This document shows positions 1 to 38,312 of a stretch of DNA of 38,312 nt, in pieces. The first letter of the stretch is position 1, and each line of letters starts with the position of its first letter. Origin of the DNA: Spirochaetaceae bacterium (GTDB lineage: Bacteria > Spirochaetota > Spirochaetia > DSM-2461); NCBI GenBank assembly GCA_016744925.1, contig JADGDJ010000015.1:1-38312 (forward strand), written 5' to 3'. Under the pieces are notes generated by a model. That model did not search any database and was not told where the DNA came from. It was given only the letters and a program-made list of their open reading frames with translations. The position numbers and the translations under genes are program-made.

Positions 1-522
1 ATAACCATAATCACCGAAGAAAAAAAAAAAAAAAAAACAACTTTTATCCTGAAGAGAATACAGAAAATAAAGGATTCCGGTAGAATGGCATACGGGATCA
101 TTACCCCGGCAATATTTAATGAACAGAATAAAAAAATCGGCTTTTCCGCTTTGAGCACGTCTTCGGGAGAAGAGTGGGAATTGGCGAGAACAGATAAAAT
201 TCTGCCCGGCCCCACTTACGGTCCCTACCATTTCTGTGATGAAGGATTTACAAAGGCGAATAACCAATTGAGCAAGTGTCTGAAATCAAATAAAAAAATC
301 ATTTTCCTCGATGAAATCGGTCCTCTCGAATTAAAACACAAAGATGGCTACTACCCTATTTTAAAGAACTTAGAAGAAGTTACTCTCCTACAGAATATAT
401 TTTTAGTAATCCGGTCATCGCTAATCGATAAATTTATCAATACATATATACCCGAACAAAAGTACAGAATTATCACAATAACAGCTCAAAATAGAGACTC
501 TGTTGAGTTAGATCTACAATAA
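1..522 (+). CDS. THEP1-like nucleoside-triphosphatase, 5' end outside the window, Walker A degenerate
   Basis: The frame is open from base 1 to the TAA at 520-522, so the gene probably starts upstream; the first ATG inside the window (85) lies after the expected P-loop. The Walker B-like motif IIFLDEIGPLEL and the preceding GPYHFCDEGF segment fit the THEP1 family (NTPase_1), small P-loop enzymes that hydrolyse NTPs or act as nucleotide kinases. The residues before TTFILKRIQ align with a GxxxxGKTT loop, but they are encoded by an 18-A run (20-37) and read EEKKKKKTT, so both loop glycines are gone. Either the enzyme is dead, or the A-run is an assembly or sequencing artefact. The gene converges on the metal ABC operon with an 8-bp gap. 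Family placement is fairly good; any role in metal or cofactor metabolism is only suggested by the neighbours. Confidence 0.6.
   Translation: MTIITEEKKKKKTTFILKRIQKIKDSGRMAYGIITPAIFNEQNKKIGFSALSTSSGEEWELARTDKILPGPTYGPYHFCDEGFTKANNQLSKCLKSNKKIIFLDEIGPLELKHKDGYYPILKNLEEVTLLQNIFLVIRSSLIDKFINTYIPEQKYRIITITAQNRDSVELDLQ
20..37. repeat. 18-nt homopolymeric A run
   Basis: Uninterrupted A from 20 to 37, in frame with the NTPase ORF and placed where codons for the Walker A glycines should be. It is by far the longest homopolymer noticed in the window. Confidence 0.9.
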
Positions 523-530
523 GAACAGGC

Positions 531-1307
531 TTAATGCCAGAGAATGATCTTTCTGCCGTCAATTTCTTTAATATCTATGGGAATATTGTATATACGGCTC
601 AGGTTCTCTTTGGTTAGAATCTCATCAACATGTCCCTGCTGTATGGAAAAATCGCTCCCCATTAGAATAACAGAATCACTCAATGATGCCGCAACTTCCG
701 GTTCATGACTAGTGAGCAGGATCGTCACACCCTCTTTTTTCAAAGATTTGAGAATTGTAATAATCCTGATTTTATTGGCAAGATCCAGGTTACTCATTGG
801 TTCATCAAGCAGAAGCAATTCCGGTTCCTGTGCCAGCGACCTGGCGAGCAGGACCAGCTGTTTTTCTCCTCCACTCAAATGGAGAATTGATTTATCTGAA
901 TATTCAGCCAATCCAACTTTATTCAAAGCCTCCAGGGCTATTCTGAAGTCATTATCTCCAGGTGATTGTAAAGAATTGAGATGAGGAGCCCTCCCGAGAA
1001 GAACATACTCAAGAAGAGAGTATTCAAAGGAGATATGCTCATACTGAGGAACCAGACCGATTAACCTCCCCATCTCTTTGCGGGAAAAATCCTCCATATT
1101 CCTCTCTTTGTGGAGAACGGCACCTTTTCTAATTTTTATCCAACCGAGAATAATATACAATAAAGTGGTCTTTCCGATACCATTTGGTCCCAGTATTGTT
1201 GAAATTCCACCCTTTTCCAGTTCAAGAGAGAGAGAGTTTAATACTTCCTTATTCTCTGATGAATAGGTAAAGCTTATATTGTCCAGCCTTGTCAATATCG
1301 TACTCAT
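531..1307 (-). CDS. FecE/BtuD-type ABC transporter ATPase
   Basis: 258-residue cytoplasmic ATPase that powers uptake of an iron-siderophore, cobalamin, haem or oxyanion-type substrate. All ABC motifs are present: Walker A GPNGIGKT (40-47), Q-loop Gln88, signature LSGGEKQ (144-150), Walker B LLLLDEP (164-170) and switch His201. The length is normal for the FecE/FhuC family. Its ATG overlaps the end of the permease gene by 4 bp (ATGA type), so translation is probably coupled. It is the last gene of a binding protein-permease-ATPase operon and ends 8 bp from the convergent NTPase gene; no strong terminator is visible between them. The substrate cannot be read from the ATPase. Confidence 0.93.
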   Translation of the reverse strand: MSTILTRLDNISFTYSSENKEVLNSLSLELEKGGISTILGPNGIGKTTLLYIILGWIKIRKGAVLHKERNMEDFSRKEMGRLIGLVPQYEHISFEYSLLEYVLLGRAPHLNSLQSPGDNDFRIALEALNKVGLAEYSDKSILHLSGGEKQLVLLARSLAQEPELLLLDEPMSNLDLANKIRIITILKSLKKEGVTILLTSHEPEVAASLSDSVILMGSDFSIQQGHVDEILTKENLSRIYNIPIDIKEIDGRKIILWH

Positions 1308-2311
1308 TTCTGAACCTTTATATTTTTTTTCAGCAGTAAAATGATGAAAAGCACAGCCCCGACTAAAGAAGTGATGATGCCAAGAGGGATCTCACCGGCA
1401 AAAGAGATTCTGGCAATAGTGTCACAGACCATAGTAAAAATTCCACCAAGCAACATAGCCGCAGGGAGACTCATACCTGTATCAGAACGGAATAACCCTC
1501 GTGAAATGTGGGGTATAATCAAACCGACCCAGTTGATAATCCCGCTAACAGAAATAAGTGCCGCTGTCGCGACAGTGGCGCTTATAAGAAAAATTAAGCG
1601 GTATCTACCGGGAGATATGCCCAGAGAAAAAGCGGTCTCATCCTCCAGGCTGAGAATATTCAGTTTCCAGCGCATAAGTAAAATGATTGTCATGGCGACA
1701 ACTGAGACGGGAAGAACTATAAAGAATTCCCGCCAGGTGACGCTCCACAAACCGCCGAGCATCCAGAATGTGATTTCCGGAAGCTGACTCAAAGGGTCAG
1801 CCGTGTATTTCATAATGCCTATTCCTGCAGAATAGACTGCCGAAACAGCGATTCCCGATAGAATCAATCTCAGTATCCACCCCCCGAAATGCACTCGTCT
1901 GGCAATGAGATAGGACAGACCGAGACCGGCAACAGCAAAAAAAGCTGCTGACCCCTGAATGACCCAAATAGAAGATCCCAGAAATATAATAGCAAAAGCC
2001 GCCCCGAAAGCCGCGCCCTGGGAAACACCGAGAAATCCCGGTTCTACCAATGGATTGGAAAAGATCATCTGAAAAACCATGCCGGAACCGGCGAGAGTGA
2101 TGCCGAGCAGAAGAGAAGTGAGCAGCCGGGGAAGACGAAGATTTAGAACCAGTTTACGGGCCAGTGGATCAGTCCACAATAATCCGGGATTCATAAATCC
2201 CGTTGCAGGATACCGCCCCAAAAAGAGAGCAAAGAGAAAAATTAAAATGAGAGATGAGAATAAAAGAGTCAAAAGAACTCTTTTATTCAAGGGCTTGAAG
2301 GCACTTACCAT
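1304..2311 (-). CDS. FecCD-family ABC transporter permease
   Basis: 335-residue polytopic inner-membrane permease, the usual length for FecCD/BtuC proteins, which have about ten helices. The first helix covers about residues 11-33. The family hallmark R-x-P-R-L-L-x(4)-LG-x(2)-LAGSG is seen at 59-77, followed by NPLVEP (86-91) and GFLGVSQGA (92-100). The C-terminal part carries the conserved GLIIPHISR segment that contacts the ATPase. It overlaps the binding-protein gene by 7 bp and the ATPase gene by 4 bp, so the three genes form one tight operon. It would form a homodimer in the membrane. Confidence 0.93.
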   Translation of the reverse strand: MVSAFKPLNKRVLLTLLFSSLILIFLFALFLGRYPATGFMNPGLLWTDPLARKLVLNLRLPRLLTSLLLGITLAGSGMVFQMIFSNPLVEPGFLGVSQGAAFGAAFAIIFLGSSIWVIQGSAAFFAVAGLGLSYLIARRVHFGGWILRLILSGIAVSAVYSAGIGIMKYTADPLSQLPEITFWMLGGLWSVTWREFFIVLPVSVVAMTIILLMRWKLNILSLEDETAFSLGISPGRYRLIFLISATVATAALISVSGIINWVGLIIPHISRGLFRSDTGMSLPAAMLLGGIFTMVCDTIARISFAGEIPLGIITSLVGAVLFIILLLKKNIKVQK

Positions 2312-3369
2312 CCCAGTCTGGTTTTTATCTCGCCATCGAACTGCTCATCTGAAAGGAAATAAAGGTCGCTATAAAATTCTCTAGTCATCTTTTCAACATC
2401 GAGATCTGTAAAAAGATCTCCCTGAATCTGCTTAGCCAACCATTTCAGACCGAGAATCCAGCGGCTATCGGGCTGATCCCAACTGTAAAAGTCTACGGGA
2501 AAAGCATGCAATTTATCGTTCTTGACCGCTTTCAGCTCTCGCCATTCGTTTGAACTGTTTATTGAAGTGATTACTTTATCGATATCCTCTTTGTAAGCAA
2601 CAATATAGATCTGATCGGGATTCCATGCTGCAATCTGTTCAAGATTGATCTTACTCCAGCCACTGCCGGGGTTGGCATCCTTCCAGATTGGATTTCCACC
2701 AGCCATTTCAACCATGCGTGTCTGTATCCAGTTTTCGGGAGGAATATTAAAAGCGGCGACACCGTCTCTTGTGGAATGATAAATAAATAATACATCGGGT
2801 TTTTCTGTGACTCCGGCTGTCCGTTCGGTTACGAATTCCCGTTCTGTTTTATAGTATGAAATTAATTCTTCCGCTCTGGGCATATTTCCGAAGACCTGCC
2901 CTAACATCCTGAAATCCTCTTCATATGCTTCGGGAGATTCCAGATTGAGATATAAAACGGGAATTCCCAACTGTTCCACGGCAGCACCGAGACTGCCTTT
3001 ATGGAAGTTTTTTAAAATAACAAGGTCGGGATTGGTTACAGCAATCTGCTCAGGTCCTACAGAGTGCTCGAGATATGTTTTATCGGAATAAAGGGGATCC
3101 AGTACTGCGATGAAATCACCTTTGAGTTGATTGGTGTTGCCTACACCAACAATCCTCGATGCCGCTTCGGGAAACATATAGAGGGCGTCTCCCACAATAT
3201 TTGAAGCTTTACCGACAAAAGTGATTCGTTCAGGTAATGTTTCCAGATGTATTGTCTGGCCTGTCGTATCGGTAATTTCAATTCCCGTTGTTATCTCCTG
3301 ACTTCCGGAACCGTAAAAAACGGTTGTATTTAACAGAAGTAATAGTAAGGGAAGTATTTTTCTTTTCAT
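2305..3369 (-). CDS. periplasmic metal/siderophore-type binding protein (TroA/FecB superfamily)
   Basis: 354-residue substrate-binding protein of the periplasmic_binding_2 class. It has an N-terminal hydrophobic signal (MKRKILPLLLLLLN) but no lipobox Cys, so it is secreted or anchored by an uncleaved signal. The mature part opens with DTTGQTIHLETLPERITFVG, then PDLVILKN and NPDQIYIV, the paired lobes of this fold. The FYSWDQPDSRWILGLKWLA segment near the C-terminus occurs in binding proteins annotated for iron complexes and in MolA-like oxyanion binders, so molybdate or tungstate is a possible alternative to iron, B12 or haem. A good Shine-Dalgarno (GGAG) precedes the ATG. The promoter and inverted repeat just upstream suggest a dedicated metal-responsive repressor. 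Confidence 0.88.
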   Translation of the reverse strand: MKRKILPLLLLLLNTTVFYGSGSQEITTGIEITDTTGQTIHLETLPERITFVGKASNIVGDALYMFPEAASRIVGVGNTNQLKGDFIAVLDPLYSDKTYLEHSVGPEQIAVTNPDLVILKNFHKGSLGAAVEQLGIPVLYLNLESPEAYEEDFRMLGQVFGNMPRAEELISYYKTEREFVTERTAGVTEKPDVLFIYHSTRDGVAAFNIPPENWIQTRMVEMAGGNPIWKDANPGSGWSKINLEQIAAWNPDQIYIVAYKEDIDKVITSINSSNEWRELKAVKNDKLHAFPVDFYSWDQPDSRWILGLKWLAKQIQGDLFTDLDVEKMTREFYSDLYFLSDEQFDGEIKTRLGW

Positions 3370-3405
3370 GATTCAGGCTCCATTATAGTTATTCGTGTAT
3401 AATGG

Positions 3406-3426
3406 AATAATACTCTTTGTATTATT
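3406..3426. promoter_or_regulatory. 21-bp perfect inverted repeat, candidate operator
   Basis: AATAATAC (3406-3413), 5-bp spacer, GTATTATT (3419-3426). The arms are exact complements. The element covers the -10 box and the 3' half of the spacer of the promoter above, where a bound repressor would block polymerase. The sequence is AT-rich, like Fur- or DtxR-type sites, but it does not match a Fur box closely enough to name the regulator. Confidence 0.6.
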
Positions 3427-3435
3427 ATCAGTCAA
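3407..3435 (-). promoter_or_regulatory. sigma-70 promoter of the FecBCD-type operon
   Basis: On the minus strand: -35 TTGACT (3435-3430), 17-bp spacer, -10 TATTAT (3412-3407), about 38 bp before the binding-protein ATG. It is a near-consensus match with ideal spacing. Confidence 0.7.
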
Positions 3436-3469
3436 TAAAAGAAAATTGCTTCGGTGATTTGATTTGGGC

Positions 3470-3500
3470 AAAAAAAAACAGAAGGATAAAATCCTTCTGT
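3470..3500 (-). terminator. intrinsic terminator of the cold-shock gene
   Basis: Perfect 10-bp stem (3478-3487 with 3491-3500) and an AAA loop, followed on the minus strand by nine U. It lies 27 bp after the csp stop codon. Confidence 0.85.
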
Positions 3501-3526
3501 CCACATCTGTATATAAAAAAAATAAA

Positions 3527-3715
3527 TTAAATTTTTCTTACATTAGTCGCGCAAGGTCCCTTGGGTCCCTGTCCGACTTCAAATTCTACTTTGTCGTCTT
3601 CGTTGATGTAACCTTCAACTTCACTTGTATGAACGAAAAGATCTTCTCCATTTTCCTGCTGGATAAAACCAAAACCTTTTGTAGAATTAAACCATTTTAC
3701 TGTTCCTGTTGCCAT
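3527..3715 (-). CDS. CspA-family cold-shock protein
   Basis: 62-residue single OB-fold domain that binds single-stranded RNA/DNA and acts as an RNA chaperone. RNP1 is KGFGFI (13-18), RNP2 is LFVHT (26-30), and the aromatic patch includes Trp8 and Phe9. It is slightly shorter than E. coli CspA (70) but complete. AGAGG precedes the ATG by about 5 bases. It is monocistronic: its own terminator lies downstream and about 150 bp separate it from the next gene upstream. It could serve in cold adaptation or as a constitutive housekeeping Csp; the sequence does not distinguish these. Confidence 0.95.
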   Translation of the reverse strand: MATGTVKWFNSTKGFGFIQQENGEDLFVHTSEVEGYINEDDKVEFEVGQGPKGPCATNVRKI

Positions 3716-3796
3716 TGTAACCTCTTTATATTAATAACTACATACTAATGAAACATGACAAAATAAGAAAGGGGTAGATTGGAAATAAATGAAAAT

Positions 3797-3815
3797 AGAT
3801 GCAACATCTGCATCT
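3797..3815 (-). terminator. weak hairpin after the membrane-protein gene
   Basis: 7-bp stem AGATGCA/TGCATCT with a 5-nt loop, followed on the minus strand by a T-rich but interrupted tract (ATTTTC). It could end transcription of the gene at 3864-4610 or lie in the csp leader. Confidence 0.4.
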
Positions 3816-3863
3816 TTTTCCTATTTCTTTTTGGTCAAAAGGTAAATTTCTATCCATTTGTAC

Positions 3864-4610
3864 TCAACTTATCCCTAAAACAGTCTTTTCAATCTCCATT
3901 CTCTGCCTGGAATCAAATGGATTGTTTGTGATAGCGCTCAGGAAAAGATAGGGATATTCTTTTTGAAGGAATTCCATATAGTCCACCCAGACAAAAGAAA
4001 GATTGCTGTATACCCGTTCAATATCAACTTTTAGATGATTGTAATCCTGTTCTTCCAAATCATTGAGAGGTCTCTGTCTTAGTTCTTCCGACAAATGAAA
4101 AATACTCATTAACACCTCTGTAAAAAGTTCGTGTTCCTGAAGCGCAGAGTTTGTTATAAGATTTGTTATAAGTTGCTGCTGATTTGTAATCAGAGTATTT
4201 ATACCATCGAGGTCCATGGTAAATATATCAATTCTGTAATTGTGATTTTTTGTACTATTTCTTAACTCACAGTACTTATCACTGTCCCATTTAAAATCCA
4301 CAGTGGCGTTTTGAATGGAAATATTTTCATCGGAAAGAGCGAGAACCGAAAGTAGCTTGTTTCCCATTTCCTGATAGAACAACCCGATAAGCATATTTAC
4401 TTTTTTCATAAGTTGTAGATGTTCACGCTTTTCTATAAATTTATCCAGAACGAGAGAAACAAAGAAAACTTCTAAAGGGATGAAGGCAATATCGGCAAGA
4501 AGAAAGATCAGAATATGGTGAAGATCTCTGAAAACGGCAAAATGCAATAGATGCAAAGCAATGGATAATCCGATTAATAATATCCCGAGAATGATTGTAT
4601 TTTTTTTCAA
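3864..4610 (-). CDS. uncharacterised two-helix membrane protein with a cytoplasmic helical tail
   Basis: No named family was recognised. I choose the TTG at 4610 (product starts MKKNTIILG, 248 aa) because GGAG sits 8 bases upstream; the first ATG of the frame (4706) has no ribosome-binding site and adds 32 residues that look like leader translation. Two helices follow at about 4-27 and 32-57, separated by the short turn FRDLHH. The charged stretch DKFIEKREH and about 190 soluble, mostly helical residues follow. The layout (hairpin anchor plus cytosolic domain) resembles a widespread group of unnamed bacterial proteins. There is no catalytic motif and no operon partner. Function unknown. Confidence 0.7.
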   Translation of the reverse strand: MKKNTIILGILLIGLSIALHLLHFAVFRDLHHILIFLLADIAFIPLEVFFVSLVLDKFIEKREHLQLMKKVNMLIGLFYQEMGNKLLSVLALSDENISIQNATVDFKWDSDKYCELRNSTKNHNYRIDIFTMDLDGINTLITNQQQLITNLITNSALQEHELFTEVLMSIFHLSEELRQRPLNDLEEQDYNHLKVDIERVYSNLSFVWVDYMEFLQKEYPYLFLSAITNNPFDSRQRMEIEKTVLGIS

Positions 4611-4764
4611 TGATTTAACTCCGCAATTATTTTTGACAAAAATACTCAATATCGAAAGTTTTTCCCAGACTGATTTCCTGTTTTTTTTTACATAAATAAA
4701 AACCAAAAATGGATAATCAAGATTGTTATATTATTCATGTACCCTGGATTCGGCTTATTGTTCC

Positions 4765-5700
4765 TCATTCAGGGGACCACAGGACAGTTTCCGGATAAAA
4801 CGCCTGCCATGCAAACCAGAATGATATAACATAGGGAATGGTCTCTCCCCTGCCATTGCGCACAAAGGGGTGTTTCCTCTCCTTCTCATATGAAATTTGA
4901 ATTCTCGAAGAGGCAATATTTATTATATACGTTTCAGATGATGAAAACTGATCAATTGGAAAAGCAATTGCCTCACCATCGACAATGACTCCGATAATCA
5001 AGGCTTTATTGGGAAGTTCCCGGCGATACTCCGGAACAGGAAACATCGTGCGATCACTGGCGAAGTATCCCCCGTAGGCATTGCCCCCGTAATTACGGTT
5101 GTAACCTGTTTGAATGGAAAGAACTTCGCCATGAGGATATTTATCCCTCCAGCTCTTCCATGTCATATATTCGCTGGGCAGCCATTTCAGAACTTCTCCT
5201 GTTTCCTCACCACTAACAGCTTTCATCTCCAACTGTGACCAGAGTGATTCAGATTCTCTATCATACATAAGAACATCACTCTGATACAGCAGACCGGACA
5301 CTCCGAACTCACGCACCTGCCCCCCGATACTCCTACTGAAAACCATCGAAGTACCGCATAATGGGCAATAGGTTACGACTATGGGCTCGCCCTCAACAGT
5401 ATCGTTAACAATTTCATGCCAGATTAGGATTCTCGTAGGGTAAGCTTTTACTGTATCTCCTCGAACCACACCGATAATAATATCGTCTTCTTTCAAATAA
5501 TCGACCTGATTGACTGAAATAAACTCAGGATTGGAAATTGAGGGAATGCCATCACGGGGAGGTCCCCCCTGGTGTATATCATTGATATTTATGATTGAAT
5601 CGGATAGATCAAAACCATTTTTTGATTGACTGCTGAGTGGAATTATCATTGAGGAAAATAACAAAGTAAAAAATAGGATATTGATAAGATTCTTTTTCAT
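4765..5700 (-). CDS. DUF3179 domain-containing exported protein
   Basis: 311 residues from the ATG at 5700; GGAGG lies 4 bases upstream, which decides against the ATG 15 bases earlier. The N-terminus is a signal peptide (KKNLINILFFTLLFSSMIIPL). DUF3179 hallmarks follow: AYPTRILIWHEIVND, the di-cysteine motif YCPLCGTS (Cys112 and Cys115), DRESESLWSQ, and a C-terminal segment ending in FWFAWQAFYPET. The paired Cys and nearby His suggest a metal or redox centre, but the family has no established biochemical function. No partner genes lie in the same transcription unit; a carbonic anhydrase gene follows upstream on the same strand, 78 bp away. Family assignment is secure, function unknown. Confidence 0.88.
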   Translation of the reverse strand: MKKNLINILFFTLLFSSMIIPLSSQSKNGFDLSDSIININDIHQGGPPRDGIPSISNPEFISVNQVDYLKEDDIIIGVVRGDTVKAYPTRILIWHEIVNDTVEGEPIVVTYCPLCGTSMVFSRSIGGQVREFGVSGLLYQSDVLMYDRESESLWSQLEMKAVSGEETGEVLKWLPSEYMTWKSWRDKYPHGEVLSIQTGYNRNYGGNAYGGYFASDRTMFPVPEYRRELPNKALIIGVIVDGEAIAFPIDQFSSSETYIINIASSRIQISYEKERKHPFVRNGRGETIPYVISFWFAWQAFYPETVLWSPE

Positions 5701-5778
5701 ATAGCCTCCATACATTCATGTAACGCTATATACAAGATACTCATTTTTTCTTCAATCGTTAGAAAACTTGTATTTCAC

Positions 5779-6402
5779 TTAGTTAAGAAGCTCGAACTCC
5801 TGAGCATCTTTATCATACTGAAATATTTCACCACTTTTGATGATGTAATGCCATCCTTCAATAGTCAGATCCCCTTTTTTGTATGGTTCCTGTATATAAG
5901 GATAACTCAAAAGATGTTTCATTTGTTCAAGGACATTGATCTGCTCGGTAAGCCAGCTCCGTGCCGAAGGATCATTATCCATCAAAGTCCGGTTTACCTG
6001 ATCCCTGACAGGAGCAGCAAGCTCCATCCACTTACTGGTGTTGGGAATATTGAGAGAATCGGGATCCTCATGATGCAATAGAGCACAGCCCCCGCAATTA
6101 CTGTGTCCGCAGACAATAATATTTGATATTTTTAAAACCTGAACCGCATATTCAATAGCAGCGGTTGTAGACAAAAACTCATCGGCTATTCGATAGGGAG
6201 GAACAAGATTGGCGACATTGCGAACTATAAATAATTCACCGGGCAATGTATGGGTCATCATACCGGGAACCAGTCGGGAATCAGAACAGGTGATAAACAA
6301 AGTATGGGGATTCTGTTTTTCTCCGAGAGATGTAAACAGTAGGCGATGATTTTCAAAATCACTTTTTTTAAAATGAACGATTCCTTCGAGCAGTTTCTTC
6401 AT
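5779..6402 (-). CDS. beta-class carbonic anhydrase
   Basis: Zinc enzyme interconverting CO2 and bicarbonate. The catalytic set is visible: CSDSR with the first zinc ligand Cys and the Asp-Arg dyad, and HSNCGG with the remaining His and Cys ligands (Cys40, Asp42, Arg44, His101, Cys104 when counted from the TTG at 6405). I prefer the ATG at 6402 (207 aa): AGGAG is 8 bases upstream, against 5 for the TTG. The length is normal for the bacterial beta class. No signal peptide, so cytoplasmic. Bicarbonate is the co-substrate of the biotin carboxylase encoded at 19904, a plausible but distant metabolic link. Confidence 0.95.
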   Translation of the reverse strand: MKKLLEGIVHFKKSDFENHRLLFTSLGEKQNPHTLFITCSDSRLVPGMMTHTLPGELFIVRNVANLVPPYRIADEFLSTTAAIEYAVQVLKISNIIVCGHSNCGGCALLHHEDPDSLNIPNTSKWMELAAPVRDQVNRTLMDNDPSARSWLTEQINVLEQMKHLLSYPYIQEPYKKGDLTIEGWHYIIKSGEIFQYDKDAQEFELLN

Positions 6403-6445
6403 CAATTATTACTCCTGAATATAATAATAGCAGAAACTCTCTCGA

Positions 6446-6485
6446 TAAAACCGGTTGAAGTGAAAAATGCTCCTATTCAACCGGT
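6446..6485 (-). terminator. terminator of the mcp-cheW operon
   Basis: Perfect 10-bp stem ACCGGTTGAA (6450-6459) with TTCAACCGGT (6476-6485) and a 16-nt loop. On the minus strand it is followed by UUUUAU. It begins 12 bp after the cheW stop. Confidence 0.65.
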
Positions 6486-6496
6486 AATAATTCTCA

Positions 6497-7087
6497 TCAA
6501 TTTTTAACAGTATGCTCAAGAACAGATTTTTCGTCTTCTGAAAAGAAATCACCAAGATTGATAATAATAATCATTCTATTGGCAATCTTACCTATCTTTT
6601 GAATAAATTTTGTATCTATTGCATTACTGAATTCAGGAGTATCACTGAGGTTTTCTTCAGTGATACTGACAACGTCGGATACGGTATCAACTATGAAACC
6701 GACAGTTCTTTTACTTTCCATTCCGGTTTCAGCAATAATCACTATTGTATCACTGCTCAATTCTTTGGCAGTCAGGTTAAATTTATTTCTCAATTCATAG
6801 AGAGGAATTATGTTCCCTCTCAGGTTAATTATACCCGGAATATAATCAGGAACACCGGGAATTCTAGTCAGATTGGGAAGTGATATTATCTCCTGAACTG
6901 ATAATATGGGGACTCCATACTCTTCATTTTCAACTGAAAATACAACATACTGGTTAGAAATATCCATATTCAGTTGGGAAACAAGAAGGTCTTCCTCATC
7001 ATCATCGTCAAGATTCAAATAACTGTCACTGTTTTCATAGACTTTTTTTTGTTTCATAGAATCGTTCAATTCTTCATTTTCGTTCAT
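6497..7087 (-). CDS. cheW: CheW chemotaxis coupling protein
   Basis: 196-residue adaptor that links chemoreceptors to the CheA kinase. The CheW fold begins near residue 45 (QYVVFSVENEEYGVPILSVQEII), with the conserved GIINLRGNIIPLYELR at 85-100 and GFIVDTVSDVV further on. About 42 extra N-terminal residues precede the domain and include the acidic run LDDDDEEDLL (26-35), an extension not present in E. coli CheW (167 aa). It starts 9 bp after the receptor stop codon and is cotranscribed with it. A receptor and CheW encoded together without CheA/CheY suggests a dedicated adaptor feeding the central chemotaxis array. Confidence 0.93.
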   Translation of the reverse strand: MNENEELNDSMKQKKVYENSDSYLNLDDDDEEDLLVSQLNMDISNQYVVFSVENEEYGVPILSVQEIISLPNLTRIPGVPDYIPGIINLRGNIIPLYELRNKFNLTAKELSSDTIVIIAETGMESKRTVGFIVDTVSDVVSITEENLSDTPEFSNAIDTKFIQKIGKIANRMIIIINLGDFFSEDEKSVLEHTVKN

Positions 7088-7096
7088 ATGCTACCC

Positions 7097-9127
7097 CTAA
7101 AACTCTGAGAAATCCGATTCATCGGCCATATTGGAAAAAGTTTCATATGTACCGGATTTATCATTTGAGTTTGCCGGTGCCCCCACCCGTTCAACTCTTG
7201 TATCTTCAACTAGAGCGACACCTGTGGACTTATTTCTGAGAGATTTAATATTTACATTACTCATTCGATCGAGTTTAAAGAACTGCATAGTTGTAAACAG
7301 CTCCTGGGCCTGAGCCGATAATTCTTCGGTTGATGAAGCGGCTTCTTCTACCAATGCGGCATTTTTCTGAGTGTTTTCATCAAGACTCGATAGTGTTTTG
7401 TCTATCTGATCTACACTGGAAAGCTGTTCCTGGGAAGCGGCTGAAATTTCTCCGACTAAAGCGGTCACTTTTTTTACAGCACCATTTATTTCCGTCAGAG
7501 TGGTTCCCGCGATGTTGGCTATTTCGACACCCTCATCAACTTTTTTATTGCTATTTTTTATAATTTCCGCAATTTCCGTAGCAGCTTTATCTGATCTCTT
7601 GGCTAATTTTCTGACTTCTACTGCAACAACAGCAAATCCTTTTCCCTGCTCCCCGGCCCTGGCAGCTTCAATTGAAGCATTGAGAGCAAGAAGATTAGTC
7701 TGAAAAGCAATGTTGTTGATAACTTCTATGATGTCAGCAATACGAGTACTGGAGACACTTATTTCATTCATTGATGTAATCATTGTACTTACAGCTTCAG
7801 AACCGTCATTGGTTTTATCAAGAGCATCTCTGGAAAGCTGATCGGCAGAGCCTGTATTGTCGGCGTTGGACCGTATGGAGGAGTTCATCTCTTCAATAGC
7901 AGATGACGTTTCTTCCAGAGCAGTAGCCTGCTGTTCCGTCCGGTTAGAAAGATCCTGGTTTCCTGCGGCGATCTGACCGCTAGCGGCAGCGATTTGTTCG
8001 GTTCCGGTCAGAGACAGTTCCACAATCTCTCTCAATTTCTTCTGCATCTGCACCATGGAGGCAAATACACCAATCGCATTGTCTTCATTCACGGAACTAT
8101 CATTTCGAAGATCACCACTGGCTATTTTTTCTGCAATAGTCTGTATTTCCGAAGGATCGCCTCCCAACTGTTTTAGCACGCTGGTTATGGTATACATTGC
8201 AATGACAATCCCTGAAATAGATGCCACTGCCAGAATAATCCATATAATCAGATTCGATCGATCATTGGCAGCCTGTAGTTTGGGTCCAAGTGCATCCTGA
8301 TCTGTTTTGATGGATAGTTTAACTTCTTCCACCCATGAGGCTATTTCCGGACCGTGAACATCGAGAGTATTATCTATAATATCATTACGGTCTAAAATAA
8401 TCTGAAATAGACTATTAGATTTTTCGACATAAACTGCTTTTGATCTCTGCACATCAGCCAGATATTTTCTTCGCTGGGGATTCTGCAGTTCTCTGTCCAG
8501 AATTACAAGATTATCCTCCAGTTTACCAAACTCTTCTTGTACTCTTTTCATAGTACTATCATCATTTGTGTCGAGAAATTTTGTCATATACAATCTGGCA
8601 AGAAGCATATGTTTCAATGACAGTGATGCGATATAAGCAGCTGACATATCTTCATCAGCCTCAGCTGAAACTAGAATTTCTGAAAGAGAATGCTCCATAA
8701 TGACCCCTTGAGTAAGGAGGTGATTGTTTACAATATCATCACGTTGTGCTCGATAGAGATAAACCCGCTCAAATGCCTCTTCATATTCTGTTACAGTTTC
8801 ATCAACCTGATCGATCAATTCCGCCCGTTCAGGTTTCTGAATCTCAGTCTGGGATTCCTCAAGGAATCCATTCATTTTTTCAATATAATCAGTATACTGA
8901 TTATAGTCATGATCACTTCCTGTAATGAGAAAGTCTTTTACATTCATACGAACCATCAGCATATTAGCCTGTAATCTTCCGGCAAGATTCGTATCTCTGG
9001 CTAAACCACGATAATTTGTAAAACCCCTCGAAGCTGATCCTATCTGTAATAGAGAAACTACACCGATGGTGATCAACAGCATTAAAACAATACCAAAACC
9101 CACAATTATTTTTGTTCTTAATTTCAA
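7097..9127 (-). CDS. methyl-accepting chemotaxis protein with a large helical sensor domain
   Basis: 676-residue transmembrane chemoreceptor. TM1 is about 8-27. A periplasmic all-helical region of about 260 residues (30-290) has the size and [22 protein letters not shown] start of HBM sensor domains. TM2 is 293-313 and HAMP about 314-366. The signalling hairpin includes the invariant tip [20 protein letters not shown] and [15 protein letters not shown] (474-508). Gln/Glu-rich methylation helices ([17 protein letters not shown] near 398; [13 protein letters not shown] near 598) flank it. The start is a TTG with AGGAG 7 bases upstream. The C-terminus is a flexible tail; TYETF at 660-664 vaguely resembles a CheR-binding pentapeptide but is not terminal. 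The ligand is unknown; HBM receptors often bind organic acids. Confidence 0.94.
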
Positions 9128-9149
9128 GTAAAAACTCCTATTGCCAGAT

Positions 9150-9167
9150 TATTAAATATATTTAATA
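9150..9167. promoter_or_regulatory. 18-bp AT palindrome upstream of the chemoreceptor gene
   Basis: TATTAAATATATTTAATA is a perfect palindrome 23 bp upstream of the receptor start, inside the probable promoter region. It could be an operator, but AT-rich palindromes arise easily by chance. The rest of 9128-9395 holds only a 7-bp hairpin (9330-9348) and no supported gene. Confidence 0.3.
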
Positions 9168-9395
9168 TTTAAATGACAATAGACAGTTAGCAAAAATCAT
9201 GCCAGTTTCGCTATTGATATTTTGTACTCCTGAAGCTTATAAAAAATTGCCTGTTACAATTAAAGTTGCAGTCTCAGCAATTTTGATTGCGCCATTAAAT
9301 TTAGAACGACGGCCCGGGATTCTTTAAAGCTGTATCCCTGCGATACAGAAGAGAAAACTTCAGGGGGCTATTAAATTCGCGTCCAAGCCAGTTTA

Positions 9396-10217
9396 TCAAA
9401 GAACCAGCTCATCTTTCCGGGAAGTGTAGGCATCACCGAGTTGAGATCTCATTTCCATTAGATTCTTATTAAGATCTTCTGCTGCTGCCAGAATATCAGC
9501 CTCATGAATCAGGATATTCATTCCCATTTTAGCCCACAGGATCATCTGAGAAGAGCCACCACCTGAATACCCTTTATGATAGCCGATTCCCTTCCCGGAC
9601 TTTACCGCCAGCTTGATGATTTTATCAATTGTAGACAGAAAAAGAGGATGATCATACTCTTCAGGTATTCCGAGGCTACATGAAAGATCATGAGGTCCAA
9701 TGATGATTCCATCCAGTTCTTTTACCGCTAACAGATTTTCCAGATTCTCAATGGCAGGAAGGCTTTCAATATTGATAAACAGGAGATTATTTTGATTCTT
9801 TTCCTCCAGATAGGTCAACAGTTTCTCTTCCAGCTTTATCTCTCCATCGAGGAACTGTCTGAGCTTCTGCCCTTTCAAAGGTTTGTATTTGACCGCACCT
9901 GCAAGATCCAGAACTTCTTCCACAGTTTCGATATAGGGAGCCAGTATTCCAGATGCTCCCGCATCGAGAGCAACACATGCCTTATAGGGATCGGGATCGG
10001 AAATCCGTACGACAGGAGCCGTACCAGCCTCATTGAAAAAATGGCACAGCGATGCGACATCCTTCAGGTTAAGCGGGATATGCTCTGTATCAATAAACGC
10101 AAAATCCAGGTTCAGATTTTTCAGCGGACCCAGCCACTTCGGATCCGTAACCGATATAAGAGTGCTATATATCCGTCGTCCCTCAGATAAAGTTTCTTTT
10201 ATTTCCTGTCCATTCAT
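9396..10217 (-). CDS. HpcH/HpaI-family class II aldolase
   Basis: 273-residue metal-dependent aldolase of the HpaI/RhmA/GarL group, which cleaves 2-keto-3-deoxy sugar acids or 4-hydroxy-2-oxo acids to pyruvate plus an aldehyde. Active-site residues align with E. coli HpaI: His46 (FIDTEHIPLN), Arg71, metal ligands Glu151 (INIESLPAIE) and Asp177 (GIIIGPHDLS), and ILAPYIET around 91-98. The start ATG shares bases with the stop of the upstream aldolase gene (TAATG), indicating translational coupling. It is the last gene of the TRAP/aldolase cluster, so it probably completes catabolism of the imported acid. An authentic HpaI substrate (homoprotocatechuate pathway) is unlikely because none of that pathway is nearby. 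Confidence 0.88.
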   Translation of the reverse strand: MNGQEIKETLSEGRRIYSTLISVTDPKWLGPLKNLNLDFAFIDTEHIPLNLKDVASLCHFFNEAGTAPVVRISDPDPYKACVALDAGASGILAPYIETVEEVLDLAGAVKYKPLKGQKLRQFLDGEIKLEEKLLTYLEEKNQNNLLFINIESLPAIENLENLLAVKELDGIIIGPHDLSCSLGIPEEYDHPLFLSTIDKIIKLAVKSGKGIGYHKGYSGGGSSQMILWAKMGMNILIHEADILAAAEDLNKNLMEMRSQLGDAYTSRKDELVL

Positions 10218-11119
10218 TAACTTAGCCCTCCTTCCAGTGAAATGACCCGTTTGATTTGATGATCCGCTTCCCTCATATGTATTTTGTCAAACGGCAGGAT
10301 CGGTTTTCGAACCGCAGGAGTTCTGTATATTCCCTGTTTCCATAAAAGCCTTTTAAAAAAGTGAATGGAAATGTCCAGATGTTGATTAGAAAAGGCCAGA
10401 ATGGGCTGCAGTTGTTCAAATAGGATTCGGGCTCCGGCTTCATCTCCTTCTGTATAAAGACGGTAGATGGAGCAATATAGGGAGTGCATCCCTGTAGGCA
10501 TAAAGGCATGGATCCCCCGGTTCAGTCCTTCGAGCATCTGAGAGACAGCCCAGCCTCCCGAAAGATGAAGCTGTCCTTTTGTCCTTTTCAAAACTTCCGA
10601 GTATTTGATTCCAGCCGGTACGGTTTCAATCTTAAGGCACTTAAATGATAAATAATCCCGGTGCAGGGAGACAATCATGTCGACTGGCAACCCGTACCCT
10701 CCGGCATCCCAATCCTGTAGCATAAGAAAATCCGGATTCAGACTATCGAGCTTGTTTACAGCCTGACGATACTGATCCTCTCCGGTATATGGTATATTGG
10801 CCAGTATCCCCCGGCATCCCGCTTTGAGATTGGCTTCTCCCAGACGGCACATGGCATCAATATCTAAGGCAGATGTCCCACCAATGACGGCTGCTTTTCC
10901 ATCGCAGGCTTTCACAACGGATTTAACCATGAGTATTTTCTCTTCATCTGAAAGTCTACCCACTTCCGACGCCATGGCCGGGACCAGAAATCCGCGAACC
11001 CCGGCTTTTAATGCCATGGTTACATTCTTCTCTAGAGACTGTATATCGATTTGATTTTTTTCGGTAAATGGGGTATTCAAAACCGTTATTATTCCCCGCA
11101 GATCTTCGATTGGATCCAT
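10217..11119 (-). CDS. divergent DapA/NanA-superfamily protein (class I aldolase fold)
   Basis: 300-residue TIM-barrel protein of the DHDPS/N-acetylneuraminate lyase superfamily, which cleaves or condenses pyruvate-derived keto acids through a lysine Schiff base. The candidate Lys is Lys163 in FKCLKIETVPAG. Two superfamily landmarks differ: the GTTGE loop is replaced by AMASEVGRLS (48-57), and the YNxP tyrosine segment reads FLMLQDWDAGG (131-141), so the usual catalytic Tyr is absent. It is therefore unlikely to be lysine-pathway DapA. AAGGA lies 8 bases before the ATG, but a strong terminator sits only about 20 bp upstream of the start, so expression depends on read-through. It overlaps the HpaI-type gene by 1 bp. 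Probably a sugar-acid lyase or dehydratase; substrate unknown. Confidence 0.82.
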   Translation of the reverse strand: MDPIEDLRGIITVLNTPFTEKNQIDIQSLEKNVTMALKAGVRGFLVPAMASEVGRLSDEEKILMVKSVVKACDGKAAVIGGTSALDIDAMCRLGEANLKAGCRGILANIPYTGEDQYRQAVNKLDSLNPDFLMLQDWDAGGYGLPVDMIVSLHRDYLSFKCLKIETVPAGIKYSEVLKRTKGQLHLSGGWAVSQMLEGLNRGIHAFMPTGMHSLYCSIYRLYTEGDEAGARILFEQLQPILAFSNQHLDISIHFFKRLLWKQGIYRTPAVRKPILPFDKIHMREADHQIKRVISLEGGLS

Positions 11120-11139
11120 TTTTTAATCCTTAATTCTTT

Positions 11140-11169
11140 AAAAAAATCCCGCTGCAATTAGCAGCGGGA
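11140..11169 (-). terminator. strong intrinsic terminator inside the TRAP/aldolase cluster
   Basis: 9-bp GC-rich stem TCCCGCTGC (11147-11155) with GCAGCGGGA (11161-11169) and a 5-nt loop; on the minus strand seven U follow (11146-11140). It lies 10 bp after the stop of the gene at 11179 and about 20 bp before the next start, leaving no obvious room for a separate promoter. Confidence 0.85.
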
Positions 11170-11178
11170 ATCCGTATA

Positions 11179-12111
11179 TCAGCTTTTGATAAAACGCTGG
11201 CTCATCTCTCGGGATAGTGCATGGAATTGTTCGACTTCCCATTTCTGCGATTCTGTCATCTGTCTGAGCCGGGCATCGTTGCGACGACTGACAAGATTAG
11301 AAAACACACCCTCTTTCATTAGAGAGTATCGGGCATTGGCAGGATAAAACTGGGTTTCAATAACAGAAGCCATTCCGAGATAGTTCTGTAATTCATCAGC
11401 CTGATCCCCCATTGACTTCCAATCATGGCACAGCTTGTAATACAGATCGCTATGGAAGTTCGTCATGATGCCGCTGTATCCGGCAAAACCGTGTTTCAGA
11501 CTGTAGAGGAGAGTTGCTGCATTGGCATTAAAAAATTTCAGGGATGTCCCTTCTGACAGGTCAGCTCTCTCTTTTATCATCTGCGGATCACAGCAGGTGT
11601 CTTTGATGAATTCAAAACGATCCATGGATATAAGTTCCTTAACAACAAAGGAGGATAATACTCTTTTGTAGGGATAAGGGCATTCGTAAAATCCCAGAGG
11701 AATATCTTCTGGAAGCTTCTTCATCAGTTTTTCCAGATTTTTCAACCAGATCTCATCTGATTCCCAGTGTGCAGCCAGACGGTTGGAGACCAGAACCAGA
11801 GCATCCGCACCGGCTTCGGCCATATCGTTTAAATCTACAGCCTGTTCTTCAATTGTGTCAGACACGTGTCCTGAAGCCATCACAGGATAACGGCCGGCTG
11901 CAATTTCGACTGTTTTTCTGCAGAGTTCTTTTCTTTCATCCCTTGAAAGCTCAAACATGGCACTTGATTGACAAACAGCAAAAAGACCGTTTATCCCTTT
12001 ATCAATATACCATTCAATCAATTTCTCAAGTACTTCAAAATCGATTGATAAATCTTCGCGGAATGGGGTCAGCATTGTTGGATAGACCCCGTTAACTATT
12101 TTTTTTCTCAT
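11179..12111 (-). CDS. dihydrodipicolinate synthase/N-acetylneuraminate lyase family aldolase
   Basis: 310-residue member of the DapA/NanA superfamily. The N-terminal GVYPTMLTPFREDLSIDFEVLEKLI is the standard start of the barrel. The substrate loop reads FAVCQSSAMFELS in place of GTTGE. The catalytic Tyr is probably in GFYECPYPYKR, and the Schiff-base Lys in FEFIKDTCCD. The GFYECPxPY variant differs from YNVPxRT of DapA and YNIP of NanA, which points to a sugar-acid lyase rather than lysine or sialic-acid metabolism. It lies 31 bp downstream of the TRAP permease gene with AAAGG before the ATG, and it is followed by a strong terminator. It most likely acts on the compound imported by the TRAP system. 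Confidence 0.87.
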   Translation of the reverse strand: MRKKIVNGVYPTMLTPFREDLSIDFEVLEKLIEWYIDKGINGLFAVCQSSAMFELSRDERKELCRKTVEIAAGRYPVMASGHVSDTIEEQAVDLNDMAEAGADALVLVSNRLAAHWESDEIWLKNLEKLMKKLPEDIPLGFYECPYPYKRVLSSFVVKELISMDRFEFIKDTCCDPQMIKERADLSEGTSLKFFNANAATLLYSLKHGFAGYSGIMTNFHSDLYYKLCHDWKSMGDQADELQNYLGMASVIETQFYPANARYSLMKEGVFSNLVSRRNDARLRQMTESQKWEVEQFHALSREMSQRFIKS

Positions 12112-12142
12112 AATTTTTTTACCTTTAACATTCAGAAGTCCC

Positions 12143-13438
12143 TTACATTCCCATCAAAGTGGGTAAAAATGTGACAATCTGGGGAATATATGTGACACAA
12201 AATAAAACAATAAATAAAACCAGAAGCATAGGGAAAACTTCCCTGATGACATCTTTCAGAGGAGTTTTAGAAATCCCCGAAACAACAAATAAGAGCATAC
12301 CGAAAGGTGGTGTGGAGAGGCCGATCATCATATTCAGTGTGATCATAACACCAAAATGAACGAGATCGATCCCCAGAGCATTTACAAGGGGAAGCACGAT
12401 TGGAATAAAAACCAAAGTGATGCACATGGTGTCGATAAACATTCCCAGTACAATAAAAACAATATTGATCAACAGGAGAAGAACATACTTATTATCCGTA
12501 AGTGTCAGCAACCATCCGGCTACCGCATCAGGTATATGTTCAATCGCCACAATATAGGAAAATGCATATGCTGTTCCTACAAGTAGAGAAAGAGTTCCTG
12601 TAGTTTTTATTGTGTTCAGGACCACCTGCTTCAGGTCATTTAATCCCATAGCCCGATAGACAAAAAATGAGACAATTATGGCATACAAAGCCGCCAGAGC
12701 ACCTGCCTCAGTAGGAGTTACTATACCCGTATAAATCCCTCCGAGTAATACTACGACTGATAACAAAGCAGGGAACGCTTTAGCTGAAATTGCCAGCATA
12801 TCTCTGAGAATCAGTTTTTCACCGCGGGGATAATTCCTTTTTTTTGCAATTATTGCTATATAGGCCATTAAAGCCAGTCCTACAAGGATTCCCGGCACCA
12901 TTCCACCGATAAAGAGAGCTCCGATAGAGGCTCCGGATAACATGGAGTAAAAAATCATAGGAATACTGGGTGGAAATATGGGACCGATAGTAGCTGATGC
13001 CGCGGTAATAGCAGCACTGAAACCCTTTTCATATCCATGATCATTCATAGCTTTGATTTCCATCATCCCCAATCCCGAAGCATCGGCCAGAGCCGATCCG
13101 GTCATCCCGGAGAAAATGATTGACGCTACGACATTAACATGACCAAGTGCGCCTCGTTTTCGCCCCACCAGGACATTGGCAAACTGAAAAATCATATCCG
13201 TTACTTTTCCGCTATTCATAACCTCTGCCATAAAGACAAACAAAGGAACGGCGATGAGAACAAATTTAGAATTCATATTGGTTAAGAACTGAGAAGCCGC
13301 CATGCTTAGATCTGCCGCAGGGCTGGAAGCAATGGCAAAATAAAAGAGAGAGGCCATAAGCATACCCGGTGCTATGGGAATCCTGATCAGAAATATCAGG
13401 ATAAAGCAGAGAAGAAATACAAGCAGTGCTAAATTCAT
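12143..13438 (-). CDS. dctM: TRAP transporter large permease (DctM)
   Basis: 431-residue inner-membrane protein, the normal DctM length, with about 12 hydrophobic segments. It is the transport subunit of a tripartite sodium-coupled carboxylate transporter. Family sequences are visible: FVLIAVPLFVFMAEVMNSGKVTD near the N-terminus, GSALADASGLGMMEIKAM, TAASATIGPIFPPSIPMIFYSMLSG, and TPPFGMLLFVVSGISK near the C-terminus. Its ATG overlaps the dctQ stop by 4 bp. The electrochemical ion gradient, not ATP, drives uptake. Confidence 0.95.
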   Translation of the reverse strand: MNLALLVFLLCFILIFLIRIPIAPGMLMASLFYFAIASSPAADLSMAASQFLTNMNSKFVLIAVPLFVFMAEVMNSGKVTDMIFQFANVLVGRKRGALGHVNVVASIIFSGMTGSALADASGLGMMEIKAMNDHGYEKGFSAAITAASATIGPIFPPSIPMIFYSMLSGASIGALFIGGMVPGILVGLALMAYIAIIAKKRNYPRGEKLILRDMLAISAKAFPALLSVVVLLGGIYTGIVTPTEAGALAALYAIIVSFFVYRAMGLNDLKQVVLNTIKTTGTLSLLVGTAYAFSYIVAIEHIPDAVAGWLLTLTDNKYVLLLLINIVFIVLGMFIDTMCITLVFIPIVLPLVNALGIDLVHFGVMITLNMMIGLSTPPFGMLLFVVSGISKTPLKDVIREVFPMLLVLFIVLFCVTYIPQIVTFLPTLMGM

Positions 13439-13929
13439 GAGAGGTCTCCCTTTTTAATTTTTCTTACATCGTGAAATACATCAATGGAGTACCGGCCTAT
13501 CATAAAGACCAGGAATAATACAAAGGGAAAAAACGCAATATCCATAGGTATTTTTAAAACATTAGATTTTTTGTAACCCATAAAGAGAACATACTTCCAT
13601 GAGGGAATCAGCCCGATCAAAAACGATATGACCAGCAGGGAGTTCCCGATTATCCTCATCCAGATCTGTTTCAAAGGGCTAACCATATCATAAATCATGG
13701 TAAACTGGACATGAGAATTATCCCGTTTAGCGTAGAGACCGCCCAAAAGAGCACTCCAGATAAAACAGATAAGCGACAACTCCAGAGTCCATGTCAAAGG
13801 TTTAAGGAAATATCTGAAGAATATCCCCAATAAAAAAACCAGAAATAATGTAACAAAAGCAATAAAGGGGATGTATACCTCTACAGTATCAATCACGATC
13901 CGGCCTGCTTTTCTAATCCATTTACTCAT
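13435..13929 (-). CDS. dctQ: TRAP transporter small permease (DctQ)
   Basis: 164-residue four-helix membrane subunit that partners DctM. Hydrophobic segments lie at about 13-38, 45-65, 87-105 and 122-145. The conserved LTWTLELSLICFIWSALLGGLYAKR segment matches the family's E-x(5)-WxxFLGxA-x(2)-R region. I start it at the ATG at 13929 because AAGG lies 7 bases upstream; a GTG at 13935 in the same frame overlaps that ribosome-binding site. A long hairpin separates it from dctP and it overlaps dctM by 4 bp. Confidence 0.92.
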   Translation of the reverse strand: MSKWIRKAGRIVIDTVEVYIPFIAFVTLFLVFLLGIFFRYFLKPLTWTLELSLICFIWSALLGGLYAKRDNSHVQFTMIYDMVSPLKQIWMRIIGNSLLVISFLIGLIPSWKYVLFMGYKKSNVLKIPMDIAFFPFVLFLVFMIGRYSIDVFHDVRKIKKGDLS

Positions 13930-13948
13930 TAACACACCTTATAATTTT

Positions 13949-13981
13949 AGATACTCCGGCGATTTGTACACCGGAGTATCT
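13949..13981 (-). terminator. intercistronic 11-bp hairpin between dctP and dctQ
   Basis: AGATACTCCGG (13949-13959) pairs with CCGGAGTATCT (13971-13981), with an 11-nt loop. On the transcribed minus strand no U-tract follows (UAAAAUUAU), so it is more likely a partial terminator or an mRNA 3' stabiliser that keeps binding-protein mRNA above permease mRNA. The U-tract is on the plus-strand side, where no gene reads in. Confidence 0.7.
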
Positions 13982-13996
13982 TTTTTATCAATTTAC

Positions 13997-15016
13997 TTAT
14001 TTTGCCATAGCCTGAACTTTATCATACAAAGCCCAGTCCCAATCTTTAGAAATATCCTTACTATCATTCATATAGGAGTTTTTTGCATAATCAGCAAAGG
14101 CCTGTACATCGGGATCTTCTATTACGATCATCCCTTCTCCTTTAAAGAAATCAAGGATTCCCGATTCTGTATCCTGAACTTGTTTATCACAGAATGCTCT
14201 TGATTTATCAACAGCCGCCATAACCCACTCTTTCTGCTGATCGGTAAATGACTGCCATTTTTTCTCATTGATGGTAGGCCATGTTGAATCCACAACATGG
14301 TTAGTAAGAACAATGTATTTTGTTACTTCATAAAATTTGGCATTTTTATCAGTTGCCAGAGGATTGTCCTGACCTTCAACCGCACCGGTTTTCAATCCCA
14401 TATACACTTCATTAAAAGCCATAGGAGTTGGATTTCCACCCAATGCTTTACCCAGAGCGATCCACGAAGGACTTCCTGGTGTTCTCAGTTTAACACCGGA
14501 CATATCAGCAGGAGTACGGACCGGACCTACTTTTTCAACGAGGTTCAGCTGTCTGGTTCCCAGGTAATAAGCGGCAAGAGGTCTGATCCCCTGCGATTCA
14601 ACTACATCCTGAAATACTTTTTCACCAATCTCACCATTGAAAACACTGGTCATATGATCGTATCCCTGAAATGTATACACGGCAGAGAACATTGATAAAT
14701 AAGGTACAAACTCAGCCAGCCATGGAGCACTTGTGTAAACCATGTCTACTGTTCCCTGACGAACTGCTGCCTGCTCACCTTCCTGGGAATATAACTGCCC
14801 GGAGTGATAAACATTTACCATCATAGTACCACCGGAGAGAGATTCAAGTTCTTCCTTAAACACAGTCATTGCTTCTGTGTGTGCATCTCCCGGAACACTT
14901 ACTGATGAGAAGTTAATCTCAACAGGCTTTGATGAATCACTCTCACTTTGCCCTGAGCTAAAGGCCATTGACATGACTGTAATTAAAACCAGTCCCATAC
15001 TTAACATTTTTTTCAT
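13997..15016 (-). CDS. dctP: TRAP transporter periplasmic substrate-binding protein (DctP)
   Basis: 339-residue exported binding protein. The signal peptide covers about residues 1-20 (MKKMLSMGLVLITVMSMAFS). DctP features follow: GQLYSQEGEQAAVRQG, the carboxylate-clamping Arg178 in GVKLRTPGSP, and GLKTGAVEGQDNPL (207-220). The clamp indicates an organic or sugar acid ligand. AAGGAG stands directly before the ATG, the strongest ribosome-binding site of the operon, in line with excess production of the binding protein. A promoter and a palindromic operator lie 57-100 bp upstream, and the divergent FadR-type regulator is the obvious controller. The aldolases downstream suggest a 2-keto-3-deoxy or related sugar acid. 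Confidence 0.95.
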   Translation of the reverse strand: MKKMLSMGLVLITVMSMAFSSGQSESDSSKPVEINFSSVSVPGDAHTEAMTVFKEELESLSGGTMMVNVYHSGQLYSQEGEQAAVRQGTVDMVYTSAPWLAEFVPYLSMFSAVYTFQGYDHMTSVFNGEIGEKVFQDVVESQGIRPLAAYYLGTRQLNLVEKVGPVRTPADMSGVKLRTPGSPSWIALGKALGGNPTPMAFNEVYMGLKTGAVEGQDNPLATDKNAKFYEVTKYIVLTNHVVDSTWPTINEKKWQSFTDQQKEWVMAAVDKSRAFCDKQVQDTESGILDFFKGEGMIVIEDPDVQAFADYAKNSYMNDSKDISKDWDWALYDKVQAMAK

Positions 15017-15072
15017 AATTATCTCCTTCTACTTTTCTAAAAATAATACTTCTTTTTTATCTTTGATAATAA

Positions 15073-15101
15073 ATCCTATTATGACTTATGACATAAGTCA
15101 A
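15073..15101 (-). promoter_or_regulatory. promoter of the TRAP/aldolase operon
   Basis: Minus strand -35 TTGACT (15101-15096), 17-bp spacer, weaker -10 TAGGAT (15078-15073). The palindromic operator covers the -35 box and most of the spacer. Confidence 0.5.
15082..15100. promoter_or_regulatory. GntR/FadR-type operator palindrome
   Basis: TGACTTATGACATAAGTCA: perfect 8-bp arms around a 3-bp centre, a size typical of FadR-family sites. It overlaps the TRAP operon promoter. Confidence 0.72.
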
Positions 15102-15117
15102 CAGTTTTATAATATTG

Positions 15118-15145
15118 TTGACATAAGCCATATCCTGGCTATAAT
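15118..15145 (+). promoter_or_regulatory. consensus promoter of the FadR/GntR regulator
   Basis: TTGACA (15118-15123), 16-bp spacer, TATAAT (15140-15145): both boxes match sigma-70 consensus exactly, 24 bp before the ATG. Confidence 0.8.
15120..15130. promoter_or_regulatory. second, half-operator copy
   Basis: GACATAAGCCA repeats GACATAAGTCA of the palindrome (15090-15100) with one change, exactly 30 bp (about three helical turns) away. It overlaps the -35 box of the regulator's own promoter, suggesting autoregulation. Confidence 0.55.
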
Positions 15146-15169
15146 CATCTAATAAGGTAAGGTTTTAAG

Positions 15170-15889
15170 ATGAAAGATATTGCACCTGTTAAAAGAATAA
15201 AGATCTCTGATGAAGTAACAAATGCACTGGAAACCATTATTATAGAGAACAATCTGCAATCGGGTGATAAATTACCCTCTCAGGCTGAGTTGTCCGAAAA
15301 ACTGCAGGTAGGCACCAGGTCTATTAGGGAAGCAATAAGATCACTTGAATCGAGAGGTATGGTTGAAACACGCCAGGGAAAAGGTGTCTTTGTCAAAAAT
15401 AACAATCTTGATTATTTTCTTGAAACACTTATGGGCTCTTTTGTTTTTAATTTCCCCGATCATAAAGACCTGCTCATAGACCTGACCAAGACCCGGCGGA
15501 TCATAGAGTCCCAGGCCATTTTCGATGTCGCTTCTGAACCGCCGAAAGGATTCATCTCTCATTTTGCCCATATTATTGAAGAGCTGGACAGTAAAGCAAA
15601 TGAGAATAATATTGAGACCTATAACCTTCTGGATATAGAGCTGCATAAATCGATAATAGATGCCACAGGGAATAAAATTATAATTTCTCTCTACAAATAC
15701 CTATCAGAATTACTGGTGAAATGTTTTTCTAAAACCGGATATGTCCAGGGTAGCCTGGAAACGAGTATTGCAGATCATCATAAAATGCTGGAAGCAATCA
15801 CCTCCAATAATCCGGCATTGGCTAAAAAAGTAATGGAAGATCATATTGGAATGACACTTCTGAAAGTGGAAAATATTTTTCCAGAATAA
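15170..15889 (+). CDS. FadR-family (GntR/FCD) transcriptional regulator
   Basis: 239 residues: N-terminal winged helix about 8-76 (LPSQAELSEKLQVGTRSIREAIRSLESRGMVETRQGKGVFV), then an all-helical FCD ligand domain about 100-235. The FCD metal site is visible as Asp155 and His159 (DIELH), His203/204 (DHH) and His225 (EDHI); such domains bind a metal plus a carboxylate effector. It is transcribed divergently from the TRAP/aldolase operon, with a palindrome and half-repeat between them, so it most probably represses that operon until the imported acid or its product binds, and also controls itself. Confidence 0.92.
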   Translation: MKDIAPVKRIKISDEVTNALETIIIENNLQSGDKLPSQAELSEKLQVGTRSIREAIRSLESRGMVETRQGKGVFVKNNNLDYFLETLMGSFVFNFPDHKDLLIDLTKTRRIIESQAIFDVASEPPKGFISHFAHIIEELDSKANENNIETYNLLDIELHKSIIDATGNKIIISLYKYLSELLVKCFSKTGYVQGSLETSIADHHKMLEAITSNNPALAKKVMEDHIGMTLLKVENIFPE

Positions 15890-15926
15890 TTGGATCCTTT
15901 TAAAAAGCAAAATACTCCGTATAACC

Positions 15927-15944
15927 TGCAATCTGTTGATTGCA
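15927..15944 (+). terminator. short hairpin after the regulator gene
   Basis: TGCAATC/GATTGCA stem of 7 bp with a 4-nt loop, 38 bp after the regulator stop. No U-tract follows, so terminator function is doubtful. Confidence 0.3.
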
Positions 15945-15981
15945 AATATCAATGAGCTCAATTTGTCATTATTAGTTTTCT

Positions 15982-16032
15982 TTAACGAGCATAGCGACGA
16001 ACGAAAAGACGCCCGCCGCACTATACGGTTAA
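15982..16032. repeat. GC-rich element with imperfect inverted ends
   Basis: TTAAC-GAGC-ATAG (15982-15994) faces CTAT-ACG-GTTAA (16021-16032) around a GC-rich core (GACGCCCGCCGCAC) in otherwise AT-rich DNA. The ends loosely recall integron attC sites (AAC...GTT), but the right-hand core does not satisfy GTTRRRY. It could be a recombination site, a dispersed repeat or the remnant of one. Confidence 0.35.
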
Positions 16033-16044
16033 TATGGGAAGAGC

Positions 16045-16536
16045 TTAAATAAATAGGTCATTTAAACAAATAATTTTGCTGCCTTTACTTTCATAATAGC
16101 GCAACATTTCGTCAATTTTCCTTTTATCATAACTGGTAATACAATCTGAAAGTACATTAACGGCATAATTTGCTTTGCGTAAGTTGTAACAGGTTGATTT
16201 AACACAGGCAACAGCATCTGCTCCTGCTATATAGAAATCACATATTTCATTTTTACGAATAAAGGCTGTAAATTCTTCACTGGTTAATGCGTTTCCTTTG
16301 TATTTTGTAAAAATATTTTTTGATACTATATTCAAATCAGAAACTAATTCTGCCCCTTGTGTATTGGGCTTAAAAGTTCTTGTGCCGGCTGATAGATTTT
16401 CATGCCTTATATAAACAAGATGTATTTTATTATTGACTGCCCAATCAATAGCTTTATTAATATTACCAATCACATCCTTGTAATTCTTTGTTATGTCCTT
16501 TTGAATATCGATTATCACTAAGGCTTTTTTCTGCAT
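16045..16536 (-). CDS. isochorismatase-like cysteine hydrolase
   Basis: 163 residues from the ATG at 16536, chosen because CAGGAGGAAA lies just upstream; the frame extends further but would then overlap the divergent promoter. It has the Rossmann-like cysteine hydrolase fold, with candidate catalytic triad Asp10 (LVIIDIQKD), Lys78 (IFTKYKGNAL) and Cys111 (GADAVACVKSTC). Such enzymes hydrolyse amides of small molecules (nicotinamidase, N-carbamoyl or peroxyureidoacrylate type) or isochorismate; the residues visible do not choose among them. It is divergent from a WYL regulator that probably controls it. The pair may have been acquired together: unrelated genes flank it and a GC-rich inverted element adjoins its 3' end. 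Confidence 0.85.
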   Translation of the reverse strand: MQKKALVIIDIQKDITKNYKDVIGNINKAIDWAVNNKIHLVYIRHENLSAGTRTFKPNTQGAELVSDLNIVSKNIFTKYKGNALTSEEFTAFIRKNEICDFYIAGADAVACVKSTCYNLRKANYAVNVLSDCITSYDKRKIDEMLRYYESKGSKIICLNDLFI

Positions 16537-16595
16537 CGTATTTCCTCCTGATAAGCAGATTGATTTGTTTACTTTATTACTATACATGGTAATCG

Positions 16596-16624
16596 TTGAC
16601 AACATTATGGCAACAATTAATAAT
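16596..16624 (+). promoter_or_regulatory. promoter of the WYL regulator
   Basis: TTGACA (16596-16601), 17-bp spacer, AATAAT (16619-16624). A short symmetry GTTG-A-CAAC (16595-16603) overlaps the -35 box and may be the regulator's own site, since both divergent genes start from this stretch. Confidence 0.6.
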
Positions 16625-16652
16625 GATAAAAAAGGATGTTAGACGCTATCAT

Positions 16653-17585
16653 ATGAAAATAGACAGACTTGTTAGTATTATTATGATACTCCTTGATAAA
16701 AAGCGAATAGGTGCACAGGAGTTATCAGAATTTTTTGAAGTATCACCCCGCACAATCTACCGCGATATAGACACGATCAACATGGCAGGTATTCCAGTGT
16801 TCTCAACATCGGGAGTGGGCGGCGGCTTTGAAATCATGGAGAAATACAAGATTGATAGGAAGGTTTTTTCAACTGCCGATCTTTCGGCTATCTTGATGGG
16901 GCTTTCGAGTCTTTCCAGCATGATACGAGGAGATGAACTGGTAAACGCACTTGCGAAAGTCAAAAGTTTTATCCCCGCGGACAGAGCGAAAGACATTGAT
17001 TTAAAAACAAATCAAATATTAATAGATTTAAGTCCATGGATGGGCAACAGGAATATACAAGCTTCTTTAGACATTATTAAAACCGCTTTAGAGGAAAGCA
17101 AGCTACTGACATTTGAATATGCAGACCGCTACGGAAATAGAACCGGACGAAAAGCCGAGCCCTATCAGCTTGTATTGAAAAGTAGTCACTGGTATTGTCA
17201 GGGATATTGTCATAAAAGGAATGATTTTCGCTTATTTAAACTATCCCGCATAGCAAACCTACAAATACAAGAGGAAATCTTTACGCCAAGAGCTTATCAA
17301 AAACCACAGTTAGATTTTACTGATATTATGGCAACGCTGCAAACAACAATCAAAATTCGCATTCATAATTCTATCATGGACAGAGTACTTGATTATTGCA
17401 CCTATGAACTCTTTTCCACAGACGATGATGAGCACTATACTGTTAGTTTTCCTTTTATAGAGAACGACTATTACTACAATATTCTTTTCAGTTTTGGGGA
17501 TAAATGCGAATGTTTGGAGCCGTTACATATCCGCACAGAAATGAAGCGCAGAATACATGATTTAGCTACCTTATACGAAAAGTGA
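16653..17585 (+). CDS. YafY/PafBC-type HTH and WYL domain transcriptional regulator
   Basis: 310 residues from the ATG at 16653 (MKIDRLVSIIMILL), the usual start of this family; the frame is open 57 bp further upstream but that part lies over the promoter. An HTH_11 domain covers about 3-60 (AQELSEFFEVSPRTIYRDIDTINMAGIPV). A WYL-like sensor domain follows, with FEYADRYGNRTGRKAEPYQLVLKSSHWYCQGYC, where the signature reads WYC, and a C-terminal WCX-type extension to residue 310. WYL domains bind nucleotides, nucleic acid or small ligands. Its divergent partner is the hydrolase at 16045-16536. The ribosome-binding site is weak or distant (AAAGGA 16 bases upstream). Confidence 0.9.
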   Translation: MKIDRLVSIIMILLDKKRIGAQELSEFFEVSPRTIYRDIDTINMAGIPVFSTSGVGGGFEIMEKYKIDRKVFSTADLSAILMGLSSLSSMIRGDELVNALAKVKSFIPADRAKDIDLKTNQILIDLSPWMGNRNIQASLDIIKTALEESKLLTFEYADRYGNRTGRKAEPYQLVLKSSHWYCQGYCHKRNDFRLFKLSRIANLQIQEEIFTPRAYQKPQLDFTDIMATLQTTIKIRIHNSIMDRVLDYCTYELFSTDDDEHYTVSFPFIENDYYYNILFSFGDKCECLEPLHIRTEMKRRIHDLATLYEK

Positions 17586-18031
17586 GAAAATCTGAGGGAT
17601 AGAAGTGACCAAGAACTTAAAAACAATGTGGAAATGACAATTAGAAATTTCTTTAACACATTTCTTCTTCAGTATAAAAATAGAGCCTGTAAAATACAGC
17701 ATTGCATTTTAAACTATTATTACGTATTCATATTATCATAATCTAATAATTTTTGATGAACTATTTCTGAAATATGACTAACTACATACTTTCTATTTTT
17801 TTAAACATCCCCGCAATACCAACATTATCAAAAGAACCATCTGGAATTAGTATAGGACTTTGTTTAGCCTTGCCGGGATTATTTTCACCTGTATCTAAAT
17901 CACGATGCAGGCAACCCCGTCCATTCTCCCAGATAAAAGAATGTTCATTTCCCATAATGTGATCCTCTTAATTATTGCCCTGGGAGTATATAGCGTTTTT
18001 TTATATTCACGTCTATAATATTCGATAAATC
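17586..18031. other. sparse AT-rich intergenic region
   Basis: 446 bp between two annotated genes. Apart from the 57-codon minus-strand ORF (17782-17955) I see no hairpin with a U-tract, no tRNA and no repeat. The plus-strand frame at 17774-17962 is antisense to the small ORF and lacks a ribosome-binding site. Confidence 0.6.
17782..17955 (-). CDS. 57-residue small protein, unrecognised
   Basis: ATG at 17955 is preceded by AGAGG with 8-base spacing and reads MGNEHSFIWENGRGCLHRDL..., ending GIAGMFKKIESM before TAG. The composition looks like protein (FIWENGRG, LIPDGSFDNVGIAGMF) rather than a chance frame. It has no signal peptide, no membrane helix and one Cys. No family was recognised. It lies between the WYL regulator and the C39-like gene in a stretch that otherwise has no ORF on either strand with a credible ribosome-binding site. 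It could be a small effector, an antitoxin-like partner, or the C-terminal relic of a larger gene. Confidence 0.5.
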   Translation of the reverse strand: MGNEHSFIWENGRGCLHRDLDTGENNPGKAKQSPILIPDGSFDNVGIAGMFKKIESM

Positions 18032-18658
18032 TCAAGGCTTAAAGATAACCATACCTCTTCCGGCAAAATACTTATTAAAAATAGGAATACTGACTTCTAC
18101 ATACTCTTGAGTATTCTTACTAATACCTGATGGATTGTGGATATAGAGAATATTATCAGTAATATCAAAACCGGAAATAATGACTAAATGCCCTCCTTTA
18201 TTCCCAACATATTCAGAATCCGGTATTCTAATAGACCAATGAACGGAAACAATTACATAATTCCCTTTTCTAGTTTCATCAATTATATTTACGATGGTCA
18301 ATGGAGAAAGAATAAGCCCCCGCAACATATATTTATTTTTGATATAATTTAGAAAAGGCTTATAAAAAAGACCATCTATTTCTGTTTTTTTTAATACAAA
18401 ACCACCATATTTCTGGCACTCCTTAGCCATCAATATTAATTCATGTGATGGAATATTCAATGACTCAAGAATCATTTTTAAACAGGCAATTCCACAGATA
18501 TTCCTACTCCAATATTCATATTCTTCGGGATTTTCTGCACCGGAGAGTTCCCATAAATGATCCTCTTTCGCTTCCATATGACCACTGACAATATCTTTTA
18601 CTAAGTCTCTAGATACCCACTGTGAGTAATAAGGTAATTTTTCATGAATATATTGCAT
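18032..18658 (-). CDS. C39-like papain-fold cysteine peptidase, no signal peptide
   Basis: 208 residues. The peptidase_C39_2 pattern is seen: YYSQW near the start (Gln13, oxyanion hole), catalytic Cys55 in NICGIACLKMIL, His157 in GGHLVIISGFD, and Asn175 in YIHNPSG. The usual partner residue can be Asp or Asn in papain folds. There is no signal peptide, no ABC or membrane domain and no substrate gene, so unlike bacteriocin-exporter C39 domains it would act in the cytoplasm or be released by another route. It is followed downstream by the 57-codon ORF and preceded by the tRNA terminator. Target unknown. Confidence 0.75.
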   Translation of the reverse strand: MQYIHEKLPYYSQWVSRDLVKDIVSGHMEAKEDHLWELSGAENPEEYEYWSRNICGIACLKMILESLNIPSHELILMAKECQKYGGFVLKKTEIDGLFYKPFLNYIKNKYMLRGLILSPLTIVNIIDETRKGNYVIVSVHWSIRIPDSEYVGNKGGHLVIISGFDITDNILYIHNPSGISKNTQEYVEVSIPIFNKYFAGRGMVIFKP

Positions 18659-18713
18659 TTTTATTGTTCCATAATTTCTGATTAATTCTATTTTAATAAA
18701 TAAAAGATAGTCT

Positions 18714-18751
18714 TATAAAAAATAAAAGGTTTCCAAGAATGGAAACCTTTT
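18714..18751 (-). terminator. terminator of the tRNA operon
   Basis: Perfect 11-bp stem AAAAGGTTTCC (18724-18734) with GGAAACCTTTT (18741-18751) and a 6-nt loop, followed on the minus strand by a U-rich tract (UUAUUUUUUA). It lies 12 bp after tRNA-Met. Confidence 0.9.
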
Positions 18752-18762
18752 ATACTTAATTA

Positions 18763-18835
18763 TAGTGGCGAAGGGACTTGAACCCCTGACCGACCGGATA
18801 TGAGCCGATTGCTCTACCAACTGAGCTACGCCACC
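18763..18835 (-). tRNA. tRNA-Met (anticodon CAT)
   Basis: Cloverleaf by eye: acceptor GGTGGCG with CGCCACT (terminal G-U), D-arm GCTC...GAGC, anticodon stem ATCGG/CCGGT with loop CTCATAT giving CAT, T-arm with TTCAAGT loop, discriminator A, CCA not encoded. The body resembles elongator Met; a lysidine-modified tRNA-Ile reading AUA is the alternative for any CAT anticodon but fits less well. Confidence 0.93.
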
Positions 18836-18843
18836 GTGTTGTT

Positions 18844-18915
18844 CATCCCGAGGAGGACTTGAACCCCCAAAGCCAGAACCAGAATCTGGTGTGTTACCAA
18901 TTACACCATCGGGAT
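18844..18915 (-). tRNA. tRNA-Gln (anticodon CTG)
   Basis: Acceptor ATCCCGA with TCGGGAT, D-arm GTGT...ACAC, anticodon stem CCAGA/TCTGG with loop TTCTGGT giving CTG, T-arm GGGGG/CCTCC with TTCAAGT, discriminator G as expected for Gln, CCA not encoded. It is the first gene of a two-tRNA transcript, 8 bp before tRNA-Met. Confidence 0.95.
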
Positions 18916-18949
18916 AACTATACACGATATTTGCTATCGCACGAAGGGG

Positions 18950-18979
18950 ATAATATACGAAAATACTGCTTTTTGTAAA
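18950..18979 (-). promoter_or_regulatory. promoter of the tRNA operon
   Basis: Minus strand -35 TTTACA (18979-18974), 18-bp spacer, -10 TATTAT (18955-18950), about 35 bp before tRNA-Gln. It lies just after the stop of the GNAT gene. Confidence 0.6.
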
Positions 18980-18994
18980 TCCCTTTTAGAAATT

Positions 18995-19741
18995 TTATTT
19001 TTTCGTTTCATGTAAAACCCACACATTGGGCTCTATATAGATACCACGGTTGGCATCCAGGTCTACCACGAGAGGATTGAGGGCTCCGGGGATGATGTAT
19101 TCTCCTTTGCCTGGAAAATCTAATCCGGTCCATTGTTTCCAATCGTCCACTGTTCCGGGGATTCTCATCGCTTCAGGACAGACTTTTAATATAGAACCGC
19201 CATTTTTGGCATGAACTCTCAGCCAATTGTCAAAAGGGAGCTCTTTGTCATTCTTCCAGTTTATGTATTCGGACATAGGGATAAGAGGATATTTGTGTTT
19301 GTCACTGGGCCGTACGGGAATCACCAGTCGTGAAAAGCCCATTCTCACTGCCAAACGGGACATCTCCTTAACGGCTATGGAGCTCAAACCTTTCCCCTGG
19401 TGTTTTTTATTGACCACAATCTGTATACCCACAAGAAGATTGGGCTCTAATCCCGCCAGATTATCTTCAACTGATTTGATAACAGCCCAATCCCATCCTT
19501 CATCGGGCAATTTCTCCAAAGTCTCTGTAAAGTTGATCGGTATAGTATTGGCAATGGCCAGAATTTCATCTCCATCCATAATCATTATCTGATACTCTTT
19601 AAATAGGCTTATGAACTTCATCCAGTAATCACCGGCAACGGGATCGTGCAGCATAAACTCAGGCCAGACCTCTTCACAGATGGCATCCTGTTTTTCAAAA
19701 AGATCATATCGATCACTTAATGGTACTACTTTATAATTCAT
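18995..19741 (-). CDS. GNAT-family N-acetyltransferase
   Basis: 248 residues, larger than a minimal GNAT (about 150). The acetyl-CoA-binding motif A is LLVGIQIVVNKKHQGKGLSS, with the Q/R-x-x-G-x-G/A core as HQGKGL, near residues 101-120. The N-terminal third (EVWPEFMLHDPVAGDYW) and the C-terminal portion beyond 150 are not part of the core fold and may shape the substrate pocket. No signal peptide, so cytoplasmic. The gene stands alone, divergent from the carboxylase gene; the substrate cannot be inferred. Confidence 0.85.
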   Translation of the reverse strand: MNYKVVPLSDRYDLFEKQDAICEEVWPEFMLHDPVAGDYWMKFISLFKEYQIMIMDGDEILAIANTIPINFTETLEKLPDEGWDWAVIKSVEDNLAGLEPNLLVGIQIVVNKKHQGKGLSSIAVKEMSRLAVRMGFSRLVIPVRPSDKHKYPLIPMSEYINWKNDKELPFDNWLRVHAKNGGSILKVCPEAMRIPGTVDDWKQWTGLDFPGKGEYIIPGALNPLVVDLDANRGIYIEPNVWVLHETKK

Positions 19742-19903
19742 AACGATTCCCCTCTTACTTCTTTATTTTATTATACAATCTAACTTCAGTTTTATATAAA
19801 TAATTAGGTGCCATTATTTTATAAATACATTTATTTTATATCTGTCATTATAAAAATCGTGTTTTTGGGTTAAACTGGTTATAGCTTAAAAGCGGAGGTA
19901 CTC

Positions 19904-22900
19904 ATGTCTTTAAAACCCAACACTCGACTACTTCAGAAAAATGACCGCATAGGAATCCTGAACAGAGGAGAAGCGGCATTGCGTTTCATCCGTGCCGTTA
20001 AAGAATACAACGACATACACAATACTACCCTTACGACGGTAGCGCTATATATAGATAAGGAGGAGAATGCTCCTTTTGTCAAACAGGCGGATTTTTGTCT
20101 GGCACTCTCATCACTACCTTTATTTCCTGGAAAACAGCAAAGTCCCTACCTGGACCACCAACTCATGCTACAAGCCCTGAAAATAGCAGATTGCCAGTCC
20201 GTTTGGGTCGGATGGGGATTTGTGTCGGAAGATGCGGACTTTGTAAAATTGATGGAAGATTCTTATATCAACTTCATGGGTCCGTCCAGTGAGTCAATGG
20301 CTCTTCTCGGTGATAAGATAGCAGCCAAAGAGTTGGCCGACCAGGCGGAAGTCCCCATACTTCCCTGGAGCAGGGGTTCTGTAAAAACTCTCAACGACGC
20401 TGAGGAAATCTCTGAGAAATTAGGATATCCAGTCATCGTTAAAGCATCCAATGCGGGAGGAGGACGGGGGATCCGTTTTGTCCGGACACCGGAAGAGCTG
20501 GAAACTCAATACAATTCAGCAAAAGAAGAGACCATCCGGATTACAGGAAATGATGTCGTATTTATAGAGCTTCTCGTGGAAAGAGGCCGTCACCTGGAAG
20601 TGCAGGTTCTGTCCGACTCCCATGGCCACATAAATACATTCGGAGCGAGAGACTGTTCCGCACAGAGAAAGAATCAAAAGATTATTGAAGAGACTCCCCC
20701 TCCGGGACTTTCTGATAAAATAATAAAAGCAATGGAATCCGCAGCTTCCCGACTGATCAAAGCAGCGGGCTATGTAGGCGCCGGAACTGTGGAATACCTC
20801 TATGATTTGAACAGAAAAGAGTTTTATTTTATGGAAGTCAATACGAGACTTCAGGTGGAACATCCCATTACGGAAACTCTTTATCAGATGGATCTTGTAA
20901 AAGGTCAGATAGATGTGGCCATGGGAAAAGAGTGCGATTTGAGCGCATGTCTCCCCTCGGGAGCGGTTATGGAAGTCCGGCTCAATGCGGAAGATCCCGC
21001 CAAGAATTTCAGCCCGTCTCCCGGTTTGGTAACACTTTTGACTCAGCCTTCGGGAGCGGGAATCAGAGTGGACTTCGGAATTGAACAGGGATCTATCATT
21101 CCGTCGGATTTCGACTCCATGGTGGGGAAAATTATTGCTTTCGCTCCAACCCGAAGAGAAGCTATTTCCCGTTTGAAAAGAGCTCTCCACGAGCTGACCA
21201 TTGCCATAGAAAACGGGACGACTAATAAAGCCTTCCTTCTGGAGCTGTTAAACAGGAAAGAGATTGTCAAAGGAGGAATCCATACAGGCTTTGTCGAAGA
21301 GCTCATCGAAAAGAAAGTGAACAAAACCGACAGAGAAAAATTGGAAGTCGCTCTTATCGCAGGGGCACTCAATCAGCACTATCTCCACTACAAAAAAGAT
21401 TTCATCAATTTCAAACAGCAGCTAATACGAATCGGAAGCCCCAGGAATTTACCGGATAACTTAGGCTATGAGGTAACTCTGGCAGCTGAGGGCAATAGTT
21501 ATACGTTTAAAGTGAAACAGCATGGGGACAATTACTACGAACTGGAATGGGAAAATAAAAAAATCAGCTGCCGCAGCATGATCAATGATAATAGAGGAGT
21601 ACTGCTCTACAAAGAGAAGAGATACAATATCCTTTTAATCCCCCGGGGAGATCAGCTCCAGTGTGAAATCGACGGTTACCCTGTTTTACTTGAAAGCGAT
21701 TCGGGAGGTTGGGTACGCTCGCCTTCACCGGCTATCATTCTCTCCATGAACTGCACAGTAGGTCAGGAAATTAAAAAAGGCGATGTTTTGGGCATTCTCG
21801 AAGCTATGAAAATGGAGATGCTGCTCGAAGCCCCTGCTGATGGCCTGGTCAGGGAGATCAAGATCTCCTCGGGGGAACAAGTCTCTGCAGGTCAGCCGTT
21901 GATCCTGATGGAGAGCGGTGAGCAAGCAGAAGAAAGTGATGATCCATCGGTTCCTCCTATAAAATGGAAAAAGACTCTCCTAGAAGATGAACAGAAATTC
22001 AAAAGCCTCAAAAGGGAACTGCTCGGGACCTTTCTCGGTTATGATCACAGGGAAAACCTCGTGGATCTGCTCGATGAAATATGTATCCATGAAGATCTTT
22101 ATGAACTGTTTATAACCGCTCTAGAGTACAACAACAATATTGAACGTTTATTTCAATCCGTTGAAGTGGATACAACCGGATTCACCCGCCCCCTCACCTA
22201 TCAGGAAATGTTAAGTCATTATTTCAGAAGTGATGGTGATCGTGTAAAAGGCTTGCCCGAAGAGTTTATCAATCACCTGATGATTGCTATTGATTGTTAT
22301 TACGTACCGGAATTATCTGAAGATGAGCGTCAAAACCACGCACTTTTTCATATTTTCAAATCTCATGCAGCTATGCCTTCAAAAGAGATTTTGCTCAAAG
22401 AGATTCTCTACCGCATGCAGAATTATCCGCTGCCCGATGATCAGCAGAAACGATTCACAGATGCAGTGAATGAAACTATTTCACTCACCATGGTGCATTC
22501 CAATTCCATAGTGGATATGGCTCTTCATCTTCTCTATGTTAAAATCAACAGGATTAAGAGCAGAATGAGAGATGAAAATTACGCTGACGAAATCTGTTCT
22601 CTCGTGGAAAAAATCCACATAACCAAAGAGGATCGCATTGAGAGAAAGATCAGCGAACTTGCTGATTCTCCCGCATCTATAATAAGAGATCTCATAAATC
22701 TTATTATGGAAGATGATGCCCAGAAGCTGAATATTTCGTTGAAAATACTGGGTGCACATTTTAACAGGGACAGAAAGATTAAAGAGTCCCGTATTCTTGA
22801 AGAAAAGGGATATTCAGTTTCCCATGTTGTAACAGAAAAGAATGGGTCTGAGCGACATAGTCTGACAGCAGTCGTCAGCGGTTTCGATAAACTGAAATCA

Positions 22901-25384
22901 CTCCCCATCGGCAAATGGATCAAAGCAACGGGCAGTGATCATGTGGAACTGACAATTGTAATAAAAACCTATGGCAGTGAAGTAGAAAAAGACAAGTTGA
23001 TCAATCTTATTGATAAAAAGGCAGGTCCCTATCTAAAATTTGTTTCAATCGGAATATATCCAGAAAATGCCGTTTATGATTTCAGAACCTATCAATGGGG
23101 AGAAACATGGGATGAAATAAACCTTAGACGAGGCTTTTCTCCTCTACAATTCAGAGAGCTGCGCGTTTTCCGATTAAAAGATTTTGATACATCCATCCTC
23201 TATAAAAGTGAATATGTAACATTGTTAGAGGTAAAATCACGTGCTAATGAGAGAGATATAAGGCTCTTTGCCTACTCATCCATATCAGTCTCGGAAATTG
23301 TCCTCTCAACAAGCGGTCGTATAAAACAACTGATAGAATTTGAATCAGCTCTGACTGAAGCCGCTTATGCCATGAGAGCGGTTCAGGCCAAACACAAATA
23401 CAGGCTCCAGTGGAACAGAGTCATTATCCACAATCGCAGCCTGCTCAATCTCCGCTTACCCCAAATGAAACACCTGGAGAAGAAGTTCGTGAAAATGGCT
23501 TCCGGTCTGGGCATGCAGAGACTAGTTTTTTATACGAGACGAATCAAGCGGAACGAGAGAGAAGTGCGTGATCTGGAGCTTATTTTCAGTCACGTATCAC
23601 AGGAGCAATACTCAGTAAGTGGACGTAAACCCTCAGAAGAACCGCTGAAAGCTCTCGACAAATACACATCAAGTGTTATCCGGGCTCGACGGCGCAATGT
23701 CATATACCCCTATGAGTTTATCAAAATGATCACTTTTGCGGGATATCATATCCTCAGCCATATGCCAAAAGGAGAATTTGAAGAATTCATTTACAAAGAT
23801 GACAAGATTCTTTCGGTAAAAGGGAGAGATCCCGGACAAAATGATTCCAATATTGTTTTCGGAATTATTTCCAATCATTCTGAGGAACTGGGTTTACACT
23901 TTAGAAGAGTCATCATACTGGCCGACCCGACAAAAGATCTGGGAAGTCTGGCGGAAAAAGAGAGCCGGAATGTCATAGCGGCTCTGGATCTCGCCGACGC
24001 ACAGGATATCCCCGTCGAATGGATTCCCATCTCTTCGGGAGCAAAAATCAATATGGAGAGCGGTACTGAAAATCTAGACTGGACGGCTAAGGCTCTCAAG
24101 AGAATCATAGAGTTCACCCAGGAAGGCGGAGAGATCAATATCATAGTTCCCGGAATTAATGTGGGTGCTCAATCCTATTGGAATGCCGAAGCGACCATGC
24201 TCATGCACACAAGAGGAATGCTCATTATGACTGATGATGCGTCCATGCTCCTGACTGGTAAAAAAGCACTCGACTTTTCAGGAAGTGTTTCTGGAACCAA
24301 CAACCTGGATATCGGTGGTGCTGAGAAGATCATGGGACCAAACGGACAGGCTCAGATTAGAGTAGCCAATATTTCCGAAGCCTATAAAGTCCTCTTCAAT
24401 CATTACAGCCTGACTTATGTGGCTGCCGGCTCCAACTTTCCCGAAAAGAAAGAATCGACAGACCCTGCAGACAGAGACATTACGAACTATCCCTATAAGG
24501 ATTTTCTCGGACAGGGATTCTCCTGTGTCGGAGATATCTTCAGCCTTGAAAAAAATCCCGATAGAAAGAAACCTTTCGATATCCGGCAGGTTATGCTCTC
24601 TTTAATTGATAGGGATTCGGATCATCTCGAGCGATGGCGCTCTATGGAAAAAGCCGACACGGCAGTTGTATGGGAAACGAGGATCGGTGGATACGCGGCG
24701 GGACTTGTGAGCATTGAAAGCAGAAACATCCCCAGAATCGGTTCAATACCTTTTAACGGTCCTGAATTGTGGTCCGGTGGAACTCTATTTCCCAAATCAT
24801 CTAAAAAGATAGCCCGTGCGGTCAATGCGTTCTCAGGACATCTGCCTCTGGTGGTTATGGCCAATCTTTCGGGCTTTGACGGATCTCCCGAATCTCTTAA
24901 AAACCTTCAGCTTGAATACGGAGCAGAAATAGGGAGAGCCATTGTTAATTTCAAAGGACCGATTATTTTTGTGGTCATTGCGAGATATCATGGGGGAGCG
25001 TATGTTGTATTCTCAAAATCCTTAAACCCCAACATCCGATCGGCCGCTCTTGAAGGGTCATATGCCTCCGTTATCGGAGGAGCTCCCGCGGCGGCTGTAG
25101 TTTTCCCTAAAACCGTTTCAAAAGAGGTCTATAGAGACGAAAGAGTTATTGAAAAACAAAAGGCTCTCAACAAAGGCAAATGTACTCCGCGAGAATATCA
25201 GGAACTATTCAATAACGTTTATAATGAAAAGCAAAGGGAGCTGGCAGAAAAATTTGATAAAATACACTCCGTGGAGAGAGCGACAAAAGTCGGTTCTATC
25301 GATGTGATAATAAGTGCGGCCCAGCTGAGACCATATATAGTGAAAGAAATTCATGAGGGGATGGAAAGATATCTTTCTAACTAA
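19904..25384 (+). CDS. single-chain acyl-CoA (acetyl-CoA) carboxylase, BC-BCCP-central-CT fusion
   Basis: 1826 residues. Biotin carboxylase covers about 10-455: glycine-rich ATP loop VIVKASNAGGGRGIRFV (177-193), H230-LEVQV, and the metal/bicarbonate segment MEVNTRLQVEHPITE (from 310; Glu311, Asn313, Arg315, Glu319). The ERDCS motif reads ARDCS (Ala248). The biotin carrier domain is about 608-674, with biotinyl Lys636 in EAMKMEM. A central region of about 580 residues resembles the eukaryotic ACC central domain (WNRVIIHNRS, YPYEFIKMI). The carboxyltransferase N-half is about 1270-1530 (LHFRRVIILAD; SSGAKI from 1377) and the C-half about 1560-1800 (GFDGSPESL; GGAYVVF). The domain order is that of eukaryotic ACC, not the split AccABCD. 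It would make malonyl-CoA (or a longer homologue) from acyl-CoA, ATP and bicarbonate. GGAGG lies 5 bases before the ATG. It is monocistronic and overlaps the convergent mocR-type gene by 8 bp. Confidence 0.9.
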   Translation: MSLKPNTRLLQKNDRIGILNRGEAALRFIRAVKEYNDIHNTTLTTVALYIDKEENAPFVKQADFCLALSSLPLFPGKQQSPYLDHQLMLQALKIADCQSVWVGWGFVSEDADFVKLMEDSYINFMGPSSESMALLGDKIAAKELADQAEVPILPWSRGSVKTLNDAEEISEKLGYPVIVKASNAGGGRGIRFVRTPEELETQYNSAKEETIRITGNDVVFIELLVERGRHLEVQVLSDSHGHINTFGARDCSAQRKNQKIIEETPPPGLSDKIIKAMESAASRLIKAAGYVGAGTVEYLYDLNRKEFYFMEVNTRLQVEHPITETLYQMDLVKGQIDVAMGKECDLSACLPSGAVMEVRLNAEDPAKNFSPSPGLVTLLTQPSGAGIRVDFGIEQGSIIPSDFDSMVGKIIAFAPTRREAISRLKRALHELTIAIENGTTNKAFLLELLNRKEIVKGGIHTGFVEELIEKKVNKTDREKLEVALIAGALNQHYLHYKKDFINFKQQLIRIGSPRNLPDNLGYEVTLAAEGNSYTFKVKQHGDNYYELEWENKKISCRSMINDNRGVLLYKEKRYNILLIPRGDQLQCEIDGYPVLLESDSGGWVRSPSPAIILSMNCTVGQEIKKGDVLGILEAMKMEMLLEAPADGLVREIKISSGEQVSAGQPLILMESGEQAEESDDPSVPPIKWKKTLLEDEQKFKSLKRELLGTFLGYDHRENLVDLLDEICIHEDLYELFITALEYNNNIERLFQSVEVDTTGFTRPLTYQEMLSHYFRSDGDRVKGLPEEFINHLMIAIDCYYVPELSEDERQNHALFHIFKSHAAMPSKEILLKEILYRMQNYPLPDDQQKRFTDAVNETISLTMVHSNSIVDMALHLLYVKINRIKSRMRDENYADEICSLVEKIHITKEDRIERKISELADSPASIIRDLINLIMEDDAQKLNISLKILGAHFNRDRKIKESRILEEKGYSVSHVVTEKNGSERHSLTAVVSGFDKLKSLPIGKWIKATGSDHVELTIVIKTYGSEVEKDKLINLIDKKAGPYLKFVSIGIYPENAVYDFRTYQWGETWDEINLRRGFSPLQFRELRVFRLKDFDTSILYKSEYVTLLEVKSRANERDIRLFAYSSISVSEIVLSTSGRIKQLIEFESALTEAAYAMRAVQAKHKYRLQWNRVIIHNRSLLNLRLPQMKHLEKKFVKMASGLGMQRLVFYTRRIKRNEREVRDLELIFSHVSQEQYSVSGRKPSEEPLKALDKYTSSVIRARRRNVIYPYEFIKMITFAGYHILSHMPKGEFEEFIYKDDKILSVKGRDPGQNDSNIVFGIISNHSEELGLHFRRVIILADPTKDLGSLAEKESRNVIAALDLADAQDIPVEWIPISSGAKINMESGTENLDWTAKALKRIIEFTQEGGEINIIVPGINVGAQSYWNAEATMLMHTRGMLIMTDDASMLLTGKKALDFSGSVSGTNNLDIGGAEKIMGPNGQAQIRVANISEAYKVLFNHYSLTYVAAGSNFPEKKESTDPADRDITNYPYKDFLGQGFSCVGDIFSLEKNPDRKKPFDIRQVMLSLIDRDSDHLERWRSMEKADTAVVWETRIGGYAAGLVSIESRNIPRIGSIPFNGPELWSGGTLFPKSSKKIARAVNAFSGHLPLVVMANLSGFDGSPESLKNLQLEYGAEIGRAIVNFKGPIIFVVIARYHGGAYVVFSKSLNPNIRSAALEGSYASVIGGAPAAAVVFPKTVSKEVYRDERVIEKQKALNKGKCTPREYQELFNNVYNEKQRELAEKFDKIHSVERATKVGSIDVIISAAQLRPYIVKEIHEGMERYLSN

Positions 25385-26795
25385 GCTCCTTAATGCGGTC
25401 TCCCAGTTTCTTTATCCCATCTCCCGTTGCATCAGTGACGGGAGAGCCGCAGCTGAGCCGTATGCAGTTAGAGAATTTCCCCGAGGCGCTGTATACGGGA
25501 CCCGGTACGATACCGATTTTCTGAGCGTATGCCCAGGAGAAAAGTTCCTGGGAATCGATATTCCCGGGCATTTCTATCCATAAATAAAATCCCCCTTCGG
25601 GAGTGGATATTTTTGTCTCTGCGGGAAAATATTCCTCTACGAGATTTCGAATACCGTATGTCTGGGAGGCAATTTTTTTTCTGAAAAATTTCAGATGATA
25701 TTCATAGGAACCGGACCTGAGATACTCGGCAACGGATTTTTCAATAAGAATAGTGCCGCCCAATCCCGAAAGCTGTCTTGCTCTGGAAATATTTTCAAAA
25801 AAAAGTCCCGGAATTATCCATCCTATCCTCAGCCCCGGTGCCAGTGTTTTTGAGAAAGAGGAACAATATAGAACTCTGCCTCTCTGATCGAGAGATTTCA
25901 GGGAATGAAAAGATTTTCCCGTAAAGGAGCAGTCCCCGTAAATATCATCTTCAATTATATACATGTCATACTTTTCAGAAAGATTATACAAAGCGGTCTT
26001 ATCGCTGTCAGACATAGTGAACCCCAGAGGATTCTGAAAAACAGGAGAGACAATGACCGCTCTAACAGTATTCTCTTTCAGCACAGTTTCAAGAATTTGC
26101 AGATCCATCCCGCTGTCAGCTCTTGTGGGAATTTCTATGACATTTCTGTTCAGATGCTCAAGAATTGTGACAACTCCCAGATAGGCAGGTGATTCAATAG
26201 CTATCGTATCCCCTTCCGCAGAAAGAGAGTTAATGGCGAGATAAAGAGCTTCAGTACAGCCATTTGTAATGATAATCTCTTCATTTGTGGCATAAACCCC
26301 TTTTTTCAGCATATACCGGGAGATCTCTTCGCGCAAACAGAGTTCACCGTTAGTCTCGGTATAGTGATTGAGATAACTGTAATCGTTTTTTGCATTTCTG
26401 GATATCAGAACGGATATTTTATGCACTTCGAGAATAGACAGATCGGGAATAGTGGCTCCGAAGGGGAGAAAATCCTCATTCTGAGACATGTCCATAATTG
26501 TGCTGATCATTGTGCTCGGCCGGCTCTCCAGAGGAAGCAGACTATGCTCATAATTATAGGGTTCGGGAAGATTACTCTTTTTCCTCGGCAACACAAAAAA
26601 ACCGGACTTTTCGACTGATTGAATATACCCCTGACATTCCAGCTCTTCATAGGCCTGCATAATTACAGACAACGAGCAGTCGAACTGCTGTGCCGTCTTT
26701 CTGAGAGAGCTGAGCTTCTGACCACTGTTCAGAATCCCCTTTTCAATAGCTTCGACAAAATGCTGAAAAATCTCTTCATATTTAAAAACTGTCAT
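25377..26795 (-). CDS. MocR/PdxR-family regulator (GntR HTH fused to an aminotransferase-like domain)
   Basis: 472 residues: wHTH about 1-70 (KLSSLRKTAQQFDCSLSVIMQAYEELECQGYIQSV), linker, then a fold-type I PLP domain about 100-470. PLP contacts are present: Asn255 in FQNPLG, Asp283 in IIEDDIYG, and Schiff-base Lys316 in SSFSKTLAPGLRIGW. MocR proteins use PLP or an amino-acid/PLP adduct as the signal. The protein is divergent from a PLP decarboxylase gene that it probably controls; two 13-bp direct repeats lie between them, one inside its own promoter. No ribosome-binding site precedes the ATG, and the best -10 box ends 6 bases before it, so the mRNA may be leaderless. Confidence 0.92.
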   Translation of the reverse strand: MTVFKYEEIFQHFVEAIEKGILNSGQKLSSLRKTAQQFDCSLSVIMQAYEELECQGYIQSVEKSGFFVLPRKKSNLPEPYNYEHSLLPLESRPSTMISTIMDMSQNEDFLPFGATIPDLSILEVHKISVLISRNAKNDYSYLNHYTETNGELCLREEISRYMLKKGVYATNEEIIITNGCTEALYLAINSLSAEGDTIAIESPAYLGVVTILEHLNRNVIEIPTRADSGMDLQILETVLKENTVRAVIVSPVFQNPLGFTMSDSDKTALYNLSEKYDMYIIEDDIYGDCSFTGKSFHSLKSLDQRGRVLYCSSFSKTLAPGLRIGWIIPGLFFENISRARQLSGLGGTILIEKSVAEYLRSGSYEYHLKFFRKKIASQTYGIRNLVEEYFPAETKISTPEGGFYLWIEMPGNIDSQELFSWAYAQKIGIVPGPVYSASGKFSNCIRLSCGSPVTDATGDGIKKLGDRIKELS

Positions 26796-26801
26796 GAAGA
26801 A

Positions 26802-26830
26802 ATCATAATCTGTTATGGTTAATTATTCAA
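26802..26830 (-). promoter_or_regulatory. promoter of the mocR-type gene, probably leaderless
   Basis: Minus strand -35 TTGAAT (26830-26825), 17-bp spacer, -10 TATGAT (26807-26802). The -10 box ends 6 bases before the ATG at 26795, so transcription would begin at or next to the start codon. Confidence 0.55.
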
Positions 26831-26851
26831 TAATTTGTATCTGTTATTGTT
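26808..26851. promoter_or_regulatory. pair of 13-bp direct repeats, candidate MocR operator
   Basis: ATCTGTTATGGTT (26808-26820) and ATCTGTTATTGTT (26839-26851) differ at one base and are 31 bp apart start to start (about three turns, same face). The first fills 13 bp of the regulator's promoter spacer; the second lies upstream of the decarboxylase, whose TATAAT box is at 26881-26886 with no clear -35. GabR and PdxR are known to bind spaced direct repeats. Confidence 0.68.
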
Positions 26852-26901
26852 TTGATGATGTTCTATGCTTTATGTAGATCTATAATTTTGAGGAATTAAT
26901 T

Positions 26902-28314
26902 ATGAAAAAAGGACAATCATTACAGGATTTTTTATTCGAAGAAATTTCCGATAACAAAATTTTCAGCAAAGCCACTGACCATGGAATGAATTACCTTCGC
27001 GACGTTTTTGACAGAAATGTTTTTCCCGGGGAAGAAGCTTTAGCCCGATTAGCAACATTTGACGAAAAACTGAATGATCAACCTGTGAATGCAGTAGAGA
27101 TCCTGGATAAGCTTCATCAATATGGTTCGCCGGCGACTGTTGCACAAATGGGAGGGCGGTATTTTGGATTTGTCTGCGGAAGTTCGATTCCCGCCGGGCT
27201 TGCGGCAAAAAACCTGGCTTCATTCTGGGATCAGAACTCGGCAATGTATGTTCTCTCCCCTCTTGCATCAAAGCTGGAAACTGTTGTCGAGTCATGGATA
27301 AAAGATATTTTTAACCTTAGAGGTGATTATGCATTCGGTTTTGTCAGCGGAAGTTCACTGGCCACGTTCTGCGCACTTGCTGCGGCCAGATACAGTCTGC
27401 TGAAAAAGCAGGATTGGGATCTGAACCGGAAGGGGCTGCAGAATTCTCCGGACTTGAGAATAGTCACGGGGAAACATGCCCATTCCACAGTACTTAAAGC
27501 CGTTAGTCTGCTGGGGCTGGGCACTGATAACATTGAATGGGTCGAAGTGGATGACCAGGGGAGGATCAGGGCGGATCTTATACCCCGACTGGATGGAAAT
27601 ACTATTTTGATCCTTCAGGCGGGTAATGTAAACAGTGGTTCATTTGATGATTTTTCCTCAATATGCGGTAAAGCGAAAAAGGCTGGAGCATGGATTCATA
27701 TTGATGGAGCTTTCGGCTTATGGGCAGCAGCCTCCTCCCGTTTATCCTTTCTGACAGAGGGGATGGAAAAAGCTGATTCTTTCTCAGTAGACGGGCATAA
27801 AACACTCAATACACCTTACGATAACGGAATTCTCATATGCAGGGACAAAGCGGCTCTGCAATCGGCTCTCCATATGTCCGGAAGTTATATAATTAAAAGC
27901 GCAGACAAAGACGGAATGTTTCATACTCCGGAAATGTCACGCAGGGCTAGAATCGTAGATTTATGGGCTACTATGAAATCTCTCGGAAAATCGGGGATAG
28001 CGGAACTTGTGGAAACCATGTCTGACCGAGCCTGTCTCTTCAAAAAAGAAATTCAGAAAATCGATGGATTTTCCGTGCTGAATGAGATCTCTTTCAACCA
28101 GGTACTGGTAACTTGTAAAAATGATGAACTGACTGAAAAAACAATGAAAAAGATTCAGGATCTCCGTGTCTGCTGGGTTGGAGGTTCACAATGGTTCGGC
28201 AGGAAAGTGATCCGCGTCAGCATTTCTTCATGGGCAACGACTGAAAAAGATATTCAGATGTCTGTGAACTCTTTTAAAGAAGCGCTTGAATACATTAGGG
28301 AAGAGGAAAAATAA
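26902..28314 (+). CDS. group II PLP-dependent amino acid decarboxylase
   Basis: 470 residues, the usual size for glutamate/aromatic/2,4-diaminobutyrate decarboxylases. The substrate-side loop MGGRYFGFVCGSSIPAGLAA and the GFVSGSSLATFCAL PLP-phosphate loop come first. His194 in GKHAHSTVLKA would stack on PLP, Asp268 in WIHIDGAFG would pair with the pyridine N, and Lys300 in SVDGHKTLN forms the Schiff base. It is cytoplasmic and releases CO2 and an amine. The LysE-type exporter gene starts 1 base after its stop, and the divergent MocR regulator is PLP-binding, so the three genes look like one amine-forming and exporting module. GAGG precedes the ATG. Which amino acid is used cannot be decided from sequence. 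Confidence 0.9.
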   Translation: MKKGQSLQDFLFEEISDNKIFSKATDHGMNYLRDVFDRNVFPGEEALARLATFDEKLNDQPVNAVEILDKLHQYGSPATVAQMGGRYFGFVCGSSIPAGLAAKNLASFWDQNSAMYVLSPLASKLETVVESWIKDIFNLRGDYAFGFVSGSSLATFCALAAARYSLLKKQDWDLNRKGLQNSPDLRIVTGKHAHSTVLKAVSLLGLGTDNIEWVEVDDQGRIRADLIPRLDGNTILILQAGNVNSGSFDDFSSICGKAKKAGAWIHIDGAFGLWAAASSRLSFLTEGMEKADSFSVDGHKTLNTPYDNGILICRDKAALQSALHMSGSYIIKSADKDGMFHTPEMSRRARIVDLWATMKSLGKSGIAELVETMSDRACLFKKEIQKIDGFSVLNEISFNQVLVTCKNDELTEKTMKKIQDLRVCWVGGSQWFGRKVIRVSISSWATTEKDIQMSVNSFKEALEYIREEEK

Positions 28315-28315
28315 G

Positions 28316-28912
28316 ATGTCTTTTGATCAACTAATGACCATAGCATTATTCACATTCTCCATGAGTATAAGTCCCGGTCCCAATAATATTATGGTAACTT
28401 CATCAGGAGCGAACTTCGGTCTGAAAAAGACGATCCCCCATTTGCTGGGGATCTGGGTCGGATTTTCTTCACTGATGGTTTTAAGCGCACTGGGTTTGAA
28501 ACAGATTTTCGATCTTTATCCCGGACTCATTAAATTTATCCAGATTGCAGGAATTTCATACATGCTATTTCTAGCATGGAAAATTGCTCATTCATCATCT
28601 AAATCTGATGAGAAAACAATACATAAACCTATTTCATTTATTCAGGCCGTTTTTTTTCAGATAGTGAATCCCAAAGCTGTAATGATGTCCATAACTTCAA
28701 TGTCCGTTTACACAGTTCAGGGAGAAAACTTCTTCTATTCCGCACTGGCAGTTATTATTGTGTTTAATATCACCGGATTTCCCTCGACAACCCTCTGGGC
28801 TCTATCAGGTTCAATCATTGGAAAAAAACTCCGCAATGAGAAGTTCAGGAGAGTATTCAATTATTCCCTGGGCGGGCTAACCGCCTGTTCTGCACTTCTG
28901 CTTATTTTGTAA
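28316..28912 (+). CDS. LysE/RhtB-family amino acid or amine exporter
   Basis: 198 residues from the ATG at 28316 (MSFDQLMTIALF). The frame runs 30 bp further into the decarboxylase gene, but GAGG and the 1-base gap favour this start. About six membrane segments are visible, with the LysE signature SISPGPNNIMVTSSGANFG (17-35) and QIVNPKAVMMS in the middle. The family exports amino acids and derivatives using the proton gradient. Translation is probably coupled to the decarboxylase, which makes export of its amine or substrate the likely job. Confidence 0.92.
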   Translation: MSFDQLMTIALFTFSMSISPGPNNIMVTSSGANFGLKKTIPHLLGIWVGFSSLMVLSALGLKQIFDLYPGLIKFIQIAGISYMLFLAWKIAHSSSKSDEKTIHKPISFIQAVFFQIVNPKAVMMSITSMSVYTVQGENFFYSALAVIIVFNITGFPSTTLWALSGSIIGKKLRNEKFRRVFNYSLGGLTACSALLLIL

Positions 28913-28916
28913 AGGT

Positions 28917-28947
28917 AAAAAAAAGACCGGTGAGTCTCACCGGTCTT
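28917..28947 (-). terminator. terminator between the convergent lysE-type and sugar-binding genes
   Basis: Stem AAGACCGGTGA (28923-28933) with TCACCGGTCTT (28937-28947) and a 3-nt loop. Eight U follow on the minus strand, so it ends the sugar ABC operon. The plus side lacks a U-run, but the hairpin may also protect or end the exporter mRNA. Confidence 0.88.
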
Positions 28948-28979
28948 AGAATCTAAGGATAATACTATTAAACTTATTC

Positions 28980-30167
28980 TTATTTGTAAGGTGCGAAATC
29001 GATATTATCGAAATCCGCATGAGCTTCAGATTTGTAACCTGTAGCAAAAATTGTGTCATAAGTTAACTGCGGGTTTGTAGCTAATAGAGTATCAATTGGA
29101 GAATAAGCAGTCTGTGCTCCATCAATTGAAGGTCCACTAGTTAAACCAGTCAATCCATCAACACCGTCAACAACATTTTTAGCAATAGAAACTGAATCTT
29201 TTACTAATTTTGAAACGTCTTTAAATACTGTCATTGTCTGTGTACCTTTACCAGTAAGGATATCTCCCATTAAACTGGCTAAAGTAACATTTGAAGCATC
29301 CTGACCTGTAGTATAGTATCCATTATATGGAGTCTGCATTTTAGCGAATTCTAAACGAATTGCAGCTGAAGTGTCATCATTTGGAGCTAATACGAATACG
29401 TTGTCTGAAGTTTTTGAAATCTGAGCAACTACACCAGCAGCTTTAATTCCAGCAGTTTCAGGATTCCAGTCTGTATCGATAGGCTGCATAGCAGCTTGTA
29501 GAGCGTCTTTTGCAGCATCATCAAATGTAGCTTCTGTAATAAATGGCAAAGATTTAAATGAAGCAGCATCCTGATTTACGATATTAAACATATCCAGGTT
29601 AGGCTGTAATTCTTCAAAAGCACCACCGAAGAAGTAGGTTGCATTTGGCCAGTCAGCAACTCTACCGGCAAAAATTGCCAGGTCACTAGGATTAGCAGAA
29701 GTAGATCCAGCTGCTTTTGCAGCATCAACTAAATGTTTACCCATTGCTTTTCCAACATTCCAGCTATTGAAAGTTGTATAATAATCAGCAACATCGGAAG
29801 ACGATTTAGCCATACGGTCATGAGCGATAATCATAACATCTTCAGCATGTGCAGCTGCCACAGCAGAAGCTCCTGAACCCTGAGAAGTTATAATGATTAT
29901 CTTAGCGCCTTTAGCGATTAAAGCCTCAACATTCTGTTTCTCTTTAGATTCATCACCTTCTGAGAATAAAATCTCAAATTCGTAACCTTCACCTAATACT
30001 GTTAATTCTTCTTTAAAGAAAGCACCATCCTGGTTTGCCCATCTTTCTTCTGATGCATCCGGCAATACTACACCAATTTTAATTTTTGATGATTTTCTCT
30101 CACCACAACCTAAAAAGAGCCCTGAAATGACTGTTAAAACTAGTAGTGCAACTAAAAAACGTTTCAT
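28980..30167 (-). CDS. sugar ABC transporter binding lipoprotein (ChvE/XylF class)
   Basis: 395-residue type I periplasmic binding protein. The signal ends in a lipobox with Cys21 (LFLGCGERK), so it is a lipoprotein. The mature start KIKIGVVLPDASEERWANQDGAFF and AKIIIITSQGSGASAVAA match the ChvE/multiple-sugar and xylose branch. Three domain segments follow in the usual crossover order. CGGAGG precedes the ATG with good spacing, stronger than for the other genes of this operon. It is the last gene, after ATPase and permease, the ChvE-GguAB gene set in reversed order. The base composition of 28980-33253 looks more AT-rich than the flanking kinase genes. Ligand probably an aldopentose or hexose. 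Confidence 0.92.
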   Translation of the reverse strand: MKRFLVALLVLTVISGLFLGCGERKSSKIKIGVVLPDASEERWANQDGAFFKEELTVLGEGYEFEILFSEGDESKEKQNVEALIAKGAKIIIITSQGSGASAVAAAHAEDVMIIAHDRMAKSSSDVADYYTTFNSWNVGKAMGKHLVDAAKAAGSTSANPSDLAIFAGRVADWPNATYFFGGAFEELQPNLDMFNIVNQDAASFKSLPFITEATFDDAAKDALQAAMQPIDTDWNPETAGIKAAGVVAQISKTSDNVFVLAPNDDTSAAIRLEFAKMQTPYNGYYTTGQDASNVTLASLMGDILTGKGTQTMTVFKDVSKLVKDSVSIAKNVVDGVDGLTGLTSGPSIDGAQTAYSPIDTLLATNPQLTYDTIFATGYKSEAHADFDNIDFAPYK

Positions 30168-30192
30168 TATAATCCTCCGTGAAACAATACAA

Positions 30193-30269
30193 TTGCAGAT
30201 TGATAATTTTCTGCAAAATGTTATTCTTTTTATTGTTAAAGTACATGAATTCTTACTGAAAACTGTACT
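30193..30269 (-). other. two small inverted repeats between permease and binding-protein genes
   Basis: TTGCAGA/TCTGCAA (30193-30199, 30210-30216) and AGTACA/TGTACT (30240-30245, 30264-30269) in the 114-bp gap. No U-tract follows. They may shape the mRNA 5' end of the binding-protein gene or protect an upstream 3' end. Confidence 0.35.
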
Positions 30270-30281
30270 CTAATTCCTTTT

Positions 30282-31724
30282 TCAAATATTCTTTTTAATA
30301 AAATCAGCTTCTACACTCATTCTTATCTTGTCTTTAATTTTATTAAAGGCACCTTGTGCGTTTGTGTACTTATATTCGAAATCGATTAAGTCTTTACGGT
30401 CTTCTTTTTTAGCAATTTTAAGTTCCGTTTTTGCTTTTGCAAAATTGCTCTTACCGACTGCGAACTCTTCTTTGTACTGTTTTTTAGCAAAATGAATCCC
30501 GACTAAATCAACAGGATTTACATTTCGTGTATAGAGATCAAATACTACCGCAAGTAATAAGACGACACCCAAGATGATCGGTTCGATGTTTGCATCGATA
30601 CCTGCTAAAGCCATACCGTTTTTAAGTGACATAATTACAATGGCACCGACAACGGCGTTTACAACTTTACCGACACCACCAGCAGCACTGGTCCCACCGA
30701 TAAAGGCAGCTGCGATAGCGTATAATTCCCAGAATGGCCCATGTTTCGGAGAAGCATTTTCTAATCTGGAAACATACATAACACCGGAGATCATGGCTAA
30801 CATACCCATTGAAATAAATACAATGATCAATATGAGCTCAACATTGATACCGGATAATTCTGCTGCCTCTGGATTACCTCCAACCGCATAAATTCTTCGC
30901 CCTAAAGTAGTTTGTGTTGTCATAAAATGGTAAATAACGACGACAGCAACAGTGATCAACAATAAGTAGGAAATACCTTTATTAGAACTGAATACGTAAG
31001 TTAAATATCCTGTAACAGCAGTTATCATAACCAATTTAGTAATTATCAATTCTATTTTTTCACAGGGAATATTGAGTTTCCTGTTTTTATTAATTTTTAG
31101 GATTTCCGACATGATGGCAAAAACAATGATGAACCCTCCAATGATAAGAGTGACTAAATCATATTCACCGATTTCAATCGTAGGTAAATAACCTGTCCCG
31201 ACTTGGATGAAGAAATCATTTGTCGTTGAAATTGTTCTATTTCCGGTTTTAAACATCAACAAACCTTTGAAGATGAACATTCCTGCTAGAGTAACAACAA
31301 ATGAAGGCACTTTAACTTTTGCGATAAAGTATCCTTTTGCAATACCGACTATGACAGTCAGTACTAACGCACCTAGTAATGCAACTAATACGGATTGACC
31401 ACCGGTCTCAACAGCGACAACAACATATGCCCCTAAGAATGCCCCTATAAATCCAACAGATAAATCAATTTGTCTTGTAACAATTACTAGTGTCATACCT
31501 ACTGCAAGAACAGCGACATAAGCACTTTGATTTAATAAATTTGTAAAGTTAAAAGCACCTAAGAAAATCCAATCAGTCATATAACCAAACACAATAAATA
31601 TAACTATCAACGCAATAAACATTCCATAATCTCGAATATTTGTTCTAAACAATGAAATTAATGTAAGAAAATATTTGTAAATAGACCAACCGATTTTCTT
31701 GAATAAATTTTTATCCTCAGTCAT
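30282..31724 (-). CDS. sugar ABC transporter permease (GguB/XylH class) with a charged C-terminal tail
   Basis: 480 residues from the ATG at 31724, chosen because AGGAG is 5 bases upstream; the frame runs 24 bp further into the ATPase gene. BPD_transp_2 permease with about ten helices: AYVAVLAVGMTLVIVTRQIDLSVGFIG is the family signature, followed by VPSFVVTLAGMFIFKGL, GGNPEAAELSGI and AAAFIGGTSAAGGVG. After the last helix (VVLLLAVVFDLYTR) about 75 mostly charged, helical residues (KTELKIAKKEDRKDL) form a cytoplasmic tail that the family usually lacks. It is the membrane partner of the ATPase 8 bp upstream. Confidence 0.92.
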   Translation of the reverse strand: MTEDKNLFKKIGWSIYKYFLTLISLFRTNIRDYGMFIALIVIFIVFGYMTDWIFLGAFNFTNLLNQSAYVAVLAVGMTLVIVTRQIDLSVGFIGAFLGAYVVVAVETGGQSVLVALLGALVLTVIVGIAKGYFIAKVKVPSFVVTLAGMFIFKGLLMFKTGNRTISTTNDFFIQVGTGYLPTIEIGEYDLVTLIIGGFIIVFAIMSEILKINKNRKLNIPCEKIELIITKLVMITAVTGYLTYVFSSNKGISYLLLITVAVVVIYHFMTTQTTLGRRIYAVGGNPEAAELSGINVELILIIVFISMGMLAMISGVMYVSRLENASPKHGPFWELYAIAAAFIGGTSAAGGVGKVVNAVVGAIVIMSLKNGMALAGIDANIEPIILGVVLLLAVVFDLYTRNVNPVDLVGIHFAKKQYKEEFAVGKSNFAKAKTELKIAKKEDRKDLIDFEYKYTNAQGAFNKIKDKIRMSVEADFIKKNI

Positions 31725-31732
31725 AACCTCTC

Positions 31733-33253
31733 CTAAACTGTTGCACATTTCATGATTTTTTCAGGTGTTGCGTCTGCAATGTCAAATTCCGCAGTTTGAA
31801 CACCCTCAGCGATAACATAAACTCTGTCACACATACCTAAAATTTCAGGTAATTCTGAAGAAATTATCATTATGCTCATACCCTTCGAAATTAAATCATT
31901 AATAATTGTGTATATTTCGTATTTTGCACCAACATCAATTCCCCGTGTCGGCTCATCTAAAATTAAAATTTTAGGTTCTGCAAATAACCATTTGCTTATC
32001 TGCACTTTTTGCTGATTTCCACCACTGAGGTTTTTAACCTGTTGAATTATTGATGGAGTTCGAACATTGAGATCTTTTACATACTTCTCAGCAGATTTGA
32101 TTTGTGTAAAAAAGTTGATGACTCCCATTTTAGATATTTTCTTCAAAGCAGAAACAGTTATATTTTTTGCTATTGTTTCTCCTAAGATTAATCCATCTTT
32201 TTTTCTATCTTCAGAGACATAAGCAATACCATTGTTAATAGCTTTTTTAGGTGAAGTCAGTTTAACGGCTTTCCCAAATACAATTGTACTTCCCGATATT
32301 TTATATTTCTTTGGATTTCCAAAAATACTATGGGCGAGCTCTGTCCTGCCTGCACCCATCAACCCGGCAATTCCTACGACTTCACCTTTTCGAACGGTAA
32401 TGTTCGAATTACTGACGATATACCGGTTTGTAACAGGATCAAGGGCATTAAAATTAACAGTTTCTAAAACAACATCTCCAGGGATATATTGGGGTCTTTT
32501 AGGGAAAATATCTTCAATTTCTCTCCCTACCATATTTTTTATTATTTGTCTCTCATTAATCTCGTCTTTAGTCATTGTCGCAACTGCCTTTCCGTCGCGA
32601 ATAACAGTTATAGAGTCAGCAATAGCCTCTACTTCCTTTAATTTATGAGAAATCATAATGGAAGTAATGCCTTGTCCTTTTAGCTCTACAAGTAGATTCA
32701 GCAAGTTTTCACTGTCATCTTCATTTAAAGCGGCCGTTGGCTCATCCAAGATCAACAGTTTAACATTTTGACTCAATGCTTTTGCAATTTCAATTAATTG
32801 CTGTTTCCCAACACCAAGAAGACCGACTAAGCTATAAATATCAACATCGAGACCGACCATATCCAGATACTTTTTTGCTTCTTTTTTTGTTTCATCCCAA
32901 TTCATAACTGATAAATTATTGCGGAGTTCGTGTCCCACAAAAATATTTTCATAAACTGTAAAATTGGGGAAAAGTTCTAATTCCTGATTTATGATAACGA
33001 TACCATTACTCACTGAATCTTTGATTCCATGAAAATGCTTTATTTTACCATCAAAGATGATATCTCCATCGTAAGAACCATAGGGATATATTCCACTTAA
33101 CACTTTCATCAATGTTGATTTTCCGGCTCCATTTTCACCTACTATAAAATGGATATCTCCTTTCTCAACTGATATATCGACATCACCAAGTGCTTTTACG
33201 CCGGGGAATGACTTCGTGATCGACTTCATTCGTAATATTGTATTGTTTTCCAA
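31733..33253 (-). CDS. sugar ABC transporter ATPase with two ABC domains (GguA/XylG class)
   Basis: 506 residues in two ABC halves. N-half: Walker A GENGAGKST (39-47), signature replaced by LLGVGKQQ (145-152), Walker B LLILDEP (166-172), ISHKLKE switch. C-half: degenerate Walker A GLMGAGRTE (297-305) without the Lys, signature LSGGNQQ (409-415), Walker B LILDEPTRGID (430-440). This asymmetry is normal for the RbsA/XylG family. The start is a TTG with GAGGTGGA just upstream. It is the first gene of the ATPase-permease-binding protein operon, 196 bp from the preceding binding-protein gene, so that gap probably holds the regulated promoter. Confidence 0.94.
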   Translation of the reverse strand: MENNTILRMKSITKSFPGVKALGDVDISVEKGDIHFIVGENGAGKSTLMKVLSGIYPYGSYDGDIIFDGKIKHFHGIKDSVSNGIVIINQELELFPNFTVYENIFVGHELRNNLSVMNWDETKKEAKKYLDMVGLDVDIYSLVGLLGVGKQQLIEIAKALSQNVKLLILDEPTAALNEDDSENLLNLLVELKGQGITSIMISHKLKEVEAIADSITVIRDGKAVATMTKDEINERQIIKNMVGREIEDIFPKRPQYIPGDVVLETVNFNALDPVTNRYIVSNSNITVRKGEVVGIAGLMGAGRTELAHSIFGNPKKYKISGSTIVFGKAVKLTSPKKAINNGIAYVSEDRKKDGLILGETIAKNITVSALKKISKMGVINFFTQIKSAEKYVKDLNVRTPSIIQQVKNLSGGNQQKVQISKWLFAEPKILILDEPTRGIDVGAKYEIYTIINDLISKGMSIMIISSELPEILGMCDRVYVIAEGVQTAEFDIADATPEKIMKCATV

Positions 33254-33449
33254 AAATCCACCTCTAGGCTAATCAATTCCCATTCTCTTAATTATTGTTC
33301 TACAAATTTCAGAGAATAAACTCCTTGTTTTGTTTATGAGATATTGTATTCTCTGTATTGAGAGGTTTCATATAGGATTTATATGCTAATAACTGTTCAA
33401 TTTTGATATGGATGGAATTTTATGAGATCTTTACAGGACAAAATTGTGG
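33254..33449 (-). promoter_or_regulatory. control region of the sugar ABC operon
   Basis: 196-bp gap. It holds a perfect 9-bp inverted repeat CAGAGAATA (33310-33318) / TATTCTCTG (33347-33355) that encloses a second one, ATAAAC (33316-33321) / GTTTAT (33332-33337), and the short tandem TGTATT at 33345 and 33354. These are candidate targets for the AraC-type response regulator encoded at 34481. No convincing -35/-10 pair with ideal spacing was found. Confidence 0.4.
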
Positions 33450-33462
33450 TCAATTCTGTCCT
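33435..33462 (-). terminator. hairpin spanning the stop codon of the upstream binding-protein gene
   Basis: AGGACA/TGTCCT and AATTG/CAATT form one 12-bp stem with a G-U pair and a 4-nt loop (on the minus strand). The TGA stop of the gene ending at 33450 lies at the loop edge. No U-tract follows, so it is probably a weak terminator or 3'-end stabiliser. Confidence 0.5.
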
Positions 33463-34478
33463 ATAGCGTTTCTATAGACATCTTCTCTGGAATGAAATCC
33501 ATCATTTAAGACAGTGCTGTCCATATCTTCCTTAAAAACAGGAATGGGAGTCTCTACAAAAAACGGGATTTCCCTGGTGCTATTGTTATCGATATATTTT
33601 TCAGGTTCAGTCATTTGATCTGTAGCCATAGAAACAGCCAACTGGGCAGCTCTTGCAGCCAGTGATTGTATCGGTTTATACACAGTCATCAGTTGAGTTC
33701 CCTCAACGATACTCTGGCAGGCGACCAGATCGGCATCCTGTCCGACAACAGCAACTTTTCCCGCCAGCTGTCTCTCCGAGAGGAGTCGAATCGCCGCCTG
33801 AGCAATCAGATCATTAGCTGCGGATATAGCCTGAATATCTTCAGTACGATCGAGAACAGCCCCGATCTCCACAAGAGCTTCGTCATAACTCCAGTGTTCC
33901 AGCCAGATCTCATCAATCAGTGTTACATCGCCATTTTCGATAAACGGATCGAGGATATCATGGACACCGCTATTCACCTGAAAACTATTATTATCGTGAA
34001 CCGAACCATTGATTATGATGTAATTCCCCACAGGGACACGGGAAATGAGTGCTCTTGAGAGCATCCTTCCCACTTCGTGATTATCAAAAGAAACATACCC
34101 CGTTATGGGGACATCCATAATCGGTCTATCATAAGAGAGTACAGGAATTCCCCTGTCGATGGTTTTCTGAATAACACCCCCCAAGAGAACTTTGTCTTGA
34201 GGAATGACAACGAGCACATCGATATCCTGCTTGAGCAGATACTGAATCTGAGGAATCTGATCCAGAGCATTTCCCGGTGATTTGGCAAAAATGACTTCCG
34301 CACCGAGCTCCCGGGCTGTATGCATAAATATTTTAATGTCCCGGTCCCATCTCTCAAGGAGGAATGTCTCAGAGGCTGCAGAAAATCCGATACGGATAAT
34401 TTCCTTTTCAGTTTCCTCTTTTGCGGAACAGGAGATCAGAAAAACAAGGGACAGAAAAATAACAGTAATTTTTTGCAT
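33450..34478 (-). CDS. XylF/RbsB-type sugar-binding lipoprotein, second copy
   Basis: 342 residues. Lipobox with Cys17 (VFLISCSAKE). Type I periplasmic binding fold: IIRIGFSAASETFLLERWDRDIKIF, QDIDVLVVIPQDKVLLGGVI, GIPVLSYDRPI, and AANDLIAQAAIRLL plus VGQDADLVACQSIVEGTQLMTVYK in the C-lobe, the D-xylose-binding protein pattern. Its ATG begins 2 bases after the response-regulator stop, so it is cotranscribed with the two-component genes rather than with the transporter 196 bp downstream. It may deliver sugar to the same permease or serve as an additional sensor input. Ligand most likely a pentose. Confidence 0.9.
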   Translation of the reverse strand: MQKITVIFLSLVFLISCSAKEETEKEIIRIGFSAASETFLLERWDRDIKIFMHTARELGAEVIFAKSPGNALDQIPQIQYLLKQDIDVLVVIPQDKVLLGGVIQKTIDRGIPVLSYDRPIMDVPITGYVSFDNHEVGRMLSRALISRVPVGNYIIINGSVHDNNSFQVNSGVHDILDPFIENGDVTLIDEIWLEHWSYDEALVEIGAVLDRTEDIQAISAANDLIAQAAIRLLSERQLAGKVAVVGQDADLVACQSIVEGTQLMTVYKPIQSLAARAAQLAVSMATDQMTEPEKYIDNNSTREIPFFVETPIPVFKEDMDSTVLNDGFHSREDVYRNAIGQN

Positions 34479-34480
34479 CG

Positions 34481-35974
34481 TTATACAGTACCTCTTTTTT
34501 CCAGATCCGAGGGAGAAATCCCCATTATTTTGCGAAAAATCCGACTGAAATAATTCGGATCCTGATATCCCACCATAAAAGAAGCTTCTTTAATGGAGAT
34601 ATTGTTATCTCTCAGTAGAAGAACAGCCTGATTGATTCTATATCTATTGACGTAATCGATGAATTTTGTGTCCAGATGTTCAGAGAACAAACGGCTCAGA
34701 TAACTTCCTGTGACAGAACACTCTTCGGCGACTGAAGTCAGTTGCAGCTGTTGATTGTAATTTTCAGCGATATAGGAAAGAGCTTTTTTCAAAGGTTTGG
34801 GATAGTTATGACTCTTCTTCATCTCAAGCAGATTAAATAGCTTTGTCATAGCCGAAGCCGCCCAAGTCTCCCACTCGTCCATAGTTCCCAGAGGCATAAT
34901 CTCTTCTGCGGGATCAATATTAAAATTACTCCTGATGAGAATGTGATTATCCATATCCTGTAGAAGAAGGGTAAATAAACCTACCATTTTCCCTTTAGCG
35001 ACATTGAAGTTGTCCAGTTTGAATTTCTCAACCCAGAAATTCTTAAATAGCTCTTCACCCTTAATTCTTTCATTAGCCAGCATCCCTTTGAAAACAGAGA
35101 GTATCTTTCGCTGTTCACCATTTCTTCTGTTCTCCCCTTCCTCGGAATCGGAAAAAGGCCGGAAAGCTTCAGAAAATGATTGTGTTATTTCAGAAAAATG
35201 ATGAATCCCTCCGGAACCAAGTATAAAATGAACTCCATCCACTCCGTTTATTATTATCCTCAGTTGCTTTTCAAGATCTTTCATCTCTCTCTCTTCTGGA
35301 AAAAAGAGCAGCAGCTTATCGCCAAGTTCTACGGAAAGACAATTGTATTTGTACTGTATTTTATGAACGATCTCTCCATAGATATCTCTCCGGATATCCT
35401 CTGAAACCGATGGGACTCCTCCCACGAGATGAATAGCCGCTCTTTCGCAATTGATAGTGGATATGCGACAGAATTCAAACCAGCTCTCTTCATCGGGGTT
35501 TTTCCAAATAAAACTGGTGAGTATTTTATTCTGCTTTTCAATTTTAGATTTTTCTAAAAACTGTTCCTCTTCGAGAATATTAAAACTTTCCTCTTTTCTC
35601 TTATCGAGAAACTTTTTCACTTTTTCAAGTTCTTCGAGAATCTTATTTCTCGAAACGGGTTTAACCAGATAACTGAAGACTCCCAGATGGATGGCTTTCT
35701 GTGCAATGTCAAAGCGCTCATAAGCTGTAGCCAGAATAAATATTATATGGGGAAATAGAGGACGAAGCTGCTTGATTGTCTCTATACCGTCCATTCCAGG
35801 CATTTGTATATCCATAAATACAAGATCGGGATTTTTCTCTTTTATCTCCCTTATCGCTTCTGTGCCGGTTCTGGCTTTGCCGCAGAGAGTAAAATCACTA
35901 ACATACTTCTTAAAGATAAAACTGAAGCTGTCCAGAACAGGTTCTTCATCATCTACGATCATAACTGTATACAT
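34481..35974 (-). CDS. YesN-type response regulator with AraC DNA-binding domain
   Basis: 497 residues. Receiver domain 1-120: acidic pocket Asp8/Asp9, phospho-acceptor Asp55 (LVFMDIQMPGMDG), Thr83 and Lys105 (YLVKPVS). A helical, Glu/Lys-rich linker and a middle domain follow, then the C-terminal AraC domain of about 100 residues with two HTH units (LTSVAEECSVTGSYLSRLFSEHL; ISIKEASFMVGYQDPNYFSRIFRKIMGISPSD). The length is typical of YesN regulators. It overlaps the kinase gene by 16 bp and is followed 2 bp later by a sugar-binding gene. It probably activates the sugar ABC operon in response to the kinase. Confidence 0.94.
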   Translation of the reverse strand: MYTVMIVDDEEPVLDSFSFIFKKYVSDFTLCGKARTGTEAIREIKEKNPDLVFMDIQMPGMDGIETIKQLRPLFPHIIFILATAYERFDIAQKAIHLGVFSYLVKPVSRNKILEELEKVKKFLDKRKEESFNILEEEQFLEKSKIEKQNKILTSFIWKNPDEESWFEFCRISTINCERAAIHLVGGVPSVSEDIRRDIYGEIVHKIQYKYNCLSVELGDKLLLFFPEEREMKDLEKQLRIIINGVDGVHFILGSGGIHHFSEITQSFSEAFRPFSDSEEGENRRNGEQRKILSVFKGMLANERIKGEELFKNFWVEKFKLDNFNVAKGKMVGLFTLLLQDMDNHILIRSNFNIDPAEEIMPLGTMDEWETWAASAMTKLFNLLEMKKSHNYPKPLKKALSYIAENYNQQLQLTSVAEECSVTGSYLSRLFSEHLDTKFIDYVNRYRINQAVLLLRDNNISIKEASFMVGYQDPNYFSRIFRKIMGISPSDLEKRGTV

Positions 35975-37476
35975 GGTTCCACCTCTGTATTGATATTGAT
36001 GATGATGTCTGTACCTCTACCGCTAACGCTATGGATTTCCACGACATTTTCCTCTTCAGGATAGAAGAAATAACAGCGCTGGATCACATTTTCCAGTCCC
36101 ATAACTTTTGAGCTTAACTGATAGTCATGAGTATGGGGAGTCAACAACGCTTTCACTGTTTTTTCAGGAATTCCTATTCCATCATCTTTAACTGAAATTC
36201 TCAATATAGGAAAATTGTATTCAATGGAGACTGTAACCGTACCGATTCCCTCTTTATCTTTAAAGGCGTGGAGAACCGAGTTTTCCACTATAGGCTGCAG
36301 TGACATAGCTGGACAACTAAAATGATCGAGTAGTTCCTCATCGATATTCAATTGCAGATTGAGAGAATTGGGAAAGCGGATTTTAAGAATATTGAAATAG
36401 GAGATCAGCCCTTCGTATTCATGCCGTAAAGGAACAAAGAACTTCTTTTCCCTTATATTATAGCGGAATAAAGCCGCGAGGTTTTCCATAAAGTCCGCCG
36501 TCTTTTCCGCTTCTTCCACTATGGCGAGCTGTACACCTGTATTGATTGTATTAAAGAGAAAATGGGGGTTCATCTGTGCCTGCATGGTATAGAGTTCCAT
36601 ACGTTTCAGAAGTTGTTCCATCTTGAGATTGCGAACCCTCTCGGTCATTATCTGCTGTTCTATGTCCTTCTGTTTTTTCAATTCATTTATATAGTGGCTT
36701 ATACTGTTTTTCATATCATTAAAGGCCGAGGCCACATGATTGATTTCATTGACCGAATCAAACTGAATATCTGCCATAACGAAATCCCCACTGGAAATTT
36801 TCCCAGCCATAAGTGAAAGCTGATGGATGGGAAATGAGATGGTGTTCACATTTTTCAAAAGAACGGAGAAAGAAAATGCCATAATCAGCACGATGAGTAT
36901 GAGACTGTACATTTGAATCTTACGGAATAATTCAAGAAAATTCCTGTACTCTCCAAGCTGACTTCTAAAACCCTTCAGGCTGACCTCGTTGATTCGATCG
37001 GTTATATAATTGTAGAGAATAGAGAGTTCCTCAAATCCCTGAGTATATCCCAGGACATTTCGTCCCCGCTTCATTTCAATTACCTGATTCACCTGTAGGA
37101 GATAAGAGTCTATGAGAAAATAGATCTCTCTTTTCAACAATTCCGATTCATCATCGATGATAAGTCGTTTGACGGGAAGAGTGTCTTTAAGAGTTTCAGA
37201 AGCGTAGAGAAGTTGAGCCAGAGAAGAAGAGGAAAAAACACTGAGATAACTCTCGATGGGTTCCTGGATTTCATCGAGCTGAACCTGAAGAACGTGGAGG
37301 AATTGCTCATCTTCAAATCGCTGGTCGGCTATTTCCTGCAGAGAAAGAGACAAGGTGAGAATAAAACCGAAGGAAATTACTGTAAATGACATGGAGAAAA
37401 TAAAATAATAGAGCAGTTTTGCTCTCAGGGAATTACTTAAACGGAGACTACTCACCTGATTCATCCCCCTTTTCAT
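35959..37476 (-). CDS. YesM/LytS-type sensor histidine kinase
   Basis: 505 residues. TM1 is about 21-46, an extracytoplasmic helical sensor about 47-187, TM2 188-208, HAMP about 209-262, and a coiled coil. The His_kinase domain has phospho-acceptor His305 in QMNPHFLFNTINT. The HATPase domain has the N-box LQPIVENSVLHAF (Asn399) and G1 box DDGIGIP (431-437). The ATG at 37476 has no good ribosome-binding site; a GTG at 37455 with AGGGG about 9 bases upstream is an alternative that removes 7 residues. It overlaps the sugar-binding gene upstream (29 bp, or 8 bp with the GTG) and the regulator gene downstream. Its small extracytoplasmic part probably senses the binding protein encoded before it. 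Confidence 0.93.
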   Translation of the reverse strand: MKRGMNQVSSLRLSNSLRAKLLYYFIFSMSFTVISFGFILTLSLSLQEIADQRFEDEQFLHVLQVQLDEIQEPIESYLSVFSSSSLAQLLYASETLKDTLPVKRLIIDDESELLKREIYFLIDSYLLQVNQVIEMKRGRNVLGYTQGFEELSILYNYITDRINEVSLKGFRSQLGEYRNFLELFRKIQMYSLILIVLIMAFSFSVLLKNVNTISFPIHQLSLMAGKISSGDFVMADIQFDSVNEINHVASAFNDMKNSISHYINELKKQKDIEQQIMTERVRNLKMEQLLKRMELYTMQAQMNPHFLFNTINTGVQLAIVEEAEKTADFMENLAALFRYNIREKKFFVPLRHEYEGLISYFNILKIRFPNSLNLQLNIDEELLDHFSCPAMSLQPIVENSVLHAFKDKEGIGTVTVSIEYNFPILRISVKDDGIGIPEKTVKALLTPHTHDYQLSSKVMGLENVIQRCYFFYPEEENVVEIHSVSGRGTDIIININTEVEPCIQL

Positions 37477-38312
37477 TTTCTGTAATTATACTGATTCCCG
37501 TATCGACGTAAGCCGAAGTATATCCGTGTGTACTGATTTCCTGCAAAGCCATAATGGCGCTGAATCCTATTCGAAAAGGATTTCTGACGATTGTTCCCAG
37601 AACCAGTCCTTTGTTGATGAACTCTTTAATTCTCTCATCTTCCCCGAATCCAATAACCTGAATATCTCCTACAAGGTTCATATCAACAATGGACTGTACT
37701 GTAACAAGGGTGTCATTGGGATCCGTAAGAACGATGACATCAATTGCCAGATCCTGTCTAATAAGTTTAAATATAAGCCTTTCCGCATCGAGGGGGTTGA
37801 GGTTGGTTTCCTCTTTTTGAAGATTGGAAAGACGCTCGCCAAGTGTCGAAATGAGTCCCAATTCAATCAGATTCGCCTCAGTTTTAAGTCCGGGATTTTT
37901 ATCGCTGTATACCAATACAACGTTGAGATTTTCTTTCTCAGATTTAAGAGCCAGCCTGCCGATTGCCTTACCTGAGTCAAAATTATTCGTACCGATAAAA
38001 AAAGTTGTTTCGTCTCTTTTGATTTCATTCTCAATCTGAATAACCGGTATACCCGCCTCGGAAATAGCTGCTAGATTTGCCAGAGTTCCCTGATCTTTTC
38101 TATAAGCATAAATGCCTATTCCATCGACACCTGTAAGGGGAACCATTTCAAAACTCAAAGGATCCGAGTCCAATGTATGAAATGAGATTGAGCAATCCAT
38201 CGATTCAGATGCGCTGAGTGCGCCGGCTTTCAACTGTTTAAAAAATGCATTTTCTGAAGATGGCAGAAAAAAAGCGTAGTGGTTACTCTTTTCAATCCTC
38301 AATGTAGAGGAT
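37448..38312 (-). CDS. periplasmic sugar-binding protein of the sensor system, 5' end outside the window
   Basis: At least 284 residues. The frame has no stop up to the window edge, and the only start codon inside is a TTG at 38302 without a ribosome-binding site, so the signal or anchor is probably encoded beyond 38312. Type I periplasmic binding fold: YAFFLPSSENAFFKQLKAGA, GVDGIGIYAYRKD, AGIPVIQIENE, FIGTNNFDSGKAIGRLAL, and IDVIVLTDPNDTLVTVQSIV in the C-lobe. It is cotranscribed with the histidine kinase, which it overlaps. By analogy with XylFII of clostridia it would bind a sugar and signal to the kinase rather than feed a permease. A LacI-type repressor is unlikely: no HTH is visible, although the N-terminus is missing. 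Confidence 0.82.
   Translation of the reverse strand, partial: SSTLRIEKSNHYAFFLPSSENAFFKQLKAGALSASESMDCSISFHTLDSDPLSFEMVPLTGVDGIGIYAYRKDQGTLANLAAISEAGIPVIQIENEIKRDETTFFIGTNNFDSGKAIGRLALKSEKENLNVVLVYSDKNPGLKTEANLIELGLISTLGERLSNLQKEETNLNPLDAERLIFKLIRQDLAIDVIVLTDPNDTLVTVQSIVDMNLVGDIQVIGFGEDERIKEFINKGLVLGTIVRNPFRIGFSAIMALQEISTHGYTSAYVDTGISIITENEKGDESGE

Follow-up and report, generated by a model that had tools for sequence, protein, structure and literature searches.

A probable single-chain acetyl-CoA carboxylase of eukaryotic domain order in a spirochaete, and its relatives in other bacterial phyla

The window, the whole stretch of 38,312 nucleotides that was analysed, contains an open reading frame of 1826 residues. 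This frame very probably encodes a single-chain, likely homodimeric acetyl-CoA carboxylase (ACC) of the SACE_4237 type that makes malonyl-CoA and shows homology to eukaryotic ACC over its whole length. SACE_4237 from Saccharopolyspora erythraea is the first bacterial homodimeric multidomain ACC described (Livieri et al. 2019, PMC6491548). The window protein carries biotin carboxylase (BC), BT-like, biotin carboxyl carrier (BCCP), central, and carboxyltransferase (CT) domains in one chain of approximately 200 kDa, is homologous to SACE_4237, and has a central domain with homology to that of eukaryotes; in other words, it belongs to an already known type of bacterial enzyme. What is new is the phylogenetic breadth: the type occurs much more widely than the literature states. 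The orthologues named by the published survey of SACE_4237 were actinobacterial only (PMC6491548), and a literature search of the open-access subset found no report of such an ACC from Spirochaetota.

Domain organization and the central domain

Table 1. Positions of the ACC gene, its domains, and the accD-accA cassettes of the genus. Positions are those of the window unless a locus is named.
Feature	Position	Strand	Basis
Shine-Dalgarno-like GGAGG, 5 bases before the ATG start	19894..19898	+	read from sequence
Single-chain acetyl-CoA carboxylase (probable) ORF, 1826 aa	19904..25384	+	ORF call, Pfam, relatives, SACE_4237 alignment
BC domain, residues 14-466	19943..21301	+	Pfam; motifs GDK, VKAS, RHLE, QKIIEE, GTVE, EVNTRLQVEHP, RLNAEDP intact
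BT-like (BC-CT interaction) domain, ~residues 471-600, helix then beta strands	21314..21703	+	predicted structure; Foldseek match to yeast ACC BT-BCCP-AC1-AC5
BCCP domain, ~residues 601-675	21704..21928	+	PF00364; AMKM motif
Codon of putative biotinyl Lys636	21809-21811	+	AMKM motif at residue 634
ACC central domain (AC1-AC5-like), ~residues 676-1290	21929..23773	+	family profile, predicted structure, Foldseek, PF08326 in homologs
CT domain, N and C halves, ~residues 1291-1826, family motif RYHGGAYVVFS	23774..25381	+	PF01039, CT profile, CT tree, motifs
accD-accA-(PycB/OadA-type + AccB-like BCCP) cassette	G000:C42, L139 3760-7689	-	
accD-accA-(PycB/OadA-type + AccB-like BCCP) cassette	G001, L140 4640-8404	-	

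The frame is kept at full length in relatives at 49-75% identity, and therefore does not arise by chance. An earlier note on this DNA had read it as one ORF of 1826 residues with the eukaryotic domain order, and Pfam, the predicted structure, and the relatives all confirm this. Matches well over the cut-off were obtained for Biotin_carb_N, CPSase_L_D2, and Biotin_carb_C (residues 14-466), Biotin_lipoyl (609-668), and Carboxyl_trans (1336-1790). All catalytic residues of the BC domain, located by motif, are kept. The biotin acceptor had been placed at Lys636, and the AMKM motif bears this out. The same note had also pointed to a change of ERDCS to ARDCS in the BC domain. The reading of ARDCS at residue 248 is correct, but it is not an oddity: the residue before RDCS is Val in nearly all family members and Gly in yeast ACC. 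ARDCS is therefore a trait of the clade.

The CT motif RYHGGA[YF]VVFS is common to every family member examined. The equivalent motif is NYGG, SYGG, or GYGG in beta-type CT and ELRGGSWVV in eukaryotic ACC, so that a His occupies the position of the eukaryotic Arg in the window protein (RYHGGAYVV); the same His is present in SACE_4237, which is active. Apart from this motif, the window protein differs from yeast Acc1 and human ACC1 in being approximately 400 residues shorter, and the absence of the eukaryotic N-terminal extension, as had been claimed, was borne out by this comparison. It shares with them the BC-BT-BCCP-central-CT order, the AC1-AC5 fold, and the GWG and PWS motifs of the BC domain. 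It should be mentioned that the relatives at five loci from some Woeseiaceae, Xanthomonadales, and Myxococcota (L105, L106, L108, L111, and L113) are without the usual E-A/S-MKM biotinylation motif, with the length kept, and the CT motif too where it was read. They possibly have a different biotin site or none.

For comparison with SACE_4237, its gene was located via both published primers in a contig of 8,212,805 bases. Both ends of the frame, the native GTG start (GTG-FSRVAIV) and the C-terminal EKGMLPQ, agree with the two primers. The alignment of the window protein with SACE_4237 runs end to end (residues 15-1820; 37% identity; 1148 bits). The identity is 46% in BC, 31% in BT-BCCP, 22% in the central domain, and 56% in CT. 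Domain order, length (1826 versus 1827 residues), and the CT motif RYHGGA are alike, whereas the phylum is another one and the central domain has diverged far more, being fast-evolving. The earlier note had held that the substrates of such fused proteins are poorly described. This is less so than stated, because SACE_4237 has been biochemically characterised: the dimer is active on acetyl-CoA and propionyl-CoA, with a slightly higher efficiency for acetyl-CoA, and not on palmitoyl-CoA (PMC6491548). It complements E. coli accB(ts), and is essential in S. erythraea, where oleate gives rescue (PMC6491548).

By analogy with SACE_4237, the window protein would form a dimer with acetyl-CoA as substrate. 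The BC domain would use ATP and bicarbonate to carboxylate the biotin on Lys636. With the BT and central (AC1-AC5-like) domains as the scaffold that sets its position, BCCP would then swing to the CT dimer, where the carboxyl group would be transferred to acetyl-CoA, yielding malonyl-CoA, and probably to propionyl-CoA too. Malonyl-CoA would then feed type II fatty-acid synthesis. We infer the biotinylation of Lys636 and the physiological role. ACC catalyses the step at which carbon becomes committed to fatty acids.

The segment between BCCP and CT is a genuine ACC central domain and shares its ancestry with the eukaryotic domain. A match to PF08326 (ACC_central) had been set beforehand as a test, and the window protein itself gave none over the curated cut-off; the matches in whole-genome searches of relatives were also below it. 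However, the earlier claim of an ACC-type domain, not just a linker, is upheld by other evidence. PF08326 matches 8 of 14 close homologs (best E-value 1.9e-10). A family profile of residues 676-1335 finds the yeast ACC central domain at 1.5e-11, along several collinear stretches, and makes no other credible match. Furthermore, an AlphaFold model of residues 468-1335 (mean pLDDT 78; pTM 0.61) was compared with known structures by Foldseek. The best PDB matches were only eukaryotic ACCs, from yeast and human, at E-values of about 1e-35 (8.6e-36 for 5csl). The alignment with 5csa, the yeast BT-BCCP-AC1-AC5 fragment (4e-33), covers nearly the whole fragment, and AC3-AC5 alone (5cs4) gave TM values of 0.64-0.66 over the target. 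The global rmsd between the model and ACC was large, as is expected for a flexible multi-domain chain.

Distribution and accA co-occurrence

A scan of GTDB genomes found relatives of the CT domain encoded at 258 loci. The 80 that were read come from at least seven phyla and include Spirochaetota, Planctomycetota (Uabimicrobium included), Oligoflexia, Myxococcota, Woeseiaceae and other Pseudomonadota, Holophagae/Acanthopleuribacter, and Actinomycetota. Most complete relatives have 1820-2000 residues with the BCCP and RDCS motifs present, and the close kin of the window protein are from Spirochaetales bins. At two loci, L036 (G011:C82) and L049, a break within the central domain leaves the fused gene as two overlapping frames of 923 and 907 aa, through either a frameshift or a real fission.

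In the CT tree, from which SACE_4237 was left out for its motif variant, both the family and eukaryotic ACC are separate from beta-type CT. The BC and BC+CT trees include SACE_4237. In the BC+CT tree, a mixed group contains the four actinobacterial sequences as a single tip clade (support 100). A grouping of yeast with Actinobacteria was not rejected by the AU test in the BC tree (p 0.60) or in the BC+CT tree (p 0.21), where the yeast branch is very long.

Among 61 related genomes, the fused gene was found in 19, accA in 26, and both in 4, all of which are from the window's own genus. Outside this genus, accA was in none of the 15 carriers and in 22 of the 42 non-carriers (Fisher p 1.5e-4, without correction for relatedness). 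This means that the fused ACC replaces AccA in the spirochaete relatives outside the genus, a pattern that is new. A FabD-like match was present in all carriers. In the other phyla, Holophagae and one Woeseiaceae gave a full-length AccA match, and the tested genomes of Planctomycetota, Oligoflexia, and Myxococcota gave none. In three spirochaete genomes surveyed earlier, no ACC of the standard bacterial kind had been found. A FabD-like match and no Biotin_carb_C were seen in several spirochaete genomes that are largely complete (G047, G048, G059, G060, and others).

The earlier note had proposed a check for accABCD in the window's genome. Here accA and accD are present, and accC was not found. 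The one Biotin_carb_C domain of this genome is that of the ACC frame, and the same is true of the 99%-complete congener G001; as the window's genome is only 87.4% complete, the absence of accC leans on the congeners. Two BirA-type ligases were also found in it. In two congeners in which accC was not found, accD-accA adjoin a gene for a PycB/OadA-type protein of 657-661 residues with a C-terminal biotin domain. The C-terminus of the PycB-type protein in the window's genome matches the full AccB-type BCCP model TIGR00531 at 3.4e-30, just under the cut-off. Judging from its gene content, the cassette is possibly an ATP-independent oxaloacetate:acetyl-CoA transcarboxylase giving malonyl-CoA. Given accD and accA in the window's genome, the fused ACC may not be the sole source of malonyl-CoA.

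Alternative readings and significance

That subunits of the propionyl-CoA or LCC type were recently and independently fused through an unrelated linker is very unlikely. Such a fusion would agree with the lack of a PF08326 match in the window protein, and the BC tree alone is compatible with a PCC/MCC grouping (AU p 0.51). However, the central domain matches eukaryotic ACC in both profile and fold, and the same architecture occurs in at least seven phyla. The CT profile finds eukaryotic ACC best at 4e-26, and acyl/propionyl-CoA-type carboxylases at 1e-9 or worse. This difference of approximately 16 orders of magnitude in E-value places the CT domain closest to eukaryotic ACC, not to PCC beta, and so gives no support to recent fusion from PCC parts. 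LCC is a single-chain long-chain acyl-CoA carboxylase of approximately 120 kDa, a homohexamer without the central domain. The enzymes from Mycobacterium avium and Pseudomonas resemble the window protein in having BC, BCCP, and CT in a single chain, but in the opposite order, with CT at the N-terminus (PMC6491548); this layout is absent from the window protein, in which BC, BCCP, the central domain, and CT follow one another. Shewanella AccS, another bacterial ACC that has several domains in one chain and supplies fatty-acid synthesis, also differs from eukaryotic ACC in domain order (PMC11602165). AccABCD carries out the same reaction with four separate chains.

It is improbable, though less so than a recent fusion, that the window protein is an acyl-CoA carboxylase of the same fold whose main substrate is propionyl-CoA or a longer acyl-CoA, with malonyl-CoA supplied by the accD-accA-PycB/BCCP cassette. 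The coexistence of accD and accA with the fused gene in the genus, and the carboxylation of propionyl-CoA by SACE_4237 (PMC6491548), would fit this. On the other hand, 15 related genomes have the fused enzyme and a FabD-like match with no full-length accA match, and the CT active-site motif is that of SACE_4237, with its slight preference for acetyl-CoA and no use of palmitoyl-CoA. A non-functional or mis-assembled gene from a metagenome bin is hardly credible. The assembly is indeed a draft of 413 contigs with 87.4% completeness, but the catalytic residues are intact, and so is the frame in congeners and in a large number of further genomes, some of which are assembled as one contig.

A single-chain ACC making malonyl-CoA thus seems the best reading of the window protein. 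Such an enzyme would account for malonyl-CoA production in spirochaetes without AccA and a separate biotin carboxylase. In published work, the eukaryote-style ACC of bacteria is linked to Actinobacteria, and an actinobacterial source is proposed for the eukaryotic enzyme (PMC6491548). With this architecture found in Spirochaetota and no fewer than five further phyla, and with Actinobacteria as one tip clade, the set of candidate donors for eukaryotic ACC becomes wider. A broader view can be put forward only tentatively: the one-chain ACC might be old and widely shared in bacteria instead of having been invented by Actinobacteria, eukaryotic ACC might come from a non-actinobacterial donor, and the window's genus might have, in parallel, a biotin-carboxylase-free accD-accA-PycB/BCCP transcarboxylase that turns oxaloacetate into malonyl-CoA without ATP.

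Genomic neighborhood

The upstream neighbors of the ACC gene are a GNAT protein and tRNAs, and the downstream neighbor is a MocR-type regulator on the opposite strand; no operon partner is evident among these genes. A promoter scan near the ACC gene gave fewer sites than in shuffled sequences and none upstream. The MocR-type PLP regulator (25377-26795, minus strand) is divergent from a gene for a PLP-dependent decarboxylase (26902-28314, plus strand; PanP/diaminobutyrate-decarboxylase-like), which is followed by that of a LysE-type exporter.
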